This document shows, piece by piece, positions 1-64,000 of a DNA stretch of 64,000 bases. This DNA comes from Fibrobacter sp. (lineage in GTDB: Bacteria; Fibrobacterota; Fibrobacteria; Fibrobacterales; Fibrobacteraceae), in the NCBI GenBank assembly GCA_024399015.1, contig JAKSIC010000001.1:558001-622000 (forward strand), given 5' to 3'. Each line of letters starts with the position of its first letter. Position 1 is the stretch's first letter. Under the pieces are notes generated by a model. The model had not been told where the DNA came from, searched no databases, and saw only the letters and a program-made list of their open reading frames with translations. The position numbers were made by a program, and so were the translations under genes.

Positions 1-226
1 GACGTGCAGCAGAGGTGTATTCAACGTGGGAAGTGTTAATCGTGATACCACGAGCCTTTTCTTCCGGTGCGTTGTCAATTTCGTCGAAGCGCTTTGCAGC
101 TGCGAGACCCTTAGCAGCGAGGGTGGTGCAGATTGCAGCGGTCAAAGTGGTTTTACCGTGGTCAACGTGACCGATGGTGCCGATGTTGCAGTGCGGCTTG
201 CTTCTGTCAAAATGTTCTTTTGCCAT
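1..226 (-). CDS. tuf: Elongation factor Tu, 5' part only (second tuf copy)
   Basis: EF-Tu brings aminoacyl-tRNA to the ribosome as a GTP complex. Only about the first 75 codons are inside the window; the rest lies beyond base 1. The visible part contains the P-loop GHVDHGKT and the switch region [13 protein letters not shown], and at protein level it matches the complete tuf at 35712-36896 while differing at scattered, mostly third-codon positions. The ATG at 224-226 follows a GGAGAT ribosome site and sits 22 bases after tRNA-Thr(GGU). The three tRNA genes directly upstream mark this as the tufB-type copy of the classical tRNA-tufB operon. Truncation is due to the window edge, not visible decay. 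Confidence 0.95.
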
Positions 227-248
227 GATTCTATCTCCATTTAGTGAG

Positions 249-320
<72 letters not shown>

Positions 321-360
321 ATATTCCTCATAACGAGCTCTCATGTCGTTATGAGGTTAG

Positions 361-443
361 TGGGTAGGAGTGGTTTCGAACCACTGTAGGCGTGAGCCAA
401 CGGATTTACAGTCCGTCCCCTTTAACCACTCGGGCACCTACCC
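361..443 (-). tRNA. tRNA-Tyr (anticodon GUA)
   Basis: An 83-base class II tRNA on the minus strand. Acceptor GGGTAGG pairs with CCTACCC with discriminator A, the anticodon loop is CTGTAAA (anticodon GTA), and there is a long variable arm, as expected for bacterial tRNA-Tyr. CCA is not encoded. It is the middle gene of the Thr-Tyr-Thr cluster upstream of tuf. Confidence 0.94.
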
Positions 444-452
444 ATTATGTCA

Positions 453-525
453 AGCCAAAGATAGGAATCGAACCTACGACCGGCTGATTACAAATCAGCT
501 GCTCTACCAGCTGAGCTACTTTGGC
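453..525 (-). tRNA. tRNA-Thr (anticodon UGU)
   Basis: A 73-base cloverleaf on the minus strand: acceptor GCCAAAG with CTTTGGC, anticodon stem CTGAT/ATCAG, loop TTTGTAA, anticodon TGT. CCA is not encoded. It is the promoter-proximal gene of the tRNA-tuf unit; order Thr(UGU)-Tyr(GUA)-Thr(GGU)-tuf matches the E. coli thrU-tyrU-glyT-thrT-tufB order minus glyT. Confidence 0.94.
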
Positions 526-567
526 AAGTAACCCTAACATTCCGTGTTGAACATTAGAGTGTGCCAA

Positions 568-596
568 ATTTAATAAGAAATACGATGACTTGTCAA
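568..596 (-). promoter_or_regulatory. Sigma70-type promoter of the tRNA-tuf operon
   Basis: On the minus strand a perfect TTGACA (591-596) is followed after 17 bases by TTAAAT (568-573), a 4/6 match to the -10 box. It ends about 40 bases before tRNA-Thr(UGU), a suitable place for a tRNA operon promoter. No experimental evidence. Confidence 0.6.
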
Positions 597-839
597 CGAA
601 AATCGCGTATTTTTCTAAAAAAAATCAAATTTTTTCAAAATATATGTACACACAATAGGTTAAACAGTGTTGATAGATTGTGAATAGACAAAAATAGGGC
701 TTTTTCGCCCCTCCCCCATCGAATTTTTCTTTGTGTAGCAACAAGATACGCACTATATTAAAAGTGAAATTTTGGTTAGCATGGCCAACGCCTTCAAGGA
801 CGGAAAGAAAATCTAGGCTGCATTTACGACAAATGAAAA
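597..839. other. Intergenic region without a recognisable gene
   Basis: AT-rich stretch between the tRNA-tuf promoter and the terminator of the FISUMP pseudogene. The only coding-like signal is an ATG at 781 that opens a frame of 11 codons ending in a stop (reads MANAFKDGKKI), too short to call. It could be the relic of a gene end. Confidence 0.4.
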
Positions 840-870
840 AAGTCCAACCCCGATTTGCGAGGTTGGACTT
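836..870 (-). terminator. Rho-independent terminator after the FISUMP pseudogene
   Basis: Read on the minus strand, AAGTCCAACC and GGTTGGACTT form a 10-bp stem around an 11-base loop, followed by a run of T. It lies just past the stop at 889. Confidence 0.85.
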
Positions 871-888
871 CTTGAATTTTTTGAAAGC

Positions 889-2056
889 TTAATCCTTCAG
901 GCAACGGACGGAAAGCTGGCTAGTCACCGTGAGGAGAGTCAAACCTGCATCGTCATCGGAAGCCTGTATAAACAAGCGGAACGCATACTTAGTATCGCCC
1001 GTCAACCTATCGGAAGTCCAGAAGGCGGCACTACCTCCCACATCCCTCATCGATTCTTCCATAAAGTACTTGAATCCTCCCGCAAGGGCGGAGAAGCCAT
1101 AGGTGTCTTTTCCGTTATAGTCGTTTACCCAACTAGAAGTAGCCTTCAATCGCTTTCCAGCAATGTCTGCACCACCAACGGTTTCAATCAACTTTTCGAC
1201 TTCACCATAAGAAGGCAAATGCCACCCGTTGAGGTTGCACTCCACAATGACGGATCAGAGTTATGGTTGGAGTAGTACCCGCTTGAGGATCTGGTATAGG
1301 TGTATATGGCAGAGAAACCGTAGGGGTTTTTGGTTCCAGTCCTAGGACTATACAGAAGTCGGTAAGCAGCCTTGTTGGAAATATCCGATCTTCCGCTCAC
1401 GAGACTCATAAGATTCAAGAAGTCAACATAAGTGGGCAAATGCCAGCCATCAGGACAGGCAGACAAAGCTGCATTCTTTCTTCACCCTCATACCTGAGAT
1501 TTTCAGTCATCCATTCCTGGGGACCAATCTTTACGGTTTTGTAACTTTCCCCGTCGCGTTCGTCTTCAAGAGTGTCATATTCGCAGTTGTCCTCGGTATC
1601 GTCACGACAAGGTTCTGCCATGACGATTTTAATTTCACTGGAAGAACTTTCTGCCGTAGAGGAACTGGATTCATCCTCATCGGAAGCGGACGGATTAGTA
1701 ATCCAGCCCCATTTATCCAATTCTTCATCATGGTAGCAGACAAGCTCCACATTGGAATCGTAGTTATAGGACAGCTTGCCTTCCACGCTAGAGTTACATT
1801 TGCAGCTCAATGCATCGGACAAAGTGTAGATGCTACAAACGTAATTCGTGCTAGAACTGGACTTCTTATCGGATTCAGATCTGGAAACATTATTTTCGCG
1901 AGAAGAAGAACTGACTTTCCCACTGGAGGAAGACTGAATTTCCTCAGAAGAGGAATCGTCCTCCGGACCTTGCACTGGTGACTCATGCCCATCATCGCCG
2001 CATGCAGCAAGCATTGCAAAAACCGGGATCGAGAGCCATAATTTAATTGAATTCAT
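889..2056 (-). pseudogene. Decayed FISUMP-domain lipoprotein gene
   Basis: The N-terminal part starts at the ATG 2054-2056 with a lipoprotein signal (MNSIKLWLSIPVFAMLAAC, Cys19), then a Ser-rich linker and the start of a Fibrobacter succinogenes major paralogous domain (KTVKIGPQEWMTENL). After this the frame breaks near 1470: the next frame carries CPDGWHLPTY and an incomplete domain ending LWSA. Near 1240 the frame breaks again and a second GWHLPSY block runs to a normal domain ending SVRCLKD at 889. Both breaks also lack expected sequence (the YTWAAAM-type segment and the domain end), so two out-of-frame deletions fit better than single sequencing errors. The function of FISUMP proteins is not known; they are abundant secreted or surface proteins in Fibrobacter. 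Confidence 0.8.
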
Positions 2057-2199
2057 TGAACCCATCTTCTTTTCAATTGTCGCACAATCTAGAAAATTTG
2101 CAAGTCGATGAGTAACTTTATTGGACAGTTCAAAATAAAAAGTGTATATTTGTGCAGTAAAGGTTTGTCGCATGATTGCGACCGAGCCGAAGGATTTTT

Positions 2200-2631
2200 A
2201 TGGAAGTTTGCAACTACGAATACACGGCACGAATCGAAGTGCGCTACGCCGAAACCGACCAGATGGGCATTGTCCATCATTCTGTTTATGCCGTATGGTT
2301 TGAACAGGCCCGCACCGAGTTTTTCCGCACTGCCGGCGCAAGCTACGCCGACATGGAAGCCGAGGGTTTCGCCTGCCCCGTCTTGGAACTGGGCGTGCAG
2401 TACAAGGCCCCCACCCATTACGGTGAATTCGTGGATATCAAGACCACCCTGGTCAAGGAAGACAAGCTCCGTTACCGCTTCAAGTACGAGCTTTCTGTAG
2501 ATGGCAAACTTTGCACCGTGGGCACTACCTTGCACTGCTTTACCAAGGGCGGGCGCCCCACCAGGGAACTACCTGCAAAGATCGCCGTGTTCTTCCCCAC
2601 CGAAGCTTCAAATTGTCGCAACCTCTCGTAA
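2200..2631 (+). CDS. Acyl-CoA thioesterase, YbgC/4HBT hotdog family
   Basis: About 143 residues, normal for a single hotdog-fold thioesterase that hydrolyses acyl-CoA or a related thioester in the cytoplasm. The family signature is clear: RYAETDQMGIVHHSVYAVWFEQART, with the Asp of ETDxMGxVxH as the usual catalytic residue, followed by GVQYKAPTHYGE. I chose the ATG at 2200 because AAGGA lies a few bases before it; an upstream ATG at 2176 would add eight residues with no family support. It is followed by rarA after 26 bases and may be cotranscribed. Substrate cannot be told from sequence. Confidence 0.85.
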   Translation: MEVCNYEYTARIEVRYAETDQMGIVHHSVYAVWFEQARTEFFRTAGASYADMEAEGFACPVLELGVQYKAPTHYGEFVDIKTTLVKEDKLRYRFKYELSVDGKLCTVGTTLHCFTKGGRPTRELPAKIAVFFPTEASNCRNLS

Positions 2632-2657
2632 TTCGTAACTCATAATTCGTAATTGTC

Positions 2658-3983
2658 ATGGACCAGCCCTTAGCAGAACGTTTACGCCCGCAAAACCTGG
2701 ATGAGTTTCTTGGACAGAACAAGATTCTCGGTTCCCAAAGTCTTTTGCGCAAGAGCCTCGAGAACGACACCGTCCCCAGCATGATTTTCTGGGGTCCTCC
2801 GGGCTGCGGAAAGACTAGTCTCGCCCACGTGATCAAGCAGAATACCCGCAAGGCATTTGTGGCATTGTCCGCAGTTTCCAGCGGAGTGAAGGAAGTGAAG
2901 GAAGTTCTGGCTGACGCTCGCAAGATGAAGGCCATGTTCCAGGACACCATACTCTTCATCGACGAAATTCACCGCTTTAACAAGGGCCAGCAGGATGCAT
3001 TGCTGGGCGCCGTGGAAGACGGCACCGTTACCCTCATTGGCGCCACTACGGAAAACCCAGGGTTTGAAGTGAACGGGGCTTTGCTCAGCCGCTGCCAATT
3101 GATTCTCTTTGCGCCCCTTTCCAAGGAAGACTTGCGCACTCTGATTTTCAGCGCCCTGAAGGACCATCCCCGCGGTCTAAAGCTCTCCGACGTGGAAGTG
3201 GAGGAAGCCGTGGTGGACAAACTGATTGCCCAGTCCGAAGGCGATGCCCGATTCCTTTTGAATCAGCTGGAATGGATCGGCGGAAATCTTGGCGGCAGAA
3301 AGGTTATCGACGAGAAGCTGCTGGAAGAATTCCAGTACAAGAAACCCCTGCGTTACGACAAGAGCGGCGAAGAACATTACAACCTGATTTCTGCACTACA
3401 CAAGTCCATCCGCGGAAGCGACCCCGACGCCGCCGTGTACTGGCTGCACCGTATGCTTCAAGGTGGCGAAGACCCCCGCTACCTATTGCGTCGCATGATC
3501 CGCATGAGCATGGAAGACGTTGGCCTTGCAGATCCCAACGCACTATTGCTGGCCACAAGCGCCCGAGAGGCTTACGACTTCCTGGGAAATCCCGAAGGCC
3601 TTATCGCCTTGGACCAGCTTGCAGTCTACCTGGCGCTCGCCCCCAAGAGCAACAGCCTTGAAGTTGCCGGCATGATGGCTGACGATGTCATCCGCCAGAC
3701 CGGAACACTTCCCGTGCCCCGTGCCTTCCGCAACTCCGTCACCCGCGTAGGTAAGCAGCTTGGCTACGGCAACGGCTATCAGTATGATCACGACTCCCCC
3801 GGCGGCTACTCCGCCCAGGAACATCTGCCCAAGCAGCTGGAAGGCATGCGCTTCTACCAGCCCAAGCAAATCGGCAAGGAAAAACTTTTCGCCGAACGCC
3901 TGGAACAGCTGAAGGCCATCCGCGATGAAAAGCTGGGCCGAAAAGCAGAAACTACAGAAGAAAAGAAAGACTCATCGCTTTAA
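2658..3983 (+). CDS. rarA: Replication-associated recombination protein A (AAA+ ATPase)
   Basis: RarA/MgsA is a clamp-loader-like AAA+ ATPase that acts at stalled replication forks. The 441-residue protein opens with PLAERLRPQNLDEFLGQ, has Walker A GPPGCGKTS (about residues 46-54), Walker B ILFIDEIHRFNKGQQDALL and sensor-1 region TLIGATTENPGFEVN, then the RarA C-terminal domains (GSDPDAAVYWLHRMLQGGEDPRYL). Length and motif order are as in the family. The last 30 residues are Lys/Glu-rich and poorly conserved. It ends 4 bases into the convergent gene at 3980. Confidence 0.95.
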   Translation: MDQPLAERLRPQNLDEFLGQNKILGSQSLLRKSLENDTVPSMIFWGPPGCGKTSLAHVIKQNTRKAFVALSAVSSGVKEVKEVLADARKMKAMFQDTILFIDEIHRFNKGQQDALLGAVEDGTVTLIGATTENPGFEVNGALLSRCQLILFAPLSKEDLRTLIFSALKDHPRGLKLSDVEVEEAVVDKLIAQSEGDARFLLNQLEWIGGNLGGRKVIDEKLLEEFQYKKPLRYDKSGEEHYNLISALHKSIRGSDPDAAVYWLHRMLQGGEDPRYLLRRMIRMSMEDVGLADPNALLLATSAREAYDFLGNPEGLIALDQLAVYLALAPKSNSLEVAGMMADDVIRQTGTLPVPRAFRNSVTRVGKQLGYGNGYQYDHDSPGGYSAQEHLPKQLEGMRFYQPKQIGKEKLFAERLEQLKAIRDEKLGRKAETTEEKKDSSL

Positions 3984-4501
3984 AATTCAGCAACTACGCC
4001 AAGCCCTCCTGGAAATACGATCCTGTCGCGGTCAAGAGACCCCTTGTTTATGTCGAAATTCGTATAGTAACTGCCGTTCCCGGCAAAAAATTGAAATCCC
4101 AGTTCAAAGTACGCACCAAAGTGCTTGGCAAACATGTGCTGATATCCAAATCCAAAAACAAGACGCCAATAATTGATCTCTTTGGATGATTCTTCCAAAT
4201 ACGAATCCTTGCTATTCACATTGTGGATGATAAAACCTTCAAACTCGCCATGAATCCACTCGGATGAATGAAAAGCATACGGACCAGTAAGCCCCATAAA
4301 ACGATAGGCAATACCGATCCCTCCCATAAAGTCATAATCAGAGTCATACCCCATTAAATGAACGTTGCTAGAAAGATGTTCATCCTTCATTGTATACTCA
4401 ACGCTTGTCATTCCATGGTATGGACCAAAACCCAAGCTTACGCCGAATTGTGCATAACACATCCCAGCAAGCATGCACAGTAGTGCTTGAAACTTTTTCA
4501 T
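3980..4501 (-). CDS. Predicted exported beta-barrel-like protein, unknown
   Basis: A 173-residue protein with a clear signal peptide (MKKFQALLCMLAGMCYA, cleavage before QFGVS). The mature part alternates polar and aromatic or Gly-rich strands (GVSLGFGPYHGM, GGIGIAYRFMG, LVFGFGYQHMF, GAYFELGFQFFAG) and ends in a hydrophobic-aromatic VVAEF, as small outer-membrane barrels do. The ATG at 4499-4501 has a strong AGGAGG ribosome site. It is the last of three AT-rich minus-strand genes. No family recognised; barrel is inference. Confidence 0.6.
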   Translation of the reverse strand: MKKFQALLCMLAGMCYAQFGVSLGFGPYHGMTSVEYTMKDEHLSSNVHLMGYDSDYDFMGGIGIAYRFMGLTGPYAFHSSEWIHGEFEGFIIHNVNSKDSYLEESSKEINYWRLVFGFGYQHMFAKHFGAYFELGFQFFAGNGSYYTNFDINKGSLDRDRIVFPGGLGVVAEF

Positions 4502-4515
4502 GTTTTCCTCCTTTT

Positions 4516-4821
4516 TCACCAACGCTTCACTGGAGGGACAATGTCACATAAGGCAGGTGAACCCCCAGGTTTAAAAAAAATAGCTGATGCTACGCAAATT
4601 CCAAGACGAACTAAATAATTTGATTGTTGTTGCGTGTTCGTTAAAGAAATGGAACTATCGAGAACAAAATCCTTTATAGCGACATTGAAACTAAAATCCA
4701 CAACAATAGAATCCTGTTTATCAACATATTTTTTTAACGAATCTATTACTAATTGTGCTTGGCAATATCCCTGCAACAGAAGCAACAAAGAAAAAAACAG
4801 TATCATTCGAAAACTTATCAT
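4516..4821 (-). CDS. Small exported protein of unknown function
   Basis: A 101-residue frame with a strong N-terminal hydrophobic stretch (MILFFSLLLLLQGYCQAQ) resembling a signal peptide. The rest has no recognised domain. It lies 23 bases after the lipoprotein gene upstream and 14 bases before the barrel-like gene downstream, so an operon is likely. Ribosome site in front of the ATG at 4821 is weak, and the start could be the internal ATG at 4806. Confidence 0.5.
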   Translation of the reverse strand: MISFRMILFFSLLLLLQGYCQAQLVIDSLKKYVDKQDSIVVDFSFNVAIKDFVLDSSISLTNTQQQSNYLVRLGICVASAIFFKPGGSPALCDIVPPVKRW

Positions 4822-4844
4822 AGATAAACGGCTTCCATCAAAAA

Positions 4845-5963
4845 TTAGCGATAAGAAAGTGGGTACTTTGAAAGAATTGCATCACGAATATTTTGGGGCA
4901 AATTTTTGCTTGTTTTCGCTCTGAATTCTAAATCCTTATGCCTTACATAATGCATTCCGACAACACCATAATCAGTAGCCCTTCTAAAATTGAGGTCCTT
5001 CTCGTTTCCCGTAAGCTGCGTATTCGCCTGAGGATTAAAACCCGTCAAATCTTCGTTCGGATTAGGAACACTTCCTGTTGGAATTGAGAACTCCATAAAA
5101 GGCGTTATCTTACATCTAACCGTAATATCTTCCGTATCACAGCATGTATCTAAATCCGTATCATGAGTGGTTTTTGCACATGAGAAATTTCCGTATCCAT
5201 CAAAACCACAACCACTAAAACAGTAGGATCTTATTCCATTTCGATCAGGATCAAACGCAGCCCAGCGCCACACCTTTCCTTCAATTGGGCCTCTCCAAAC
5301 AAGCTGACGCTTTTTGAAATACGTCTCGGAGCCTGCGGTTGAAATGACTTTGTAATCTGATATGAAAGATTCCGCAATCATTCGATACGGATAAATCTCC
5401 ACCGTTATCTTTGAATCATATGTAGCGGTTTCAACAACTTCCTTTTTTAAGGCTTTGAGCTGCTTAAGATAGGGATCTTCTTCTGCGGAATCATCACAAC
5501 CATCACAGGACAAACCTATATAGTCACATTTTTCAAACAATATTCTATCTGACAAAAGCGTATCGCCATTTACAAGCACAATAAATCCATAGTCCTCATT
5601 CATGGCAAGCCAAGATGTGGGACACACATAATCAAGAGGACGTTCAATAGAATGACTATAATCGGCATCCTCTGCAATACGTTTTGCGTACGAAGCTTCT
5701 AACTTTAAGAATTCATCAAGAGAATCTAGTACCAACCCTTTTTTATCAACATCTTTTTTTAAGGTTGCTTCTTGAAAAAATCGAATTCTATTCCCTTTTT
5801 CGTCAAATTCAAAATATGGAAGTATTGAATCCCCCAAGTTTTCCTTATAGAAATGTTCAGAAAAGGAATTGTTTAGTGAGCCATCTCGAGCTTCATCACC
5901 TCCAAGATTTGAATTGTCACAAGCCCACAGTAAAATCGCAATAAGACAAGGTAATTTCTTCAT
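4845..5963 (-). CDS. Cys-rich lipoprotein of unknown function
   Basis: A 372-residue protein starting at ATG 5961-5963 behind GGGAGGA. The start is fixed by a type II signal MKKLPCLIAILLWAC with Cys15 as the lipidation site. The mature part is acidic and holds several Cys pairs (CDYIGLSCDGCDD, CFSGCGFDGYG, CCDTEDITVRC), suggesting disulfides in the periplasm or at the surface. I recognise no domain. It is the first gene of a three-gene AT-rich group (5963 down to 3980). An upstream in-frame start at 6026 would bury the lipoprotein signal and is rejected. Confidence 0.65.
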   Translation of the reverse strand: MKKLPCLIAILLWACDNSNLGGDEARDGSLNNSFSEHFYKENLGDSILPYFEFDEKGNRIRFFQEATLKKDVDKKGLVLDSLDEFLKLEASYAKRIAEDADYSHSIERPLDYVCPTSWLAMNEDYGFIVLVNGDTLLSDRILFEKCDYIGLSCDGCDDSAEEDPYLKQLKALKKEVVETATYDSKITVEIYPYRMIAESFISDYKVISTAGSETYFKKRQLVWRGPIEGKVWRWAAFDPDRNGIRSYCFSGCGFDGYGNFSCAKTTHDTDLDTCCDTEDITVRCKITPFMEFSIPTGSVPNPNEDLTGFNPQANTQLTGNEKDLNFRRATDYGVVGMHYVRHKDLEFRAKTSKNLPQNIRDAILSKYPLSYR

Positions 5964-6094
5964 CGTATCCTCCCTTATACTGAAAAATAATAAATCTAAC
6001 ACAAAATGAGGTAGAGGAACTCTCATTGTATAAAAAGTAACGGGAATAAAATTTCTAGGTCCTTCATCCCTACGGATTCAGAACAACACACCGA

Positions 6095-7177
6095 CTAGAA
6101 CTGTTCCAAGATCTTGATGCGTTCAGGGGTATCCGGGTGAGTACAGAAGATAACGTTCACCTTGGCCACCAAGCCCTTCAACAGGCCGTTATCGTCTTCC
6201 TCGTCGGGGTGGATGATGTACAGCTGGGCCACGTCATTACGCTTGACGCTTGAAAGGCCCGGATCCTCGGAAACTTTGCGCAGGGCGCTTGCCAATGCCA
6301 GCGGGTCACCACAAAGTTCAGCGGCACCGGCATCGGCCACGTATTCGCGCTTACGGGAAATTGCCAAACGGTTGACGTAGCTAAAGAAGTAGGCCACCGT
6401 AGAAATCACAAGACCAACCAAAGCCACAACCATAACGATAAGGATGGCGCCACCTTCGTTCTTGCCACGGCTGCGGCGAGGACGGCTGCGGAGCATACCC
6501 TTAATCAGCTGCCAGAACATGGACTGCACCAGGGAAATAAGGCCCACGAACACAATGCACACCACCATGAGGCGGGTATCGCGATTCTTGATGTGGGTCA
6601 GCTCATGGCCCACAACGGCAGCAAGCTCGTTGTCATCCAGTTTTTCAATAATGCCTGTGGTCAGCGTGATGGTAAAGGACTTGACGTTAATGCCGCTGGC
6701 GAAAGCGTTCATGCCCGGATCGTCAACAATGTTGATCTGGGGCATTTCAATACCGCCGGCAATGCAGAGGTTTTCTACGATATTGTAGACGCGGACATTC
6801 TCTTTACGTTCCAGGGGCTTTGCGTGAGTCACATGGCGCAAAAGGGAAACGTTGCAGGAGTACGCGAAGAAGAACCAGATGGCCACAATGGCAATGGTTG
6901 CAGGCAGAGCCTTCAAGAAACAGTACCACACAATGGGCCAATGGGCGCCGTAGCCTTTGCCGGTCAGCATCGCCGTATCGCGGCAAACTTCCTTGAAGGA
7001 GGTACCCACCGTTGCAAGGTAAGAGTCGCCAAAGACATCGCAGAACACACCGAAGTAGTCCAGCACAAAAATGAACAACCAGACCATGGCGAGAATGATA
7101 ATCGGGTATAAACACAACAGGATTACAGTATTCCTGTTGTTACGCCAGATCTGGGTCTGCATTCCAACGTATTTCAT
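6095..7177 (-). CDS. M48 family zinc metalloprotease (HtpX-like)
   Basis: A 360-residue membrane protease of the HtpX type, which degrades misfolded membrane proteins with the active site on the cytoplasmic side. Two hydrophobic segments come first (about residues 16-42 and 75-95), then EMPQINIVDDPGMNAFASG, the zinc motif HELTH in AAVVGHELTHIKNRDTRL, two more membrane segments, and EYVADAGAAELCGDP supplying the third zinc ligand (Glu). Motifs are intact. It follows lemA on the same strand after 83 bases; the LemA-M48 pairing is common in bacteria. Gene symbol htpX not assigned because the protein is longer than classical HtpX. Confidence 0.88.
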   Translation of the reverse strand: MKYVGMQTQIWRNNRNTVILLCLYPIIILAMVWLFIFVLDYFGVFCDVFGDSYLATVGTSFKEVCRDTAMLTGKGYGAHWPIVWYCFLKALPATIAIVAIWFFFAYSCNVSLLRHVTHAKPLERKENVRVYNIVENLCIAGGIEMPQINIVDDPGMNAFASGINVKSFTITLTTGIIEKLDDNELAAVVGHELTHIKNRDTRLMVVCIVFVGLISLVQSMFWQLIKGMLRSRPRRSRGKNEGGAILIVMVVALVGLVISTVAYFFSYVNRLAISRKREYVADAGAAELCGDPLALASALRKVSEDPGLSSVKRNDVAQLYIIHPDEEDDNGLLKGLVAKVNVIFCTHPDTPERIKILEQF

Positions 7178-7260
7178 GATACAGTTGTTAGTGGCTAGTG
7201 GTTAGTAGACAGGGATTCGGGAACGTTCTGCCCCCGACACCCCTAATCACAGCTTACTTT

Positions 7261-7818
7261 TTAGAACTTGACTTCGGGAGCCTTGTTCAGGGATTCGCGG
7301 CTTTCAGTAGCTTCGTACATGGCAGCGCGCTTGAAGTTGAACATACCGGCAATAATGTTGTTGGGGAAAACTTCGCAAGCGTTGTTGAATTCCTTGGTTG
7401 CGGAGTTGAAGAAGCGGCGAGCTGCAGCCAGCTTGTTTTCGATGTCGGAAAGTTCAGTCTGGAGCTGGAGGAAGTTGGTGTTGGCCTTCAGTTCCGGATA
7501 AGCTTCCAAGGAAACGCGGAGACCGGCAAGAGCACTGGACATAGCCTTGTCAGCAGCAACCTTTTCATCTACGGTCTGGGCACCCATACCGGCAGCGCGG
7601 GCAGCGGTCACCTTTTCAAGAACTTCCTTTTCGTGGGTGGCGTAGCCCTTCACAGTGGAAACCAGCTGCGGCACCAAGTCAAAGCGCTGCTTCAACTGGA
7701 CGTCGATATTTGCGAATGCATTTTCGCGGTTGTTGCGAAGCTTCACCAACTTGTTGTAGGTGGTGATCAGCAAGAGGACGATGATGACGGCGACGGCAAT
7801 GATAATTCCAGCGACCAT
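7261..7818 (-). CDS. lemA: LemA family membrane-anchored protein
   Basis: A 185-residue protein with one N-terminal membrane helix (GIIIAVAVIIVLLLI) and then the long helical LemA domain: NKLVKLRNNRENAFANIDVQLKQR, DLVPQLVSTVKGYATHE, ELSDIENKLAAARRFFN, NNIIAGMF. The role of LemA proteins is not settled; they often sit beside M48 proteases or TPM-domain proteins, as here with the protease at 6095-7177. The ATG has a strong AAGGAG site. Length is typical. Confidence 0.93.
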   Translation of the reverse strand: MVAGIIIAVAVIIVLLLITTYNKLVKLRNNRENAFANIDVQLKQRFDLVPQLVSTVKGYATHEKEVLEKVTAARAAGMGAQTVDEKVAADKAMSSALAGLRVSLEAYPELKANTNFLQLQTELSDIENKLAAARRFFNSATKEFNNACEVFPNNIIAGMFNFKRAAMYEATESRESLNKAPEVKF

Positions 7819-7895
7819 AAGATTCTCCTTTTAATTGTTCTTACTTTGTAAATGTACAATAAAAAAACAAAAAAAATGACAGATTCCTCAAGACT

Positions 7896-8972
7896 TTACC
7901 CCAATTCATCCCGCAGGAATTTTTCCAACGTATCCTTTTGGGGTAAGGCCAGCATGTAGGTGGAAACAAACAGTTTGTTATCCATTCCCGCCAGGGCGTA
8001 CTCCACCATCTTCTTGCCCTTCTTCGTGCAGAGAAGAATACCCACAGGCGGATTATCCCCCTCGTTCATTTCGTTTTCCTTATAGTAGGAGACATAGGCA
8101 TTCAACTGTCCCAAATCTCCGTGGTTAAAGGAATCGTCCTTCAGTTCCACAATTACAGTGCAATGCAAAATCCTGTTATAGAAGACCAGATCCACAAAGT
8201 AATATTCATCGTCAATGACGATTCGCTTTTGGCGTGCCTCAAAACAGAACCCCTTCCCCATTTCCAGCAGAAATTCCTGCAGATGGTCCATAATGGCACC
8301 CTCCAAATCGCTTTCGTTGAAAGGCCTTGCGGGCAAGTTCAGAAACTCAAAGGTAAAGGGTTCCTTAATACCATAACTCAAGGGTGTTTCGCTTACAGTC
8401 TGCAGAAGCAACTTTTTAGGATTTTGGCTGATACCCGCCCTAAAGAACAAGTTTGTCGCAATTTGTCTACGAAGTTCCTTGACACTCCAGCAACACTTGA
8501 TACATTCCGTTTCGTAGAAAAAGCGTGCAAAGGAATCCTCGACCGTCATAATTTCACGAATGTGCGAGAAGGAAAGGTTTTCAATGATTCGATTCGCGGG
8601 AGTTTCGAATTCGTGCGACGGCGTCGCACTTTTTCCAGCAAGATAATCCTTAATTTTGGGATATTTTAAATAGAAAGCTCTAGAAATTTTAAACAGAGTC
8701 TCGTTCATCCCTCTTGTATTCAGCCGAGCTTCAATATTTTTCAGTAATTTTTCGCCGTACTTCGCACGATCAAGCCCCTTCTGCTCGTATTCAACGATAT
8801 AATACCCTATTAGATAGTTGCGGATGGTGGCAAGTTTGTTTACCGCCTTCACAGAAGCGGAATAGGCATTCTTGTGAATCTGCTCCAGGGAACTGGCCAG
8901 ACCTTCGAAAGTCTGGGGGTTGGAATTTTGCCAATCGTTAGGCAACTTGAAATCTTGAATTTGACTGGACAT
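7896..8972 (-). CDS. YhcG/DUF1016 PDDEXK nuclease family protein
   Basis: A 358-residue protein with the DUF1016 N-terminal domain (ASVKAVNKLATIRNYLIGYYIVEYEQKG) and a C-terminal PDDEXK nuclease core: FVDLVFYNRILHCTVIVELK gives the Asp and the E-x-K of the motif. Members are often found with type I restriction systems or as orphans; a nuclease role is inferred from the fold. Here it stands alone, with no restriction genes nearby. The ribosome site (AGGAG) is buried in an inverted repeat of its own leader, see the entry at 8973-9030. Confidence 0.88.
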   Translation of the reverse strand: MSSQIQDFKLPNDWQNSNPQTFEGLASSLEQIHKNAYSASVKAVNKLATIRNYLIGYYIVEYEQKGLDRAKYGEKLLKNIEARLNTRGMNETLFKISRAFYLKYPKIKDYLAGKSATPSHEFETPANRIIENLSFSHIREIMTVEDSFARFFYETECIKCCWSVKELRRQIATNLFFRAGISQNPKKLLLQTVSETPLSYGIKEPFTFEFLNLPARPFNESDLEGAIMDHLQEFLLEMGKGFCFEARQKRIVIDDEYYFVDLVFYNRILHCTVIVELKDDSFNHGDLGQLNAYVSYYKENEMNEGDNPPVGILLCTKKGKKMVEYALAGMDNKLFVSTYMLALPQKDTLEKFLRDELG

Positions 8973-9030
8973 AGTATCTCCTTTGGAAAGAAAAAAGACA
9001 TCTGTTTTTTACAGATGCCTTGGAGATACT
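8973..9030 (-). promoter_or_regulatory. Leader hairpin hiding the ribosome site of the YhcG gene
   Basis: On the minus strand AGTATCTCC (9022-9030) is a perfect complement of GGAGATACT (8973-8981), which contains the Shine-Dalgarno bases next to the ATG at 8970-8972. Inside the loop lies a second hairpin CATCTGT/ACAGATG followed by a T-rich run, a terminator-like structure. The two elements together look like an RNA switch controlling translation or read-through. Regulation is inference from base pairing. Confidence 0.6.
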
Positions 9031-9056
9031 TTTTCGAACCTCGGGCAGAATTATAG

Positions 9057-9084
9057 CTTATACATAAATACTGGCAAGGGTCAA
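9057..9084 (-). promoter_or_regulatory. Promoter candidate for the YhcG gene
   Basis: TTGACC (9079-9084) and TATAAG (9057-9062) on the minus strand, 16 bases apart. A second TATAAT lies at 9050-9055. Transcription from here would produce a leader of about 75 bases that includes the inverted repeat. Confidence 0.5.
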
Positions 9085-9136
9085 ATTGTAATTTGTTTGT
9101 AAAACATCTATGCTAGTCCAAAACGACCACATTGTG

Positions 9137-9910
9137 TTAAACAGGATCGTTCACAGGCTTGCTGTAGTCACGCTCGCCGAAGAGGGCTGTGCCTACGCGG
9201 ATCATGGTGGAGCCTTCTTCAATGGCAACTTCCAGGTCGCCGGTCATGCCCATGGAAAGCTGGTCGAAGTTTGCGAATACGCCGCCCTTTGCCAAGTACT
9301 TCTGCTGGAGATTGCGGAGGAAGGCAAAGCATTCGCGGGAGTCTTCTGCGACACCGGTGTTCTTGCCGATGGTCATGAGGCCGCGGAATTTTAAGTGCGG
9401 GAAATTGCGGCCTTCCAATGCCGCCAAAAATTCATCCGCGCGGGCGATATCTAACCCGCTCTTGGTTTCTTCTTCACCGGCATTCACCTGGAAGAGGATT
9501 TCCAAGGTCTTGCCGCTGGCCGCAACCTTTTCGCCGGGCAGTGCTGCGCAAACCTTTTCAAGCTTTTCGACCGCTTCCATACTTGCAATGGAATGGATGC
9601 AGTCTGCAACGATGGCAGCCTTCTTCAACTTGTTGCTCTGCACAGGTCCTATGACATGGCATTGCACGGTCGAACCATCGAGAGCCACGCGACGTTCGCT
9701 GAACTTGGATTCCGCTTCCTGCACGCGATTCTCGCCGAAGACCTTTGCGCCCAAGGCAATTGCATTTTCTACAGCTTCCGCCGGGTGAAACTTGCTCACC
9801 CAAACTAACAGCACAGATTCACGGGAACGGCCCGCCTGAGCGCAAGCGGCAGAGATTCTCGTTTCCAATTTAGCCAGCTGGCCACGCATTTCTTCAAGAG
9901 TAAATTCCAT
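9137..9910 (-). CDS. YggS family pyridoxal phosphate homeostasis protein
   Basis: A cytoplasmic PLP-binding protein of the YggS/PROSC family, which buffers vitamin B6; no enzyme reaction is established. About 257 residues. Family motifs: LLVWVSKFHPAEAV with the PLP lysine, FGENRVQEAESK, HVIGPVQSNKLKKA, GLMTIGKN, LSMGMTGDLEVAIEEGSTMIRVGTALFG. I chose the ATG at 9908-9910 because the protein then begins MEFTLEEMRGQLAKLE; an ATG at 9940 adds ten residues that the family lacks. Ribosome site is weak either way. Divergent from the lytic transglycosylase gene. Confidence 0.9.
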   Translation of the reverse strand: MEFTLEEMRGQLAKLETRISAACAQAGRSRESVLLVWVSKFHPAEAVENAIALGAKVFGENRVQEAESKFSERRVALDGSTVQCHVIGPVQSNKLKKAAIVADCIHSIASMEAVEKLEKVCAALPGEKVAASGKTLEILFQVNAGEEETKSGLDIARADEFLAALEGRNFPHLKFRGLMTIGKNTGVAEDSRECFAFLRNLQQKYLAKGGVFANFDQLSMGMTGDLEVAIEEGSTMIRVGTALFGERDYSKPVNDPV

Positions 9911-9962
9911 GACCGAAATATAACTTTTTATATATTGCACTCAAGAAAGGCACAAATAAACT

Positions 9963-10589
9963 TTGAAGAAAATATTGCTGGTCATATTCGCGATTCTATT
10001 CCTATGCGGGGGTGTACTCCCCGCAGTGGAAGATTATATGGACGAAGTCGCAAACAGCAAAGTGGTCCTCACCTTTTTTGGCAAGAAGGATTCCCCCGAG
10101 AAGTTGAAGAAGTTCATCGGCTCGGTAAATCAGAAATTAAGCGCAGCCGACGTGGAACGCTTTTCAGGCTACATCCTGACTTACTCAAAACAGTACGACG
10201 TGGATTACAAATTGGTGGCCGCCGTCATCGCACAAGAAAGCAAGTTCAAGGTCAACGCCAAAAGTCGCGTGGGGGCATTGGGACTTATGCAGGTCATGCC
10301 CACCACAGGTAAAAATGTGGCACAGAAACTGAAACTTTCTCATCACAATCTATTGGACCCGAAGGACAATATCCAGATTGGCGTAAAGTTCATCTCCATG
10401 CTTCACAAGGAATATAAGGGCGACATCAACTTGATGCTGGCCCACTACAACGGCGGATACAGGCAGGCAGAGCTATACAAAACCTTCAGGTATTTTGAAC
10501 TCTTGCGCCTACTCACCATGCATTACGAAACCTTTGACTACGTAAAAAAAGTCAAGGCCAATTACCGAAAGATCAGCCGGGAATTTTAA
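9963..10589 (+). CDS. Lytic transglycosylase (SLT domain), exported
   Basis: A 208-residue murein lyase that cleaves between MurNAc and GlcNAc. A signal peptide (MKKILLVIFAILFLCGGVLPA) leads to the SLT domain: VDYKLVAAVIAQESKFKVNAKS holds the catalytic Glu, GALGLMQVMPTTG and AHYNGGYRQAELY are standard downstream motifs. The start is TTG at 9963, chosen because it alone gives a full signal peptide; the nearest ATG is inside the mature domain. Shares a bidirectional terminator with the convergent lon. Confidence 0.9.
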   Translation: MKKILLVIFAILFLCGGVLPAVEDYMDEVANSKVVLTFFGKKDSPEKLKKFIGSVNQKLSAADVERFSGYILTYSKQYDVDYKLVAAVIAQESKFKVNAKSRVGALGLMQVMPTTGKNVAQKLKLSHHNLLDPKDNIQIGVKFISMLHKEYKGDINLMLAHYNGGYRQAELYKTFRYFELLRLLTMHYETFDYVKKVKANYRKISREF

Positions 10590-10598
10590 AAAAAGAAA

Positions 10599-10620
10599 CC
10601 CGCGGATTTTGTTCCGCGGG
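10599..10620. terminator. Bidirectional terminator between the transglycosylase gene and lon
   Basis: CCCGCGGA and TCCGCGGG form an 8-bp GC-rich stem. Seen from the minus strand it is followed by TTTCTTTTTTT, so it best ends lon; it also lies just past the convergent gene. Confidence 0.85.
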
Positions 10621-10631
10621 CCTTTATTTAC

Positions 10632-12986
10632 TTATTTCTTCTTAGTAGCCTTCGCAGCTTTAGAACCGGGCTTCACAAAAAGAATCTTGATGATTTCATC
10701 GATGTGCTTGTGGGTGTAAATCTTCAGGCCCTTCTTTGCAGGAGCGGGAAGTTCGTTCACATCCTTCTGGTTCTGGGCCGGCAAACGCAGGGTCTTTACC
10801 CCAGCCTGGAGCGCCGCCAGAGCCTTTTCGTTCAGGCCACCGATAGCGAGGCAAGCACCAGTGAGGCTTACTTCACCAGTGAACGCAACATCGGGCGGAA
10901 TGGGCTGCTTGGTGAATGCAGAGAGCAAGCACAAAGTGAGGGCGATACCTGCAGAGGGGCCATCCTTAGGAACAGCGCCTTCGGGCACGTGAATGTGGAT
11001 GTCGGTCTTGGCAAACTTCTCAGCATCAATGCCGAATTCTTCGAAACGTTCACGCACAAGGCTCAAAGCAATCTGGGCAGATTCCTTCATCACGTCGCCC
11101 AGCTTACCGGTGAGCAAAAGGTTGCCCTTGCCCGCCATAAGAGAACATTCGATGGGCAGGATTTCGCCACCCACGCTGGTCCATGCAAGGCCTGTGACAA
11201 CGCCCGGGCGACCCGGTTCCGGCAACTGGCTTTCCAGGAATCGCGGAGCACCCAGGTATTCCTGCAAGGTCTTTTCGTTCAGTTCCTTCTGGAACTTCTT
11301 GCCCATCACCATGTCCTTGGCGCGGTGACGCACAACGTTTTCCAGCATACGTTCCAGTTCACGGACGCCAGCTTCGCGGGTCCAGTCGCGGATCACCTTG
11401 CGGACCATTTCGTCGGGGAACACGATGTCCTCACCCAGCTTCACGCCGGTACGTTCGCAAATGCGGGGCACCAGGTAGTTGGATGCAATCTTTTCCTTTT
11501 CGTGAGGATAGTAACCCGGCAGGCGCACGATTTCCAAACGGTCGTGCAAAGCTTCGGGAATCTGGTTCTCGTTGTTTGCAGTAGCGATGAACAGCACGCG
11601 GGAAAGATCCAGGCCCACTTCCATGAAGTGATCGGTAAAGTCGTGATTCTGTTCCGGGTCCAAGACTTCCAGCATAGCGCTGGCGGGATCGCCGCGGAAG
11701 TCGCTAGCCATCTTGTCAATTTCATCCAGAAGAATAATGGGGTTCATGCACTTGGCGCGCTTGAGGGCATGAATGAAACGGCCCGGCATGGCGCCAATGT
11801 AAGTGCGGCGATGACCACGGATTTCAGCTTCGTCACGGACACCACCCAAAGTGATGCGGACGAAATTACGCTGCATTGCCTTGGCGATGGATTCCACCAA
11901 GGTAGTCTTACCGACGCCCGGAGGACCCACCAGGCAGAGGATCGGTGCGCGGCGTTCCGTGCCCGTAAGCTTCAGGACGGCAACGTATTCCATGATGCGG
12001 TCCTTCACCTTGTCCAAGCCGAAATGCTTGGAGTCCAGTTCGGACTTCACCTTCTTCATGTTCAAAACGGTATCGGTATATTCACCGTAGGGCAGCGTGA
12101 GGAACCAATCCAGGTAATTGCGGCTCACGGCGTATTCCGGCGACGTGGGCTGCATCATGCGCATGCGGGAAATTTCTTCTTCAAGCTTTTCCTGGATGGC
12201 CGGGGCGAACTTCTTCTCCTTGATTTTCTTCAGGAGCTGATCCGGTTCGGACTGGCCGTTTTCGCCATCAAGTTCATCCTGCAGCTGGCGGATCTGTTCG
12301 GAAATAAACCATTCCTTCTGCTGCTGGGCCATCTTCTGGCGAACATTCTGCTGAACCTTCACCATCACGTTGTCGTTGCTTGCGGCCACCTGCATGATTT
12401 CCAGGAGACGGTCCGCCAAGGCTTCGATGTTGCCGATTTCCAAAAGGCGCTGACGTTCATCCAGAGAAACCTGGAGGAAGGGAATCATGCCATAGAATGC
12501 ATTGAGGTGACTGTCCATGGTGAACAAGGCGTCCACCATGCCTTCGGCAATATTCCTGTGCATGGAATATTCCCTGAACTGGTTCAGCACAGCTTCGAAC
12601 TTTTCGCTCCTGTCCTTCAGGGTAATTGCCGGGACCTTGGGAGAAACGGTGACCTTGAAGAAGCCTTCGTTGGAGACGATGGAACGGAGATCCACCACCA
12701 CATCGCCTTCCAGCACAACCTTCACGCAACCATTGGGGAACGGAGTCACATTGCTGATGCGAGCCAGCACACCCACGGAATACAAGTCCAGCATGGGGTT
12801 CTCGATGGTTTCCTGCTCAATGTTCTTCTGGGCGGCAAGAATAATCTCGCTGTCGTGGGATTCGGCGTATTCCAAAGCCTTAAGGGAAATGTCTCTACCA
12901 ACAAGAATGCGGCGAGTTGTCAAAGGGAAAACAATGGCGTCCCTCAGCGGGAGCAACGGAAAGCTTTTCGAAAAGTCAATAGCCAA
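10632..12986 (-). CDS. lon: ATP-dependent protease Lon
   Basis: Lon degrades misfolded and regulatory proteins in the cytoplasm. At 784 residues it has the N-terminal substrate domain (PLLPLRDAIVFPLTTRRILVG), the central helical region, Walker A GPPGVGKTTL and Walker B PIILLDEIDKM, and the C-terminal Ser-Lys protease domain with PKDGPSAGIAL (catalytic Ser) and GGLNEKALAAL (catalytic Lys). The start codon is TTG (12984-12986) behind GGAGA. The tail is Lys-rich. No CIRCE heat-shock element is seen upstream. It lies downstream of clpX, separated by a terminator, so lon likely has its own promoter. Confidence 0.97.
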   Translation of the reverse strand: MAIDFSKSFPLLPLRDAIVFPLTTRRILVGRDISLKALEYAESHDSEIILAAQKNIEQETIENPMLDLYSVGVLARISNVTPFPNGCVKVVLEGDVVVDLRSIVSNEGFFKVTVSPKVPAITLKDRSEKFEAVLNQFREYSMHRNIAEGMVDALFTMDSHLNAFYGMIPFLQVSLDERQRLLEIGNIEALADRLLEIMQVAASNDNVMVKVQQNVRQKMAQQQKEWFISEQIRQLQDELDGENGQSEPDQLLKKIKEKKFAPAIQEKLEEEISRMRMMQPTSPEYAVSRNYLDWFLTLPYGEYTDTVLNMKKVKSELDSKHFGLDKVKDRIMEYVAVLKLTGTERRAPILCLVGPPGVGKTTLVESIAKAMQRNFVRITLGGVRDEAEIRGHRRTYIGAMPGRFIHALKRAKCMNPIILLDEIDKMASDFRGDPASAMLEVLDPEQNHDFTDHFMEVGLDLSRVLFIATANNENQIPEALHDRLEIVRLPGYYPHEKEKIASNYLVPRICERTGVKLGEDIVFPDEMVRKVIRDWTREAGVRELERMLENVVRHRAKDMVMGKKFQKELNEKTLQEYLGAPRFLESQLPEPGRPGVVTGLAWTSVGGEILPIECSLMAGKGNLLLTGKLGDVMKESAQIALSLVRERFEEFGIDAEKFAKTDIHIHVPEGAVPKDGPSAGIALTLCLLSAFTKQPIPPDVAFTGEVSLTGACLAIGGLNEKALAALQAGVKTLRLPAQNQKDVNELPAPAKKGLKIYTHKHIDEIIKILFVKPGSKAAKATKKK

Positions 12987-13027
12987 AATTTTTCTCCAAT
13001 ATTTTTACGACCCAAAAATACAAAAAA

Positions 13028-13056
13028 GGATGACGCCTTACCTAGGCTAATCATCC
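13028..13056 (-). terminator. Terminator after clpX
   Basis: On the minus strand GGATGA...TCATCC with an inner GCCT/AGGC stem is followed by six T. It separates tig-clpP-clpX from lon. Confidence 0.8.
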
Positions 13057-13110
13057 CTTTGGCGCTTGCAAAGTCCGCTTCAGCACTGGGCCGATTTGCG
13101 GACACACAAA

Positions 13111-14388
13111 CTAGGAAGATTTCTTACGAGATTTCTTGGGAGTCTCGGAAGAAGGATTCAACGCCTTCTTGACCATGTCGGCAGTGAGAAGCAACTTCTT
13201 GTTTTCAGTGCCGGGCATTTCAAACATGTAGCGCTGCAGAGCCTTTTCCATGACGGAACGGAGGCCGCGGGCACCAGTTTTGCGGACCATGGTTTCGCGG
13301 ACGATTTCCTTGAGGGCAGCATCCTCGAATTCCAACTCGATACCGTCCATTGCGAACAAACTCTTGTACTGCTTCACCAGGGCGTTCTTGGGTTTGGTCA
13401 AGATGTTGAGCAATGCGGATTCGTCAAGTTCTTCGAGAGCCACAGCCACAGGCAAACGGCCGACGATTTCGGGAATCAAACCGAACTGGATCAAGTCATC
13501 AGGTTCGATGACCTTGAAGAGTTCGCTGAGGGAGTTTTCTTCAGCGCTACGAATTTCGGCACCAAAACCCATGCCACCCTTGTTGATGCGACGGGAAATG
13601 ATCTTGTCCAAAGTTTCGAAGGCGCCACCGCAAATGAACAGGATGTTACGGGTGTTCACCTGAACCAGGGGCTGTTCCGGATGCTTACGGCCACCCTTGG
13701 GGGGCACAGCGGCAACGGTACCTTCCAAAAGCTTCAGCAAGCCCTGCTGAACGCCTTCGCCGCTCACGTCGCGGGTGATGGAAGGATTGGCGGTCTTACG
13801 GGCGATCTTATCGATTTCATCGATGAAGATAATGCCGCGTTCGGCCTTGGCCACATCATAGTCGGCAGCCTGCAGGAGGCGCACAATGATGCTGTCCACG
13901 TCTTCACCAACGTAGCCTGCTTCCGTAAGGACGGTAGCATCGGCAATGGAGAACGGAACATCCAGGAAGCGGGCCATGGTCTGGGCCAGCAAAGTCTTAC
14001 CGGATCCGGTAGGGCCCACCAACAGCAAGTTGGACTTTTCCACTTCCACGTCATTCTTGTCGGTATGAGTTTGTTTGTAACGCAGACGCTTGTAGTGATT
14101 GTAGACGGCAACAGAAAGAGCCATCTTAGCCTGATCCTGGCCGATTACGAATTCGTCCAGGTGGGCCTTGATTTCAGAAGGGCACGGAAGAGGCTTGGAA
14201 GCAACTTCAGCAGCTGCTGCAGCCTGTTGTGAACGGGAACGGTCTTCTTCGATGATGCGGTGGCACATGGACACACAATCACTACAGATGTGGACCCCAG
14301 CACCAGTAATCATCTTTTCGACTTGCTCAGCCGGTTTACCGCAGAAACTGCAAGTAACCGTCGGGTGGTTCTTCCCGTTACGATACAT
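13111..14388 (-). CDS. clpX: ClpX, ATPase subunit of ClpXP protease
   Basis: ClpX unfolds tagged proteins and feeds them to ClpP. The 425-residue protein has the N-terminal four-Cys zinc finger ([19 protein letters not shown]), Walker [13 protein letters not shown], Walker [12 protein letters not shown], and the C-terminal AAA+ lid ([14 protein letters not shown]). Its ATG overlaps the TAA of clpP (TAATG), so translation is coupled and the two subunits are made together. The C-terminal tail is Ser/Lys-rich. Confidence 0.97.
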
Positions 14389-14978
14389 TAGATACCCTCT
14401 TTACGCGGCACGAAGATTTCGTCAATGACGCCAAATGCCTTGGCTTCTTCAGGACTCATGTAAAAATCACGGTCGGTCTTTTCGCGGACTTCTTCGATTG
14501 CCTTGCCAGTATGCTTGGCGACGATTTCTGCCAGGGTGTCCTTAGTGCGGACAATTTCCTTTGCAGTAATCTGGATGTCGGTAGACTGACCGGTAGCGGC
14601 GCCAGACGGCTGGTGCAGCATGATGCGGGAATGCGGGAGAGCGTAACGCTTGCCCTTGGTTCCTGCAGCGAGCAGCACGGCAGCCATCGATGCACAACTA
14701 CCAATGCAGATTGTAGCGATGTTCGGACGAACATGCTGCATGGTATCATAAATGGCCAAACCTGCCGACACGTATCCACCGGGGCTGTTGATGTACAGCG
14801 TAATATCCTTTTCCGGGTTCTCATATTCAAGGAAAATCAACTGGGCCATAACATTGTTGGCCACTTCATCGTTAATGGGAGTGCCCAAGAAGATGATGCG
14901 TTCCTTAAGGAGACGGGAGTAGATATCGTAGGCGCGTTCACCGCGTCCGGTGGTCTCAATGACGGTAGGGATGATCAT
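14388..14978 (-). CDS. clpP: ClpP, proteolytic subunit of Clp protease
   Basis: A 196-residue serine protease forming the tetradecameric chamber used by ClpX. Catalytic triad visible as Ser97 (GSCASMAA), His122 (IMLHQPSG) and an Asp near 171 ([11 protein letters not shown]). [18 protein letters not shown] is the family signature. Sits between tig and clpX in the classical order with 14 bases from tig. Confidence 0.97.
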
Positions 14979-14992
14979 TATGAGTTTACCTC

Positions 14993-16252
14993 TTACTTTG
15001 TTTCTTCGGCAGCAGGACGGATACCGACGATGAAGTCTGCAGCCATCTGGATGCGGAGTTCGTCGCGGAGACCGTTAATGCGGCCAGACTGACGGAAGTG
15101 GGCCTTCAGAGATTCGAAGTCCACGTGATATACGTTTGCCAAGTCCTGGAGGCGTGCGTCAACTGCAGCCTGGTTGGGCTTGATCTTTTCTGCGGTAGCA
15201 ACGAAGTCGAGAATGCGATGCTTCTTGATTTCCTTGATTGCTTCCGGAGCGAGAGCCTTGATCTGTTCTTCAGTCGGTTCGACCATGTCCTTTTCACTCT
15301 GGGCGTTGCGGTTCATGGACCAACGGATGAGGTCGTACACGCGAGCCTGCGGAACTTCGAACGGGTTAGCTTCGATGATCTTATCGATTGCTTCGTTGAC
15401 AGCCTTGTTCTTGACAAGGTTTTCCTTCTGGTTTGCGAGGCTGTCAGAAAGGTTCTGCTTCAATTCTTCAACGGACTTGACACCAACCTGTTCCAGGAAG
15501 GCATCGTCCATGGTGGGCGGAACAATAGCGCGGACATCGGTGATTTCGACCTTGAACTGAGCGGTCTTACCACGATAGCGTTCTTCCTTGTGGTCTTCCG
15601 GATACTGGAAGTTGATTTCCTTGGTTTCGCCAGCCTTAGCGTCGACGAGGCCTGCATCGAATCCCGGAGAAGCGGATTCGCCGAGGAGAGAACGGAATTC
15701 CTTGTTTTCCGGAAGTTCCTGCTTTTCGCCGTCGATGATGACTTCGATGTAGTTACCCACAACAACGTCGCCCTTTGCAGCGGCGCGGTCAACGTGTTCG
15801 TCCTTGCTCCACATCTGCATGAGACGGTTGTATTCGTCTTCAACTTCAGCTTCGGTGATTGCTGCATCAGGAACGGTAACGCCAGTGTCAGCGTAGCCCT
15901 TGATGTCGATAACCGGGTCCATTTCGACTTCCACCTTAAGTGCGATGTCAGAAGCCTTGTCGTCCTTGAAATCAACAACCTTCATGGGGCCGACCGGAAT
16001 GATGTTAGCCTTCTTGAGTTCTTCGGTAACGATCTTGTTGACGATTTCGTCCACAGCTTCGTGACGAATGGATTCGCCGAACTGCTTCAGGATCATAGCC
16101 TTGGGAACCTGGCCCTGACGGAAACCCTTAAGGGTGACCTGCTTCTTGTACTGAGAGAGCTTCTTTTCGAAAGGAGCGGTCAAATCAGCCTGCGGAATGG
16201 TGATTTCGAGAGTGCGCACGGTTGCGCTAGTTTCTTTGATTTCAACGGTCAT
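14993..16252 (-). CDS. tig: Trigger factor, ribosome-bound chaperone
   Basis: Trigger factor binds nascent chains at the ribosome exit tunnel. The 419-residue protein starts with the ribosome-binding domain (signature [17 protein letters not shown] near residue 43), then a PPIase-like middle domain ([17 protein letters not shown]) and the helical C-terminal chaperone domain. Length is typical. It is followed by clpP and clpX, and preceded by a tRNA-Leu gene 49 bases upstream on the same strand with no terminator between, so the tRNA and tig may share a transcript. Confidence 0.95.
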
Positions 16253-16301
16253 TATGGACTCCGAGGATCGATTTATAATCGAATGTTAGATGTTAAATAC
16301 A

Positions 16302-16381
16302 TGCGAGGGGTGGGAGTCGAACCCACACACCGAGGTACCAGATCCTAAGTCTGGCGCGTCTGCCAATTCCGCCACTCTCGC
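16302..16381 (-). tRNA. tRNA-Leu (anticodon UAG)
   Basis: An 80-base class II tRNA on the minus strand: acceptor GCGAGAG with CCCTCGC (one A-C mismatch), D arm TGGCGGAATTGGCAGACGC typical of Leu, anticodon stem CCAGA/TCTGG with loop CTTAGGA (anticodon TAG), a short variable arm and T arm GTGGGTTCGACTCCCAC. Discriminator A; CCA not encoded. Lies directly upstream of tig. Confidence 0.94.
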
Positions 16382-16435
16382 GATTTTGCGACCAAAACTA
16401 GCAAATTTCTCGAAGCCAAATTAACCATCACACCT

Positions 16436-16466
16436 ATTTTATCGGTTCTTGATGATTTTTTGTCAA
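16436..16466 (-). promoter_or_regulatory. Promoter candidate for tRNA-Leu and tig
   Basis: TTGACA (16461-16466) and TAAAAT (16436-16441) on the minus strand, both near consensus but 19 bases apart, longer than ideal. Transcription would start about 48 bases before the tRNA and could continue into tig. Confidence 0.5.
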
Positions 16467-16474
16467 AGAAATTT

Positions 16475-17869
16475 CTAATTACGTGAAAGAACCTTAAGAT
16501 CTTCCTTTGTAATGTACTTGGAAACCAGTATATATCCTATTTCCAGGGCAATCGTGGCACCAATCAGCCAAAGAGGAAGAGCCCCTTCCATAAAGAACCA
16601 GAACACAGCCGGCAAAAGGGCCACATGGATACCAGCCACCTTGAAAATGTGGCGGCGCATTTCAGCAGGAACGCTGAGGAAGAGGAAAACAAAAATGCCC
16701 ACTTCTGAAAGGATCTTTGCCACGGCGGCACCGGAAACCTGGTAAGCCGGGACTAAAAGCAAGTTGGAAGCCACGTTCACAATGCCAGCCACAATGGCGA
16801 GCATCAGGTACTTTTTACGGGACTGGGAAATAAGCCATTCGCTCCAAGGTACGGAATAGAAGGAAAGTACCAGCCAACAGGCAAAAAGAATGATAACCTT
16901 GGGAGGATCGAAATCCATTTCCACCGGGACGATGACAGAGAAGAACTTTTCCGAGAAGCACATGGTGCCAAAAAGGAATGCAGCGCTCAGGAGCCCAAGC
17001 ACCTTGTGGGAACAGAACACCAGTTCGCTTCGGGCCTCGATTTCGTTCGCTTCCTTCAGGCGGGCCAGCTGACGCCTCAAGGGAATACTCAGGCTACTTC
17101 CCAGCACAAAGATGAACATGGCGTAACGGAAGCAGTAATCGTAAATGCCCACGGCGGCGTTGCCCACAAAATACTTCAGAACGAATATGTCGAAGTTCTG
17201 GTGGAGCAGAAGCAGGGATGACGAGATGAATAGAATCAGGGAACCCTTGTAGCAATCCATAGCGCTGCGAAGTTCTTTTCGGCTGGGCAGCCCAAAGCTG
17301 AACTCCTTCTTAGGGCCGATCACCCACAAGGCCAATGTGGCAAGAATTTCAGTACCCACGTCAAGAGCCACGAAGTGCTCGATAGAAGGCATGCTTGCCG
17401 CAAGCAGCACAATCAAGATTCCGATTTGTCGAACCGTCTGCACCAATGGTGAATAGGCCGTGTAACCTTTTCGGGAAAGGAACCAGTCAAAATTGAAAGG
17501 TCTCAAGAAGAGCTGCAACAAATAGGCTTTAAGAATAAAGCTACTGGATATGTCAAAGATGCAGGTTGCGCCGGCGGCGAGGCCGAACATCAAAAGAATC
17601 AAAAAGCCGCGAACATAGGAAAGAGAGATATAGAACTTGCGATCCAGCTCCTTATCGTCGGGGCGGTCAATCAGCGCTAGGGAGGACAGGCCAAAATCCA
17701 GAACAAAATTCAGGTATGTCAGCAAGGTCAGCGCAAAGGCAATTTCACCCCAGGAGGAGGCGCCGTAGCGTACCAGCGCAATACTGGTAATAGCGAAGCG
17801 GATCAGCTTGCTTACACCTTGGGCCACACCATTCATGCCCGCATTCAACAAGAGGGAATTCATTCGCAT
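16475..17869 (-). CDS. Polysaccharide flippase (Wzx-like, MOP superfamily)
   Basis: A 464-residue integral membrane protein with about 12 hydrophobic segments and the N-terminal pattern of polysaccharide flippases (LLLNAGMNGVAQGVSKLIRF, ALVRYGASSWGEIAFALTLL). Such proteins move lipid-linked repeat units across the inner membrane. It is the last gene of the export operon, 9 bases after the glycosyltransferase gene. Exact substrate unknown. The neighbours (export, chain length, polymerase) support a capsule or exopolysaccharide role. Confidence 0.85.
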   Translation of the reverse strand: MRMNSLLLNAGMNGVAQGVSKLIRFAITSIALVRYGASSWGEIAFALTLLTYLNFVLDFGLSSLALIDRPDDKELDRKFYISLSYVRGFLILLMFGLAAGATCIFDISSSFILKAYLLQLFLRPFNFDWFLSRKGYTAYSPLVQTVRQIGILIVLLAASMPSIEHFVALDVGTEILATLALWVIGPKKEFSFGLPSRKELRSAMDCYKGSLILFISSSLLLLHQNFDIFVLKYFVGNAAVGIYDYCFRYAMFIFVLGSSLSIPLRRQLARLKEANEIEARSELVFCSHKVLGLLSAAFLFGTMCFSEKFFSVIVPVEMDFDPPKVIILFACWLVLSFYSVPWSEWLISQSRKKYLMLAIVAGIVNVASNLLLVPAYQVSGAAVAKILSEVGIFVFLFLSVPAEMRRHIFKVAGIHVALLPAVFWFFMEGALPLWLIGATIALEIGYILVSKYITKEDLKVLSRN

Positions 17870-17878
17870 AATTCGCCT

Positions 17879-19084
17879 CTACTTTTTCTGAAGCCTTTCC
17901 TGAATCTTTGTCTTAACCCAGATCAAGAACTTTTTTGTAATGGCGTAGGCCTTTTTCAAAACAGGAATGACGGTACTACGAACAAATTCACGTATCGTCC
18001 AGAAATACCAACGAACATAGAACAGCGGCTTAGGAGACTCGCCCTTTGCATTGGGGCAGACTCCTTCCAGGAATTTCTGCAGGCGGGTAGCGTTCATTTC
18101 CCAGCGGAATTTCGCATCTACAAACTGGAACATCTTTTCGCCATCGCGATGCAATGACTCTGCCGTGGAAAAAGCCAAGTAGCCACGGATCAATTCGTAG
18201 GAATTAAAAACGAAAGGCGTTACTTCGGGATGAGCGCAAACATTCAAAGCCAAAGCAGGCTTGTGAGCGAACCCAGCCTCGGCCAAAGGCAAGTTGAACA
18301 TCTCGCACCTGGAGAAACTCACCAGCACATCGCTGTCGGCATAAATCTTCGCCATTTCCACCGGGTCACGAATAATACCCAAGCCACGGATTCCTGCATC
18401 CGCAAGTTTCTTGCTGGTCACTTCGTCGCCGCCGCCGACAATGGTAATATCCACCTTGTCGCCCAAATCCTTTTTCAGGCGGCAAAGATCATCAAGGCCC
18501 TTGCCTTCCCATTCCACCTCACGGTATCTGGAAACTGCAAGAACGCGGATGGGACCTTCCTTCGCATTGGCTGCGCCACTAGTTCCCATTACGTTTCTCA
18601 CCTTGGCAAAATGATCAGCACCATTGTACAGCACAAAAGCCTTGGGCCAGCGGATATAATCCACAGCGTACTGGCTGATGGTCACCACATAGTTGAACGC
18701 AGGATAAATTCGATTGATGCGTTCCTCGATCATCTTCCTGTGCTGTTCCTGTTCTGCGGGAATCGTCAACTCCACAGGAATGTAGCCGTGTTCATAGGCC
18801 ACAGTGATCGCATCAAGATGCCAATCGGCAATCAGGGAGAAGAACTGTTCCGTACAGGCGATGACCACATCGTATACGCCACGCTGAATGCATTCGCGCA
18901 GGCCCTTGAAATGGGTCGGGACACGAACGGAACGCACTCCTTTCGACACCAGGCTCTTATCCAGGAAACAGGCATAAAGATCCACCTGGTGCCCCGCGGA
19001 CACCAGAAGAGGCATCTGCGCTGCCACGACTCGGGTCACGCCATATTCGCCCACAAAGAACGTGCTGAGAAAAGCAATTCTCAT
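17879..19084 (-). CDS. Glycosyltransferase, family 4 type
   Basis: A 401-residue GT-B glycosyltransferase. N-terminal Rossmann start MRIAFLSTFFVGEYGVTRVVAAQMPLL and C-terminal donor domain with IRVLAVSRYREVEWEGKGLDDL, DVLVSFSRCEMFNLPLAEAGFAHKPALAL, the Glu-containing motif typical of GT4 enzymes. Acceptor and donor sugars cannot be predicted. A basic, amphipathic C-terminus may touch the membrane. The ATG overlaps the stop of the polymerase gene by 4 bases (ATGA). Confidence 0.88.
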   Translation of the reverse strand: MRIAFLSTFFVGEYGVTRVVAAQMPLLVSAGHQVDLYACFLDKSLVSKGVRSVRVPTHFKGLRECIQRGVYDVVIACTEQFFSLIADWHLDAITVAYEHGYIPVELTIPAEQEQHRKMIEERINRIYPAFNYVVTISQYAVDYIRWPKAFVLYNGADHFAKVRNVMGTSGAANAKEGPIRVLAVSRYREVEWEGKGLDDLCRLKKDLGDKVDITIVGGGDEVTSKKLADAGIRGLGIIRDPVEMAKIYADSDVLVSFSRCEMFNLPLAEAGFAHKPALALNVCAHPEVTPFVFNSYELIRGYLAFSTAESLHRDGEKMFQFVDAKFRWEMNATRLQKFLEGVCPNAKGESPKPLFYVRWYFWTIREFVRSTVIPVLKKAYAITKKFLIWVKTKIQERLQKK

Positions 19085-20412
19085 TTGCCCACCTCTTCCG
19101 TATTACGCATCGAATACAAAATCGCCATGTACCAGGAACCCCACGCAAGAGACGAAGGGAACAACGGGAACACGTCAAACATGCCGAGGAACAAAGTCAC
19201 CACAGCGCCGCTCAAAAGAGCAAGACCAAAACCGCTCTTGGTGCGCTTGATATAGCGCAGCAGGAAATAAATTCCGTAAAGGAAGAAAGAACCCAGCACG
19301 GCAAATCCCACAAAGCCCTGTTCCGAAAGAACCAGCAGGAACACGTTATGGGCATGTCCCAGTCGCGGGGTAATTTCCACAAGAGGAATCATGGAGTAGG
19401 TATCCAGCAGCAACTTGTTTCTGTACAGGAAGTTGCCAGGTCCCACACCCCAAACCGGGTCCGTACGAATAATATCGAGGGCGGTAGCCCAGGCACCAAG
19501 GCGGCCCAGGGAGCTCATGTCAAGCTTACCGCTGATAAGGGTGGACAAGCCCTGCTTCAGGAACAAGTCGTTAGGCAACAACTGCCACACCACATAGGCA
19601 AGGCAGCAGAATGCCAGCGACGACACGACAAAATAAACAAGGAACTTCACCACCTGCTTCTCGTACTGCAGGAAAAGCTTGCTCACAATCAGGAGCACGC
19701 CGCAAAGCCCCATGCCAAGGAGCCCCATTCGGGTACCGCTAAGCAGGATGGTAATCAACACCAACAGGGATCCCACAATCAAGGTGACATTCTTGTACTT
19801 TTGCACCAGGTAGCCATTGATAAGCCAAATGGTCCAGGCCACCACAAGCATCACCGCATAGTTGGTGGAACTCAGCGCCGGGCCTTCGATTCGAACATCC
19901 CCGCGAACAATCCTCTCGATAAAGCCCCAGATAATCATAAACGCCAGGTGAGCGTTCAATATCGTCTGCACTTTCTTGGAGTCCCATTTTATCATGGAGC
20001 AGGCAAGGAAGAACAGGAAGCAAATGGAGTTGATGTAGAAAAAGATGTACTCAATGGAGAAGGGTCTTGCCAGAAGCACGAAACCCATGTGACCAAGAAT
20101 CACCGCACTAGCGGCCAATATGGGAGCATCAAGCCGGTTCTCCCGCTGGTCCAGCATGTACAGCAAAAAAAGCACAACAGCAACAGGGATAAAGTTCAGC
20201 GTGATGGCCATGCCATCCATCTGGAACCAGTGCAGGGAAATCATCATCAACAAGACGCTGGGCAGCACCTTCTTCATGACGAAAGCAAAGAACAGGGAAA
20301 AAATCAAAAGACATAGCGTCATCAGCCCCGTGTAATTGGAGTCGTTGGAGGACATGTAAATAAATGCCACCACCAACGGAACAACAACAAGCAATGTCTT
20401 TGCTAGCTTCAT
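19081..20412 (-). CDS. O-antigen ligase/polymerase family membrane protein (Wzy-like)
   Basis: A 443-residue protein with 10 or more membrane helices. The Wzy_C-type periplasmic loop is visible around residues 295-350: GAWATALDIIRTDPVWGVGPGNF, then HAHNVFLLVLSEQGFVGFAVL. The family joins polysaccharide repeat units or ligates them to lipid; beside wzx-, wzz- and wza-like genes a polymerase is more likely. Overlaps both neighbours by 4 bases. Confidence 0.87.
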   Translation of the reverse strand: MKLAKTLLVVVPLVVAFIYMSSNDSNYTGLMTLCLLIFSLFFAFVMKKVLPSVLLMMISLHWFQMDGMAITLNFIPVAVVLFLLYMLDQRENRLDAPILAASAVILGHMGFVLLARPFSIEYIFFYINSICFLFFLACSMIKWDSKKVQTILNAHLAFMIIWGFIERIVRGDVRIEGPALSSTNYAVMLVVAWTIWLINGYLVQKYKNVTLIVGSLLVLITILLSGTRMGLLGMGLCGVLLIVSKLFLQYEKQVVKFLVYFVVSSLAFCCLAYVVWQLLPNDLFLKQGLSTLISGKLDMSSLGRLGAWATALDIIRTDPVWGVGPGNFLYRNKLLLDTYSMIPLVEITPRLGHAHNVFLLVLSEQGFVGFAVLGSFFLYGIYFLLRYIKRTKSGFGLALLSGAVVTLFLGMFDVFPLFPSSLAWGSWYMAILYSMRNTEEVGK

Positions 20413-21581
20413 TTACGTAAAGCGGTCTTCAGCTGGGCCAGTCTTTCTCTGATCGGTTCGGAGTTCGGGATTTCGCCGGAGCTCAGACCGTGGAAAATGA
20501 TAAACAGAAGAGTGAAGGAGAAGGACACAGCGAAACCGGCGATGGCCCACTTTGCCCTCTTGGGACGTTCCTTCCAGTCCGGGAGGTAAGCGTCCTGGAT
20601 AATCTGGATAACCGGCTGCGTCTTGAGCATCATAGCTTCGGTTTCCATAGTTTCAATAGAAGCTGCTTCCAGCATGGTGGTGTAAAGCTTCAGGTCGGCT
20701 TCTCTCTGCTGTTCATAAAGGAGCTTGGAAACTGCCCAGCCGGAATTGATATACATGGACTTGTTGGAAGGCTTGTAACCTTCACTGTAGCTGCCGCGGA
20801 GTTCCTTGAACTTCTGTTCCAGCAGCTGACGCTTCTTGCGCATTTCGTGAGCATCGGCGTTGTCGCGGCCTTCCATACGTTCAGAAAGCTTGTAGTTGTT
20901 GATCTGGGTTTCGTAACCACCAAGAGCGGACAAGGTAAGTTCCATCTGGCTCTTGAGATCAATAAGATTGTTTTCTCTGTAGAAGTTAACCAGTTCCTCG
21001 CCAATGTTCTTGACGGAGTCGGTCAGTTCCTTCTGGGACTTCCTCAGGTATTCCAAGGTATACTGGAGATTTTCCTTCTGGAGGCTCAAGTACTTTTCAT
21101 TGGACTGTGCCACCATGAACCTAACGATGGACTGAGCCATTTCCTTGTGCTTGGATTCCATGGCGCAGGAAATCACACCAGCCTGGTCTTCGTCAATCTT
21201 GATGTCCTTGTAGAACTTCTTCAACAGGAGTTCGTCGGCATCCTTCTTGTAAATGGTATCAAGCTGGTACTTGTGAATCGTATTCAAGGCGACTTCACGT
21301 CCGGAAAGAATTTCCAGGTACAAGTCAGAAGGCTTCATGGACTTCTGGGAAGACAGGAAGGAGGAAAGTCCCGATGCGCCAGAAGACAAGGACTTATACG
21401 CAGAAGAAAGTGCGCTCATAGGAGAGCTGTCGCTGGAAGCATCGATCTTCAAGCGAATTTCCGTCTTGAACACAGGAGCGCTGATCCACGCAAGGCAGAA
21501 GCAGATTCCCGCTACAATGAACGGAATGATAAAGAACTTCTTCTTCTTAAGACAGTAACAGAATACGTCAAAGTACGACAT
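20409..21581 (-). CDS. Chain-length determinant (Wzz/PCP family)
   Basis: A 390-residue polysaccharide co-polymerase: two membrane helices (about residues 17-34 and 350-370) enclose a long periplasmic coiled-coil region (SVKNIGEELVNFYRENNLIDLKSQ and following). The second helix is followed by a short tail, with no tyrosine-kinase domain, so regulation by an attached BY-kinase is absent. It begins 4 bases after the Wza-like gene ends. It likely sets polymer length and links the polymerase to the exporter. Confidence 0.87.
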   Translation of the reverse strand: MSYFDVFCYCLKKKKFFIIPFIVAGICFCLAWISAPVFKTEIRLKIDASSDSSPMSALSSAYKSLSSGASGLSSFLSSQKSMKPSDLYLEILSGREVALNTIHKYQLDTIYKKDADELLLKKFYKDIKIDEDQAGVISCAMESKHKEMAQSIVRFMVAQSNEKYLSLQKENLQYTLEYLRKSQKELTDSVKNIGEELVNFYRENNLIDLKSQMELTLSALGGYETQINNYKLSERMEGRDNADAHEMRKKRQLLEQKFKELRGSYSEGYKPSNKSMYINSGWAVSKLLYEQQREADLKLYTTMLEAASIETMETEAMMLKTQPVIQIIQDAYLPDWKERPKRAKWAIAGFAVSFSFTLLFIIFHGLSSGEIPNSEPIRERLAQLKTALRK

Positions 21582-21585
21582 AGAT

Positions 21586-22752
21586 TTACTTACTAAACTG
21601 GTTGCTAATAATGATCACCGTGGAAAGCACGCTCAACAGCGAAGCCAGGAACAAGGTAACATCCTTCACCGATTCGTAAATAGAACGGGGAATTTCAATG
21701 TAGTCGCCAGGCTGGATTTCATCGTGGTATGGATCGATGCTGAAGCTATTTCCATCACGGATGACAGAGACTCGCTTCCAGGAACCTGTAATAATGGTAA
21801 CACCGGATGCACCGATATAGTCGATAGCATGGAAGTCAGGATTATAGAGGGCACGACCAACAGCAGCCACAGCGCCACCCACGTACACCAGCGGATCCTT
21901 GTTCCACAATTCAATCTTGGTCTTCGGTTCAAACACAATGTCGCGAGCCTTGGAAATCTCGTAGGTTTCAACCTTTCCATCGGGAGTAGTGACCTTGGCC
22001 CATCTGTTGTCGCCAACAGCCATGGTCTTCAAGTTGTCCAAGTATTCGCCGAAAGTTCTGCCCTTCACGTGAGAGACTGTTTCCGCGCCGCGCAAGGTGG
22101 TGATGGAAATTGTTTGATCAGACGTTGCGTAGGGTACAAAGACCACATCGTTGTTTTCAAGAAGCACGTTGATGCTATCGACACCGTCTCTTTCGTACAA
22201 GGTGAAGTCGATATTCAAAGTATCCTTGCCACGAATAAGCTTCATGTTCTTCTTGTCTGCAAGAGGCTGGAAGCCGGCCACGTAGCCAATCATCGTGCTC
22301 AAGCGGGTCTGTGCATCAATGGAGCGGAAACCCGGAGAAATAACTGCACCAAGGACAGAAGCGTGAATCTTCTTCATCTTCACAATCTGCACCTGCACGA
22401 AGCGTTCCTCGTACTTTGTAAGCAGAAGCTTCATGATGGCAGCCTTGGCCTGGGAAAGGGTCAAGGAGTCGACATTCACAATGCCGCAGCCAGCGACAGA
22501 AACATTACCTTCGGGAGAAACCTGAACAACGTCCATTCCCTTGGGCAAAAGGATTTCAAAATAGTCGCCAGGTCCTACAACGTAATTGGAATCGATGGCG
22601 CCTTCAATATTGATAGGTTCCTGGACTGTAGACGTGCGCTGGAACTTTGCATCCTGTCCCTGGAACTGAGGGATGCTTGCAGAAAAAGATGCGTCAGCGG
22701 CAAAAACAGCGGAAACAAAAAGCGTGAAAATCAAAAACAAAATTCGATGCAT
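21586..22752 (-). CDS. Polysaccharide export protein (Wza-like, SLBB domain)
   Basis: A 388-residue secretin-like outer-membrane exporter. Signal peptide MHRILFLIFTLFVSAVFAADA, then the poly-export signature NYVVGPGDYFEILLPKGMDVV and VSPEGNVSVAGCGIVNVDSLTLSQAK, two further soluble ligand-binding (SLBB) segments, and a C-terminal hydrophobic helix (LFLASLLSVLSTVIIISNQF) that would cross the outer membrane. Unlike E. coli Wza there is no lipobox Cys, so it is probably not a lipoprotein. First gene of the operon; terminator of rplQ lies upstream. Confidence 0.87.
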   Translation of the reverse strand: MHRILFLIFTLFVSAVFAADASFSASIPQFQGQDAKFQRTSTVQEPINIEGAIDSNYVVGPGDYFEILLPKGMDVVQVSPEGNVSVAGCGIVNVDSLTLSQAKAAIMKLLLTKYEERFVQVQIVKMKKIHASVLGAVISPGFRSIDAQTRLSTMIGYVAGFQPLADKKNMKLIRGKDTLNIDFTLYERDGVDSINVLLENNDVVFVPYATSDQTISITTLRGAETVSHVKGRTFGEYLDNLKTMAVGDNRWAKVTTPDGKVETYEISKARDIVFEPKTKIELWNKDPLVYVGGAVAAVGRALYNPDFHAIDYIGASGVTIITGSWKRVSVIRDGNSFSIDPYHDEIQPGDYIEIPRSIYESVKDVTLFLASLLSVLSTVIIISNQFSK

Positions 22753-22874
22753 ACTAGGAAATATACAAAATCAAGTTCATTCAAATTGTGTTGCCCATCA
22801 AAGAGATACGTAAAAATTAAAACAAAAAAGCATGACCGTACAACACAAAATGCCCGACTGCGCAAAACAAAAAA

Positions 22875-22894
22875 GCCCGGCCTTTCGACCGAGC
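22875..22894 (-). terminator. Terminator at the end of the ribosomal protein operon
   Basis: GCTCGGTC and GGCCGGGC pair around a GAAA tetraloop and are followed by TTTTTT on the minus strand, 48 bases past rplQ. Confidence 0.88.
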
Positions 22895-22942
22895 TTTTTA
22901 AAGCTTTCGCCTTGAGGTGCGCTATCGCTAGCGCCCGTCAGA

Positions 22943-23407
22943 TTAGTTCTTGCTTTCGCCTTCGACCATGTCGACAGCTTCCGGCTTTGCAGCGTCAGCG
23001 GTCTTCTTGGTCTTCACAACGATTTCGTCTTCGACGAGACCGATGAGAGCCATTTCGGCAGCGTCACCAGCGCGGTTCGGGCCGAGCTTCAGGATACGGG
23101 TATAACCACCGTTACGGGAAGCATAGCGCGGGCCGATAGTGTTGAACAAATCCTGGAGAACCTTCGGGTCCATCACGAAGCGTGCAGCTTCACGACGTGC
23201 AGAAAGGTCACCCTTCTTTGCATAGGTAATCATGCGATCCACGTAGCCGCGGACGAGCTTGGCCTTGTGGAGAGTGGTGCGCACATAACGGTTGCCCTGT
23301 TCGGCTTCCATGCCCTTACCGATGATGGAAGTGGCAAGAGCGCGGAGGATGGCACGCTTGTGCTGGGCGTTAACGCCGAGTTTCTTGTTTTTTACACCGT
23401 GTCTCAT
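22943..23407 (-). CDS. rplQ: Ribosomal protein L17
   Basis: Large-subunit protein near the exit tunnel. Family start MRHGVKNKKLGVNAQHKRAILRALATSII and the LVRGYVDRMITYAKKGDL core are clear. At 154 residues it is about 25 longer than E. coli L17 because of an acidic C-terminal tail (VDMVEGESKN). Last gene of the operon, 2 bases after rpoA. Confidence 0.96.
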   Translation of the reverse strand: MRHGVKNKKLGVNAQHKRAILRALATSIIGKGMEAEQGNRYVRTTLHKAKLVRGYVDRMITYAKKGDLSARREAARFVMDPKVLQDLFNTIGPRYASRNGGYTRILKLGPNRAGDAAEMALIGLVEDEIVVKTKKTADAAKPEAVDMVEGESKN

Positions 23408-23409
23408 TT

Positions 23410-24384
23410 TTAATCCTTCAAGTAGTCATCGACGTCCATGCCAAAGCTGAGGCCCATGGAGGTCAATACTTCGTTAAGTTCAACCAAGGACTTACGACCG
23501 AAGTTCTTGTATTTGAGCATATCGTTTTCCTTGTTGCGCACAAGTTCGCCAACGGTATGGATGTTTGCCATACGGAGGCAGTTGCTGGAGCGAACGGAAA
23601 GTTCCAGATCGTCCACGCGGGTGCGCAGGAGCTGAGCAATACGCTGACGTTCTTCATCCATTTCAAGTTCTTCAGGAGATTCGAGGTCGCCTTCGAAGTT
23701 GATGAAGATTTCCAGGTGGTCCATAAGGAGCTTTGCAGCGTATGCAAGAGCATCTTCAGGATCGATGGAACCGTCAGTAGTAATCTCGAGTTCCAGACGG
23801 TTGTAGTCCGTCTTCTGGCCAACGCGGGTATCGCTGATGTGCATAGCGACTTTCTGCACCGGGTTGAAGTTTGCGTCCATAGCAATTACTCCAATCGGAG
23901 CGTCCTTGTCCTTCAATTCGTCAGCAGTGACATAGCCACGGCCGCTGGAGATCTTAACTTCCAAAGACAAAGATGCGTTTCCGTTCAGAGTTGCGATATG
24001 AACGTCCGGTGTCAAAATTGCGACATTCGGATTTTCCATGAAGTCCTTAGCAGTGACTTCGCCGTCGCCAGACATATCCAGGCGGAGGGTTTCGTCATGG
24101 TCGGACAGGAGCTTTACGCGGATGCTCTTAAGATTCAGGATAATGTCGGTGACATCTTCCTTGACACCCGGAACAGTAGAAAATTCCTTGTCAACGCCTT
24201 CAATTTTCACGGAGACAATAGCTGCGCCCTGCAGAGAGGAGAGGAGCGAGCGACGGAGTGCGTTACCGAGGGTGATACCCCAGCCACGTTCCAAGGCTTC
24301 TACGACAAACTTTGCGTAGCGGCCATCTTCGCCGGTCTCAACTTTCTGGAAGCTGCGCGGCATCTGAAGTGATTTCCACATCAT
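23410..24384 (-). CDS. rpoA: RNA polymerase alpha subunit
   Basis: Scaffold of RNA polymerase, contacting promoter UP elements and activators. The 324-residue protein has the N-terminal dimer domain (FVVEALERGWGITLGNALRRSLLSS), an acidic linker, and the C-terminal domain (LELSVRSSNCLRMANIHTVGELV, LTSMGLSFGM). Start ATG 24382-24384 behind GAGGT. Directly follows rpsK with no rpsD between, unlike many bacteria. Confidence 0.97.
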   Translation of the reverse strand: MMWKSLQMPRSFQKVETGEDGRYAKFVVEALERGWGITLGNALRRSLLSSLQGAAIVSVKIEGVDKEFSTVPGVKEDVTDIILNLKSIRVKLLSDHDETLRLDMSGDGEVTAKDFMENPNVAILTPDVHIATLNGNASLSLEVKISSGRGYVTADELKDKDAPIGVIAMDANFNPVQKVAMHISDTRVGQKTDYNRLELEITTDGSIDPEDALAYAAKLLMDHLEIFINFEGDLESPEELEMDEERQRIAQLLRTRVDDLELSVRSSNCLRMANIHTVGELVRNKENDMLKYKNFGRKSLVELNEVLTSMGLSFGMDVDDYLKD

Positions 24385-24402
24385 TGGCGATACCTCTTTT
24401 AA

Positions 24403-24837
24403 TTAGACTCTTCTCTTCTTTTTAGGACGGCAACCATTGTGCGGAACGCCCGTCACGTCTCGAATAGAGAGAACTTCGAGGCCCGCATTCTTGATAGCAC
24501 GGACAGCGGATTCACGACCACCACCTGCGCCCTTGACGCGGACATCCACCTTGCGCATACCGAGGTCGAATGCCTTGTGAGCAGCGACTTCTGCAGCGAG
24601 CTGTGCAGCAAACGGAGTGCTCTTACGAGAGCCCTTGAAACCAGAGTTACCCGGAGAGCCCCAAGCTACAACGTTACCGCGAGCATCGGTGATAGAAACG
24701 ATTGTGTTATTGAAGGAAGCGAAAACGCAGGCAATGCCCTGAACGTCAATACGCTTCTTGCCCTTCTTGACCTTGACTTCTTCAGCAGCCGGAGCTTCGA
24801 CAGCGGCAGCAGTTTCATTAATTACTTCTTCAGCCAC
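24403..24837 (-). CDS. rpsK: Ribosomal protein S11
   Basis: Platform protein of the small subunit. Core motifs [34 protein letters not shown], and the C-terminal [15 protein letters not shown] are standard. It has an Ala/Glu-rich N-terminal extension of about 25 residues before the conserved domain, giving 144 residues in place of about 129. Confidence 0.97.
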
Positions 24838-24848
24838 GATAAGACTCC

Positions 24849-25217
24849 TTACTTCTTCTTGTTAGCCACAGTTTTCTTCGGGCCCTTACGAGTACGGGCA
24901 TTGGTGCGGGAACGCTGACCGCGGACCGGGAGGCCCTTGCGGTGACGCAAACCACGATAGCAGCCAATATCCTGCAAACGCTTAATGTTCAAGGTAACTT
25001 CTGCGCGAAGCTGACCTTCCACAGAGTATTCATCTTCGAGGAGATGACGGATCTTACCCTGTTCTTCTTCAGTCAGGTCGTCACACTTCTTATTCTTGTC
25101 GATGCCCAACTGAGCACAGACCTTATTAGCGGTGAACAGACCGACACCATAGATAGCCGTCAGACCGTATTCAACAGTCTTGTTTCTCGGCAAATCGACA
25201 CCAGCGATACGTGCCAT
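24849..25217 (-). CDS. rpsM: Ribosomal protein S13
   Basis: Head protein of the small subunit that bridges to L5 and tRNA. Signature [23 protein letters not shown] at the start and [23 protein letters not shown] at the end. 122 residues, normal. Follows rpmJ after 9 bases. Confidence 0.97.
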
Positions 25218-25226
25218 ACGATCTCC

Positions 25227-25343
25227 TTATCCCTGCTTCTGCTTGTGACGGGGGTTCTTCGAACAGATGATGCGCAATACACCCTTGCGACGGATGATCT
25301 TGCAGTTTTCACATCTGGGTTTGATGGAGGCTTTGATTTTCAT
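25227..25343 (-). CDS. rpmJ: Ribosomal protein L36, zinc-binding form
   Basis: A 38-residue protein that I translated directly. It starts [16 protein letters not shown] and ends [12 protein letters not shown]. Cys11, Cys14, Cys27 and His33 are placed as in E. coli L36, so this is the zinc-ribbon (C+) form. Lies between infA and rpsM, its classical position. Confidence 0.95.
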
Positions 25344-25370
25344 AGGTTTGACCTTCTTTGAAAATACCTA

Positions 25371-25589
25371 TTACTTGTAACGGTAAGTGATTCTTCCACG
25401 GTTGAGGTCGTAGGGAGAAATTTCTACCAACACTTTGTCGTCGGGCAAAATTCGAATGAAATGCCGACGCATTTTTCCTGAAACATGAGCGAGAATTTCG
25501 TGACCATTTCCGAGCTGGACACGGAAGAAAGCGTTGGGGAGAGCTTCCAACACAACACCTTCTACTTGAATGCCTTCTTCTTTAGCCAC
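25371..25589 (-). CDS. infA: Translation initiation factor IF-1
   Basis: 72-residue OB-fold factor binding the A site of the 30S subunit. [26 protein letters not shown] and [34 protein letters not shown] are the family sequence. The start is GTG (25587-25589) and overlaps the TAG of secY, so translation is coupled. map and adk, often found between secY and infA, are missing here. Confidence 0.96.
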
Positions 25590-26950
25590 TAGGACGCCAT
25601 CCTGCCGCGAATGCGGCCACGTTTCAAGAAACCTTCATAATTCTTGGTATGCAATTGAGCTTCGAGCTGACGAAGTGTATCAAGAGCAACACCAACCACG
25701 ATCAGGACCGAGGTGCCCCCAATATAGAAACTCATATTGAGTGCGTCTTTCAAATACCAGGGACCAACGCTAATAAAAGCGAGATAAAGGGCACCCGGGA
25801 AAGAAATTCTGGTCAAAACGTGGTCAATATATTCTGCCGTCTGCTTACCTGGGCGGACTCCCGGGATAAAAGCTCCAGATCTCTTCAGGTTTTCAGCAAT
25901 ATCATTCGGGTTGTACTGAATTGCTGTGTAGAAGAACGTGAAGAAAATGATCAAGAGAGCATCTATCACACTATAGGTCACATGGCCGGGGATAAATGCA
26001 GCAGCAAAAGCCTGCATAGCGGACACGTTCGGGAACCAAGATGCAATCATGGCCGGAATGAACATGATACAGCTGGCGAAAATTACAGGGATCACGTTAG
26101 CAGTATTCACCTTGAAGGGCAAATAGCTAGACTGACCACCTACAACCTTACTACCGACGGTTCTACGAGGACTTTGGAGCGGAATGCGACGGTTCGCCTG
26201 CTCAACGAAAACGATAAAGCCGACAATCAGGACCACCACTGCCAGTATGAATACTTCAATGGCGAGCGGCTGAATGCCTTCTCTAAACATTTCAGTTTCG
26301 GCAAGGACGGCCCTTGGGAGACCGCCGACGATACCGGCGAAAATGATAAGAGAAATACCGTTACCCACACCGTGCGAAGTAATCTGTTCGCCAAGGTACA
26401 TCACGAAGACCGTACCAGCGGTGAAGGTCAGGGTAGCCAAAAGGCGGAAACCTATGTTACCAGCGCCAGTAGCGAAGTCGTCGACGAGGACGGAAACGTT
26501 AGCACCGGTAGCAGTGGTTACCTTTAATGTGGAAAGCCAAACGGAAATACCCCATCCCTGCAGGAGGCAAAGAACCACTGTAAAGTAACGGGTATATTGG
26601 TTCAACTTAGCGCGTCCTTCCTGGCCTTCCTTCTGCAAAGTCTGGATGGCAGGAATAACGGAACCCATCAACTGGATGATAATGCTTGCGCTAATATAGG
26701 GCATAATACCCAAGGCAAACACGGTAGCCTTAGCAAAGGCACCACCAGTGAAAGAGTCGTACAAGCCGAACAAATTATTCGAGTTACGGAAGAATTCAGC
26801 AAGAACTGCGGAATTCACACCGGGGATGGTGATGTGAGCGCCAATACGATAAACGATCAAAAGACCAAGCGTAAAAAGCAACTTCTTACGCAGGTCTTCA
26901 ATCTTGAAGGCATTGACAAACGCATCAATAGCTTTCTTCAGAGATTCCAT
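25589..26950 (-). CDS. secY: SecY, protein translocase channel
   Basis: Main channel of the Sec translocon, about 10 membrane helices in 453 residues. Visible motifs: [22 protein letters not shown] at helix 1, [40 protein letters not shown], and GIRPGKQT-like [12 protein letters not shown]. Lies between rplO and infA as in most bacteria; its ATG touches the stop of rplO. Confidence 0.97.
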
Positions 26951-27387
26951 TAGATGATCTCGACTTTGCCGCCAGCAGCTTCGATCAGGTTCTTGGCCTT
27001 TTCGCTGATAGCGTTAACCTTGACATTGATTGCCTTATCGACGGTACCGAATGCGAGAACCTTGATGGGTTCCTTAACATTGCGAACCATACCGAGGTCG
27101 AACATGACCTTAGCGTCGAATTCGGTTGCGCTTGCAGAAGCGAGCTTCTTCAAGTTAACGATCTGGTATTCGAGACCAGCGTGCTTGAAGCCGCGCTTCG
27201 GAATGCGGCGGTGAATCGGCATCTGGCCGCCTTCGAAAGCGACACGACCGGCCTTAGCACTCTTACGAGCGCCAGCACCCTTCTGACCACGGCCAGCAGT
27301 GGTGCCCCAACCGGAACCCGGACCACGACCGATACGCTTGCGCTTAACGACCTTAGCCTTGCCAGGATTGAGTGTATTGAGTTCCAT
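26950..27387 (-). CDS. rplO: Ribosomal protein L15
   Basis: Large-subunit protein with the Gly-rich N-terminal tail: MELNTLNPGKAKVVKRKRIG, then GRGPGSGWGTTAGRGQKGAG. 145 residues. I placed the start at ATG 27385-27387 behind GAGGAGAT because the family begins MELN(T/D)L; an upstream ATG would add 13 unrelated residues overlapping rpmD. Confidence 0.96.
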   Translation of the reverse strand: MELNTLNPGKAKVVKRKRIGRGPGSGWGTTAGRGQKGAGARKSAKAGRVAFEGGQMPIHRRIPKRGFKHAGLEYQIVNLKKLASASATEFDAKVMFDLGMVRNVKEPIKVLAFGTVDKAINVKVNAISEKAKNLIEAAGGKVEII

Positions 27388-27388
27388 C

Positions 27389-27568
27389 TTAGATCTCCTC
27401 GACCTTGACCATGTCAGCCACGGCATTGATCATGCCCTGGATGGAGGGGGTCAGATTGTGTTCAACAGATTGTCCGATCTTGCGGAGGCCGAGTGCAGCA
27501 ACGTTTGCACGGTGCATCGGGAGACGACGGACAGTACCCTTGATCAAAGTAATACGAACTTTCTTCAT
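27389..27568 (-). CDS. rpmD: Ribosomal protein L30
   Basis: A 59-residue protein that I translated directly from the gap between rpsE and rplO. MKKVRITLIKGTVRRLPMHR, then ALGLRKIGQSVEHNLTPSIQ and GMINAVADMVKVEE match the L30 family. One base separates its stop from the rplO start. Its position is classical for the spc operon. Confidence 0.95.
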   Translation of the reverse strand: MKKVRITLIKGTVRRLPMHRANVAALGLRKIGQSVEHNLTPSIQGMINAVADMVKVEEI

Positions 27569-27579
27569 TGTATTACCCC

Positions 27580-28062
27580 TTAGGCGTTAGCACCGCGCAG
27601 TGCAGCGCAGTCCTGTTTGTTCTTCTGAGCCAAGAGACCTTCGACGCAAGCGCGTACGACAGTGCTCGGGTTGGAAGAACCGTGAATCTTAGTGAGGATG
27701 TTGCGCACACCAGCGAGTTCGAGAACTGCACGTGCAGCAGCACCAGCGATAACACCGGTACCCGGAGCAGCCGGCATCAAAAGGATGCGAGTTGCACCGC
27801 TCTTGACTTCGATGTCGTGCGGGATGGTGCCGTCCAGGAGCTGGACTTCAACGATGTTGCGCTGAGCGGCTTCGGTACCCTTACGGATAGCTTCGGAAAC
27901 TTCCTTAGCCTTACCGAGACCAACACCGATCTTACCGTTCTTGTTGCCTACGACAACGAGAGCGGAGAAAGACATACGACGACCGCCCTTAACGGTCTTG
28001 GCGCAACGGTTGATGTGTACAACCTTGTCTTCAAATTCAGAAACTTGAGCTTCGCGTTCCAA
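27580..28062 (-). CDS. rpsE: Ribosomal protein S5
   Basis: Small-subunit protein for decoding accuracy and helicase-like mRNA entry. [27 protein letters not shown] is the S5 RNA-binding domain; [22 protein letters not shown] is the C-terminal signature. 160 residues, normal length. Confidence 0.97.
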
Positions 28063-28075
28063 AGTGTACCTCGTA

Positions 28076-28447
28076 TTAGAACTTCAAGCCGCCTTCACGA
28101 GCACCTTCTGCAAGGGCCTGAACGCGACCATGATAGATGTAACCGCCGCGGTCGAAGACCACGGATTCAATGCCCTTGGACTTTGCGACTTCAGCAATCA
28201 AGAGACCGAGCTGCTTGCTCTGTTCGGACTTGGTCATTTCGCCATACTTAGCCTGGAATTCCTTGGAAGTAGTGGTGAGCTGAACAAGAGACTTGTTGTT
28301 GACGTCGTCGATGATCTGGGCAACCATGTGAGACAGAGAACGGCGAACAGCCAAACGAGGGCTTTCTGCAGTTCCGACAACAGACTTGCGTACGCGTTCA
28401 TGGCGTGCGATTCTGGACTGGATTCTTTTTTTAGCAATTGCAGTCAT
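28076..28447 (-). CDS. rplR: Ribosomal protein L18
   Basis: 5S rRNA-binding protein. 123 residues with [33 protein letters not shown] and the C-terminal [26 protein letters not shown], all standard. Confidence 0.96.
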
Positions 28448-28456
28448 AATTTACCC

Positions 28457-28996
28457 TTATTTACCTGTCTTCTTACCCTGCTTGCGACGGACAATTTCGC
28501 CTTCGTACTTAATGCCCTTGCCCTTATACGGTTCAGGACGACGGTACTTGCGAATTTCTGCTGCAGCCTGGCCAACCTTCTGCTTATCGATGCCGGAGAT
28601 GGAGATCTTCAGCGGATCAACAGCCTTCAGTTCAACGCCTTCCGGTGCCTTGTAGATAACCGGATGAGAGAAACCGAGAACGAGGTTGAGGTCCTTGCCC
28701 TTCTGTTCAACACGGTAGCCAACGCCAACGATTTCGAGAGTCTTCTGGAAACCCTTGGTCACGCCTTCGACCATGTTAGCAACGAGAGCACGGGTGGTGC
28801 CATGAATTGCGCGGGAGAACTTCTGGTCATCCGGGCGAGTGAAGGAGAGCTTGTCGCCATCGAGATTGATCTTGATCAATTCGTGAACGTCGACTTCGAG
28901 CTTGCCCTTCGGGCCTTCGACCTTAATGTTCTGACCATTGACGGCGACTTTTACGCCAGCCGGGATGTTGATAATAGCTTTACCGATACGGGACAT
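28457..28996 (-). CDS. rplF: Ribosomal protein L6
   Basis: Large-subunit protein near the factor-binding site, two repeated domains. 179 residues from MSRIGKAIINIPAGVKV to GEIVRRKQGKKTGK; signature PEPYKGKGIKYEGE is present. The start ATG 28994-28996 lies 2 bases after the rpsH stop; the in-frame start 3 codons upstream has no family support. Confidence 0.96.
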   Translation of the reverse strand: MSRIGKAIINIPAGVKVAVNGQNIKVEGPKGKLEVDVHELIKINLDGDKLSFTRPDDQKFSRAIHGTTRALVANMVEGVTKGFQKTLEIVGVGYRVEQKGKDLNLVLGFSHPVIYKAPEGVELKAVDPLKISISGIDKQKVGQAAAEIRKYRRPEPYKGKGIKYEGEIVRRKQGKKTGK

Positions 28997-28998
28997 CT

Positions 28999-29394
28999 TT
29001 ACCAAACCTTTGCGATGACTTCGCCGCCCACATTTTCCTTGCGAGCTTCGTGGTCAGTCATGACGCCTTTAGAGGTGGAGATGATAGCATAACCGAGGCC
29101 ATTGCGAACACGCGGGAGCTTAGCTGCGTCAACATAGTGACGAAGACCCGGCGTAGAAACGCGCTGAATGCCCTGGATAGCGGATTCGCCATTGGTGTAG
29201 CGGAGGAGGACCTTGAGCATGCCCTGCTTACCGTCTTCAACTACGACGAACTTCTTAATGAAACCTTTTTCCTGCAACACGCGAGCGATTTCACGCTTCA
29301 GGTTGCTGGCAGGAATGTCCACCACGGGGAGCTTTGCCGTAGAGGCATTGCGGATACGGGTGAGCATATCGGCGATAGGATCTGTCATTGCCAT
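28999..29394 (-). CDS. rpsH: Ribosomal protein S8
   Basis: Central 16S rRNA binder and, in E. coli, the translational repressor of the spc operon. 131 residues from [17 protein letters not shown] to [12 protein letters not shown]; signature [12 protein letters not shown] is present. I set the start at ATG 29392-29394 behind AGGAGAG; the longer open frame upstream overlaps rpsN and is not coding for S8. Confidence 0.95.
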
Positions 29395-29407
29395 GAGTAT
29401 ACTCTCC

Positions 29408-29593
29408 TTACCAAGACGACTTAGTGATACCGGGGATTTCGCCGGCGAGTGCCATTTCGCGGAAGCAAATACGGCAAAGGCCAAAGCGGCGCATAAAGGC
29501 GTGCGGCCTACCGCAACGCTTGCAACGGTTGTACCCACGAACGGTATACTTCGGAGTACGCTTGCATTTTTCAATCATTCTTGTGCTTGCCAT
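29408..29593 (-). CDS. rpsN: Ribosomal protein S14, type Z (zinc form)
   Basis: 61 residues, the short zinc-binding S14: [25 protein letters not shown] gives CxxC...CxxC. It lies between rplE and rpsH, its usual place. Confidence 0.96.
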
Positions 29594-29602
29594 GGTATTA
29601 CC

Positions 29603-30142
29603 TTACTTGCGGAAGGGGAGTCCAAGTTCTTCGAGCAGTGCACGGCCTTCTTCGTCAGTCTTTGCAGAGGTAACGAAGGAGATGTCCATACCGAAAGTAC
29701 GAGAAATCTTGTCGATGTCGATTTCGACGAAGATGGTCTGTTCCTTAATGCCCAGGGTGAAGTTACCCATGCCATCAAAGCCACGACGTGCGAGACCACG
29801 GAAGTCACGGACACGCGGGAGGTTGATGTTGATAAAGCGATAGAGGAAGTCCCACATGTTGTCACCATGGAGAGTTACCTTAGCACCGATACCGATACCT
29901 TCACGGAGGTGGAAGTTAGCGATAGCCTTCTTAGCGTTGGTAACTACAGCCTTCTGACCAGTGATAGCGGTCAGGGTATCAGCAGCTTCGTCGAGAATCT
30001 TGCGGTTCTGAGCAGCTGCGCCAACACCCATGTTGACGACGATCTTCTGGAGACGGGGAATTTCCATCACGTTCTTGTATGCAAACTTCTGCTGCAAGGC
30101 CGGGACGACTTTTTCGAGATAGAATTGCTTCATCTGGTTCAT
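29603..30142 (-). CDS. rplE: Ribosomal protein L5
   Basis: 5S rRNA-binding protein that forms the bridge to S13. 179 residues; [18 protein letters not shown] and [24 protein letters not shown] are family signatures. Follows rplX after 2 bases. Confidence 0.97.
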
Positions 30143-30144
30143 AG

Positions 30145-30444
30145 TTATACCGCCTTACCGGTTTTGACACTCACGCGGACAGCCTTCTTACCGGCTTCAC
30201 GAACGATGCGAGTGCGAACAGGAGTGTTGCCTTCGAGGAGCATCACGTTGGAAATGTCGATCGGCAATTCCTTTTCGATGATGCCACCAGTCTGGTTGGT
30301 CTGGCTCGGCTTTTCGTGACGCTTGCAAACGTTAACGCCGCTAACGGTCACCTTGCCGCCCTTGACACTGATCACGGTGCCGGTCTTGCCCTTGTTGGCA
30401 CCGGAAATCACCTTGACGTTATCATTTTTCTTAATGTTAGCCAT
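30145..30444 (-). CDS. rplX: Ribosomal protein L24
   Basis: Early assembly protein with a KOW motif: [22 protein letters not shown]. 99 residues. ATG overlaps the rplN stop by one base. Confidence 0.96.
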
Positions 30445-30812
30445 TAGAGAACCTCAGGTGCGAGGGAGATGATCTTCATGTACTTCTTGTCGCGGAGCTC
30501 ACGAGCCACCGGTCCAAAAATACGGGTTCCACGCGGTTCACCTTCCTTATTGATGAGAACCACTGCATTGTCGGAGAAACGGATAAGTGTTCCATCCGGA
30601 CGTGCGATTTCCTTACGGGTGCGGACGACTACTGCGTCTGCCACGGAACCCTTCTTCACCTTGCTCTGGGGGATAGCGTCCTTAACGGCTACCTTGATGA
30701 CATCACCGATGCTAGCATAGCGACGGTTTGTGCCACCCAAAACACGGATGCAGGCGACTTCCTTGGCACCACTGTTATCGGCCACGACGAGTCTGGTTTC
30801 TTCTTGAATCAT
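30444..30812 (-). CDS. rplN: Ribosomal protein L14
   Basis: Large-subunit interface protein, 122 residues. [27 protein letters not shown] and the C-terminal [28 protein letters not shown] are typical. Confidence 0.97.
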
Positions 30813-30833
30813 ATTCGCCTTACTCCAAAAAGA

Positions 30834-31088
30834 TTATTTCTTCTTTTCCACAATGCGAACCAAGCGCCAGCGCTTAGTTGCAGAGAGGGGACGAGTTTCC
30901 ATGATTTCTACCAAGTCACCTTCCTGGGCTTCATTATTTTCGTCATGAGCCTTGAGCTTCTTAGTAGTAGTCATGATTTTGTTGTACATCGGGTGACGCT
31001 TGCGGTTTTCAACCACAACCGTGATGGTCTTATCCATCTTGTCAGAGGAGACAACGCCCTGCTTAACCTTACGAAGGTTTCTATCCAT
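30834..31088 (-). CDS. rpsQ: Ribosomal protein S17
   Basis: Primary 16S rRNA binder with OB fold, 84 residues. [28 protein letters not shown] is the signature region. Confidence 0.96.
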
Positions 31089-31106
31089 TTCCTGCTCCTG
31101 CCTGGC

Positions 31107-31298
31107 TTAAGCCTTGGCCTTTTCGGTGAGGATGGTCTTGACTCGAGCGATATCCTTGCGGGTAAGCTGAATCAAAGAGGGTTTTTCCAAGTTACCGAGC
31201 TTAGCAGCCATGCGGTAATTGAACAGATCGAGATTCAACTGGGCCAGCTTTTCTTTGAGCTGGTCAACACCCAGTTCCTTTAATTCACGTGCCTTCAT
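31107..31298 (-). CDS. rpmC: Ribosomal protein L29
   Basis: 63-residue helical protein at the exit tunnel: [22 protein letters not shown] and RKDIARVKTILTEK. The start ATG 31296-31298 overlaps the rplP stop (TAATG); a longer in-frame reading of 10 residues lies inside rplP and is rejected. Confidence 0.95.
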   Translation of the reverse strand: MKARELKELGVDQLKEKLAQLNLDLFNYRMAAKLGNLEKPSLIQLTRKDIARVKTILTEKAKA

Positions 31299-31711
31299 TA
31301 GATCTCCGATTCTTCGATGATTTTGCACTTGAGGGGGAGCTTCTGAGCTGCCACGTGGAGAGCTTCCAGTGCCAGTTCGCGTTCGACGCCACCCATTTCG
31401 AAAATGATGCGGCCCGGGAGGATCACGGCTGCCCAGAATTCGACAGCGCCCTTACCCTTACCCATACGAGCTTCTGCAGGATGGCGAGTAATCGGCTTAT
31501 CGGGGAAGACGCGGATCCAAACGCGGCCACCGCGCTTGATCTTACGAGTCATGGCGATACGAGCAGCTTCAATCTGACGAGCAGTGAGCCAGCACTTTTC
31601 GAGAGCCTGAATGCCGAATTCGCCGAAGGCGATGGAGTTGCCGCGAGAGGCGACGCCCTTCATGCGGCCTTTCATCTGCTTACGATGTAATGTTCTTTTA
31701 GGACTCAGCAT
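31298..31711 (-). CDS. rplP: Ribosomal protein L16
   Basis: Large-subunit protein near the A-site tRNA elbow, 137 residues. [45 protein letters not shown] and [14 protein letters not shown] are standard. Confidence 0.97.
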
Positions 31712-31714
31712 ATA

Positions 31715-32374
31715 TTACTTCTCTCTCTTGTTATCGGACATGACGTCCTTACCAATCTTTTCACCGTGCATGATCCACACCTTGATACCGATAGCACCGT
31801 AAACGGTCTTAGCGATAGAGGTTGCGTAATCAATGTCGGCACGAAGAGTGTGCAGAGGCACGCGGCCTTCAGCATACTTTTCAACGCGGGCAATTTCGGC
31901 ACCACCGAGACGACCGCCGCACTGCACCTTGATACCTTCCACACCCATACGCATAGCGGACTGGATGGCGCGCTTCATAGCACGACGGAAGGAAATGCGC
32001 TTTTCGAGCTGGCGAGCGATGTTTTCAGCAACGAGCTTAGCATCGGCTTCGGGACGCTTGATTTCCTGGACGTTAATATAGATTTCTTTTCCGGTGAGGA
32101 ACTGGAGTTCGCCCTTAAGCTTCTCCAATTCTTCGCCCTTTCGACCGATAACGATACCCGGGCGAGCGGTAAAGAGGTTAACATTCACCTTCTTGACGGT
32201 ACGTTCGATGCCAACCTTGGAAAGGGAAGCATGTTCGAAGCGCTTCATCAAGTAGCGACGGAGCACGATGTCTTCATAAAGAAGATCGGCAAACTTGTCT
32301 TCGGCATACCACTTGGATTCCCAGCCGCGGATAACGCCAAGACGAAGACCATTCGGATGAGTTTTCTGACCCAT
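31715..32374 (-). CDS. rpsC: Ribosomal protein S3
   Basis: mRNA entry-channel protein, 219 residues. [24 protein letters not shown] start, type II KH domain with [14 protein letters not shown], and C-terminal [15 protein letters not shown]. Normal length and order. Confidence 0.97.
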
Positions 32375-32379
32375 TGTAA

Positions 32380-32727
32380 TTACTCCTTGTTGGCCACAAC
32401 GACTGTGATGTGAGAGAGCGGCTTTTCGATACGGAAAGCACGGCCCTGGGAACGCGGATGGATGCGCTTCATGATGGTTGCACCGTCAGCAGTGATGGTC
32501 TTGACGACCAGTTCTTCTGCGGCAACCGGAGCGGCAGACTTCTGCTTGAAGTTAGCGACAGCGGACTTCAAAGCATTTTCTACCAGGGGAGCGCCCTTGG
32601 TCTGCGTGTGGAGGATGGAAAGCATTGCGAATGCTTCTGCAACGGACTTGCCGCGAACCAGGTCGACAACGCGACGCAGCTTGCGAACACCGTAGCGAAC
32701 GTTTTTCACTTTAGCGACAGCTTGCAT
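32380..32727 (-). CDS. rplV: Ribosomal protein L22
   Basis: Exit-tunnel protein, 115 residues. [27 protein letters not shown] and the C-terminal loop [26 protein letters not shown] are typical. The ATG overlaps the rpsS stop by one base. Confidence 0.97.
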
Positions 32728-33008
32728 TATTTCTTGCCTCCAGCAGCTTCAGTCTTACGGTGGCCCTTGAATGTACGGGTCATAGAGAATTCACCGAGCT
32801 TGTGACCGACCATGTTTTCGGTAACATAAACCGGGATGAACTGCTTGCCGTTATAGACGGAGAAAGTGAGACCGACCATATCGGGAATGATGGTAGAACG
32901 ACGAGACCAGGTCTTGATGGCCTGCTTCTTGTCGGAACCAGCCATTGCCTGAGCTTTGACGAGAACGTGGGAATCCACGAACGCACCTTTCTTAAGGGAT
33001 CTGGACAT
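32727..33008 (-). CDS. rpsS: Ribosomal protein S19
   Basis: Head protein paired with S13, 93 residues. [66 protein letters not shown] is the canonical sequence. Confidence 0.97.
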
Positions 33009-33011
33009 GAA

Positions 33012-33842
33012 TTAGGCCCTCTTCTGACGACGACGTACGATGAAACGATCGGTACGCTTATTGTTACGAGTTTTAGCACCCTTAGAGTTCTTACCCCAAG
33101 GAGAGCAGGGATGACGACCACCAGAGGTACGACCTTCACCACCACCAAGGGGGTGATCGACCGGGTTCATAACGACACCACGGACGGCCGGACGCTTACC
33201 GAGCCAACGAGAACGGCCAGCGGAACCAGAGGATTCATTCATGTGATCGATATTGGAAACCTGACCAACGGTAGCGAGGCAGTCTTCCGGAATGTAGCGA
33301 ACTTCGCCACTCGGGAGACGAACCTGGCAGAGCTTGCCGTCCTTAGCAACCAGTTCTGCACCGGCACCAGCGGAACGAGCAATCTGAGCACCCTTGCCCG
33401 GCTTCATTTCGATGTTGTGGATAATGGTGTTCAGCGGGATTTCGCGGATCGGCAATGCGTTACCGACGCGGAATTCTGCGCCTTCACCAGAGTTCAGGAC
33501 ATCGCCGACCTTGATGCCAGCCGGAGCGATGATGTAAGCACGCTTACCGTTTTCGAACTTAACGAGAGCGATACGTGCGGTACGGTTCGGATCGTATTCG
33601 ATTGTTTCGACAGTGCAGGAAACACCAGCAGACTGACGCTTGAAATCGATGAGACGATACAACTTCTTGTGGCCACCACCGCGACGGCGGGAGGTGATTT
33701 CACCGGCGTTGTTACGGCCAGAGCTACGCTTGATGCCCTGGGTAAGTGCCTTGAACGGCTTATCAGCAGTGATTTCCTTGCGGTCACCAATCTGCTTGTA
33801 ACGAAGCGTCGGGGTAAGCGGGCGATAAGACTTCAGACCCAT
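33012..33842 (-). CDS. rplB: Ribosomal protein L2
   Basis: Peptidyl-transferase-centre protein, 276 residues. [26 protein letters not shown] and the C-terminal [20 protein letters not shown] with the conserved His are intact. Confidence 0.97.
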
Positions 33843-33844
33843 GA

Positions 33845-34150
33845 TTATACTCCTTCGAACTCAGCGATGGACTGACCGGCCTTCAAAGTGATGTAGGCCT
33901 TCTTCCAGTTGGACTTCTTGCCAGCAGCCATGCCCATGCGCATGCGCTTGAGCTTACCACGGTTGATCAAGGTATTGACGGATTCAACCTGAACGTTGAA
34001 ACGCTTTTCAATAGCGGACTTGATATCTTCCTTAGAGGCGGACTTGGCAACCTTGAAAACGTACTTCTTCACATCCTTAGAAGCAACCATGATCTTGGCA
34101 GTTTCTTCGGTGATGTGCGGAGCAACCAGAATTTCGTGAATTTCAGCCAT
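33845..34150 (-). CDS. rplW: Ribosomal protein L23
   Basis: Exit-tunnel rim protein that docks trigger factor and SRP, 101 residues. [15 protein letters not shown] and [32 protein letters not shown]. The ATG overlaps the rplD stop by one base. Confidence 0.96.
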
Positions 34151-34770
34151 TAGCGGCCTCCTTCAAGTTCTGCAAGAGCAGCCTGAGAGATGACGACGTT
34201 GTTAGCACGGACGATGTCGTAAGTGTTGACATCGGCAACGCGTGCGCAACGGCACCAAGGAATGTTGTTGGAGGACAGGTAGAGGTTAGCGTCCTTTTCG
34301 CTCACGATGAAGAGAGCGTTGCGCTGTTCCAAACCAGCCTTAACGAGAACGGAGAGGAGATCCTTAGTCTTCGGAGCAGCGAAGCTGAGGGCTTCGAACA
34401 CCATCACCTTGCCTTCAGCAGCCTTAGCAGCGAGAGCAGAGTGGAAAGCGATCTTCTTGACCTTCTTGTTAACCTTTTCGAAGTAGTCATGAACCTTCGG
34501 ACCATGAGCCTTAGCACCACGAACCCAAACAGCAGAGGTGTTCTGACCAGAACGAGCACGACCGGTGCCCTTCTGCTTCCAAGGCTTCTGACCACCGCCG
34601 GAAACTTCGGACTTGGTCTTGGTCTTGGCATTGCCCTGACGCTGGTTGTTCAAGATAGCCTTGATGTGCAAGTACATGCAGACCTTGTTGACTTCTGCAT
34701 CGAACATTGCCGGGAGCTGGATATCATTCTTAAAATCGCCGGTAGCGGCGAAAAGCTTTGCAGATGCCAT
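34150..34770 (-). CDS. rplD: Ribosomal protein L4
   Basis: Exit-tunnel protein and, in E. coli, autoregulator of the S10 operon; 206 residues. The tunnel loop GGGQKPWKQKGTGRARSGQN is clear, as is GAKAHGPKVHDYFEKVNKKVKKIAFHSAL. Overlaps rplC by one base. Confidence 0.97.
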   Translation of the reverse strand: MASAKLFAATGDFKNDIQLPAMFDAEVNKVCMYLHIKAILNNQRQGNAKTKTKSEVSGGGQKPWKQKGTGRARSGQNTSAVWVRGAKAHGPKVHDYFEKVNKKVKKIAFHSALAAKAAEGKVMVFEALSFAAPKTKDLLSVLVKAGLEQRNALFIVSEKDANLYLSSNNIPWCRCARVADVNTYDIVRANNVVISQAALAELEGGR

Positions 34771-35387
34771 TAGTCTTTCCTCACCACGATAATGCTGTTC
34801 TTAGCACCCGGGACTGCGCCGCGGACGAAGATCAGGTTGCGGTCGCCATCAACTTTGACGACCTGGAGGTGCTTAACGGTAACCTTCTTGTTACCGAACT
34901 GGCCAGCCATGCGCTTACCCGGGAAAACACGACCCGGATAGGAGTGAGCGGAAGTACCACCCGGTTCACGCATATTGTGAGTACCGTGGGAACGAGGACC
35001 GCTGTGGAAGTTGTGGCGCTTGATGGTACCAGAGAAGCCGTGACCCTTAGAGATACCGGAAACGTTGACAAACTTTGCGTCAGCGAAATCGGCAGCACCG
35101 AATTCCTTGCCAACCGGCCAGGATTCGAGATCAGCGACATCAAATTCAGCGAGGTGTTCACGAACAGCAACGTCAGCCTTCTTAAAGTGGCCGATTTCTG
35201 CCTTGTTGGCACGCTGTTCCTTCTTGAGACCAAAGCCGATCTGGACAGCAGTATAGCCGTCCTTCTCTTCTGTCTTGTGGGAAACAACCACGCACGGACC
35301 GGCTTCGAGAACCGTTACAGGAACGCATTCGCCCTGTTCCGTGAATACTTGGGTCATTCCCAATTTCTTTGCGAGAATACCGTTCAT
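34770..35387 (-). CDS. rplC: Ribosomal protein L3
   Basis: Early assembly protein close to the peptidyl-transferase centre; 205 residues. MNGILAKKLGMTQVFTEQGECVPVTVLEAGP start and the loop FSGTIKRHNFHSGPRSHGTH...PGRVFPGKRMAGQFGN. Confidence 0.97.
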   Translation of the reverse strand: MNGILAKKLGMTQVFTEQGECVPVTVLEAGPCVVVSHKTEEKDGYTAVQIGFGLKKEQRANKAEIGHFKKADVAVREHLAEFDVADLESWPVGKEFGAADFADAKFVNVSGISKGHGFSGTIKRHNFHSGPRSHGTHNMREPGGTSAHSYPGRVFPGKRMAGQFGNKKVTVKHLQVVKVDGDRNLIFVRGAVPGAKNSIIVVRKD

Positions 35388-35392
35388 TGTTA

Positions 35393-35701
35393 TTAAACCT
35401 TAATTTCGACTTCAACGCCTGCGGGCAAGTCAAGTTTCATGAGGGAATCTACAGTCTGCGGAGTAGCATCAAGGATGTCGATAAGACGCTTGTGCGTACG
35501 GGATTCGAACTGTTCACGAGAAGTCTTGTCAATATGCGGAGAGCGGAGCACCGTATACTTCTGGATCTTCGTCGGAAGAGGGATGGGGCCAGCAATGCGG
35601 GCACCAGTGTTCTTAGCTGTATTCACGATGTCTTGAGCAGAGCGGTCGATCATGCGATGATCGAAGCTCTTCAAGCGAATACGAATGCGTTCACCAGCCA
35701 T
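35393..35701 (-). CDS. rpsJ: Ribosomal protein S10
   Basis: Head protein of 30S, also the NusB partner in antitermination in E. coli; 102 residues. [21 protein letters not shown] and [29 protein letters not shown] are family sequence. Lies 10 bases after tuf. Confidence 0.97.
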
Positions 35702-35711
35702 TGTAAATTCC

Positions 35712-36896
35712 TTACTTGATGATTTCGGTTACGGAGCCAGCACCAACAGTACGGCCACCTTCGCGGATTGCGAAGCGGAGCTGCTTTTCCATTGCGATCG
35801 GGGCAATGAGAGTGGTGTGGATGGTCACGGTGTCACCCGGGGTCACCATTTCGACACCTTCCGGAAGCTGGATGGTACCAGTAACGTCGGTGGTGCGGAA
35901 GTAGAACTGCGGACGATAGCCGTTCATGAACGGAGTATGGCGGCCACCTTCGTCCTTAGTAAGAACGTAGATTTCAGCCTTGAATTCGGTGTGCGGAGTA
36001 ACGGACTTCGGAGCAGCCAAAACCTGGCCACGAGAGATGTCCTTCTTTTCTGCACCGCGGAGGAGGAGACCAACGTTGTCACCTGCCTGAGCGTCGTCGA
36101 GGAGCTTGCGGAACATTTCAACACCGGTAACCACGTATTCGGTGGTTTCGCCGAGACCAACACGTTCGACCTTGTCGTTCAGATGAACAACGCCGCGTTC
36201 GATACGACCGGTAGCAACAGTGCCACGACCGGTGATGGTGAACACGTCTTCGATCGGCATGAGGAACGGCTTGTCGGTTTCACGAGCCGGCAGCGGGATG
36301 TATTCGTCGCATGCGCCCATGAGTTCCATGATCTTGTCCTGGTATTCTGCGTCGCCTTCGAGAGCCTTGAGAGCAGAACCGCGGATGATCGGGGTGTTGT
36401 CGCCGTCAAATTCGTACTTGGAGAGAAGATCGCGAACTTCCATTTCGACGAGGTCGAGAAGTTCAACGTCATCAACCATGTCAACCTTGTTCATGAAAAC
36501 AACGATCTTGGGCACGCCAACCTGGTGGGCGAGCAAGATGTGTTCACGAGTCTGGGGCATGGGACCGTCAGTTGCAGCAACGACGAGGATTGCGCCGTCC
36601 ATCTGAGCAGCACCAGTAACCATGTTCTTGACGTAGTCAGCATGGCCCGGGCAGTCAACGTGTGCGTAGTGACGTGCAGCAGAAGTATATTCCACGTGAG
36701 AGGTGTTAATCGTGATACCACGTGCCTTTTCTTCCGGTGCGTTGTCGATTTCATCGAAACGCTTTGCAGCAGCCAAGCCCTTAGCGGCGAGGGTGGTGCA
36801 GATAGCAGCGGTCAAAGTGGTTTTACCGTGGTCAACGTGACCGATGGTGCCGATATTGCAATGCGGCTTACTTCTGTCAAAATGTTCTTTTGCCAT
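35712..36896 (-). CDS. tuf: Elongation factor Tu, complete copy
   Basis: Complete 394-residue EF-Tu. GTPase motifs [18 protein letters not shown] and NKVDMVDD, followed by domains 2 and 3 ([39 protein letters not shown]). It is the first gene of the S10-spc-alpha operon. The genes usually before it in a str operon (rpsL, rpsG, fusA) are absent upstream; the next gene is a cellulase on the other strand. A second copy begins at 226 in this window. Confidence 0.98.
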
Positions 36897-37019
36897 TTTA
36901 TTTCCTCTTCTTCAGCAGAAGGTTTATCGCTTCGAATCCTAGGAACGGCGCGGGTTAGAGCCTGATTCCTGTTATTTCGCAGAGCATAGGAAGCGGTACT
37001 CTACGAATTTTGCTGCTCA

Positions 37020-37047
37020 AATTTAGCAATTTCAAGAAATATTTCAA
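37020..37047 (-). promoter_or_regulatory. Promoter candidate for tuf and the ribosomal protein operon
   Basis: TTGAAA (37042-37047) and TAAATT (37020-37025) on the minus strand, 16 bases apart, giving a leader of about 110-120 bases before tuf. Confidence 0.4.
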
Positions 37048-37400
37048 GGATTTTTCTTTGTTTTTTGCCGAAAAATGGGGATTTTGGGCTTTTCAACACC
37101 CCTCGCACCAGGTCCGCCAAATGCGTTCAATACCACATCTTGTAAAAGAGAAAAACGCCCTTTTTAGCGAAATTTCAACGGTTAAACATTTTTATTCCTC
37201 AACAAAATCCAACTTATCAACACATCTTCAACAAGAAGTGACTTTATCGCAAACCCTTAAAAATCAACATTTTATAAATTTGTAAAACATTTTTTACAAA
37301 GAAAAAATTTACATTAGTTTACATTCCGGTTCGGCGAGAAAAAAGTCCTCGATATGACGGAGAACACTTCAAGAACGGAAAAACCCTACCCTAACTAGTT

Positions 37401-37429
37401 TTTACAAAAGGTTACATGATAAGTAATTA
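37401..37429 (+). promoter_or_regulatory. Promoter candidate for the first GH45 gene
   Basis: TTTACA (37401-37406) and TAATTA (37424-37429), 17 bases apart, 39 bases before the ATG. Weak -10 match; tentative. Confidence 0.3.
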
Positions 37430-37468
37430 TCTTTTAGGGCGTGTTTATGGGCAACTAGAGGATTTTCA

Positions 37469-38857
37469 ATGAAGTTTCCGTTTTTTAAAGCATTGTTAGC
37501 TGCCAGCGCCCTCGCATTGGTTGTCGGCTGTACAGAAGACCATCTGTCCGAAGCCAACGAAGCAGGCAACAAGTTCATTGTCGCCGATCGTTCATTCATT
37601 TTTGTTGATTCCAACAAGAACACCTATTTGATTTCCGACAAGGGCATTGTCACCGACACCACCGGTGAAATCGTCGGTATCGCCGATAGCGCCTCCGGCC
37701 TCATCATCCGCATGGACCAGACCCCCATTGCCACAGGCGTAGACTTCTCAAAGCTCGAAGTCGTCGAACCGACCACGGTCCTTGCCGACGGTTGGATCCT
37801 CGAAGCCGACCAGACCCTTATCATCTACCAGACATTCTTCGTTGCAGACGCCCAGGGCAACAACGTGGGCATCTTCGTCGCCCAGGAAGGCACTTTTGTT
37901 GGTGACATCGTCTCCCTGGAAGGCGTACCCATGGTGCAGAACGTGGACCTTACCACTTTGACCATCGTCAAGGCTAACGTCGCGGCACCCGCCCCTGCCT
38001 CCAGCGCATCTATCGCATCTTCCGGCAGCGTTCCCGCCTCCTCCGGTAGCAAGCCCGCTTCTTCCGGCAGTGCACCCAAGTCCTCTAGCAGCGTAGCAAA
38101 GAGCTCCAGCAGTGTAGCGAAGTCCTCCAGCAGCTCTGTTGGCGGTGGCGGCACAAGCACCAACTACGTCATCAAGTACATTCAGGGCGGCAAGAGCGGC
38201 TCTGGCTACGCATCCCGCTACTGGGACTGCTGTAAGCCCCACTGCGCATGGCCCGAACACGGCGGCACCGCAAGCACCTGCGACGCATCCGGCAACAAGA
38301 TCGGTGACAAGAGCGCAACCAGTATGTGCGACTGGGGTAATGCAGGTATTTGCAGAAGCCAGTTCCCCATTATCATTAACGACACCTTGGCATTCGCCTT
38401 CGCCGCAACACCGGGTGGTGAAAACAACTGCGGCAAGTGCTTCGACCTAGCCTTTACCGGCAAGGGTAAGTACTCCAACGATGGCCAGGCAAAGATGAAG
38501 GGCAAGCACCTCATCGTCATGTCCAACAACGTGGGCTACGACGTGGCCGGCGGCCAGTTCGACGTCATGATTCCGGGCGGTGGCTACGGTATCTTTGACG
38601 GCTGCTCCAAGAAGATGGGCTGGGGCTCCCAGGGTTCCCAGTACGGCGGCCTTTTGGACGAATGCGAAAAAGAATCAAATTACAGTTACAACAAGTACAA
38701 GAGTTGCCTTACCAACAAGTGTAACGCATCCTTCTCAAACGACCCCGAAGCTAAGGAAGGCTGCCTCTTCATGGCAACCTGGATGAACGCCGCAGGCAAC
38801 CCGCTCCACAACTATAAGGAAGTGGAATGCCCCAAGGAACTGAAGGATAGATACTAA
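37469..38857 (+). CDS. GH45 endoglucanase lipoprotein, first of three
   Basis: Endo-beta-1,4-glucanase of glycoside hydrolase family 45 (inverting). 462 residues: type II signal MKFPFFKALLAASALALVVGC with Cys21 as lipid anchor; two tandem copies of an unknown 60-residue module (about 40-99 and 103-167); a Ser/Ala-rich linker (170-225); the GH45 domain from about 230. Signature ASRYWDCCKPHCAWP contains the expected catalytic Asp253; the second catalytic Asp is Asp365 in GGQFDVMIPGGG. Cys-rich as usual. Predicted to be surface-anchored and cut cellulose or other glucans. Its terminator is almost identical to that of the second gene. Confidence 0.92.
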   Translation: MKFPFFKALLAASALALVVGCTEDHLSEANEAGNKFIVADRSFIFVDSNKNTYLISDKGIVTDTTGEIVGIADSASGLIIRMDQTPIATGVDFSKLEVVEPTTVLADGWILEADQTLIIYQTFFVADAQGNNVGIFVAQEGTFVGDIVSLEGVPMVQNVDLTTLTIVKANVAAPAPASSASIASSGSVPASSGSKPASSGSAPKSSSSVAKSSSSVAKSSSSSVGGGGTSTNYVIKYIQGGKSGSGYASRYWDCCKPHCAWPEHGGTASTCDASGNKIGDKSATSMCDWGNAGICRSQFPIIINDTLAFAFAATPGGENNCGKCFDLAFTGKGKYSNDGQAKMKGKHLIVMSNNVGYDVAGGQFDVMIPGGGYGIFDGCSKKMGWGSQGSQYGGLLDECEKESNYSYNKYKSCLTNKCNASFSNDPEAKEGCLFMATWMNAAGNPLHNYKEVECPKELKDRY

Positions 38858-38880
38858 TCCTGCACCAAGTATTCCAAGAA

Positions 38881-38902
38881 GGTCGCCGTTGATTCGGCGG
38901 CC
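38881..38902 (+). terminator. Terminator after the first GH45 gene
   Basis: GGTCGCCG and CGGCGGCC form an 8-bp stem around TTGATT, then six T. The same hairpin, one loop base changed, follows the second GH45 gene. Confidence 0.88.
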
Positions 38903-39051
38903 TTTTTTATGTGATATAAATTGCAGTTCCCAGCCTGCACCGTTTTTTTACGTGCCACGAGGCTCTACAAATTCTATCTTTGGGCTCGGTTGGAATTGGA
39001 TAATTGGTTTTCCCTGGGAAAATCGAAGCTTGGTTTTTATTGAGGATTCTT

Positions 39052-40707
39052 ATGAAACACCCAATTTTTAAGTCCGTTCTGGTTCTTGGCGCAGCACTTA
39101 CGCTCATCAACTGCTCCGAAGACACTCCCGTAGCCTCCAACCCTTCCACAGACGATCCTATCGCCGTTCAACCTGGCGAAAACAACGGTAACCTGGTCGT
39201 GCTCGACGACTGCTGGCTCCTTAACGCAGACTCCCCCATGCTTATCTACCCCAGCGGTATCGTTACCGATGGTGCAGGCAATGTTATCGGCACCTTCGTC
39301 GGCACTCCCGACAATGGCTCTGTCGTAAGCGTTGACGGTTCCACCATTATCGTGACCGGCGTGAACCTTGGCGCGCTCACTCCCCTTTCTCCGGAAGCAA
39401 GCATCCCCACTCCAGCATCTAGCAGCGCAGCAGCTCTTCCGCCCGCATCTTCCTCAAACATCCAGAAGCCGGCATCCTCCTCTGTGGCTGCAGAACAGCC
39501 CAAGTCCAGCTCCTCTGCAAAGCAGGAAGTCATTACCGACGGCAAGGTGACAATCACCGGAAGCCTTGACCAGACCGTAGCCCAGAGCGCTTCTACTAGC
39601 GAAATCAAGTTCAGCGGTCTCTCCAACGAACCTAGCCGACTTTCCTGGAACGCCTACTTCCTGGAAACCAGCTACAGTAACGGTACCTACACTATCAAGG
39701 CCATTACCGTTCCCGAATATTTTGAAATTGGCGAAGTTTCCGAATTCTTCAAGGTCGAAGGTAAGGATTACGAATTCAAGATTAACGTAACTGCAAAGAA
39801 CAACGCCGCTGATAGCCCAACTGTACAGACCTCCAGCTCCGCAAAGTCTTCCTCCAGCCAGGCTCAGGCAAAGTCCTCCAGCAGCCAGCCGAAATCCTCC
39901 AGTTCCGCTCCGAAGTCCTCCAGCTCCGCAGCAAACCAGACTCCGGCATCCAGCGCAACCGCCGACATCAACTACAGCTACGGCAATATGGCTCCCTACG
40001 AACCCATCAAGTACGTTAGCGGTGGCCGTAGCGGTTCCGGCTGGGCTACCCGTTACTGGGACTGCTGCAAGCCCCACTGCGCTTGGCCAGGCAAGGGCGG
40101 CATCAAGACTTACGCCTGCGATGTTAGCGGCAACAAGATTAACGATGACGGCGCAAGCTCCATGTGCGACGGCGGCAATGCCGGTACCTGCTTAAGCCAA
40201 ATCCCGATGATCGTCAACGACACCTTGGCATACGCCTTCGCTGCCGTACCTTCTGCTGACGGTGCAAGCTGCGGTAAGTGCTACGCCTTGAAGTTCACCG
40301 GCAAGGGCAAGTATGAAACTAAGGCCAACCATAAGGCTCTCGCTACCAAGACCCTTATCGTGATGACTTCCAATGTCGGCGCCGATGTTAGCCAGGGTCA
40401 GTTCGATATTATGATCCCGGGCGGCGGCGTCGGTCTTTTCAACGGCTGTAGCCGATTCGGCTGGGGCAGCATGGGCGCCCAGTATGGAGGTCTCCTTACC
40501 GAATGCGAAAAGGAAGCCGGTACCGCTGGCGACCTCCGCACAAAGCGTAAGGAATGCCTCGCCAAGAAGTGCGCATCCACCTTCGGCAAGGACGCACGGG
40601 CCAAGGAAGGCTGCATGTTCCTCGCCACTTGGTACGAAGCTGCAGGCAACCCGATGCACGAATATAAGGAAGTGGAATGCCCCACCGCCCTTAAGAACAA
40701 GTTCTAA
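39052..40707 (+). CDS. GH45 endoglucanase lipoprotein, second of three
   Basis: 551 residues. Type II signal MKHPIFKSVLVLGAALTLINC (Cys21), one copy of the unknown module (about 54-112, LIYPSGIVTDGAGNVIGTF), a linker, then an extra beta-rich segment of about 90 residues (roughly 160-260, TDGKVTITGSLDQTVAQSAS onward) not found in the other two, a second Ser-rich linker, and the GH45 domain. Catalytic Asp337 (TRYWDCCKPHCAWP) and Asp452 (GQFDIMIPGGG) are present. The start at 39052 follows GAGG and gives the lipoprotein signal; an upstream start at 39004 does not. Activity on cellulose is predicted from the family. Confidence 0.92.
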   Translation: MKHPIFKSVLVLGAALTLINCSEDTPVASNPSTDDPIAVQPGENNGNLVVLDDCWLLNADSPMLIYPSGIVTDGAGNVIGTFVGTPDNGSVVSVDGSTIIVTGVNLGALTPLSPEASIPTPASSSAAALPPASSSNIQKPASSSVAAEQPKSSSSAKQEVITDGKVTITGSLDQTVAQSASTSEIKFSGLSNEPSRLSWNAYFLETSYSNGTYTIKAITVPEYFEIGEVSEFFKVEGKDYEFKINVTAKNNAADSPTVQTSSSAKSSSSQAQAKSSSSQPKSSSSAPKSSSSAANQTPASSATADINYSYGNMAPYEPIKYVSGGRSGSGWATRYWDCCKPHCAWPGKGGIKTYACDVSGNKINDDGASSMCDGGNAGTCLSQIPMIVNDTLAYAFAAVPSADGASCGKCYALKFTGKGKYETKANHKALATKTLIVMTSNVGADVSQGQFDIMIPGGGVGLFNGCSRFGWGSMGAQYGGLLTECEKEAGTAGDLRTKRKECLAKKCASTFGKDARAKEGCMFLATWYEAAGNPMHEYKEVECPTALKNKF

Positions 40708-40734
40708 TCCAATAATTTGTTAGAAATTCACAAA

Positions 40735-40756
40735 GGTCGCCGTTAAATCGGCGGCC
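40735..40756 (+). terminator. Terminator after the second GH45 gene
   Basis: GGTCGCCG/CGGCGGCC stem with loop TTAAAT and six following T, a near copy of the hairpin at 38881. Confidence 0.88.
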
Positions 40757-40948
40757 TTTTTTAATGATTTTTTCGCACAAACTTATTTTTTTATTGCAAT
40801 AAACAAGTGTAATGAAATCATCCTAACTCAATATGCAACAAAAATTTACATGCGTTTTAACCTCACAAAATTTATTTTTAGGCGCGGATGGAATTGGAAG
40901 GGCTTTCTGGCAGAAAGTCTAATGTTTTGGTTTTATTGAGGATTCTAC

Positions 40949-42547
40949 ATGAAACACCCATTTTTTAAGTCCGTCCTGGTTCTCGCAGCAGCTGCAGCAC
41001 TGATCAACTGCTCCGAAGAAAATCCGGCAGCAACCAACCCTCCCATTGATGACATTATCGCCAACCAGCCCAATGGTAACGGCAACCTGGTTGTACTTGA
41101 CGACTGCTGGCTCCTTGATGCAGGCATTCCGATGCTCATCTATCCCAGCGGCATTGTTACCGATGCAAGCGGCAACATCGTTGGTACTTTCGTAGGCACT
41201 CCCGACAACGGCTCCGTCGTAAGCGTTGACGGCACCACCGCTATTGTGAACAACGTAAACCTTGGTGCATTGACTCCGCTTTCTCCGAGCAATCCCCAGG
41301 TTCCGGCATCTAGCGCAGCAAATTCTTCTACAGTCACGAAGCCGGCTTCCTCTGCAACTGCAACAAAGCCCACTTCTTCTGCAGCAAAGCCTGCTTCTTC
41401 TGCAAACAATCCGACAGCAAAGTCCAGCTCTTCTGCAAAGCCTGCTTCTTCTGCAAACAATCCGACAGCAAAGTCCAGCTCTTCTGCAAAGCCTGCTTCC
41501 TCCACAGGAACCCAGAATAACAACAATCAGCAGACTCAGGGCGGCTCTGACGGCACTTGCTTCGACAAGCCTTCTAACAAGTACGTAAAGCCCTACGACA
41601 ATCTCAACGTGAACGGTGCATCTTACGCCTACAAGGAAGACTGCACCATCAACTGCTATTACGATCCGCAGGGCAAGAATTGCGCAAGCCTCGGCTCTAG
41701 CACCAACAACAACAATAACCAGCAGCAGACTCAAAACAATAATCAGCAGCAGTCTTCTTCTAGCAAGCCCAAGTCTTCCAGCTCCGCTCCGAAGTCTTCT
41801 TCTAGCCAGCAGCAACAGCAGCAGAGCGGCAACACTAGCGGCACCGTTTCCAGCAACTACACCATCAAGTACGTTGCCGGCGGTAAGTCTGGTTCCGGCT
41901 ATGCCTCCCGTTACTGGGACTGCTGCGAACCTCACTGTGCATGGCCTGAACACGGCGGCAAGGCATCCACTTGCGACGCTAGGGGTAACAAGGTCCAGGG
42001 CGGTTCCCAGAGTATGTGCGATGGCGGTAACGCAGGCATTTGCCGTGGTCAGTTCCCCATTGTCGTCAACGACACCCTGGCATTCGCCTTTGCAGCAACT
42101 CCGGGTGGTGAAAGCAACTGTGGTAAGTGCTTCGACCTCGCCTTCACCGGTCAGGGCAAGTATGCAACCGACAACCATACCAAACTGAAGGGCAAGCATC
42201 TTATCGTTATGTCCAACAACGTGGGTTATGACGTGGCTGGCGGCCAGTTCGATATTATGATCCCTGGTGGTGGCTTCGGTATCTTTGACGGTTGCTCCGC
42301 AAAGATGGGCTGGGGCTCCCAGGGCGCACGCTACGGTGGACTCCTGACCGAATGTGAAGAATCCTCCGGATATAAGGCATCCACCTACAAGAGCTGCCTC
42401 ACCAACAAGTGCAACACCTCCTTCGCAAACGACCCGCAAGCCAAGGAAGGCTGCCTGTTCCTCGCCAACTGGATGAATGCTGCAGGTAATCCACTCCACA
42501 ACTACAAGGAAGTGGAATGCCCGCAGGAACTCATCGCAAGATTCTAG
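40949..42547 (+). CDS. GH45 endoglucanase lipoprotein, third of three
   Basis: 532 residues. Type II signal MKHPFFKSVLVLAAAAALINC (Cys21), one unknown module (about 53-111), a long linker with repeated AKSSSSAKPASSANNPT units, a small Cys-containing segment (about 190-250, TCFDKPSNKYVKPYDNLNVN), a Gln/Asn/Ser linker, and the GH45 domain with Asp324 (SRYWDCCEPHCAWP) and Asp435 (GQFDIMIPGGG). The leader before the ATG resembles that of the second gene (TTTTATTGAGGATTCT). The direct DNA repeat in the linker (about 41395-41500) shows recent slippage-type growth. Confidence 0.92.
   Translation: MKHPFFKSVLVLAAAAALINCSEENPAATNPPIDDIIANQPNGNGNLVVLDDCWLLDAGIPMLIYPSGIVTDASGNIVGTFVGTPDNGSVVSVDGTTAIVNNVNLGALTPLSPSNPQVPASSAANSSTVTKPASSATATKPTSSAAKPASSANNPTAKSSSSAKPASSANNPTAKSSSSAKPASSTGTQNNNNQQTQGGSDGTCFDKPSNKYVKPYDNLNVNGASYAYKEDCTINCYYDPQGKNCASLGSSTNNNNNQQQTQNNNQQQSSSSKPKSSSSAPKSSSSQQQQQQSGNTSGTVSSNYTIKYVAGGKSGSGYASRYWDCCEPHCAWPEHGGKASTCDARGNKVQGGSQSMCDGGNAGICRGQFPIVVNDTLAFAFAATPGGESNCGKCFDLAFTGQGKYATDNHTKLKGKHLIVMSNNVGYDVAGGQFDIMIPGGGFGIFDGCSAKMGWGSQGARYGGLLTECEESSGYKASTYKSCLTNKCNTSFANDPQAKEGCLFLANWMNAAGNPLHNYKEVECPQELIARF
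41397..41500 (+). repeat. Tandem repeat in the linker of the third GH45 gene
   Basis: A unit of about 54 bases beginning TCTTCTGCAAACAATCCGAC is repeated with almost no change, encoding SSANNPTAKSSSSAKPA twice. It lies in the flexible linker, so length changes would stay in frame. Confidence 0.75.
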
Positions 42548-42573
42548 TCTGAAGTTCTCCTGAATTTGAAAAA

Positions 42574-42594
42574 GCTCCCGGCGAAGCCGGGGGC
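42574..42594 (+). terminator. Terminator after the third GH45 gene
   Basis: GCTCCCGGC and GCCGGGGGC form a GC-rich stem with a GAA loop followed by six T. Confidence 0.88.
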
Positions 42595-42690
42595 TTTTTT
42601 GCTGTACTCTGGTGAGGCGGATGATGAAGTTACTTTATCTGAAGTAGCCCCCATCAAAAACAAGCAGGCGCCTCCCCTGCACAAAAAAGG

Positions 42691-42710
42691 CCTGCGGAAA
42701 AATCCACAGG
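42691..42710 (-). terminator. Terminator after the alpha/beta hydrolase gene
   Basis: On the minus strand CCTGTGGA pairs with TCCGCAGG (one G-U) and is followed by CCTTTTTT. Confidence 0.75.
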
Positions 42711-42741
42711 TCAAATTCTTTCAAGTTTTTTTTTCCAGCTA

Positions 42742-43839
42742 TTATTCAGCGGCCATGGTCGAAGCGGGAAGTGTTTCGTCCAGGAAGTTGAAGATGATGT
42801 TGTAGGCGTTGTCGCGAACGGGCTTCTTGGAAAGGACGATATCGTGGAGGGCGCCGGGGATTTCGGCCATGGTGATCTGGGAGCCCAGTCGTGCGCCGTA
42901 GCGCTTGATATCTTCCACGTTGAGGACGCCGTCGCAGCGGGTATATTCGTCGGCCCATTCGTCCTGATCGATGCTGCAGTCGCTATGCATCACGAGGATC
43001 GGGGTGTCCAGCTCCAGGCCCTTCTGCACGAAGGCGTGTGCCTTGTGGATGGCGCGGACCCAGGCGAAGTTCACGGGGATGCTGTTCACGGTCTTGATGG
43101 CGGTATCGAATTCCCATTCGCCGCGGTACTGCTTGAGCAGGCTTTCGGCGTAGTTGGTATTGTCGCCACGGGGAACGCCGAAGCTCGGAAAGAACTGGCC
43201 CAGCACGGAAATGCCCGGGATGACAATCTCGCGAGGAATGAAAGCATAGTTCATTTCAAGGAAGGGACTGTTCAATACCAGGGCGGTAATGCCCTTGCCG
43301 TTTTCTCGGGCAGCGGCATACAAGGTAGCGATCAGACCACCGGTACTATGGCCGATAATTGCCACGGGAGCGTCGGGATGCTGACGCTTCATCTCTGCGA
43401 TACAGGTATCCAGCTCGGCGTAGTATTCGGCGATATCGTGAACTTCACCAATTCGGTCGCCTTCGCGAAGGGAACGGCCATAGTTGTGCAAGTCCACGGC
43501 ATAGAATGCATAGCCTGCAGAGTCAGCCTTCTCGGCCATTTCGCGCTGGAAGTAGTAATCGTTGAATCCGTGAATGTAGAGGACGGAAGCCTTGGGTTCC
43601 GCGGTAGTCGTTGCAGAATCAGCCGTGGCGGAACTGCCGAAGGGATATTCAACGATTGTGGAATGGAAACTGGGGAACTGGGCCACAGGTTCGGTATCGA
43701 AACTGCGCACCTGGAACGGATCACCCAGGAAGGGATCCTTCACAGCGGCATCCCCTGCTACAGCATTTGCCGCCAGCAGGGACAAGCCAAAAATATATAC
43801 CCAATTGCTCACCTTAACCACGGATAAGCAATATAACAA
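42742..43839 (-). CDS. Exported alpha/beta hydrolase (S33/lysophospholipase-like)
   Basis: Serine hydrolase of about 360 residues. An N-terminal hydrophobic segment (SNWVYIFGLSLLAANAVAG) reads as a signal peptide. The fold is shown by VLYIHGFNDYYFQREMAEKADSAGY (oxyanion HG), the nucleophile elbow GHSTGGLIA (catalytic Ser), and LHDIVLSKKPVRDNAYN near the end with a likely catalytic His. Resembles monoacylglycerol lipases; substrate unknown. The start is uncertain: TTG at 43839, or GTG at 43821 or 43812, all with poor ribosome sites. Confidence 0.82.
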   Translation of the reverse strand: MLYCLSVVKVSNWVYIFGLSLLAANAVAGDAAVKDPFLGDPFQVRSFDTEPVAQFPSFHSTIVEYPFGSSATADSATTTAEPKASVLYIHGFNDYYFQREMAEKADSAGYAFYAVDLHNYGRSLREGDRIGEVHDIAEYYAELDTCIAEMKRQHPDAPVAIIGHSTGGLIATLYAAARENGKGITALVLNSPFLEMNYAFIPREIVIPGISVLGQFFPSFGVPRGDNTNYAESLLKQYRGEWEFDTAIKTVNSIPVNFAWVRAIHKAHAFVQKGLELDTPILVMHSDCSIDQDEWADEYTRCDGVLNVEDIKRYGARLGSQITMAEIPGALHDIVLSKKPVRDNAYNIIFNFLDETLPASTMAAE

Positions 43840-43973
43840 ATTGAAAAGTGCGGAAACTTACATTTTTATCACATTTGCAAGTGGGGCTTAAGGGGACCGA
43901 AAAGAAGCTTTTTAAGTGGTTTGATTTGAAAGGAAATATGCGAATAACTATATTTATGCATAGAGGTATTAAT

Positions 43974-45434
43974 ATGGAATACAAAGTTAAAGACATTAAC
44001 CTTGCCGCCTGGGGCCGCAAGGAACTGGACCTGGCCGAAACTGAAATGCCGGGCCTCATGGCTCTCCGCAAGGAATACGAAGGCAAGAAGCCTCTGGCAG
44101 GCGCACGCATCATGGGTTCTCTCCACATGACCGTACAGACCGCCATCCTCATCGAAACTCTGGTTGACCTGGGCGCAGACGTTCGCTGGGTCTCCTGCAA
44201 TATTTTCAGTACCCAGGATCACGCTGCCGCTGCAGTTGTGGTTGGCAAGAAGGGTACCGTTGAAAACCCGCAGGGTGTTCCTGTTTTCGCATGGAAGGGC
44301 GAAACTCTGGAAGAATACTGGGAAAACACTGCCAAGGCTCTGGTTTGGCCCGACGGCAAGACCGCTGACCTGATCGTGGACGACGGTGGCGACGCTACCA
44401 TGCTGGTGACCTGCGGTGCTGAATTCGAAGAAGCCGGCAAGGTTCCTGAATTCAACCCGGAAACCGACTCCGAAGAATGGGGCGTGTTCCTCGCAACTTG
44501 CAAGAAGATTTTCGAAAAGGATCCGAAGCAGTGGACCCGCGCTCGCGAAACCCTGAAGGGCGTTTCCGAAGAAACTACTACCGGCGTGCATCGCCTCTAC
44601 CAGATGGCCAAGGAAGGCCGTCTGAAGTTCCCGGCAATCAACGTGAACGATTCCGTGACCAAGTCCAAGTTCGACAACCTCTACGGTTGCCGCCACTCCC
44701 TCATCGACGGCATCAACCGCGCTTCTGACGTGATGATGGCCGGCAAGATCGCAGTGGTCTGCGGTTACGGTGACGTGGGTAAGGGCTGTGCTCAGTCTCT
44801 CCGCGGCCAGGGCGCTCGCGTGATCGTTACTGAAATCGACCCGATCTGCGCTCTCCAGGCTGTGATGGAAGGCTACGAAGTGAAGACTCTGGATGAAGTT
44901 GTTTCCATGGCTGATATCTTCGTGACCACCACCGGTAACATCGGCATTATCTCTGCCGCTCAGATGAGCAAGATGAAGCATCGCGCCATCGTGGGCAACA
45001 TCGGTCACTTCGATAACGAAATCGACATGGCTGGCCTGAAGAAGATTCCGGGCATTGTCCGTAACGAAATCAAGCCCCAGTACGACGAATGGATTTTCCC
45101 CGATGGTCACAGCATCCTGGTGCTGGCTGAAGGCCGCCTGCTGAACCTGGGCTGCGCTACTGGCCACCCCAGCTTCGTGATGTCCGCTAGCTTCACCAAC
45201 CAGACCATCGCCCAGATCGACCTGTGGCTCAACGCTACCGGCAAGCAGACTGTGGCTGGCATCAAGTACGAAACCGGCGTCGTTTACACCTTGCCGAAGA
45301 TCCTGGATGAAAAGGTTGCTCGCTTGCACCTCGAAAAGCTGGGCGTTCACCTGACTACCCTCACCCAGGCTCAGGCCGACTACATCGGCGTGAAGGTTGA
45401 AGGTCCGTACAAGGTAGACTTCTACCGTTACTAA
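43974..45434 (+). CDS. ahcY: S-adenosyl-L-homocysteine hydrolase
   Basis: Splits S-adenosylhomocysteine into adenosine and homocysteine in the methyl cycle. 486 residues from [23 protein letters not shown]-binding motif [44 protein letters not shown] and C-terminal [10 protein letters not shown] are typical. The ATG at 43974 follows GAGGT; a longer frame from 43848 has no family support. No SAH riboswitch consensus is recognisable in the leader. Confidence 0.97.
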
Positions 45435-45480
45435 TGGAATAGGAGATCCCGGCTCAAGGCCGGGATGACCTTAAAAGAAA

Positions 45481-45507
45481 AACGGCTGCGTGATGAACGC
45501 AGTCGTT
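45481..45507. terminator. Bidirectional terminator between ahcY and the barrel-protein gene
   Basis: AACGGCTGCGT pairs with ACGCAGTCGTT (one G-U) around GATGA; T runs follow on both strands. The two flanking genes converge here. Confidence 0.85.
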
Positions 45508-45525
45508 TTTTATATTCATCTCTTG

Positions 45526-46398
45526 TTAGTAATTAATGGCCAAATAGAAGTTGAAGGCGCCGTAGACGTGGACGGCGGGTTCCATCTTAAGGACGTTCAC
45601 GAGAACATCATAGCTTGCGCCAAGTTCCAACTGGGTGGTAGTGGTACGGAACACGACGATACCAGCTTCAACATTTCCTGCAAAGCCAAAGCCAAACTTG
45701 TCACCGAAGGTGCTCTTGGAATATTCGTTCAGGTAACCATCGTACTGAAGGCCGAGACCGAAACCACCACCAACGTACGGGGAGTAAATGTCGTTAAGGA
45801 AGAAGTATCTACCACCGATAACGCCGATAACCTGAGCTTCCTTGTATTCACCAAAGGCAAAGTTTCCGTTAGCCATGAAAGTGATGGAACCATGGGAAGT
45901 CATTTCCCAAATACGACCGTGGTGGACAAGAAGAGCCAAGGCCCAGTCACGTTCCGGGTTCATGGTTTCGTCACGCCAGTTGTGCCAAGTAGAGAAACCG
46001 ATACCCCAGCTCTTGAAGGTGTACTTGCAACGCTTCAATTCCGGAATAGAGTCGTCATCGAAGGGAGACTTTGCAGGCATCACTTCTTCTTCAACCGGTT
46101 CTGCAGATCCAGAGGTGTTCGTACCAAACAAGGTATCGTAGTCGGTAGAAGCATAGGTTTCTCCGGAAGAGGAAGATGCTACAGCGGAAGCTTCCGGAGC
46201 AGCAGTATCAGTTGCAGCTTCGGCCACATATTCTTCAGAGGAACTGGAGACTGCGGGAAGTGCTTCTTCGACAGAACTGGAGCTTTCGGCTTCAGAGATT
46301 CCGGAGACGTCTGCGATATAATCGTCAGCGAGGTAGTCTTCCTGTGCAAAAGCTGCACCGGCAAGAGCGATGGTAAGGATTGCAAAAATTCTCTTCAT
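45526..46398 (-). CDS. Predicted outer-membrane beta-barrel protein with Ser-rich N-terminus
   Basis: 290 residues. Signal peptide MKRIFAILTIALAGAAFAQ, then an acidic Ser-rich stretch (ESSSSVEEALPAVSSSSEEY) of about 80 residues, then strands with alternating pattern (SPYVGGGFGLGLQYDGYL, FGFGFAGNVEAGIVVF, HVYGAFNFYLAINY) ending in an aromatic residue, as outer-membrane barrels do. I recognise no family. The start at 46396-46398 gives the signal peptide; an earlier in-frame start at 46434 does not. Confidence 0.7.
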   Translation of the reverse strand: MKRIFAILTIALAGAAFAQEDYLADDYIADVSGISEAESSSSVEEALPAVSSSSEEYVAEAATDTAAPEASAVASSSSGETYASTDYDTLFGTNTSGSAEPVEEEVMPAKSPFDDDSIPELKRCKYTFKSWGIGFSTWHNWRDETMNPERDWALALLVHHGRIWEMTSHGSITFMANGNFAFGEYKEAQVIGVIGGRYFFLNDIYSPYVGGGFGLGLQYDGYLNEYSKSTFGDKFGFGFAGNVEAGIVVFRTTTTQLELGASYDVLVNVLKMEPAVHVYGAFNFYLAINY

Positions 46399-46516
46399 AC
46401 TACCAAATATACAAACAAGTAAGGTTGCTCGCAAAAACCATTTTGTAACATCTTTCTAATTTTACACGTGTTAACATAACTTAGACCGATTTTTAGCATT
46501 AATCCGTCAAATTACT

Positions 46517-48100
46517 ATGAATAAAGCCGCCATTATTGTCGCTGTCAGTATGCTCCTCAGCCGCGTGCTGGGAATTTTCCGTGAAATGCTCCTGGCCCAT
46601 GCCGCCGGCGTGTCCCTGGAAAAGAACGCCCTGGACCTCGCCTTCATGATTCCGGACATCCTGAATCACGTGGTCAGCACCGGATTCCTTTCCATCATCT
46701 TCATCCCGATTTTCACCGGCTACAAGGTGGCAGGCGACGAAGAGAAGAGCTGGAAGTTCTTCAGCAACGTACTGAACACCTTCGGCATGGCATTGCTTAT
46801 TCTGGTGGTTCCCGCATTCATCTTCATGCCGGAACTTTTGCAGCTGTTGACTGTGGAAGGCGCCACCCCGGAACTGATTGAACGCGCCACCTACTACGGC
46901 CGCATCATCCTGCCGGGCCAGATTTTCATCTTCGTGGGAAGCATCCTGGTTGCAGTGCAGCACACCCGTAAGCAGTTCCTCATTCCCTCCCTCACCGGCC
47001 TGATCTACAACGTGGCCATCGTGGGCGGCGGCCTCGCAGGTATTCTGCTTGGCAAGCAGAATGGCGTGAACTACGGTCTGGAAGGTTTCGCCTGGGGTGT
47101 TCCCGTCGGCGCGTTCATCGGCTTCTTCGCACTGCAGATTTTTGGCGCAAAGAGGGGTGGCGTAAAATACGAACTCATCTTGCAACCCACTCATCCGGAT
47201 ATCGTTCGCTACTTCAAGATGATGATCCCCATGTCCCTCGGCGTCGGCTCCATGTTCGGTCTTGAATTCATCATCAGAAGCTTCGGCGCCAACTTCGGCA
47301 CCAGCGGTATCTCCAGCCTCAACTACGCCTACCGCGTGATGTACACTCTGGTGGCCGTCTTCGGATTCTCCGTTTCCGTCACCAGCTACCCCGACATGGC
47401 ACGCCTCGTGAAGGAAGGCCAGATCAAGCAGCTGAACGAAAAAATCTGGAAGAGCCTTTCCCGCATGTTCTGCATCTTGATTCCCGCGGTGGTTGCAGTG
47501 TGGGCCCTCTCCTTCCCCGCCGTGCGCATCCTGTTTGAACGCGGTGCCTTCCATCGCGAAACCACGGAAGCCATTACTGAAATTCTCCGCTGGTACTTGC
47601 CCGTTTCTCTGGGCCTTTGCCTCCAGGCAGTTCTCGTGCGCAGCTTCTACGCTGCAGAACGCATGTGGCTCCCCACCCTCCTGAACACAGGCATCTTCGC
47701 ATTGACCATCCCCGCCTACTTGGCGTTGGGCGCACCCCTTGGCATCAAGAGCGTTCCTATCGTAGGCGCTACCGGTGCAATCCTCCAGGTTGTTTCCATG
47801 ATCTTCATGTGGGCCCGTAAGAACGGTACCGACGGTATGAAGGAAGCCTTGATGAACATGGGCCGCGCACTGGTCGCATTCGGCATCATGATCTGTGCCG
47901 CCCTGGGCCTGGACCATGTGACTGGCGAATTTGTCCGTAATACGAACCTGGTGGTTCTCGTTATCTACAGCTGCGTTGCAGGCGTTATTCTGCTTGGCCT
48001 CACCTTGGTGATCCAGAAGCTCCTGGGCAGCAAGGACGCCGGCGACATCCTGAACGAACTTTTAGGCAAGGTGCTGAGAAAGCTGAAGTTGAAGAAGTAA
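46517..48100 (+). CDS. murJ: Lipid II flippase MurJ
   Basis: MurJ moves lipid II across the inner membrane for peptidoglycan synthesis. 527 residues with about 14 helices; MLLSRVLGIFREMLLAHAAGV is the conserved start and RYFKMMIPMSLGVGSMFGLEF and VTSYPDMARLV are typical. The last 61 codons (from 47917) differ from those of a second, partial copy at 63187-63825, while the 455 bases before are identical in both. Confidence 0.93.
   Translation: MNKAAIIVAVSMLLSRVLGIFREMLLAHAAGVSLEKNALDLAFMIPDILNHVVSTGFLSIIFIPIFTGYKVAGDEEKSWKFFSNVLNTFGMALLILVVPAFIFMPELLQLLTVEGATPELIERATYYGRIILPGQIFIFVGSILVAVQHTRKQFLIPSLTGLIYNVAIVGGGLAGILLGKQNGVNYGLEGFAWGVPVGAFIGFFALQIFGAKRGGVKYELILQPTHPDIVRYFKMMIPMSLGVGSMFGLEFIIRSFGANFGTSGISSLNYAYRVMYTLVAVFGFSVSVTSYPDMARLVKEGQIKQLNEKIWKSLSRMFCILIPAVVAVWALSFPAVRILFERGAFHRETTEAITEILRWYLPVSLGLCLQAVLVRSFYAAERMWLPTLLNTGIFALTIPAYLALGAPLGIKSVPIVGATGAILQVVSMIFMWARKNGTDGMKEALMNMGRALVAFGIMICAALGLDHVTGEFVRNTNLVVLVIYSCVAGVILLGLTLVIQKLLGSKDAGDILNELLGKVLRKLKLKK
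47462..47916 (+). repeat. 455-bp direct repeat, left copy (inside murJ)
   Basis: Every base from 47462 to 47916 equals 63187-63641 (constant offset 15725). Beyond its right end the two copies stay aligned without gaps but differ at many third-codon positions. Confidence 0.95.
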
Positions 48101-48172
48101 TGAATACTCCCGTCCTTTAGCATTTGCTTGTAATGCCCCAATCAGCATGCCTATCACAAACGCCACCACAAA

Positions 48173-48658
48173 TCAATAATCGTTGTACCGATCTACGGCT
48201 TTACTCAGCAGGAAGTTTCTACCTGATCGTGCCATAATAAATCCAACCACCAGCATTACACCACTAGAGATAATCATTCCTCTTGATGTGGGCGTAGACT
48301 TACCACCATTTTCAAAATCAAGGAAAGCTAAACTGGAAAAAAATGCTAAGGGACTAACGATTACCATAGCCGTTCCCGTCCAGCCAACAACGTTAGCAGC
48401 ACGAGCATAGGAGCGAGATTTTTCATTCTCTAGCAAATAGGGCAAAATCTCACCCCCATCGACCTCCTTATGATTCAAACTCCACCCATCAAACCAATAA
48501 GAAAGCAATCCTTCATTGGCATAGGGATACCTAATATAAGGATGATCATCTGTCACATCAACACTATCAGCAGCAGCCCCAATTTCTTGAATACCGTCTC
48601 GATTAACCTGTGCAAGCAGCAAAGTCGGCAACAAAAAAAGTAAACCCAAATATTTCAT
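48173..48658 (-). CDS. Small membrane protein of unknown function
   Basis: 161 residues. Signal-like start MKYLGLLFLLPTLLLAQ, then a soluble part and two hydrophobic segments near the C-terminus (VGWTGTAMVIVSPLAFFSSLAF and GMIISSGVMLVVGFIMA). No family recognised. An earlier in-frame start at 48739 would bury the signal. Ribosome site is weak. It converges with murJ without a clear terminator, and marks the beginning of the AT-rich island. Confidence 0.6.
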   Translation of the reverse strand: MKYLGLLFLLPTLLLAQVNRDGIQEIGAAADSVDVTDDHPYIRYPYANEGLLSYWFDGWSLNHKEVDGGEILPYLLENEKSRSYARAANVVGWTGTAMVIVSPLAFFSSLAFLDFENGGKSTPTSRGMIISSGVMLVVGFIMARSGRNFLLSKAVDRYNDY

Positions 48659-49060
48659 AGAGAGTAATATAAAAAATGCTCCATAAGAATATGAAGCACT
48701 CAAACAATTGGTCACCTCTAAAAAGACATTATTTATCAAAAAAGTCCGTGATTATTCCGGAGTACTTTGAGCCAACAGTCCGGTGCTAGAGAGCCTGTGT
48801 TCCGGAGAAAAAGAGCCTTCGCTATTAACAGCAAATACTTATGCTGGATAAATCCAGAGGTTGTTGTTTATTGCGCTGCGCGATCACAACTTACTGTATT
48901 TGAACAAACAAACGAGCTATAAATAGGTGACTTCACTGGTCCGAAATAGTGGCTCCCATTTTTCCAGACTGTTTCTGCATGCAGAACCTCGCTTAAACAG
49001 CTAAGTGCAATTTAGAAAATTTAATTTTATATGTAAAGCTATTTTTGAGGTTCCAAATTA
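48659..49060. other. Intergenic segment with unexplained mixed-composition block
   Basis: No gene can be called. Between about 48750 and 48995 base composition rises against the AT-rich surroundings. It holds a 14-bp perfect palindrome (TTCTGCATGCAGAA, 48973-48986) and an imperfect inverted repeat around TTGCGCTGCGCGATCACAAC (48860-48890). On the minus strand a frame reads SFVCSNTVSCDRAAQ, stop, then ALFLRNTGSLAPDCWLKVLR, which could be the relic of a gene or a dispersed repeat. Confidence 0.45.
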
Positions 49061-49708
49061 TTAGAATTCGAAATTTTTATCCGGGAAAGCCTTAGAATTT
49101 TGATATTTTGAAAAAATTATATCAACTTTCGTTTCCTTCATATCAACCATCATTGATATCTTCATTGCAGACAATCTTTTCGTACCAGGATCATACTCAA
49201 ATATAATAAGCGTATTCGAGTTATTCGTTATTCGTTCCATTTTAGTAAGTTGTTTCTTTTTCTCATCATAATAGTATGTTGCAGAATCCCCTTCAATTTT
49301 ATAAACGGATTCAGTAAAGAATACAGGTTCCTTCCAATTCCCGTTTTCAAGAGGATTACTACTTGATTCAGGAGTCTGCAAATAACTCATGAATTGAGCA
49401 TTATTCTTAACTATAGTTTCATACTTAGTTTTCAAGTCAATAATCTTAATTCTTTCTCCAAAAACAATCATCCGCTGGCTCAGCAAGGAATTCTTCATTT
49501 CAAAATAAATCTTCTTGGGACCCTTGCGAACATGATAGGATTCCATCGTTTGCATACCGATATCAGGAGATGAAATCGTTGTTGTAAATTTCATCTCGAG
49601 AGAATCTTCACTAATAAATGATTTATTCAATTCTCGATTAACATCTTCCAAAGACAATGCAAAAGAAGTTGAGCATACCATCAAAAAATAAAAAAACAAT
49701 TTTTTCAT
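49061..49708 (-). CDS. LolA-like outer-membrane lipoprotein-sorting protein
   Basis: 215 residues. Signal peptide MKKLFFYFLMVCSTSFA, then a LolA-like pattern: LNKSFISEDSLEMKFTTTISS, KIYFEMKNSLLSQRMIVFGERIKIIDLKTKYETIV, YYDEKKKQLTKMER, FEYDPGTKRLSAMKI. LolA-fold proteins carry lipoproteins or lipids through the periplasm. Family assignment rests on fold-like pattern, not on a strong motif. It is the fourth gene after the giant secreted protein, 14 bases from the barrel gene, so may serve its neighbours rather than general lipoprotein traffic. Confidence 0.65.
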   Translation of the reverse strand: MKKLFFYFLMVCSTSFALSLEDVNRELNKSFISEDSLEMKFTTTISSPDIGMQTMESYHVRKGPKKIYFEMKNSLLSQRMIVFGERIKIIDLKTKYETIVKNNAQFMSYLQTPESSSNPLENGNWKEPVFFTESVYKIEGDSATYYYDEKKKQLTKMERITNNSNTLIIFEYDPGTKRLSAMKISMMVDMKETKVDIIFSKYQNSKAFPDKNFEF

Positions 49709-49722
49709 TTTTTCTCCATTTT

Positions 49723-50307
49723 CTAAAAGATATTATATTGAGCAGAAAGGCCTATGCCGCCCATCAATAGAAATCCGTTGTTTTCCCCATCCCAACTACT
49801 AGCCTCTTGACCAAATCGCCATTTTACCAGATTGTAGTTAGCTGTTAAAGACACCATCAGATTATCCATCACATAATAACCTAATCGGTAACCGTACTTG
49901 GGATAAAACCTTTCCTCGTTAATGAATTCATCTCCAATCTTCTCCTGCATATAATCCGAGAAATTCGTCCCTATAAGCAAATAGGAAAATCCTCCATACA
50001 CTTCAAAATAAAACTTCTTGTAAGTTGCCGACCAGGAAACTAAATTGAAGTCCATCACATAGAGTGACACGCTTTCTTTTCCATCGTCATAAGAGTAGCC
50101 GATTCGACTTAATCCAAAGGACATCTTGTAATCGATGATATTTTGAGGCTCATCAAACATACCGACGCCCAGCGACCAATTCACAATACCTGCGGGTCTG
50201 TAAACTTGATTTTCGTTTTGCAATCGACCGTCTCCAACATTTCCAAATGCATAAAAAGCATTGGCATATACAGTCAAAAAAAAGAGTAAAAGAACTAGAA
50301 TTCGCAC
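49723..50307 (-). CDS. Predicted outer-membrane beta-barrel protein
   Basis: 194 residues. Signal peptide MRILVLLLFFLTVYANA, then alternating strands (YKMSFGLSRIGYSYDD, FYFEVYGGFSYLLIG, YRLGYYVMDNLMVSLTANYNLVKWRFG) ending LLMGGIGLSAQYNIF with terminal Phe, the classic barrel end. The start is GTG (50305-50307) behind AGGGAGGG and overlaps the lipoprotein gene by 13 bases. No named family. Confidence 0.7.
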   Translation of the reverse strand: MRILVLLLFFLTVYANAFYAFGNVGDGRLQNENQVYRPAGIVNWSLGVGMFDEPQNIIDYKMSFGLSRIGYSYDDGKESVSLYVMDFNLVSWSATYKKFYFEVYGGFSYLLIGTNFSDYMQEKIGDEFINEERFYPKYGYRLGYYVMDNLMVSLTANYNLVKWRFGQEASSWDGENNGFLLMGGIGLSAQYNIF

Positions 50308-50735
50308 TGTCCCTCCCTCTTTGTTGAGTAGTCATTACCTCTAATTCCAACTAGTTTGGCAGCCGATGCATCGTGAGAATAGTCAAAGAATCCAACGTTC
50401 TCAATAAAGAATGCCTTTTCTAAATTGCCATCTCTTACAGGTTTTTTGATTTCAACTTCTTTAAAGAAGGATGTATCGCGTTTTAAAACAGTATATTTTC
50501 CATCATCACCCTTTCCATAAGAACGAACGATATGGTGCGCCAAAGAATCTATGCAGAGTTCCTTGCAGACAAGGCCCTCATAGTTATCTAAATACTCTCG
50601 ATAGTAGCAACCTTGTATTTCGTCAATAGACTTCACCACACGATCTGGAGCATAAGACATTCCATGATCTATGTAGGGGCAGCCTACCAGCAAAGAAAAA
50701 GAGGCTGCGAGTAATACAATCTTTCTTTTTTTCAT
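50295..50735 (-). CDS. Small lipoprotein of unknown function
   Basis: 146 residues with type II signal MKKRKIVLLAASFSLLVGC (Cys19). The mature part has several Cys (GCYYREYLD, VCKELCID) and no recognised domain. Lies 6 bases after the giant gene and overlaps the barrel gene by 13 bases, so all are very likely one transcript. Confidence 0.7.
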   Translation of the reverse strand: MKKRKIVLLAASFSLLVGCPYIDHGMSYAPDRVVKSIDEIQGCYYREYLDNYEGLVCKELCIDSLAHHIVRSYGKGDDGKYTVLKRDTSFFKEVEIKKPVRDGNLEKAFFIENVGFFDYSHDASAAKLVGIRGNDYSTKREGQCEF

Positions 50736-50741
50736 AACACT

Positions 50742-53700
50742 CTACTTAATTACAATTCTTGACAAAATCGTCCTTCCACTTCGGAGAACAAGATATTGAC
50801 CAGAAATCAAACTAGCTCTTTCAACGGCAACACTGTGTTCACCAGCAGACCAAATGCCACTGTATAAGATCTTTTGAGTAAGACCAGCAGCATTTACTCG
50901 CTCAAGAACATATTTTCCTGTACTTGGAACAGAAACGACAACTTCCCCGGAACTAATGACAATAAGATCACCATAATCATCATCGCCAGCGATTTCTAAT
51001 AGAGCATTGGCAGGATAGGGAACGCCACCCCAAAGCAAATTACCCTTTTGATCAAGTACAACAATAGAGTCTGCCTGCGCAAAATCGCAAGTCAATCCGT
51101 AATGAGAAGCATCATCAGACGCATTCCAGCCCTGCCAATTGGCATGATGAAGAGCAAACTTAACTCCTGAGCCATAATCCGATTTCTCACCAGGATTCAA
51201 AATTACATCATCATACCTGAAGGATACGTAATACATATCATTGCCCACATCAACCATTTCCACAGTTTCTGCAAATGGATTATTGTACACATCAAATTCA
51301 GGTTTTTCCGTATCATGAATAAAATAGCGAATTTCAAAACCATGAACCGGAATATCGCCAACATTTTCAACAACCATAGAAATCACGCTTGCATCCGTAG
51401 AAGAGCCTCTCTCATCCAATGCCAAAGCACGAACGCTAGGTGTTTTAATCTTTGCAGGACCAGCTCCATCATAGCAATTAAACTTAGAGATTAAGTTACC
51501 ATCTTCATCGAGTACAGCAACCTTATCCGTAATATGGAAGTTTCCATTTACTGCCGCACGATCAAAACTCGGATCATCATCATAATTCCAGAGAGCATTG
51601 TTATTCGTACGATACGCGCCAATTTGAGGGCCATTGCCATAATATGGAGATCCATAAGCTGAAATAGTCTCAGTCAACTGGAGTTCTGTATAGAAAACAT
51701 TTCCTGCATCAGCATAAACACCCATATTCACATTTGGATAGAACGCTCTTGCGGATACAAGATAATCTTCACCACTGTAATAGTAGCGCAACTTCACATC
51801 TTTAAGTTCCTTATCTGAGATATTCCTAAGACGGAAGTTTGCACGAAGCCAACTCTTATCTGAGTATGAGGGGTAGGCCACTTCCACCTGAACCTTAGGA
51901 TCAGGAATACTCCATTCATCTTCATTCCAAGAAATCATAGATGCGGGAACATGACTTTCGCTATTTGCAATAGCAAATGCGGCAACTCCAGTATATCCCA
52001 CAGGCTTAATCGTGATATTATGTTCCCCTGTAGAGAGGTTCATGGTTACATCATCAATCATTTGAGATAGCCATACACCAGAACCCTTAACATCATGGAT
52101 TCCCCTGAAAGAACCATCAACAAACACTTCAATAGAGGACGTCAATCCATCATACCCGCGCGCAAGTACAAACAAATCATACCTACCAGCAACAGTATAA
52201 ACGTTCCAATTCACAGAACCCGATAAATCAGGGCTCTTTGAGCGCAAATATGACATGCCTGCTAAATCACAAGATTGGTCAACAATAATATCATTTCTTT
52301 CCTGCAAATCAACAGCACGAACAATCTCAATATTCGCCTCAACAGCATCTACAGGCCCTCGATAAAGATCCATTACCTCATCTTCAGAAAGTTCATTCCT
52401 AAAGAATCGAATATTTGATATGCGAGCATTTATAGACTTGTAGTTATCAACAGAACCTACAATCGGCTTACCCTTTGTATCCCAAATAAATTCGCTGAAC
52501 AGAGTCTTATTTTCAACCAAAACGCCATCTCTGTAAAGTCGAATATTTCGGCCATCCACCGTCAACACATAATGAGTTTCAACCCCTCGTTTTACCAGCG
52601 CATTGTCAAATAAAATTTTACGACCATCATATTCAAAGAACAAATCACGTACATTCTCTAATCCAATAAGCCAGTTCTTTGATCCGTTCCAACCAAGAAT
52701 TGAGAATTCCGTTCCTTCACGAGAAACATTTGATCTCAATTTAAATTCTACACTCATCGGAACAGAGCCAATACCGCTCCAAGCATCCTTAGGTTTTGCA
52801 ACATCTGTAATTGAACTAAAGAACAAAGCTGTACCATAATACCAGGGATTCTTCATTCCAAGATTCAGATCAACACCAGTATTGGTAGCTTCCTTAGCTA
52901 TATTACCAGCCCCATCAGCAAGAGGATACCAAAGAACCAAAGATTTCGGGAAAGGATAAATATTCTCGCTAGACAGAGTCGTCTTTACGTTGTTATGGCC
53001 ATAGTCATAAACAGTCATAACAGCTTCAAACTTACATCCAACACATTCACTTAACATCTTCTTTGTAAGTAAGAATTCTTCTGCAACAGTAGTAGAACCC
53101 GTTTGCACACGACGTTCAATTTTCTTGCCCGCCCAATGGAAATCCATTACAACAGAATCAATCCCACTTTCAGAATCAGAGAGAACCGCGTCCACAGTAA
53201 TCCGTTTTTGCAATTCATAATCCGCAACTTCAATTGACGCATCTTCAATCATAGGCAAGGTTTTATCCGTATAGACAATCGGTCCTGCAATTTGCAAACT
53301 CTTTCCATTGCTGCCATAAAGAGACAATCGAGAATCCAAGGCGTCCTTGTACGACACATTAGTTTGAATGTCAGTCTTTCGTATATTCCAGATAATTCCA
53401 CCATCAGCAAGCCCCTGGTGTTCAGCAATAGCAGAGCCATCTTTTCGAAGCTGGAGCATATAATTACTTTCGCCTATACACGGATACGGATAGTTTAAGT
53501 AACCATTCACTAAGCCAGCCCATAAAGTAGTTTCAATATAAGACTTTCCATCCTCACATGCGAAGTCAGGAACAATCTTATTATCTTCAGAAGGCTTGAC
53601 CAATGCAGCCTGTTCTTCATCCATCAGCATAAACACAGAGAATGTCGGAGTCTTACCAGAAACACGAATAGCATCCCATTCATCATTTTTGGGCTTAACA

Positions 53701-56700
53701 CAAATAGTACCACTTGAATCACCACAAGTGTAAACCAAGTCCCCAGCAAAATAGAAACCCAATTCCTGAACTTCCAAAGGAACAATTGTTTTTTCCTTGT
53801 AGTTTGGCTTATAGATTTTCACATCCAGAGGATCTTGATTGCCCAAAGACTCCTTCGTGACTTCAATTGATACTCGAGGCCACAAATCCTTATCACTCTG
53901 ATTAAACACATGAGAAGGCAAAACTTCAACAATGGTTCCCACGGGATACAAGCCGTCAAATACGGTATAATCATAATCACCCATACTAGCCACACGAACC
54001 GTCACATCAGTCTTCGATTCAAAAGCGTTTGCCGGAAATTGGACAGATACATTTCCATACATGGACTTCACAAGTTTCTTTTCGCTAGGATCTAGCAATT
54101 CACCAATGTGTACATCCAATTGCTTATAGTAAACATCACCACCAGCATCATCCAAACCATAAGTCAAGAAGAAACTGGTATTGCCCTGTAGGGTGTTTAC
54201 ATCAATTTCTTTTACAATCTTATAGGAATCTCTTGATTCTAATTCAGAAGTTGCACTTGACGCAATCGGGACCATTCTGTTTCCAGATAGATAAGACAGG
54301 GTCCAGTGGGTCGCGTTGCCAGGAACGTTGCCAAGTAATGTGACTATTTCGCTAACACGTTCTGCAGGTACCGTAGAACTACGAATTACCTTTACATTCT
54401 CAGAATTTTCCGAAAGTTTAGCGTTAAAGAATTCATGTTCATTATTATTGCGATCGAAAATCATAAGATTCGAAAGAGCAAACTGCTTCGTCCAATCATC
54501 ATCCTTGAAAATGTCTGATTCGTTTTGAGCAGCAATTCTATCCTTCTCAATCGTCTCAGGCACATCAGCACGAAGATTATTATCATCCAAAGGCTTATGA
54601 TCGTTTGAACGTATATAGTTGACACTGAGTGTTTCAACCTGGCCTTCGTTTTCAACGATACCATCGTCATTCATATGCCAGCCATTTTCTACAGATTCTT
54701 GAGACAGAACCAGCTCTGAATGCAGTTCAGACTGAAGAGGGTTCTCAAAATCCGAATTCAACTCATCCGTTTCGCGAATAGAGTTCATATCAATAGTCCA
54801 AACACTATTTTCATAAGACAAGTCTTCGACCTTAGAAGTTAGATAAGTCATTTCCTGGGTGTTTTTTCCCCACGCCTTAGACAAATCCCCAAACAGATTC
54901 ATGGAACTCATAGGATTCATCGGAGATGCGTACATCGGATTATTGAAGTACGTCACATCATCAGATGCCCCAAAATGATTAATCCACTGTTCATCAGTCC
55001 AATCCTGTTTACCATAATGAATTCTAGATGCAGCATGATAATACATAAAGCAATGGGTGCTCTGATCATCAAACTTACTCATATCCTCGGTGATATCACA
55101 AAGCACGTCATGACCCATACCATCAGGAATATACTTGTCATCAGGCGCAACATAGGGGAATGCCACTTGCTGATTAGAATGATATCGTGCAGCTTGTTTC
55201 ATTGGAACTCGTGCCGTCACATAAAAATCAATTGGAGCATTTAACCATGCATCAATATTTGAAGACGATCCAACGAACTTAGCTTTCATATCGCTAGTAA
55301 TTACTTCAGCAATAGGCGTTCCATTTTGGAGCGTACCGATGGCCGTGGCAATAAAATCAACTTTCTTTCCGTATTTATTTGCATCATACTTATCTTCATG
55401 GTCAACGCCCATGAATCCAAACTCATACTTCGAAGGAACCAGCTTAACAGCAGCAGTTGAAACTTCATCCGAGAACAATAACGGATTACCCTTCAGCAAT
55501 TCATTTTCATTAAAGAAGTAGCGTTGTACTTCAAATGGAGTGACCATACCATAATATTTATTATACATCCATTTTTCACCATCGTAATAATTTTTCACAG
55601 AATTATTAGGCGACGTAGCTTGAACATAATATCCCCGAATTGCATCATACAAAGTTTTATTTGTATGGTCAAAACGAACATATTTATTCGCCAAATTACT
55701 ATATCCAAATTCAGGATTCCAATACTTATCATTTACAGTAAACGTCACCTTTGCAAAGATTTCTGTTGCACTTTTGTGATTATCACAATTACCGAACCAA
55801 TGGGAACAATCAAAATCATCGTTTCCAAAGAATTCTTCACCATCAACATGTTCTATCGAAACAGATAGCATATTTTCATGGGGATTAAAAGATTCCGTTT
55901 GTTCGCACACATAATCATTTGCTTCTGAAGGAGTACAGCCATCTGTAACAGCCCCCTTATTTCCGTCCAATTTCTTATCTGCAGATTTATACTTAAAGAT
56001 TTTATTATAATCCCATAGTTTAATGGTTGGGTGATCAGTAGTAGAATAATTCGCATTAAAATCACTTGACTGTGCAGAAACGGTAAAACCTTCCTTTGTT
56101 TCCGACTGCTTTCCCCAAGCTTCACAATAAGAAACACTTTCACCACCTATCTTTGATTTAATGAACTCATAGTCTTCAATAGCAAAAACTTTTGCATCAA
56201 AGTTAATGTCATATTGGACATTTTCATCTTCATTCCATCCAATAAGATGGTCTGTATTATCACCAGAAGAAACAGATAGTTTCGGTATCACAAAAGAACC
56301 GCCATATTCATCTTCGTCAAAAGTGACCTTGCGCACAGTAATACTATTCTTCAAGCATTTGTTCTGCGGATCGTACTTATAATCAAGATAGTACTGCGTA
56401 GAGCTCAAACGCGTAACCAAAGTGACAGGGAACGACTTTCTATGACGACGAATACCCAAGCTAAATCTATTTGCTCGATAGAATGCGGGATACTGTTCAC
56501 CCTTCCAATCCCAATAATACTTGAATGTTCGTTTTCCTTCTGGTAAAATCCGGGCTTTAGCATCCATTGTCAAACGATAATCAGCTCTACCAACAAATCG
56601 ATATTCATCATTTTCTTTACTAGCCTCTTCCATCTTTAACTCTGCTGCAGAGGAATTCGGATCTCTTCCGTTAGAAGCCGCAATCAAATGACCTGCATGA

Positions 56701-59700
56701 ATAATGTCAAACTTGTAAATCCTCGGGACGGCCTTGTTACCATCTTCGTCAATGGCAGTCACTTCAAAATAGTAACGTCCAGCATCAACTTTGGCAAAAT
56801 TTCCATCAGAAATTCCATTCCAAGTGACTACATGAGCATTTTTCTTTGCACTGGCATAGCAGGGTTGACTATTCATTAAAGTCGCAATGACCCGTCCATC
56901 TGAATTCTTTACAGTTACTGTTACATTTGCATTCCGACCAGCAAGCCCAAATTCATAACCAATTTCACTTAACCTCAACAACTCATTTTGCTGATTGTCT
57001 TCAGTTGAAACAACAAATTGTCCAATATCATCCTCAGAATAATTTGAAATAATCTCAGGGGCACCCACAGCAAGAAGCATCGGAACCTCGGCGGTTACAA
57101 CTCGAGAACCAGGCTGCTTCTCCGTTGCAATAGCAACTACCTTAACCTTAGGAGTGCTAGGATACATTCCACCAGTAATCAGGCCATTCCACGGGAAATC
57201 CATCTTGAAGGAATTGATATCCACATAAACTTCAGAGAACGGGAAATCGGTAAGTTTTTCATTCTGTATAGAAGACAACAACATTGGAAAATACTTACTA
57301 CAAAGATTTCCAGATGAACCACAATACAATTTACTATTCACATCTTTTACAGAGGATAAATCAATGATAAATGGTTCAGAGGACTTAAATTTCAATTCAA
57401 AATCTTTTTTTCCATCCAACTTCCATTCACTCGTATAATTATAGGCAGGCTTACGACCGTAACCTACGTCTAATTCTGGCGCAAAGTGATTCGGATCATC
57501 CGCGTTATAGAAAACTTCCTTATCCGCAGCAACTGCATTTACAAATTCCAATCCAGAATGCGTATAATGCATCACTAACGAAGGTACATCATACAAACTA
57601 TTAGACACAAGAACATCATTTACCTTAATGGTCCAAAGATCTCCTTCCTGCCAAATCGAAACCCCCTGGGGCAACGTTGCAGTTGCTGATCCTCCAAAGG
57701 GAGAAATAATCATGCTATCTAGATACTTTTGATCAGCAACAATCATTCGTGTAGCATCATAAGGATCGGATGCGTAAATTTTCATATCCATGGTCCATTC
57801 GCTACCATCGTTAACACCGAGTAATTCACCAGTTATGCCCCCCATCTCATTGCCACCAGGAACAAGACCATCTACAGGAACACTCAAACGAATTGTTGGC
57901 TTTTCTTGTTTTTCATCAATATCAACCAATTTGATTGTTTCTATCTCGCTTTCAACCCAACTACACTTGGGATTTTCTTTTTCTCTACAACCACGAACGG
58001 ACAATAATAGCTCGTACGTTCCGGCAGACAATGAAGAACGATCCCAAATGGCAAGATCATTTACCATAGTACTGGCAATCTTTTTTGTAGACTGAATTCC
58101 ATCTGTTTTCCACTCCGTAGAACCAGCGCTGCGCCACTGAATCATATATTCAGCAGTTTGAACATTACCATCAGGCACGACGGGATTTGGAGCAATACCA
58201 GAAATTCGAATTATATCGTTAGCTATGCCACCATCCGCAGCAGTGGGATATGTCAACACAGGATATCTAAATCCAACGCTAAAAGGTTCACTACTACGAC
58301 TAAAATTTCCAGCACCATCGAAACAACCAACTATTGCAGTATAGCGGCCATTTGCAATATCAATAGAAGCGCTCTTCAAGGAGTAATCAGTAGAAACTTT
58401 TTTGCCAGCAACCATTTTATCAGCAGAAACATTTCCAATAAACACCCATTCACTAGCATTTAATCCATTAGTGATTTTCTGATAGCATGTGAAGTCGCTT
58501 CTATTAACTTCTATTTCAGAAGAAGAAACAGTAAACGTAGCAGCATCAACATCTTCTGCAGAAGCATACACAGGCTCTGCAGGCATTACACTATTGACAA
58601 CAGGAGCAGTTCTTGCAATACGAGCAATCTTATGCAAGTCAATGTTGCCAGAAGAATTTCCAGCTGCATCGGTAAGATTTACAACTACAGAATATTTTCC
58701 ATCAGTAAGTCTCGTAGCAGAAGGTTCTTCAAACGTATATTTCGAATTGACCTTAAAATCATGATAAGCAACAAACGTCTTGGTCAAAGACCGATCTGTA
58801 TCAATAAACATTACCTGAATTCTAACACTATCATGTTCTGCTGTAGAAGTCTCCCCCTTCAAAGAGAAGGAAAGTTGCACAGACTCTGAAGCATTAACAA
58901 CTGTTTCGTCACTAGACGGACGAGTATAAGTCGGGCAATCAGAACATGGTGATGCAAATGCTAGCGCAACAACATCTATGCTATTTTTATCTATAGAAGG
59001 ATCTTCACTATCAATATAAATATCTTTCTGCAGGGTCACACCATTAATTCCCGGTTCAAAAGTAACACCGTCATCCCCAAGAAGACCTCTCCAAGCTCCA
59101 TTAGCAACATCGGCATCGCTTGAATACAGATCTTGCAGAATAATCCCCATTTTTACGCTCGGTTCAGCGTAGTCCATAGATTGAATATACACAGTTGACT
59201 TTCCTTGAGGTAAAGTCTCCATGTCGAGATTCCAACCCAAATTAATTTCAGATACACCTGTACCATTAAGTTTTTTCACCCATATCGTGTCATCAGAACC
59301 TTCAGGAATAGCAAAGATACGAGTTGCTCTAAGAGATGAATTATCCTTATTGATAATCTTAGCCCAGGAACCATCCTTTATCTTATTTGTAATCTGCTTT
59401 TCAGGAAAAACCAACTCAAAATCAGGCTTCTTTTTGTCTAGAATAACAGACACATTCATGTTATACGGAGTTACATTTCCCGTTACATCCTTTGCCTTCA
59501 GTTTCCACTGGATAATGTATTCTCCATCATCCAATGTCTTTACCAGTTCATCACCAAAATGAGCCTCCATGTACCAATTTTGATCAAAGCTACCAGTCTG
59601 CGGAATGACTGTTGCAGGAACACAATCATTCAAGGCAGGAGTATACTGACCATTAGCAGACTTGATAAGACAAACTTCTGCACTTGTAAACACATACGGA

Positions 59701-62700
59701 TCACCCTGATTACTTGCAGTGATATACATATCCTTCAAGGAAGATACTGTTTGCAGATATGTCGGCCAGCCTTCCTTCAACAGAGGAAGTGTTGCCTGGA
59801 AATAGAATGAGAACTGTTGTGCAGCCACCATTCCCATCGCATTTGTCAAAGTCGCAGTTACAAGATTCGGTCCTTCAGGTTGCAGTTTATTGGGGAAGAA
59901 CTTCTTATTATCATCCGTTATCTTGGAATTGGCTAACTCAATCAAACGCATCGGGCGCAAAACAAACAATCCCATTTCATTAACCGGAGATTCTTCACCC
60001 TGTTCGATGTATACACGATCTCTTCCATTTCGTTCAATGTATGAATTCCAAGTATTGTCAGAATTTCTTTCAAAGAAAATCTGAACATCCATATTAAAGT
60101 CAAGTGCGATACTCCAAAGTAAATCAGGGCGTAAATCTTCAATTTGGAATCGATACTCTTCAACAAAATTTTGCATGACGATATTAGGCAAGTTATACCT
60201 AGTTATACGTCTAGTAATAGTTCCGTTCTCATCCTTTTTGAAGGAATCACCTCTCAAAGACAGAGAGTAATAATCTTCTGAAGTAACTAATTTCTTTTCC
60301 TTTAAATTTTGAACGTCACTTAAATGATCATATACAGATTCAATCTCAAACCCTTCATCGGAACCATTATTCTTTATATATTTTTGACGATATACCTGTT
60401 CCAAGCTATTATAATCAACAATTTCAGGAACTTCATGATCGGCACCGCTGACAGCCTTAAGCATCAAAGGAATATACTTATCACCCTCTTCAGAATGATG
60501 AACAACCATCTGCAAATTCATATACGGCTTTTCAAACATCAACATATCCATATCCGTATACGTAAATAGTCTGTTGGCTCCACTATGAAGTTTAACAGAA
60601 CCATCATTTATACCTTGAACAGATGATTTTAAAGATAACCCTGCAGATTTCTTCAATACATCAATATTATGGAACATAACCGATGTATTAACATTCTGAC
60701 CTACAATAATACCAGTATTCACCGATAACTGCGCAACCTTGCATGCTGGTGAAAAGCTTTTAGGGACCAAATCACATGCGGATCCCATAACTTGATCAAT
60801 CAGCTTACGATTAGCTTCAACAGCGCCTCCCACAAGTAACTGCGCCTTGAAAGTATTGTAATCCGAATATTCGTCATCCTGCTGCATCGTATGCAACGGA
60901 TACGCCATTCGTTTTACATCGGTAGCAGCAAACAGAGCTACGTTTCCACCATATGCACTATGCGACGGAACATCATATGTTCCTTCATCAAAAAAATTAA
61001 CGGAATAATTAACCAAACGTTGGGCAAAATCCTTATGACCCGTAGCAACACAATTCTCTGCAGTAAAACGATCCTCATCCTTAAGTTTGTAAATATTTTT
61101 AGCCAAATCTAAGGTATTTAGAATATTTAATGGATTAAGGGAAAAATCGCCCAGTTTACAATCTTCCGAACCCACCTCCATACCTTTATAACTTGGAGCA
61201 TAAGAGCTCATAAATGAAGATACAAATTGTTCTGTAACCTGTTGAGGAGCAAGTTCCGCAATTGCAGAGATAAAGGTGACCAACCAATTAGGCATATCAT
61301 CGATTACCCCTCCAAGATCAATCCATTCTAACAAGGCCCCAACACCATAGTCTACAGCAAAATCAACTAATTTTTCTACTGCAAATTGTGATGCCCCCTC
61401 CAATATTTGTTTCGACAAATGCTTCGTATCTACATACTGAAGCAAATCTAATGCCCAATCGGCCGCACTGGGTAAGTATCGCGCATATAAATCTAGTGAT
61501 TCAAGATCTTTTACCTTATCCCTTAAATATTCATTTAATTGGAAGATATATGCATCAACAATATCTTGTTTGATACCCAAAGTATCCAACAAAAACGTAC
61601 TTATAGCTTTTGAATACACTGTCTTAATATTTTCATTAAGACGTTTCTTGTCTACGTGATATTTTTTTTGAAAAAGATAATCTGCACGCGTACGACGACC
61701 GTTACCAATAGTCGGCATACCGTAGGAATACATGATTCGGTACATAGGACTATCATAAGATGAAAGCATTCCATAGGCATTCAACATCTGCGTTCTACCA
61801 ATCAATGTATCAATCTTCGCAGAGTTTGCTTGTCCACGAATGTAATTGTACAATAAATCTCTTTTATCTGCATCTTGAGAAGAATACCACAATGCCCCAT
61901 CTTTTTCATTATAAAAACCAAAATATTCATCATTCATATTGTTACTAGCAACTAAATTGGAGCCTGCGTTAACAATATTCATGATATTTTTTATCATGGG
62001 CACATAAAACTTTGAAACTGTCTTTGAATCAGAAAATGTGTACAAAAATGTAATCAGCGGAATTATTGTTGCCAAAAAAGATCCTGATATATCATGCTTC
62101 ATAAAATTCTTGTCTTTCGACAATAACGCATGATCCGCAAAACCAGTACCCTCATGTGGAGTGTCTGCAAACAGAATTTTGTCAACATCACCATTGTAAT
62201 CAACACTTTGAATGTATTCTCGAGCCACCATACCGCCCATACCATTAGCAATAAACACATATCTAGTAGGTAAAAAATCAGGACGAGCCTCCTTGAGGTC
62301 CGTCAGCGTTGGCATTTTGTTATTTTTGTTTTTAAAATTTTTTATCCAAGCGTATAAAAATGGATCAATATTTGCAAATTCTACAGAATACTGAGATTTG
62401 GGAATATACTTACCAGCAGTTCCATCCCAAGCATTTCTTGTCTTTTGTAAACTCACCATTTCAGAGGATTTCGTAGGCAACGCCATTTCCGATTCGTTTA
62501 GCACATCAGCAAACCAGTGTCCTAAAGCTTCATCAACAATAGAACTCAATTGCATCTTTTCGCCATCTTGCTGAATAATGGAATGTGTTTGAGCATCATA
62601 AATAGACTGCTTTTCACGGCAGTTTACGGTTTGCAACATATTATTATGTCCAGCCAATTCCGAAATCATTGCAGAAGGAGCTGCTGAAGGATTTTTGTAG

Positions 62701-62948
62701 GATCTGGAATAAATATTCGCCTTTGTATTGGCAACATTTTCCTGGAGATATTTCGCAACACCAGTCTTGCCCCAAATTTCGCTATTTTCATAGTGATTAC
62801 AGTAGTCTTCAAGAAGACCCATATTTGACGGATTCATTCCATCAAGCAAAATGAATAGGGTAGATTTGGCCGGCTCCATAGGAGTACCAAAACCAAAAGA
62901 AACTGCGGAAATGACAACAAGCAAAAGCTTACATACGGATGCACGCAT
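50742..62948 (-). CDS. Giant secreted protein, 4068 residues, degenerate lipase domain and type IX-like tail
   Basis: Begins with a signal peptide (MRASVCKLLLVVISAVSFGFG). Residues 30-300 resemble a PGAP1/lipase alpha/beta hydrolase, YVFIANGMGGMVAREYIQ followed by ADTPHEGTGFAD, but the nucleophile motif GHSMGG reads ANGMGG (Ser replaced by Gly236) and the oxyanion HG reads LLDGMNP, so it is probably inactive. The middle is long, beta-rich and Ig-like, with a FlgD-type unit near 2000-2080 (VDAGRYYFEVTAIDEDGN). Near the end come a LamG-like domain (about 3336-3525), a carbohydrate-binding-like segment (3530-3650), two CBM3-like stretches (3675-3985; SDKELKDVKLRYYYSGEDY) and a tail (GKYVLERVNAAGLTQKI...SGQYLVLRSG) like type IX secretion sorting domains. 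Domain names are from pattern only. Ribosome site GGAGG precedes the ATG. Codon use is AT-rich. First gene of a four-gene operon. Confidence 0.85.
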   Translation of the reverse strand: MRASVCKLLLVVISAVSFGFGTPMEPAKSTLFILLDGMNPSNMGLLEDYCNHYENSEIWGKTGVAKYLQENVANTKANIYSRSYKNPSAAPSAMISELAGHNNMLQTVNCREKQSIYDAQTHSIIQQDGEKMQLSSIVDEALGHWFADVLNESEMALPTKSSEMVSLQKTRNAWDGTAGKYIPKSQYSVEFANIDPFLYAWIKNFKNKNNKMPTLTDLKEARPDFLPTRYVFIANGMGGMVAREYIQSVDYNGDVDKILFADTPHEGTGFADHALLSKDKNFMKHDISGSFLATIIPLITFLYTFSDSKTVSKFYVPMIKNIMNIVNAGSNLVASNNMNDEYFGFYNEKDGALWYSSQDADKRDLLYNYIRGQANSAKIDTLIGRTQMLNAYGMLSSYDSPMYRIMYSYGMPTIGNGRRTRADYLFQKKYHVDKKRLNENIKTVYSKAISTFLLDTLGIKQDIVDAYIFQLNEYLRDKVKDLESLDLYARYLPSAADWALDLLQYVDTKHLSKQILEGASQFAVEKLVDFAVDYGVGALLEWIDLGGVIDDMPNWLVTFISAIAELAPQQVTEQFVSSFMSSYAPSYKGMEVGSEDCKLGDFSLNPLNILNTLDLAKNIYKLKDEDRFTAENCVATGHKDFAQRLVNYSVNFFDEGTYDVPSHSAYGGNVALFAATDVKRMAYPLHTMQQDDEYSDYNTFKAQLLVGGAVEANRKLIDQVMGSACDLVPKSFSPACKVAQLSVNTGIIVGQNVNTSVMFHNIDVLKKSAGLSLKSSVQGINDGSVKLHSGANRLFTYTDMDMLMFEKPYMNLQMVVHHSEEGDKYIPLMLKAVSGADHEVPEIVDYNSLEQVYRQKYIKNNGSDEGFEIESVYDHLSDVQNLKEKKLVTSEDYYSLSLRGDSFKKDENGTITRRITRYNLPNIVMQNFVEEYRFQIEDLRPDLLWSIALDFNMDVQIFFERNSDNTWNSYIERNGRDRVYIEQGEESPVNEMGLFVLRPMRLIELANSKITDDNKKFFPNKLQPEGPNLVTATLTNAMGMVAAQQFSFYFQATLPLLKEGWPTYLQTVSSLKDMYITASNQGDPYVFTSAEVCLIKSANGQYTPALNDCVPATVIPQTGSFDQNWYMEAHFGDELVKTLDDGEYIIQWKLKAKDVTGNVTPYNMNVSVILDKKKPDFELVFPEKQITNKIKDGSWAKIINKDNSSLRATRIFAIPEGSDDTIWVKKLNGTGVSEINLGWNLDMETLPQGKSTVYIQSMDYAEPSVKMGIILQDLYSSDADVANGAWRGLLGDDGVTFEPGINGVTLQKDIYIDSEDPSIDKNSIDVVALAFASPCSDCPTYTRPSSDETVVNASESVQLSFSLKGETSTAEHDSVRIQVMFIDTDRSLTKTFVAYHDFKVNSKYTFEEPSATRLTDGKYSVVVNLTDAAGNSSGNIDLHKIARIARTAPVVNSVMPAEPVYASAEDVDAATFTVSSSEIEVNRSDFTCYQKITNGLNASEWVFIGNVSADKMVAGKKVSTDYSLKSASIDIANGRYTAIVGCFDGAGNFSRSSEPFSVGFRYPVLTYPTAADGGIANDIIRISGIAPNPVVPDGNVQTAEYMIQWRSAGSTEWKTDGIQSTKKIASTMVNDLAIWDRSSLSAGTYELLLSVRGCREKENPKCSWVESEIETIKLVDIDEKQEKPTIRLSVPVDGLVPGGNEMGGITGELLGVNDGSEWTMDMKIYASDPYDATRMIVADQKYLDSMIISPFGGSATATLPQGVSIWQEGDLWTIKVNDVLVSNSLYDVPSLVMHYTHSGLEFVNAVAADKEVFYNADDPNHFAPELDVGYGRKPAYNYTSEWKLDGKKDFELKFKSSEPFIIDLSSVKDVNSKLYCGSSGNLCSKYFPMLLSSIQNEKLTDFPFSEVYVDINSFKMDFPWNGLITGGMYPSTPKVKVVAIATEKQPGSRVVTAEVPMLLAVGAPEIISNYSEDDIGQFVVSTEDNQQNELLRLSEIGYEFGLAGRNANVTVTVKNSDGRVIATLMNSQPCYASAKKNAHVVTWNGISDGNFAKVDAGRYYFEVTAIDEDGNKAVPRIYKFDIIHAGHLIAASNGRDPNSSAAELKMEEASKENDEYRFVGRADYRLTMDAKARILPEGKRTFKYYWDWKGEQYPAFYRANRFSLGIRRHRKSFPVTLVTRLSSTQYYLDYKYDPQNKCLKNSITVRKVTFDEDEYGGSFVIPKLSVSSGDNTDHLIGWNEDENVQYDINFDAKVFAIEDYEFIKSKIGGESVSYCEAWGKQSETKEGFTVSAQSSDFNANYSTTDHPTIKLWDYNKIFKYKSADKKLDGNKGAVTDGCTPSEANDYVCEQTESFNPHENMLSVSIEHVDGEEFFGNDDFDCSHWFGNCDNHKSATEIFAKVTFTVNDKYWNPEFGYSNLANKYVRFDHTNKTLYDAIRGYYVQATSPNNSVKNYYDGEKWMYNKYYGMVTPFEVQRYFFNENELLKGNPLLFSDEVSTAAVKLVPSKYEFGFMGVDHEDKYDANKYGKKVDFIATAIGTLQNGTPIAEVITSDMKAKFVGSSSNIDAWLNAPIDFYVTARVPMKQAARYHSNQQVAFPYVAPDDKYIPDGMGHDVLCDITEDMSKFDDQSTHCFMYYHAASRIHYGKQDWTDEQWINHFGASDDVTYFNNPMYASPMNPMSSMNLFGDLSKAWGKNTQEMTYLTSKVEDLSYENSVWTIDMNSIRETDELNSDFENPLQSELHSELVLSQESVENGWHMNDDGIVENEGQVETLSVNYIRSNDHKPLDDNNLRADVPETIEKDRIAAQNESDIFKDDDWTKQFALSNLMIFDRNNNEHEFFNAKLSENSENVKVIRSSTVPAERVSEIVTLLGNVPGNATHWTLSYLSGNRMVPIASSATSELESRDSYKIVKEIDVNTLQGNTSFFLTYGLDDAGGDVYYKQLDVHIGELLDPSEKKLVKSMYGNVSVQFPANAFESKTDVTVRVASMGDYDYTVFDGLYPVGTIVEVLPSHVFNQSDKDLWPRVSIEVTKESLGNQDPLDVKIYKPNYKEKTIVPLEVQELGFYFAGDLVYTCGDSSGTICVKPKNDEWDAIRVSGKTPTFSVFMLMDEEQAALVKPSEDNKIVPDFACEDGKSYIETTLWAGLVNGYLNYPYPCIGESNYMLQLRKDGSAIAEHQGLADGGIIWNIRKTDIQTNVSYKDALDSRLSLYGSNGKSLQIAGPIVYTDKTLPMIEDASIEVADYELQKRITVDAVLSDSESGIDSVVMDFHWAGKKIERRVQTGSTTVAEEFLLTKKMLSECVGCKFEAVMTVYDYGHNNVKTTLSSENIYPFPKSLVLWYPLADGAGNIAKEATNTGVDLNLGMKNPWYYGTALFFSSITDVAKPKDAWSGIGSVPMSVEFKLRSNVSREGTEFSILGWNGSKNWLIGLENVRDLFFEYDGRKILFDNALVKRGVETHYVLTVDGRNIRLYRDGVLVENKTLFSEFIWDTKGKPIVGSVDNYKSINARISNIRFFRNELSEDEVMDLYRGPVDAVEANIEIVRAVDLQERNDIIVDQSCDLAGMSYLRSKSPDLSGSVNWNVYTVAGRYDLFVLARGYDGLTSSIEVFVDGSFRGIHDVKGSGVWLSQMIDDVTMNLSTGEHNITIKPVGYTGVAAFAIANSESHVPASMISWNEDEWSIPDPKVQVEVAYPSYSDKSWLRANFRLRNISDKELKDVKLRYYYSGEDYLVSARAFYPNVNMGVYADAGNVFYTELQLTETISAYGSPYYGNGPQIGAYRTNNNALWNYDDDPSFDRAAVNGNFHITDKVAVLDEDGNLISKFNCYDGAGPAKIKTPSVRALALDERGSSTDASVISMVVENVGDIPVHGFEIRYFIHDTEKPEFDVYNNPFAETVEMVDVGNDMYYVSFRYDDVILNPGEKSDYGSGVKFALHHANWQGWNASDDASHYGLTCDFAQADSIVVLDQKGNLLWGGVPYPANALLEIAGDDDYGDLIVISSGEVVVSVPSTGKYVLERVNAAGLTQKILYSGIWSAGEHSVAVERASLISGQYLVLRSGRTILSRIVIK

Positions 62949-62978
62949 AACCCTCTAACCTCCAAAATTTTGCGACGA

Positions 62979-63005
62979 AATATAAAAATAAAAAACACAT
63001 GTCAA
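62979..63005 (-). promoter_or_regulatory. Promoter candidate for the giant-protein operon
   Basis: TTGACA (63000-63005) and TATATT (62979-62984) on the minus strand; spacing is 15 bases, shorter than ideal. The leader is about 25-30 bases with a GGAGG ribosome site. Confidence 0.4.
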
Positions 63006-63186
63006 CACATCATCAACCTTTTATCCCCGTTTTTTTTTGTTTTTAAAACACATATTTTCTAGCATTTTCAACGAACGTCATACAATCGCAGTATTTTGTA
63101 TGACAAAAGTTTTTTACATTGAAAAAACTACTCTTCATAGCCGTTATACGGATTAATAGACTTACGCAGGGGACCACCTACCTAGT

Positions 63187-63641
63187 CGCATGTTCTGCAT
63201 CTTGATTCCCGCGGTGGTTGCAGTGTGGGCCCTCTCCTTCCCCGCCGTGCGCATCCTGTTTGAACGCGGTGCCTTCCATCGCGAAACCACGGAAGCCATT
63301 ACTGAAATTCTCCGCTGGTACTTGCCCGTTTCTCTGGGCCTTTGCCTCCAGGCAGTTCTCGTGCGCAGCTTCTACGCTGCAGAACGCATGTGGCTCCCCA
63401 CCCTCCTGAACACAGGCATCTTCGCATTGACCATCCCCGCCTACTTGGCGTTGGGCGCACCCCTTGGCATCAAGAGCGTTCCTATCGTAGGCGCTACCGG
63501 TGCAATCCTCCAGGTTGTTTCCATGATCTTCATGTGGGCCCGTAAGAACGGTACCGACGGTATGAAGGAAGCCTTGATGAACATGGGCCGCGCACTGGTC
63601 GCATTCGGCATCATGATCTGTGCCGCCCTGGGCCTGGACCA
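63187..63641 (+). repeat. 455-bp direct repeat, right copy
   Basis: Identical to 47462-47916 base for base. Left of 63187 the sequence has no similarity to murJ, so the copy starts abruptly inside the gene. Confidence 0.95.
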
Positions 63642-63825
63642 CGTTACCGGCGAATTCGTCCGCAGCACAAGCCTTGTGGTCCTCGTGATCTACAGCTGTA
63701 TTGCAGGCGTAATCCTTCTGGCAGCCACCCTCTTCATCCAAAAGCTCTTGGGCAGCAAGGATGCAGGCGACATCCTGAACGAACTCCTTGGCAAGGTCCT
63801 GAGAAAGCTCCACCTGAAGAAATAA
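63187..63825 (+). pseudogene. 3' fragment of murJ
   Basis: Corresponds to about residues 317-527 of MurJ (first ATG inside is 63190). The N-terminal 60 percent is missing, so it cannot make a working flippase. Residues up to about 467 equal those of the intact gene; the last 61 differ at several places (for example STSLVV against NTNLVV, AATLFIQ against GLTLVIQ). No promoter or ribosome site was recognised in front. Confidence 0.9.
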
Positions 63826-63865
63826 GCAGAAAAAAAGCGCTGGTAATTTTCATATATCAAAAGAG

Positions 63866-63888
63866 CGACTCTTTCGAGCCGTTTTTTT
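63866..63888 (+). terminator. Terminator after the murJ fragment
   Basis: CGACTC and GAGCCG form a short stem with one mismatch around TTTC, followed by seven T. Weak but well placed. Confidence 0.55.
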
Positions 63889-64000
63889 CGTATTTCGCCT
63901 AAAAATGAGCTTTACTTCAGGCTAAAAATGTAATCCACATCACATTGAGGTGATACAGTAGGGACAGTTTGGGACATTTTGAGGGTTTGTATATTTAAAA

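Follow-up and report, generated by a model that had tools for sequence, protein, structure and literature searches.

Secreted lipases of families I.1, I.2 and I.5 and the PGAP1/palmitoyl-thioesterase-like group (PF07819, PF02089) have in common the alpha/beta-hydrolase fold. In the cholinesterase-like adhesion proteins of animals, a hydrolase domain that is dead still serves as a head for recognition or adhesion. Neuroligins, neurotactin and gliotactin are of this kind, with altered catalytic triads and roles in adhesion and recognition (PMC8387733). In the T6SS Tle/Tli pairs a lipase stands beside an envelope lipoprotein or a periplasmic partner, and polymorphic toxin loci of the CDI and Rhs types carry orphan cassettes (PMC3482391). 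As for Fibrobacter succinogenes, involvement of the T9SS has been proposed (PMC6851124), and CBM1, CBM2 and CBM3 modules were found on 0 of 31 cellulases of strain S85 (PMC3079729).

The window, a stretch of 64,000 nucleotides from the genome (3.34 Mb, 99.9% complete) of a Fibrobacter that degrades fibre in the gut, encodes a giant protein that can be compared with all of these. It belongs to a clade, here called class B, whose active sisters (class A) have the lipase signature GHSMGG...SPH. The head of the window giant has the fold of the secreted lipases, but it carries Gly for the nucleophile Ser and DG for the oxyanion HG, its clade has lost the catalytic His, and it contains a large helical insertion and rides on a 4,000-residue chain that is putatively displayed at the surface. 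The likeness to neuroligin-type proteins lies in the dead hydrolase head; lineage and architecture are unrelated, and adhesion by the window giant is presumed. Class A resembles the Tle/Tli pairs in placing a lipase beside a lipoprotein, but its lipase, not a T6SS effector, forms the N-terminal part of a giant whose tail is type IX-like, and its partner is propeller-like, while the window giant is dead and without a partner gene. Only class A shares with CDI and Rhs a variable active domain, a paired small gene and displaced cassettes near the full-length gene; unlike in those systems, the variable domain and the cassettes are N-terminal and the partner lies upstream (a reversed polarity), the tail is T9SS-like and toxicity is putative. 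Set against the toxin and immunity features of CDI and Rhs, the window giant has a dead domain and no adjacent co-diversifying immunity-like gene. Its family shares two tandem CBM3-like modules with CBM3-bearing cellulose-binding proteins, but the giant is non-catalytic. The kinds of component (lipase fold, LamG, CBM3, T9SS tail, dead hydrolases as adhesion heads) are thus already known; a literature search found no paper on this combination, on the constrained dead clade or on the cassette-bearing active clade. The analysis adds to an earlier note on the sequence that the loss of Ser marks an old, constrained clade, that its active sisters go together with a lipoprotein gene in cassette arrays, and that the gene lies in a low-GC block at murJ.

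The giant protein and its lipase-like head

The giant is encoded on the minus strand by an uninterrupted open frame of 4,068 codons (62948 to 50742), which agrees with the earlier note in length and position, and full-length relatives are colinear with it at about 30% identity from end to end. By eye, a basic n-region and a hydrophobic core mark residues 1-21 (MRASVCKLLLVVISAVSFGFG; 62886-62948, minus strand, as are all features of the giant) as a putative signal peptide. A pseudo-lipase domain with a helical insertion follows at residues 24-760 (60669-62879). Against Pfam PGAP1 the window giant scored 15 bits (E 0.021), below the cut-off of 24.3 bits, whereas its class A sisters reached 29-45 bits (E down to 2e-11); a family profile of the head matched lipases of the B. 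glumae (Burkholderia) type with E 8e-6.

An AlphaFold2 model of residues 24-760, made from an alignment of 51 homologous N-domains (mean pLDDT 76, pTM 0.79, core strands above 90), has the layout of an alpha/beta-hydrolase. In it, Gly236 is placed between beta5 and the next helix, which is the nucleophile elbow, and the final strand and helix of the fold come at about residues 678-727, past the large helical insertion, which was itself modelled with low confidence. The lipase layout proposed in the earlier note is therefore borne out by the model, but not its end at residue 300, the domain being about twice longer. Foldseek searches of the PDB with the head gave family I.5, I.1 and I.2 lipases as top matches (probability 0.98 and E 0.011 for the best, no match with E below 0.001); the matches also included a T6SS lipase effector, Tle4 in its complex with Tli4 (4r1d). 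VIA-align yielded a Z of 11.9 for the lipase BlEst2 (rmsd 2.9, 197 residues) and of about 10 for LCAT, PlaB and others. The resemblance is not due to chance: the active relatives match PGAP1, the family profile matches lipases and the modelled layout fits. Going by the model, the nearest solved structures are the family I.1, I.2 and I.5 lipases, and the label PGAP1 suits the active sisters.

The nucleophile slot falls on Gly236 (62241-62243), within residues 231-247 (VFIANGMGGMVAREYIQ); Ser occupies it in all of the class A (49) and outgroup (3) sequences. At its elbow the window giant holds no Ser, Cys or Asp, and no G-x-S-x-G motif occurs in this protein upstream of residue 1430, where the first one stands, far beyond the head. 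Asp36-Gly37 (62838-62843, within LLDGMN, residues 34-39) takes the place of the oxyanion His-Gly, and DTPHEGTGFAD (residues 262-272; 62133-62165) is kept in both clades, all three at the positions first given for them. The proposal of a dead hydrolase is likewise upheld: the fold is that of an alpha/beta-hydrolase, the model puts Gly236 at the elbow and no second Ser as nucleophile, and the nucleophile and His columns are lost in the clade. Sequence and model thus support an alpha/beta-hydrolase fold whose catalytic centre has been lost.

For the rest of the protein an Ig/LamG/CBM3-like chain had been suggested. Two of its members were found above the Pfam cut-offs, an Ig-like Big_13 domain at residues 1372-1434 (58647-58835; E 2.9e-7) and a LamG-type lectin-like domain at residues 3402-3525 (52374-52745; Laminin_G_3, E 7.3e-10, 39.6 bits with a cut-off of 27.6); a FlgD_ig-like match at residues 1996-2067 (56748-56963; E 3.1e-5) was slightly below. 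The CBM3 part stands at the family level: Pfam CBM_3 was matched by 12 of 13 family members, the window giant alone being under the cut-off (E 0.0038), and the family profile of residues 3640-3965 (51054-52031) matched CBM3 structures in two separate stretches (E 6.1e-6 and 1.2e-5), as expected of two tandem modules. Scanning 37 genomes of the genus for CBM_3 gave five matches only, two of them within giants. In the C-terminal region the LamG domain is thus confirmed in the window giant itself; the two CBM3-like modules, with predicted cellulose binding, have their support mainly from the family.

At the C-terminus a type IX-like tail had been expected. For the last 99 residues (50745-51041) no direct match was found in Pfam and NCBIfam, TIGR04183 included; the profile of the family tails, searched in the same genome, matched the ends of three other proteins that are also TIGR04183-positive, and in hhalign it matched 20 TIGR04183 tails of that genome with E 2.9e-4 and 40% probability. 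The tail is thus probably a type IX sorting tail of divergent sequence. The source genome has T9SS machinery and other cargo, namely SprA (SprA_N, E 8e-22) and about 35 TIGR04183 tails above the cut-off.

Neighbours and an inserted block at murJ

On the minus strand, the giant gene is immediately followed by that of a 146-residue lipoprotein with the lipobox LLVGC (50295-50735; no family match), and beyond it by genes for an exported protein of 194 residues (49723-50307; no usable match in Pfam or NCBIfam) and a LolA-like protein of 215 residues (49061-49708). Among PDB profiles the last gave a weak match to the LolA-superfamily entry 3buu (E 0.15); its gene family recurs at giant loci and is conserved downstream of both class A and class B giants. 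Searching with PADLOC returned nothing beyond one stray weak match. At two other loci (L037:16448-20000 and L068:5107-7814), the DNA downstream of the class B giant contains an incomplete second copy of its C-terminal region, together with Fib_succ_major lipoproteins and a second LolA-like gene.

A complete murJ (46517-48100, plus strand) borders this group of genes on the left, and a copy of its 3' part (639 nt; 63187-63825, plus strand) borders it on the right, 93.9% identical overall and 100% over the first 300 nt. The gene that lies beyond the murJ copy has homologues in three relatives, where they stand within a few kb after murJ. From the copied end and these near-murJ homologues, the block 48740-63186 seems to have been inserted where murJ ends, with duplication of this end. 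Its GC content is 0.385, that of the window's first 46 kb 0.506; this difference and the patchy distribution of the giants suggest an origin in another strain. The possibility that murJ is a hot spot of insertion for the whole family was rejected, as none of the other giant loci read sits at murJ.

Dead and active clades

Colinear giants of about 3,600-4,100 residues occur in Fibrobacter and beyond, across Fibrobacterota, the N-domain being present in 18 of the 37 genus genomes searched. The class A motifs read VHGA...GHSMGG...DSPHEGTG...SH. Ser stands in the nucleophile column in 49/49 class A and 3/3 outgroup sequences, whereas class B has Gly in 15 of 16 and Asp in one. His is kept in its column by 35 of 36 class A and all three outgroup sequences, but by only one of the 12 class B rows that have no gap at this column, the window giant itself being gapped. 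In the N-domain tree the class B rows, 14 when a class A fragment truncated at the end of its contig (L097:2-1720) is left aside, form a single clade (SH-aLRT 99), and in the tree of the C-terminal 1,000 residues class B makes up one side of a branch with support 93.

Within class B the active site has eroded in a graded manner. A sequence from lake Fibrobacteres (L078) reads HDMGG, with Asp at the nucleophile position and the oxyanion HG retained; the window giant and a termite sequence (L073) read NGMGG with DG; most Fibrobacter members read EGVAG or DGAAG. The L078 giant (L078:4753-16150) may be an intermediate or an enzyme with an Asp nucleophile. Despite the lost active site, REY and TPHEGTG around the former pocket are invariant. 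The dead domain has a dN/dS of 0.083-0.092 in four close class B pairs, a value that comes from relatives of the window giant, whose own nearest relative is only 37% identical in the N-domain; in these close relatives the domain is under strong purifying selection, and thus of use. Judged from the alignments, the class B head is a pseudoenzyme kept by selection and not a product of decay. Nor is class B merely the partner of an active copy, since class B genes occur without class A in some genomes, the source of the window giant among them. One class B giant (L041:4505-15976, genome G009) is interrupted past residue 751, either by a stop or by a frameshift, which may be an assembly error.

Class A giants differ from class B in their upstream neighbour. 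A gene of one lipoprotein family lies directly upstream on the same strand of 42 of 48 class A frames, mostly with a gap of less than 40 bp, compared with 1 of 15 in class B (Fisher p 1.4e-8, in a test that takes loci as independent, while class B is one clade with perhaps one or a few losses). Among the six class A frames that lack it, three carry a divergent lipoprotein gene at that place. No such paired gene was found upstream of the giant at the window locus, and L073 combines a dead lipase with retained lipoproteins. Divergence of the class A lipoproteins follows that of the lipases (Mantel r 0.83, 37 pairs), and shuffling partners within a locus breaks the correlation (p 0.0025); with a mean identity of 30%, as against 49% for its lipase, the lipoprotein is the more variable of the two. 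Its lipobox Cys is invariant. No usable match was obtained in Pfam or NCBIfam, and none was found by profile search of the PDB. The modelled structure (pLDDT 83) is all-beta and propeller-like, with a Foldseek E of 4e-5 to a propeller and VIA Z values below 8, which would define the general fold only. A role as helical foldase of the Lif type is disfavoured, the model being all-beta. The lipoprotein may be an immunity protein; we keep this as a hypothesis because linkage alone could yield the correlation. At several class A loci, arrays of lipoprotein and truncated lipase genes (lipases of 210-310, 420-430 or 755-803 residues) lie upstream of the lipoprotein and giant pair. Such arrays were seen at L043, L044, L092, L096, L098 and L117; they resemble displaced cassettes, with the lipase motif intact.

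What the dead head may do

The reading we prefer, at a probability of about 0.5, is that the window giant is a surface protein exported by the T9SS, with a disarmed lipase as binding head and LamG and CBM3-like modules that grip fibre or glycans. Sec would export the giant, and the T9SS would then route it to the cell surface by means of its tail. The head would descend from an active secreted lipase, the whole clade having lost the catalytic Ser and then the oxyanion residue and the His, while the fold and the motifs near the old pocket (REYIQ, TPHEGTG) were retained for binding or recognition. The long Ig-like chain would keep the head at a distance from the cell, and the C-terminally placed LamG and CBM3-like modules, at the base of this stalk, would hold plant fibre or neighbouring glycans. 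Surface display, adhesion and the binding of a ligand by the dead pocket are what we infer from these features.

The main alternative, possible though doubtful, is that the head is a former weapon. Class A giants would be surface lipase toxins with lipid-anchored propeller immunity and N-terminal cassettes, and class B, having lost both toxicity and the immunity gene, would act as a decoy, receptor or kin-recognition protein among competing bacteria and not in adhesion to fibre. The upstream lipoprotein genes of class A and their near absence from class B, the divergent genes in half of the exceptions, the joint divergence of a lipase and a still more variable partner, the invariant lipobox Cys on a propeller-like all-beta fold, the cassette arrays and the T6SS effector among the fold matches are all consistent with it. 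However, paired genes would co-vary by linkage alone, the Fisher test counts as many events what may be one or a few losses in a single clade, and L073 is dead with its lipoproteins still present; moreover, the toxicity of class A is putative, and the CBM3 and LamG modules point to fibre. A broader version takes in both clades, and we put it forward tentatively: the giants may constitute a type IX-delivered, contact-range family of weapons of Fibrobacterota, in which class A would combine a lipase toxin at the N-terminus with a beta-propeller immunity protein, lipid-anchored and encoded just upstream, with upstream stores of displaced N-terminal cassettes and with a cellulose-gripping chain, and the window giant represents an ancient disarmed branch, without catalysis and immunity gene, kept as a surface receptor or adhesin.

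That the dead domain binds nothing, and is only a structural cap or a module for secretion and folding that the rest of the chain needs, seems unlikely. Such a role would suit a fold and flanking motifs that persist while the active site erodes stepwise from L078 through the window giant and L073 to the others, but it does not call for the invariance of REY and TPHEGTG near the former pocket under a dN/dS of 0.08-0.09. Asp serves as nucleophile in some alpha/beta-hydrolases, and the Asp and the retained HG of L078 would allow for a hidden enzyme that uses another nucleophile or a cofactor; as 15 of 16 class B sequences have Gly, 11 of 12 are without the His and the elbow of the window giant holds no Ser, Cys or Asp, this is highly improbable. 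Hardly any weight is left for a decaying, pseudogene-like leftover. The low GC and seemingly foreign nature of the block, its broken murJ copy and the L041 relative split after residue 751 might suggest one; against it stand 4,068 open codons and colinear full-length relatives, and the dN/dS below 0.1 in relatives led us to reject it.

On the preferred reading as a binding head, the window giant would offer a clear example, from bacteria, of a lipase that became a conserved pseudoenzyme and now heads a giant surface fibre; graded intermediates and active sisters are available for comparison. Its CBM3-like modules would also bear on how this genus holds on to crystalline cellulose, given that no CBM1, CBM2 or CBM3 was seen on the S85 cellulases (PMC3079729). 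The class A loci in turn point to an undescribed lipase-lipoprotein cassette system tied to a type IX-like tail, and F. intestinalis ATCC 43854, which is in culture, has both clades.

Further lipase-like proteins were seen in the course of the analysis. A third group of lipase-headed giants, an active one (L106, L114, L124; 3,000-5,700 residues, HSMGGLTTRDY) reaches Fibrimonadaceae, two of the group having a LolA-like gene and a lipoprotein upstream. The genome of the window giant also encodes a 1,215-residue lipase-like protein (L002, G000:C1:275164-278361) with an intact motif of the GHSQGG type (AHSQGG) and DTPH, related to DUF7379 and palmitoyl thioesterases. The window also encodes, at a distance of 7 kb from the giant, another secreted alpha/beta-hydrolase (365 residues; 42742-43839, minus strand), which has an intact GHSTGG and scores above the PGAP1 cut-off.
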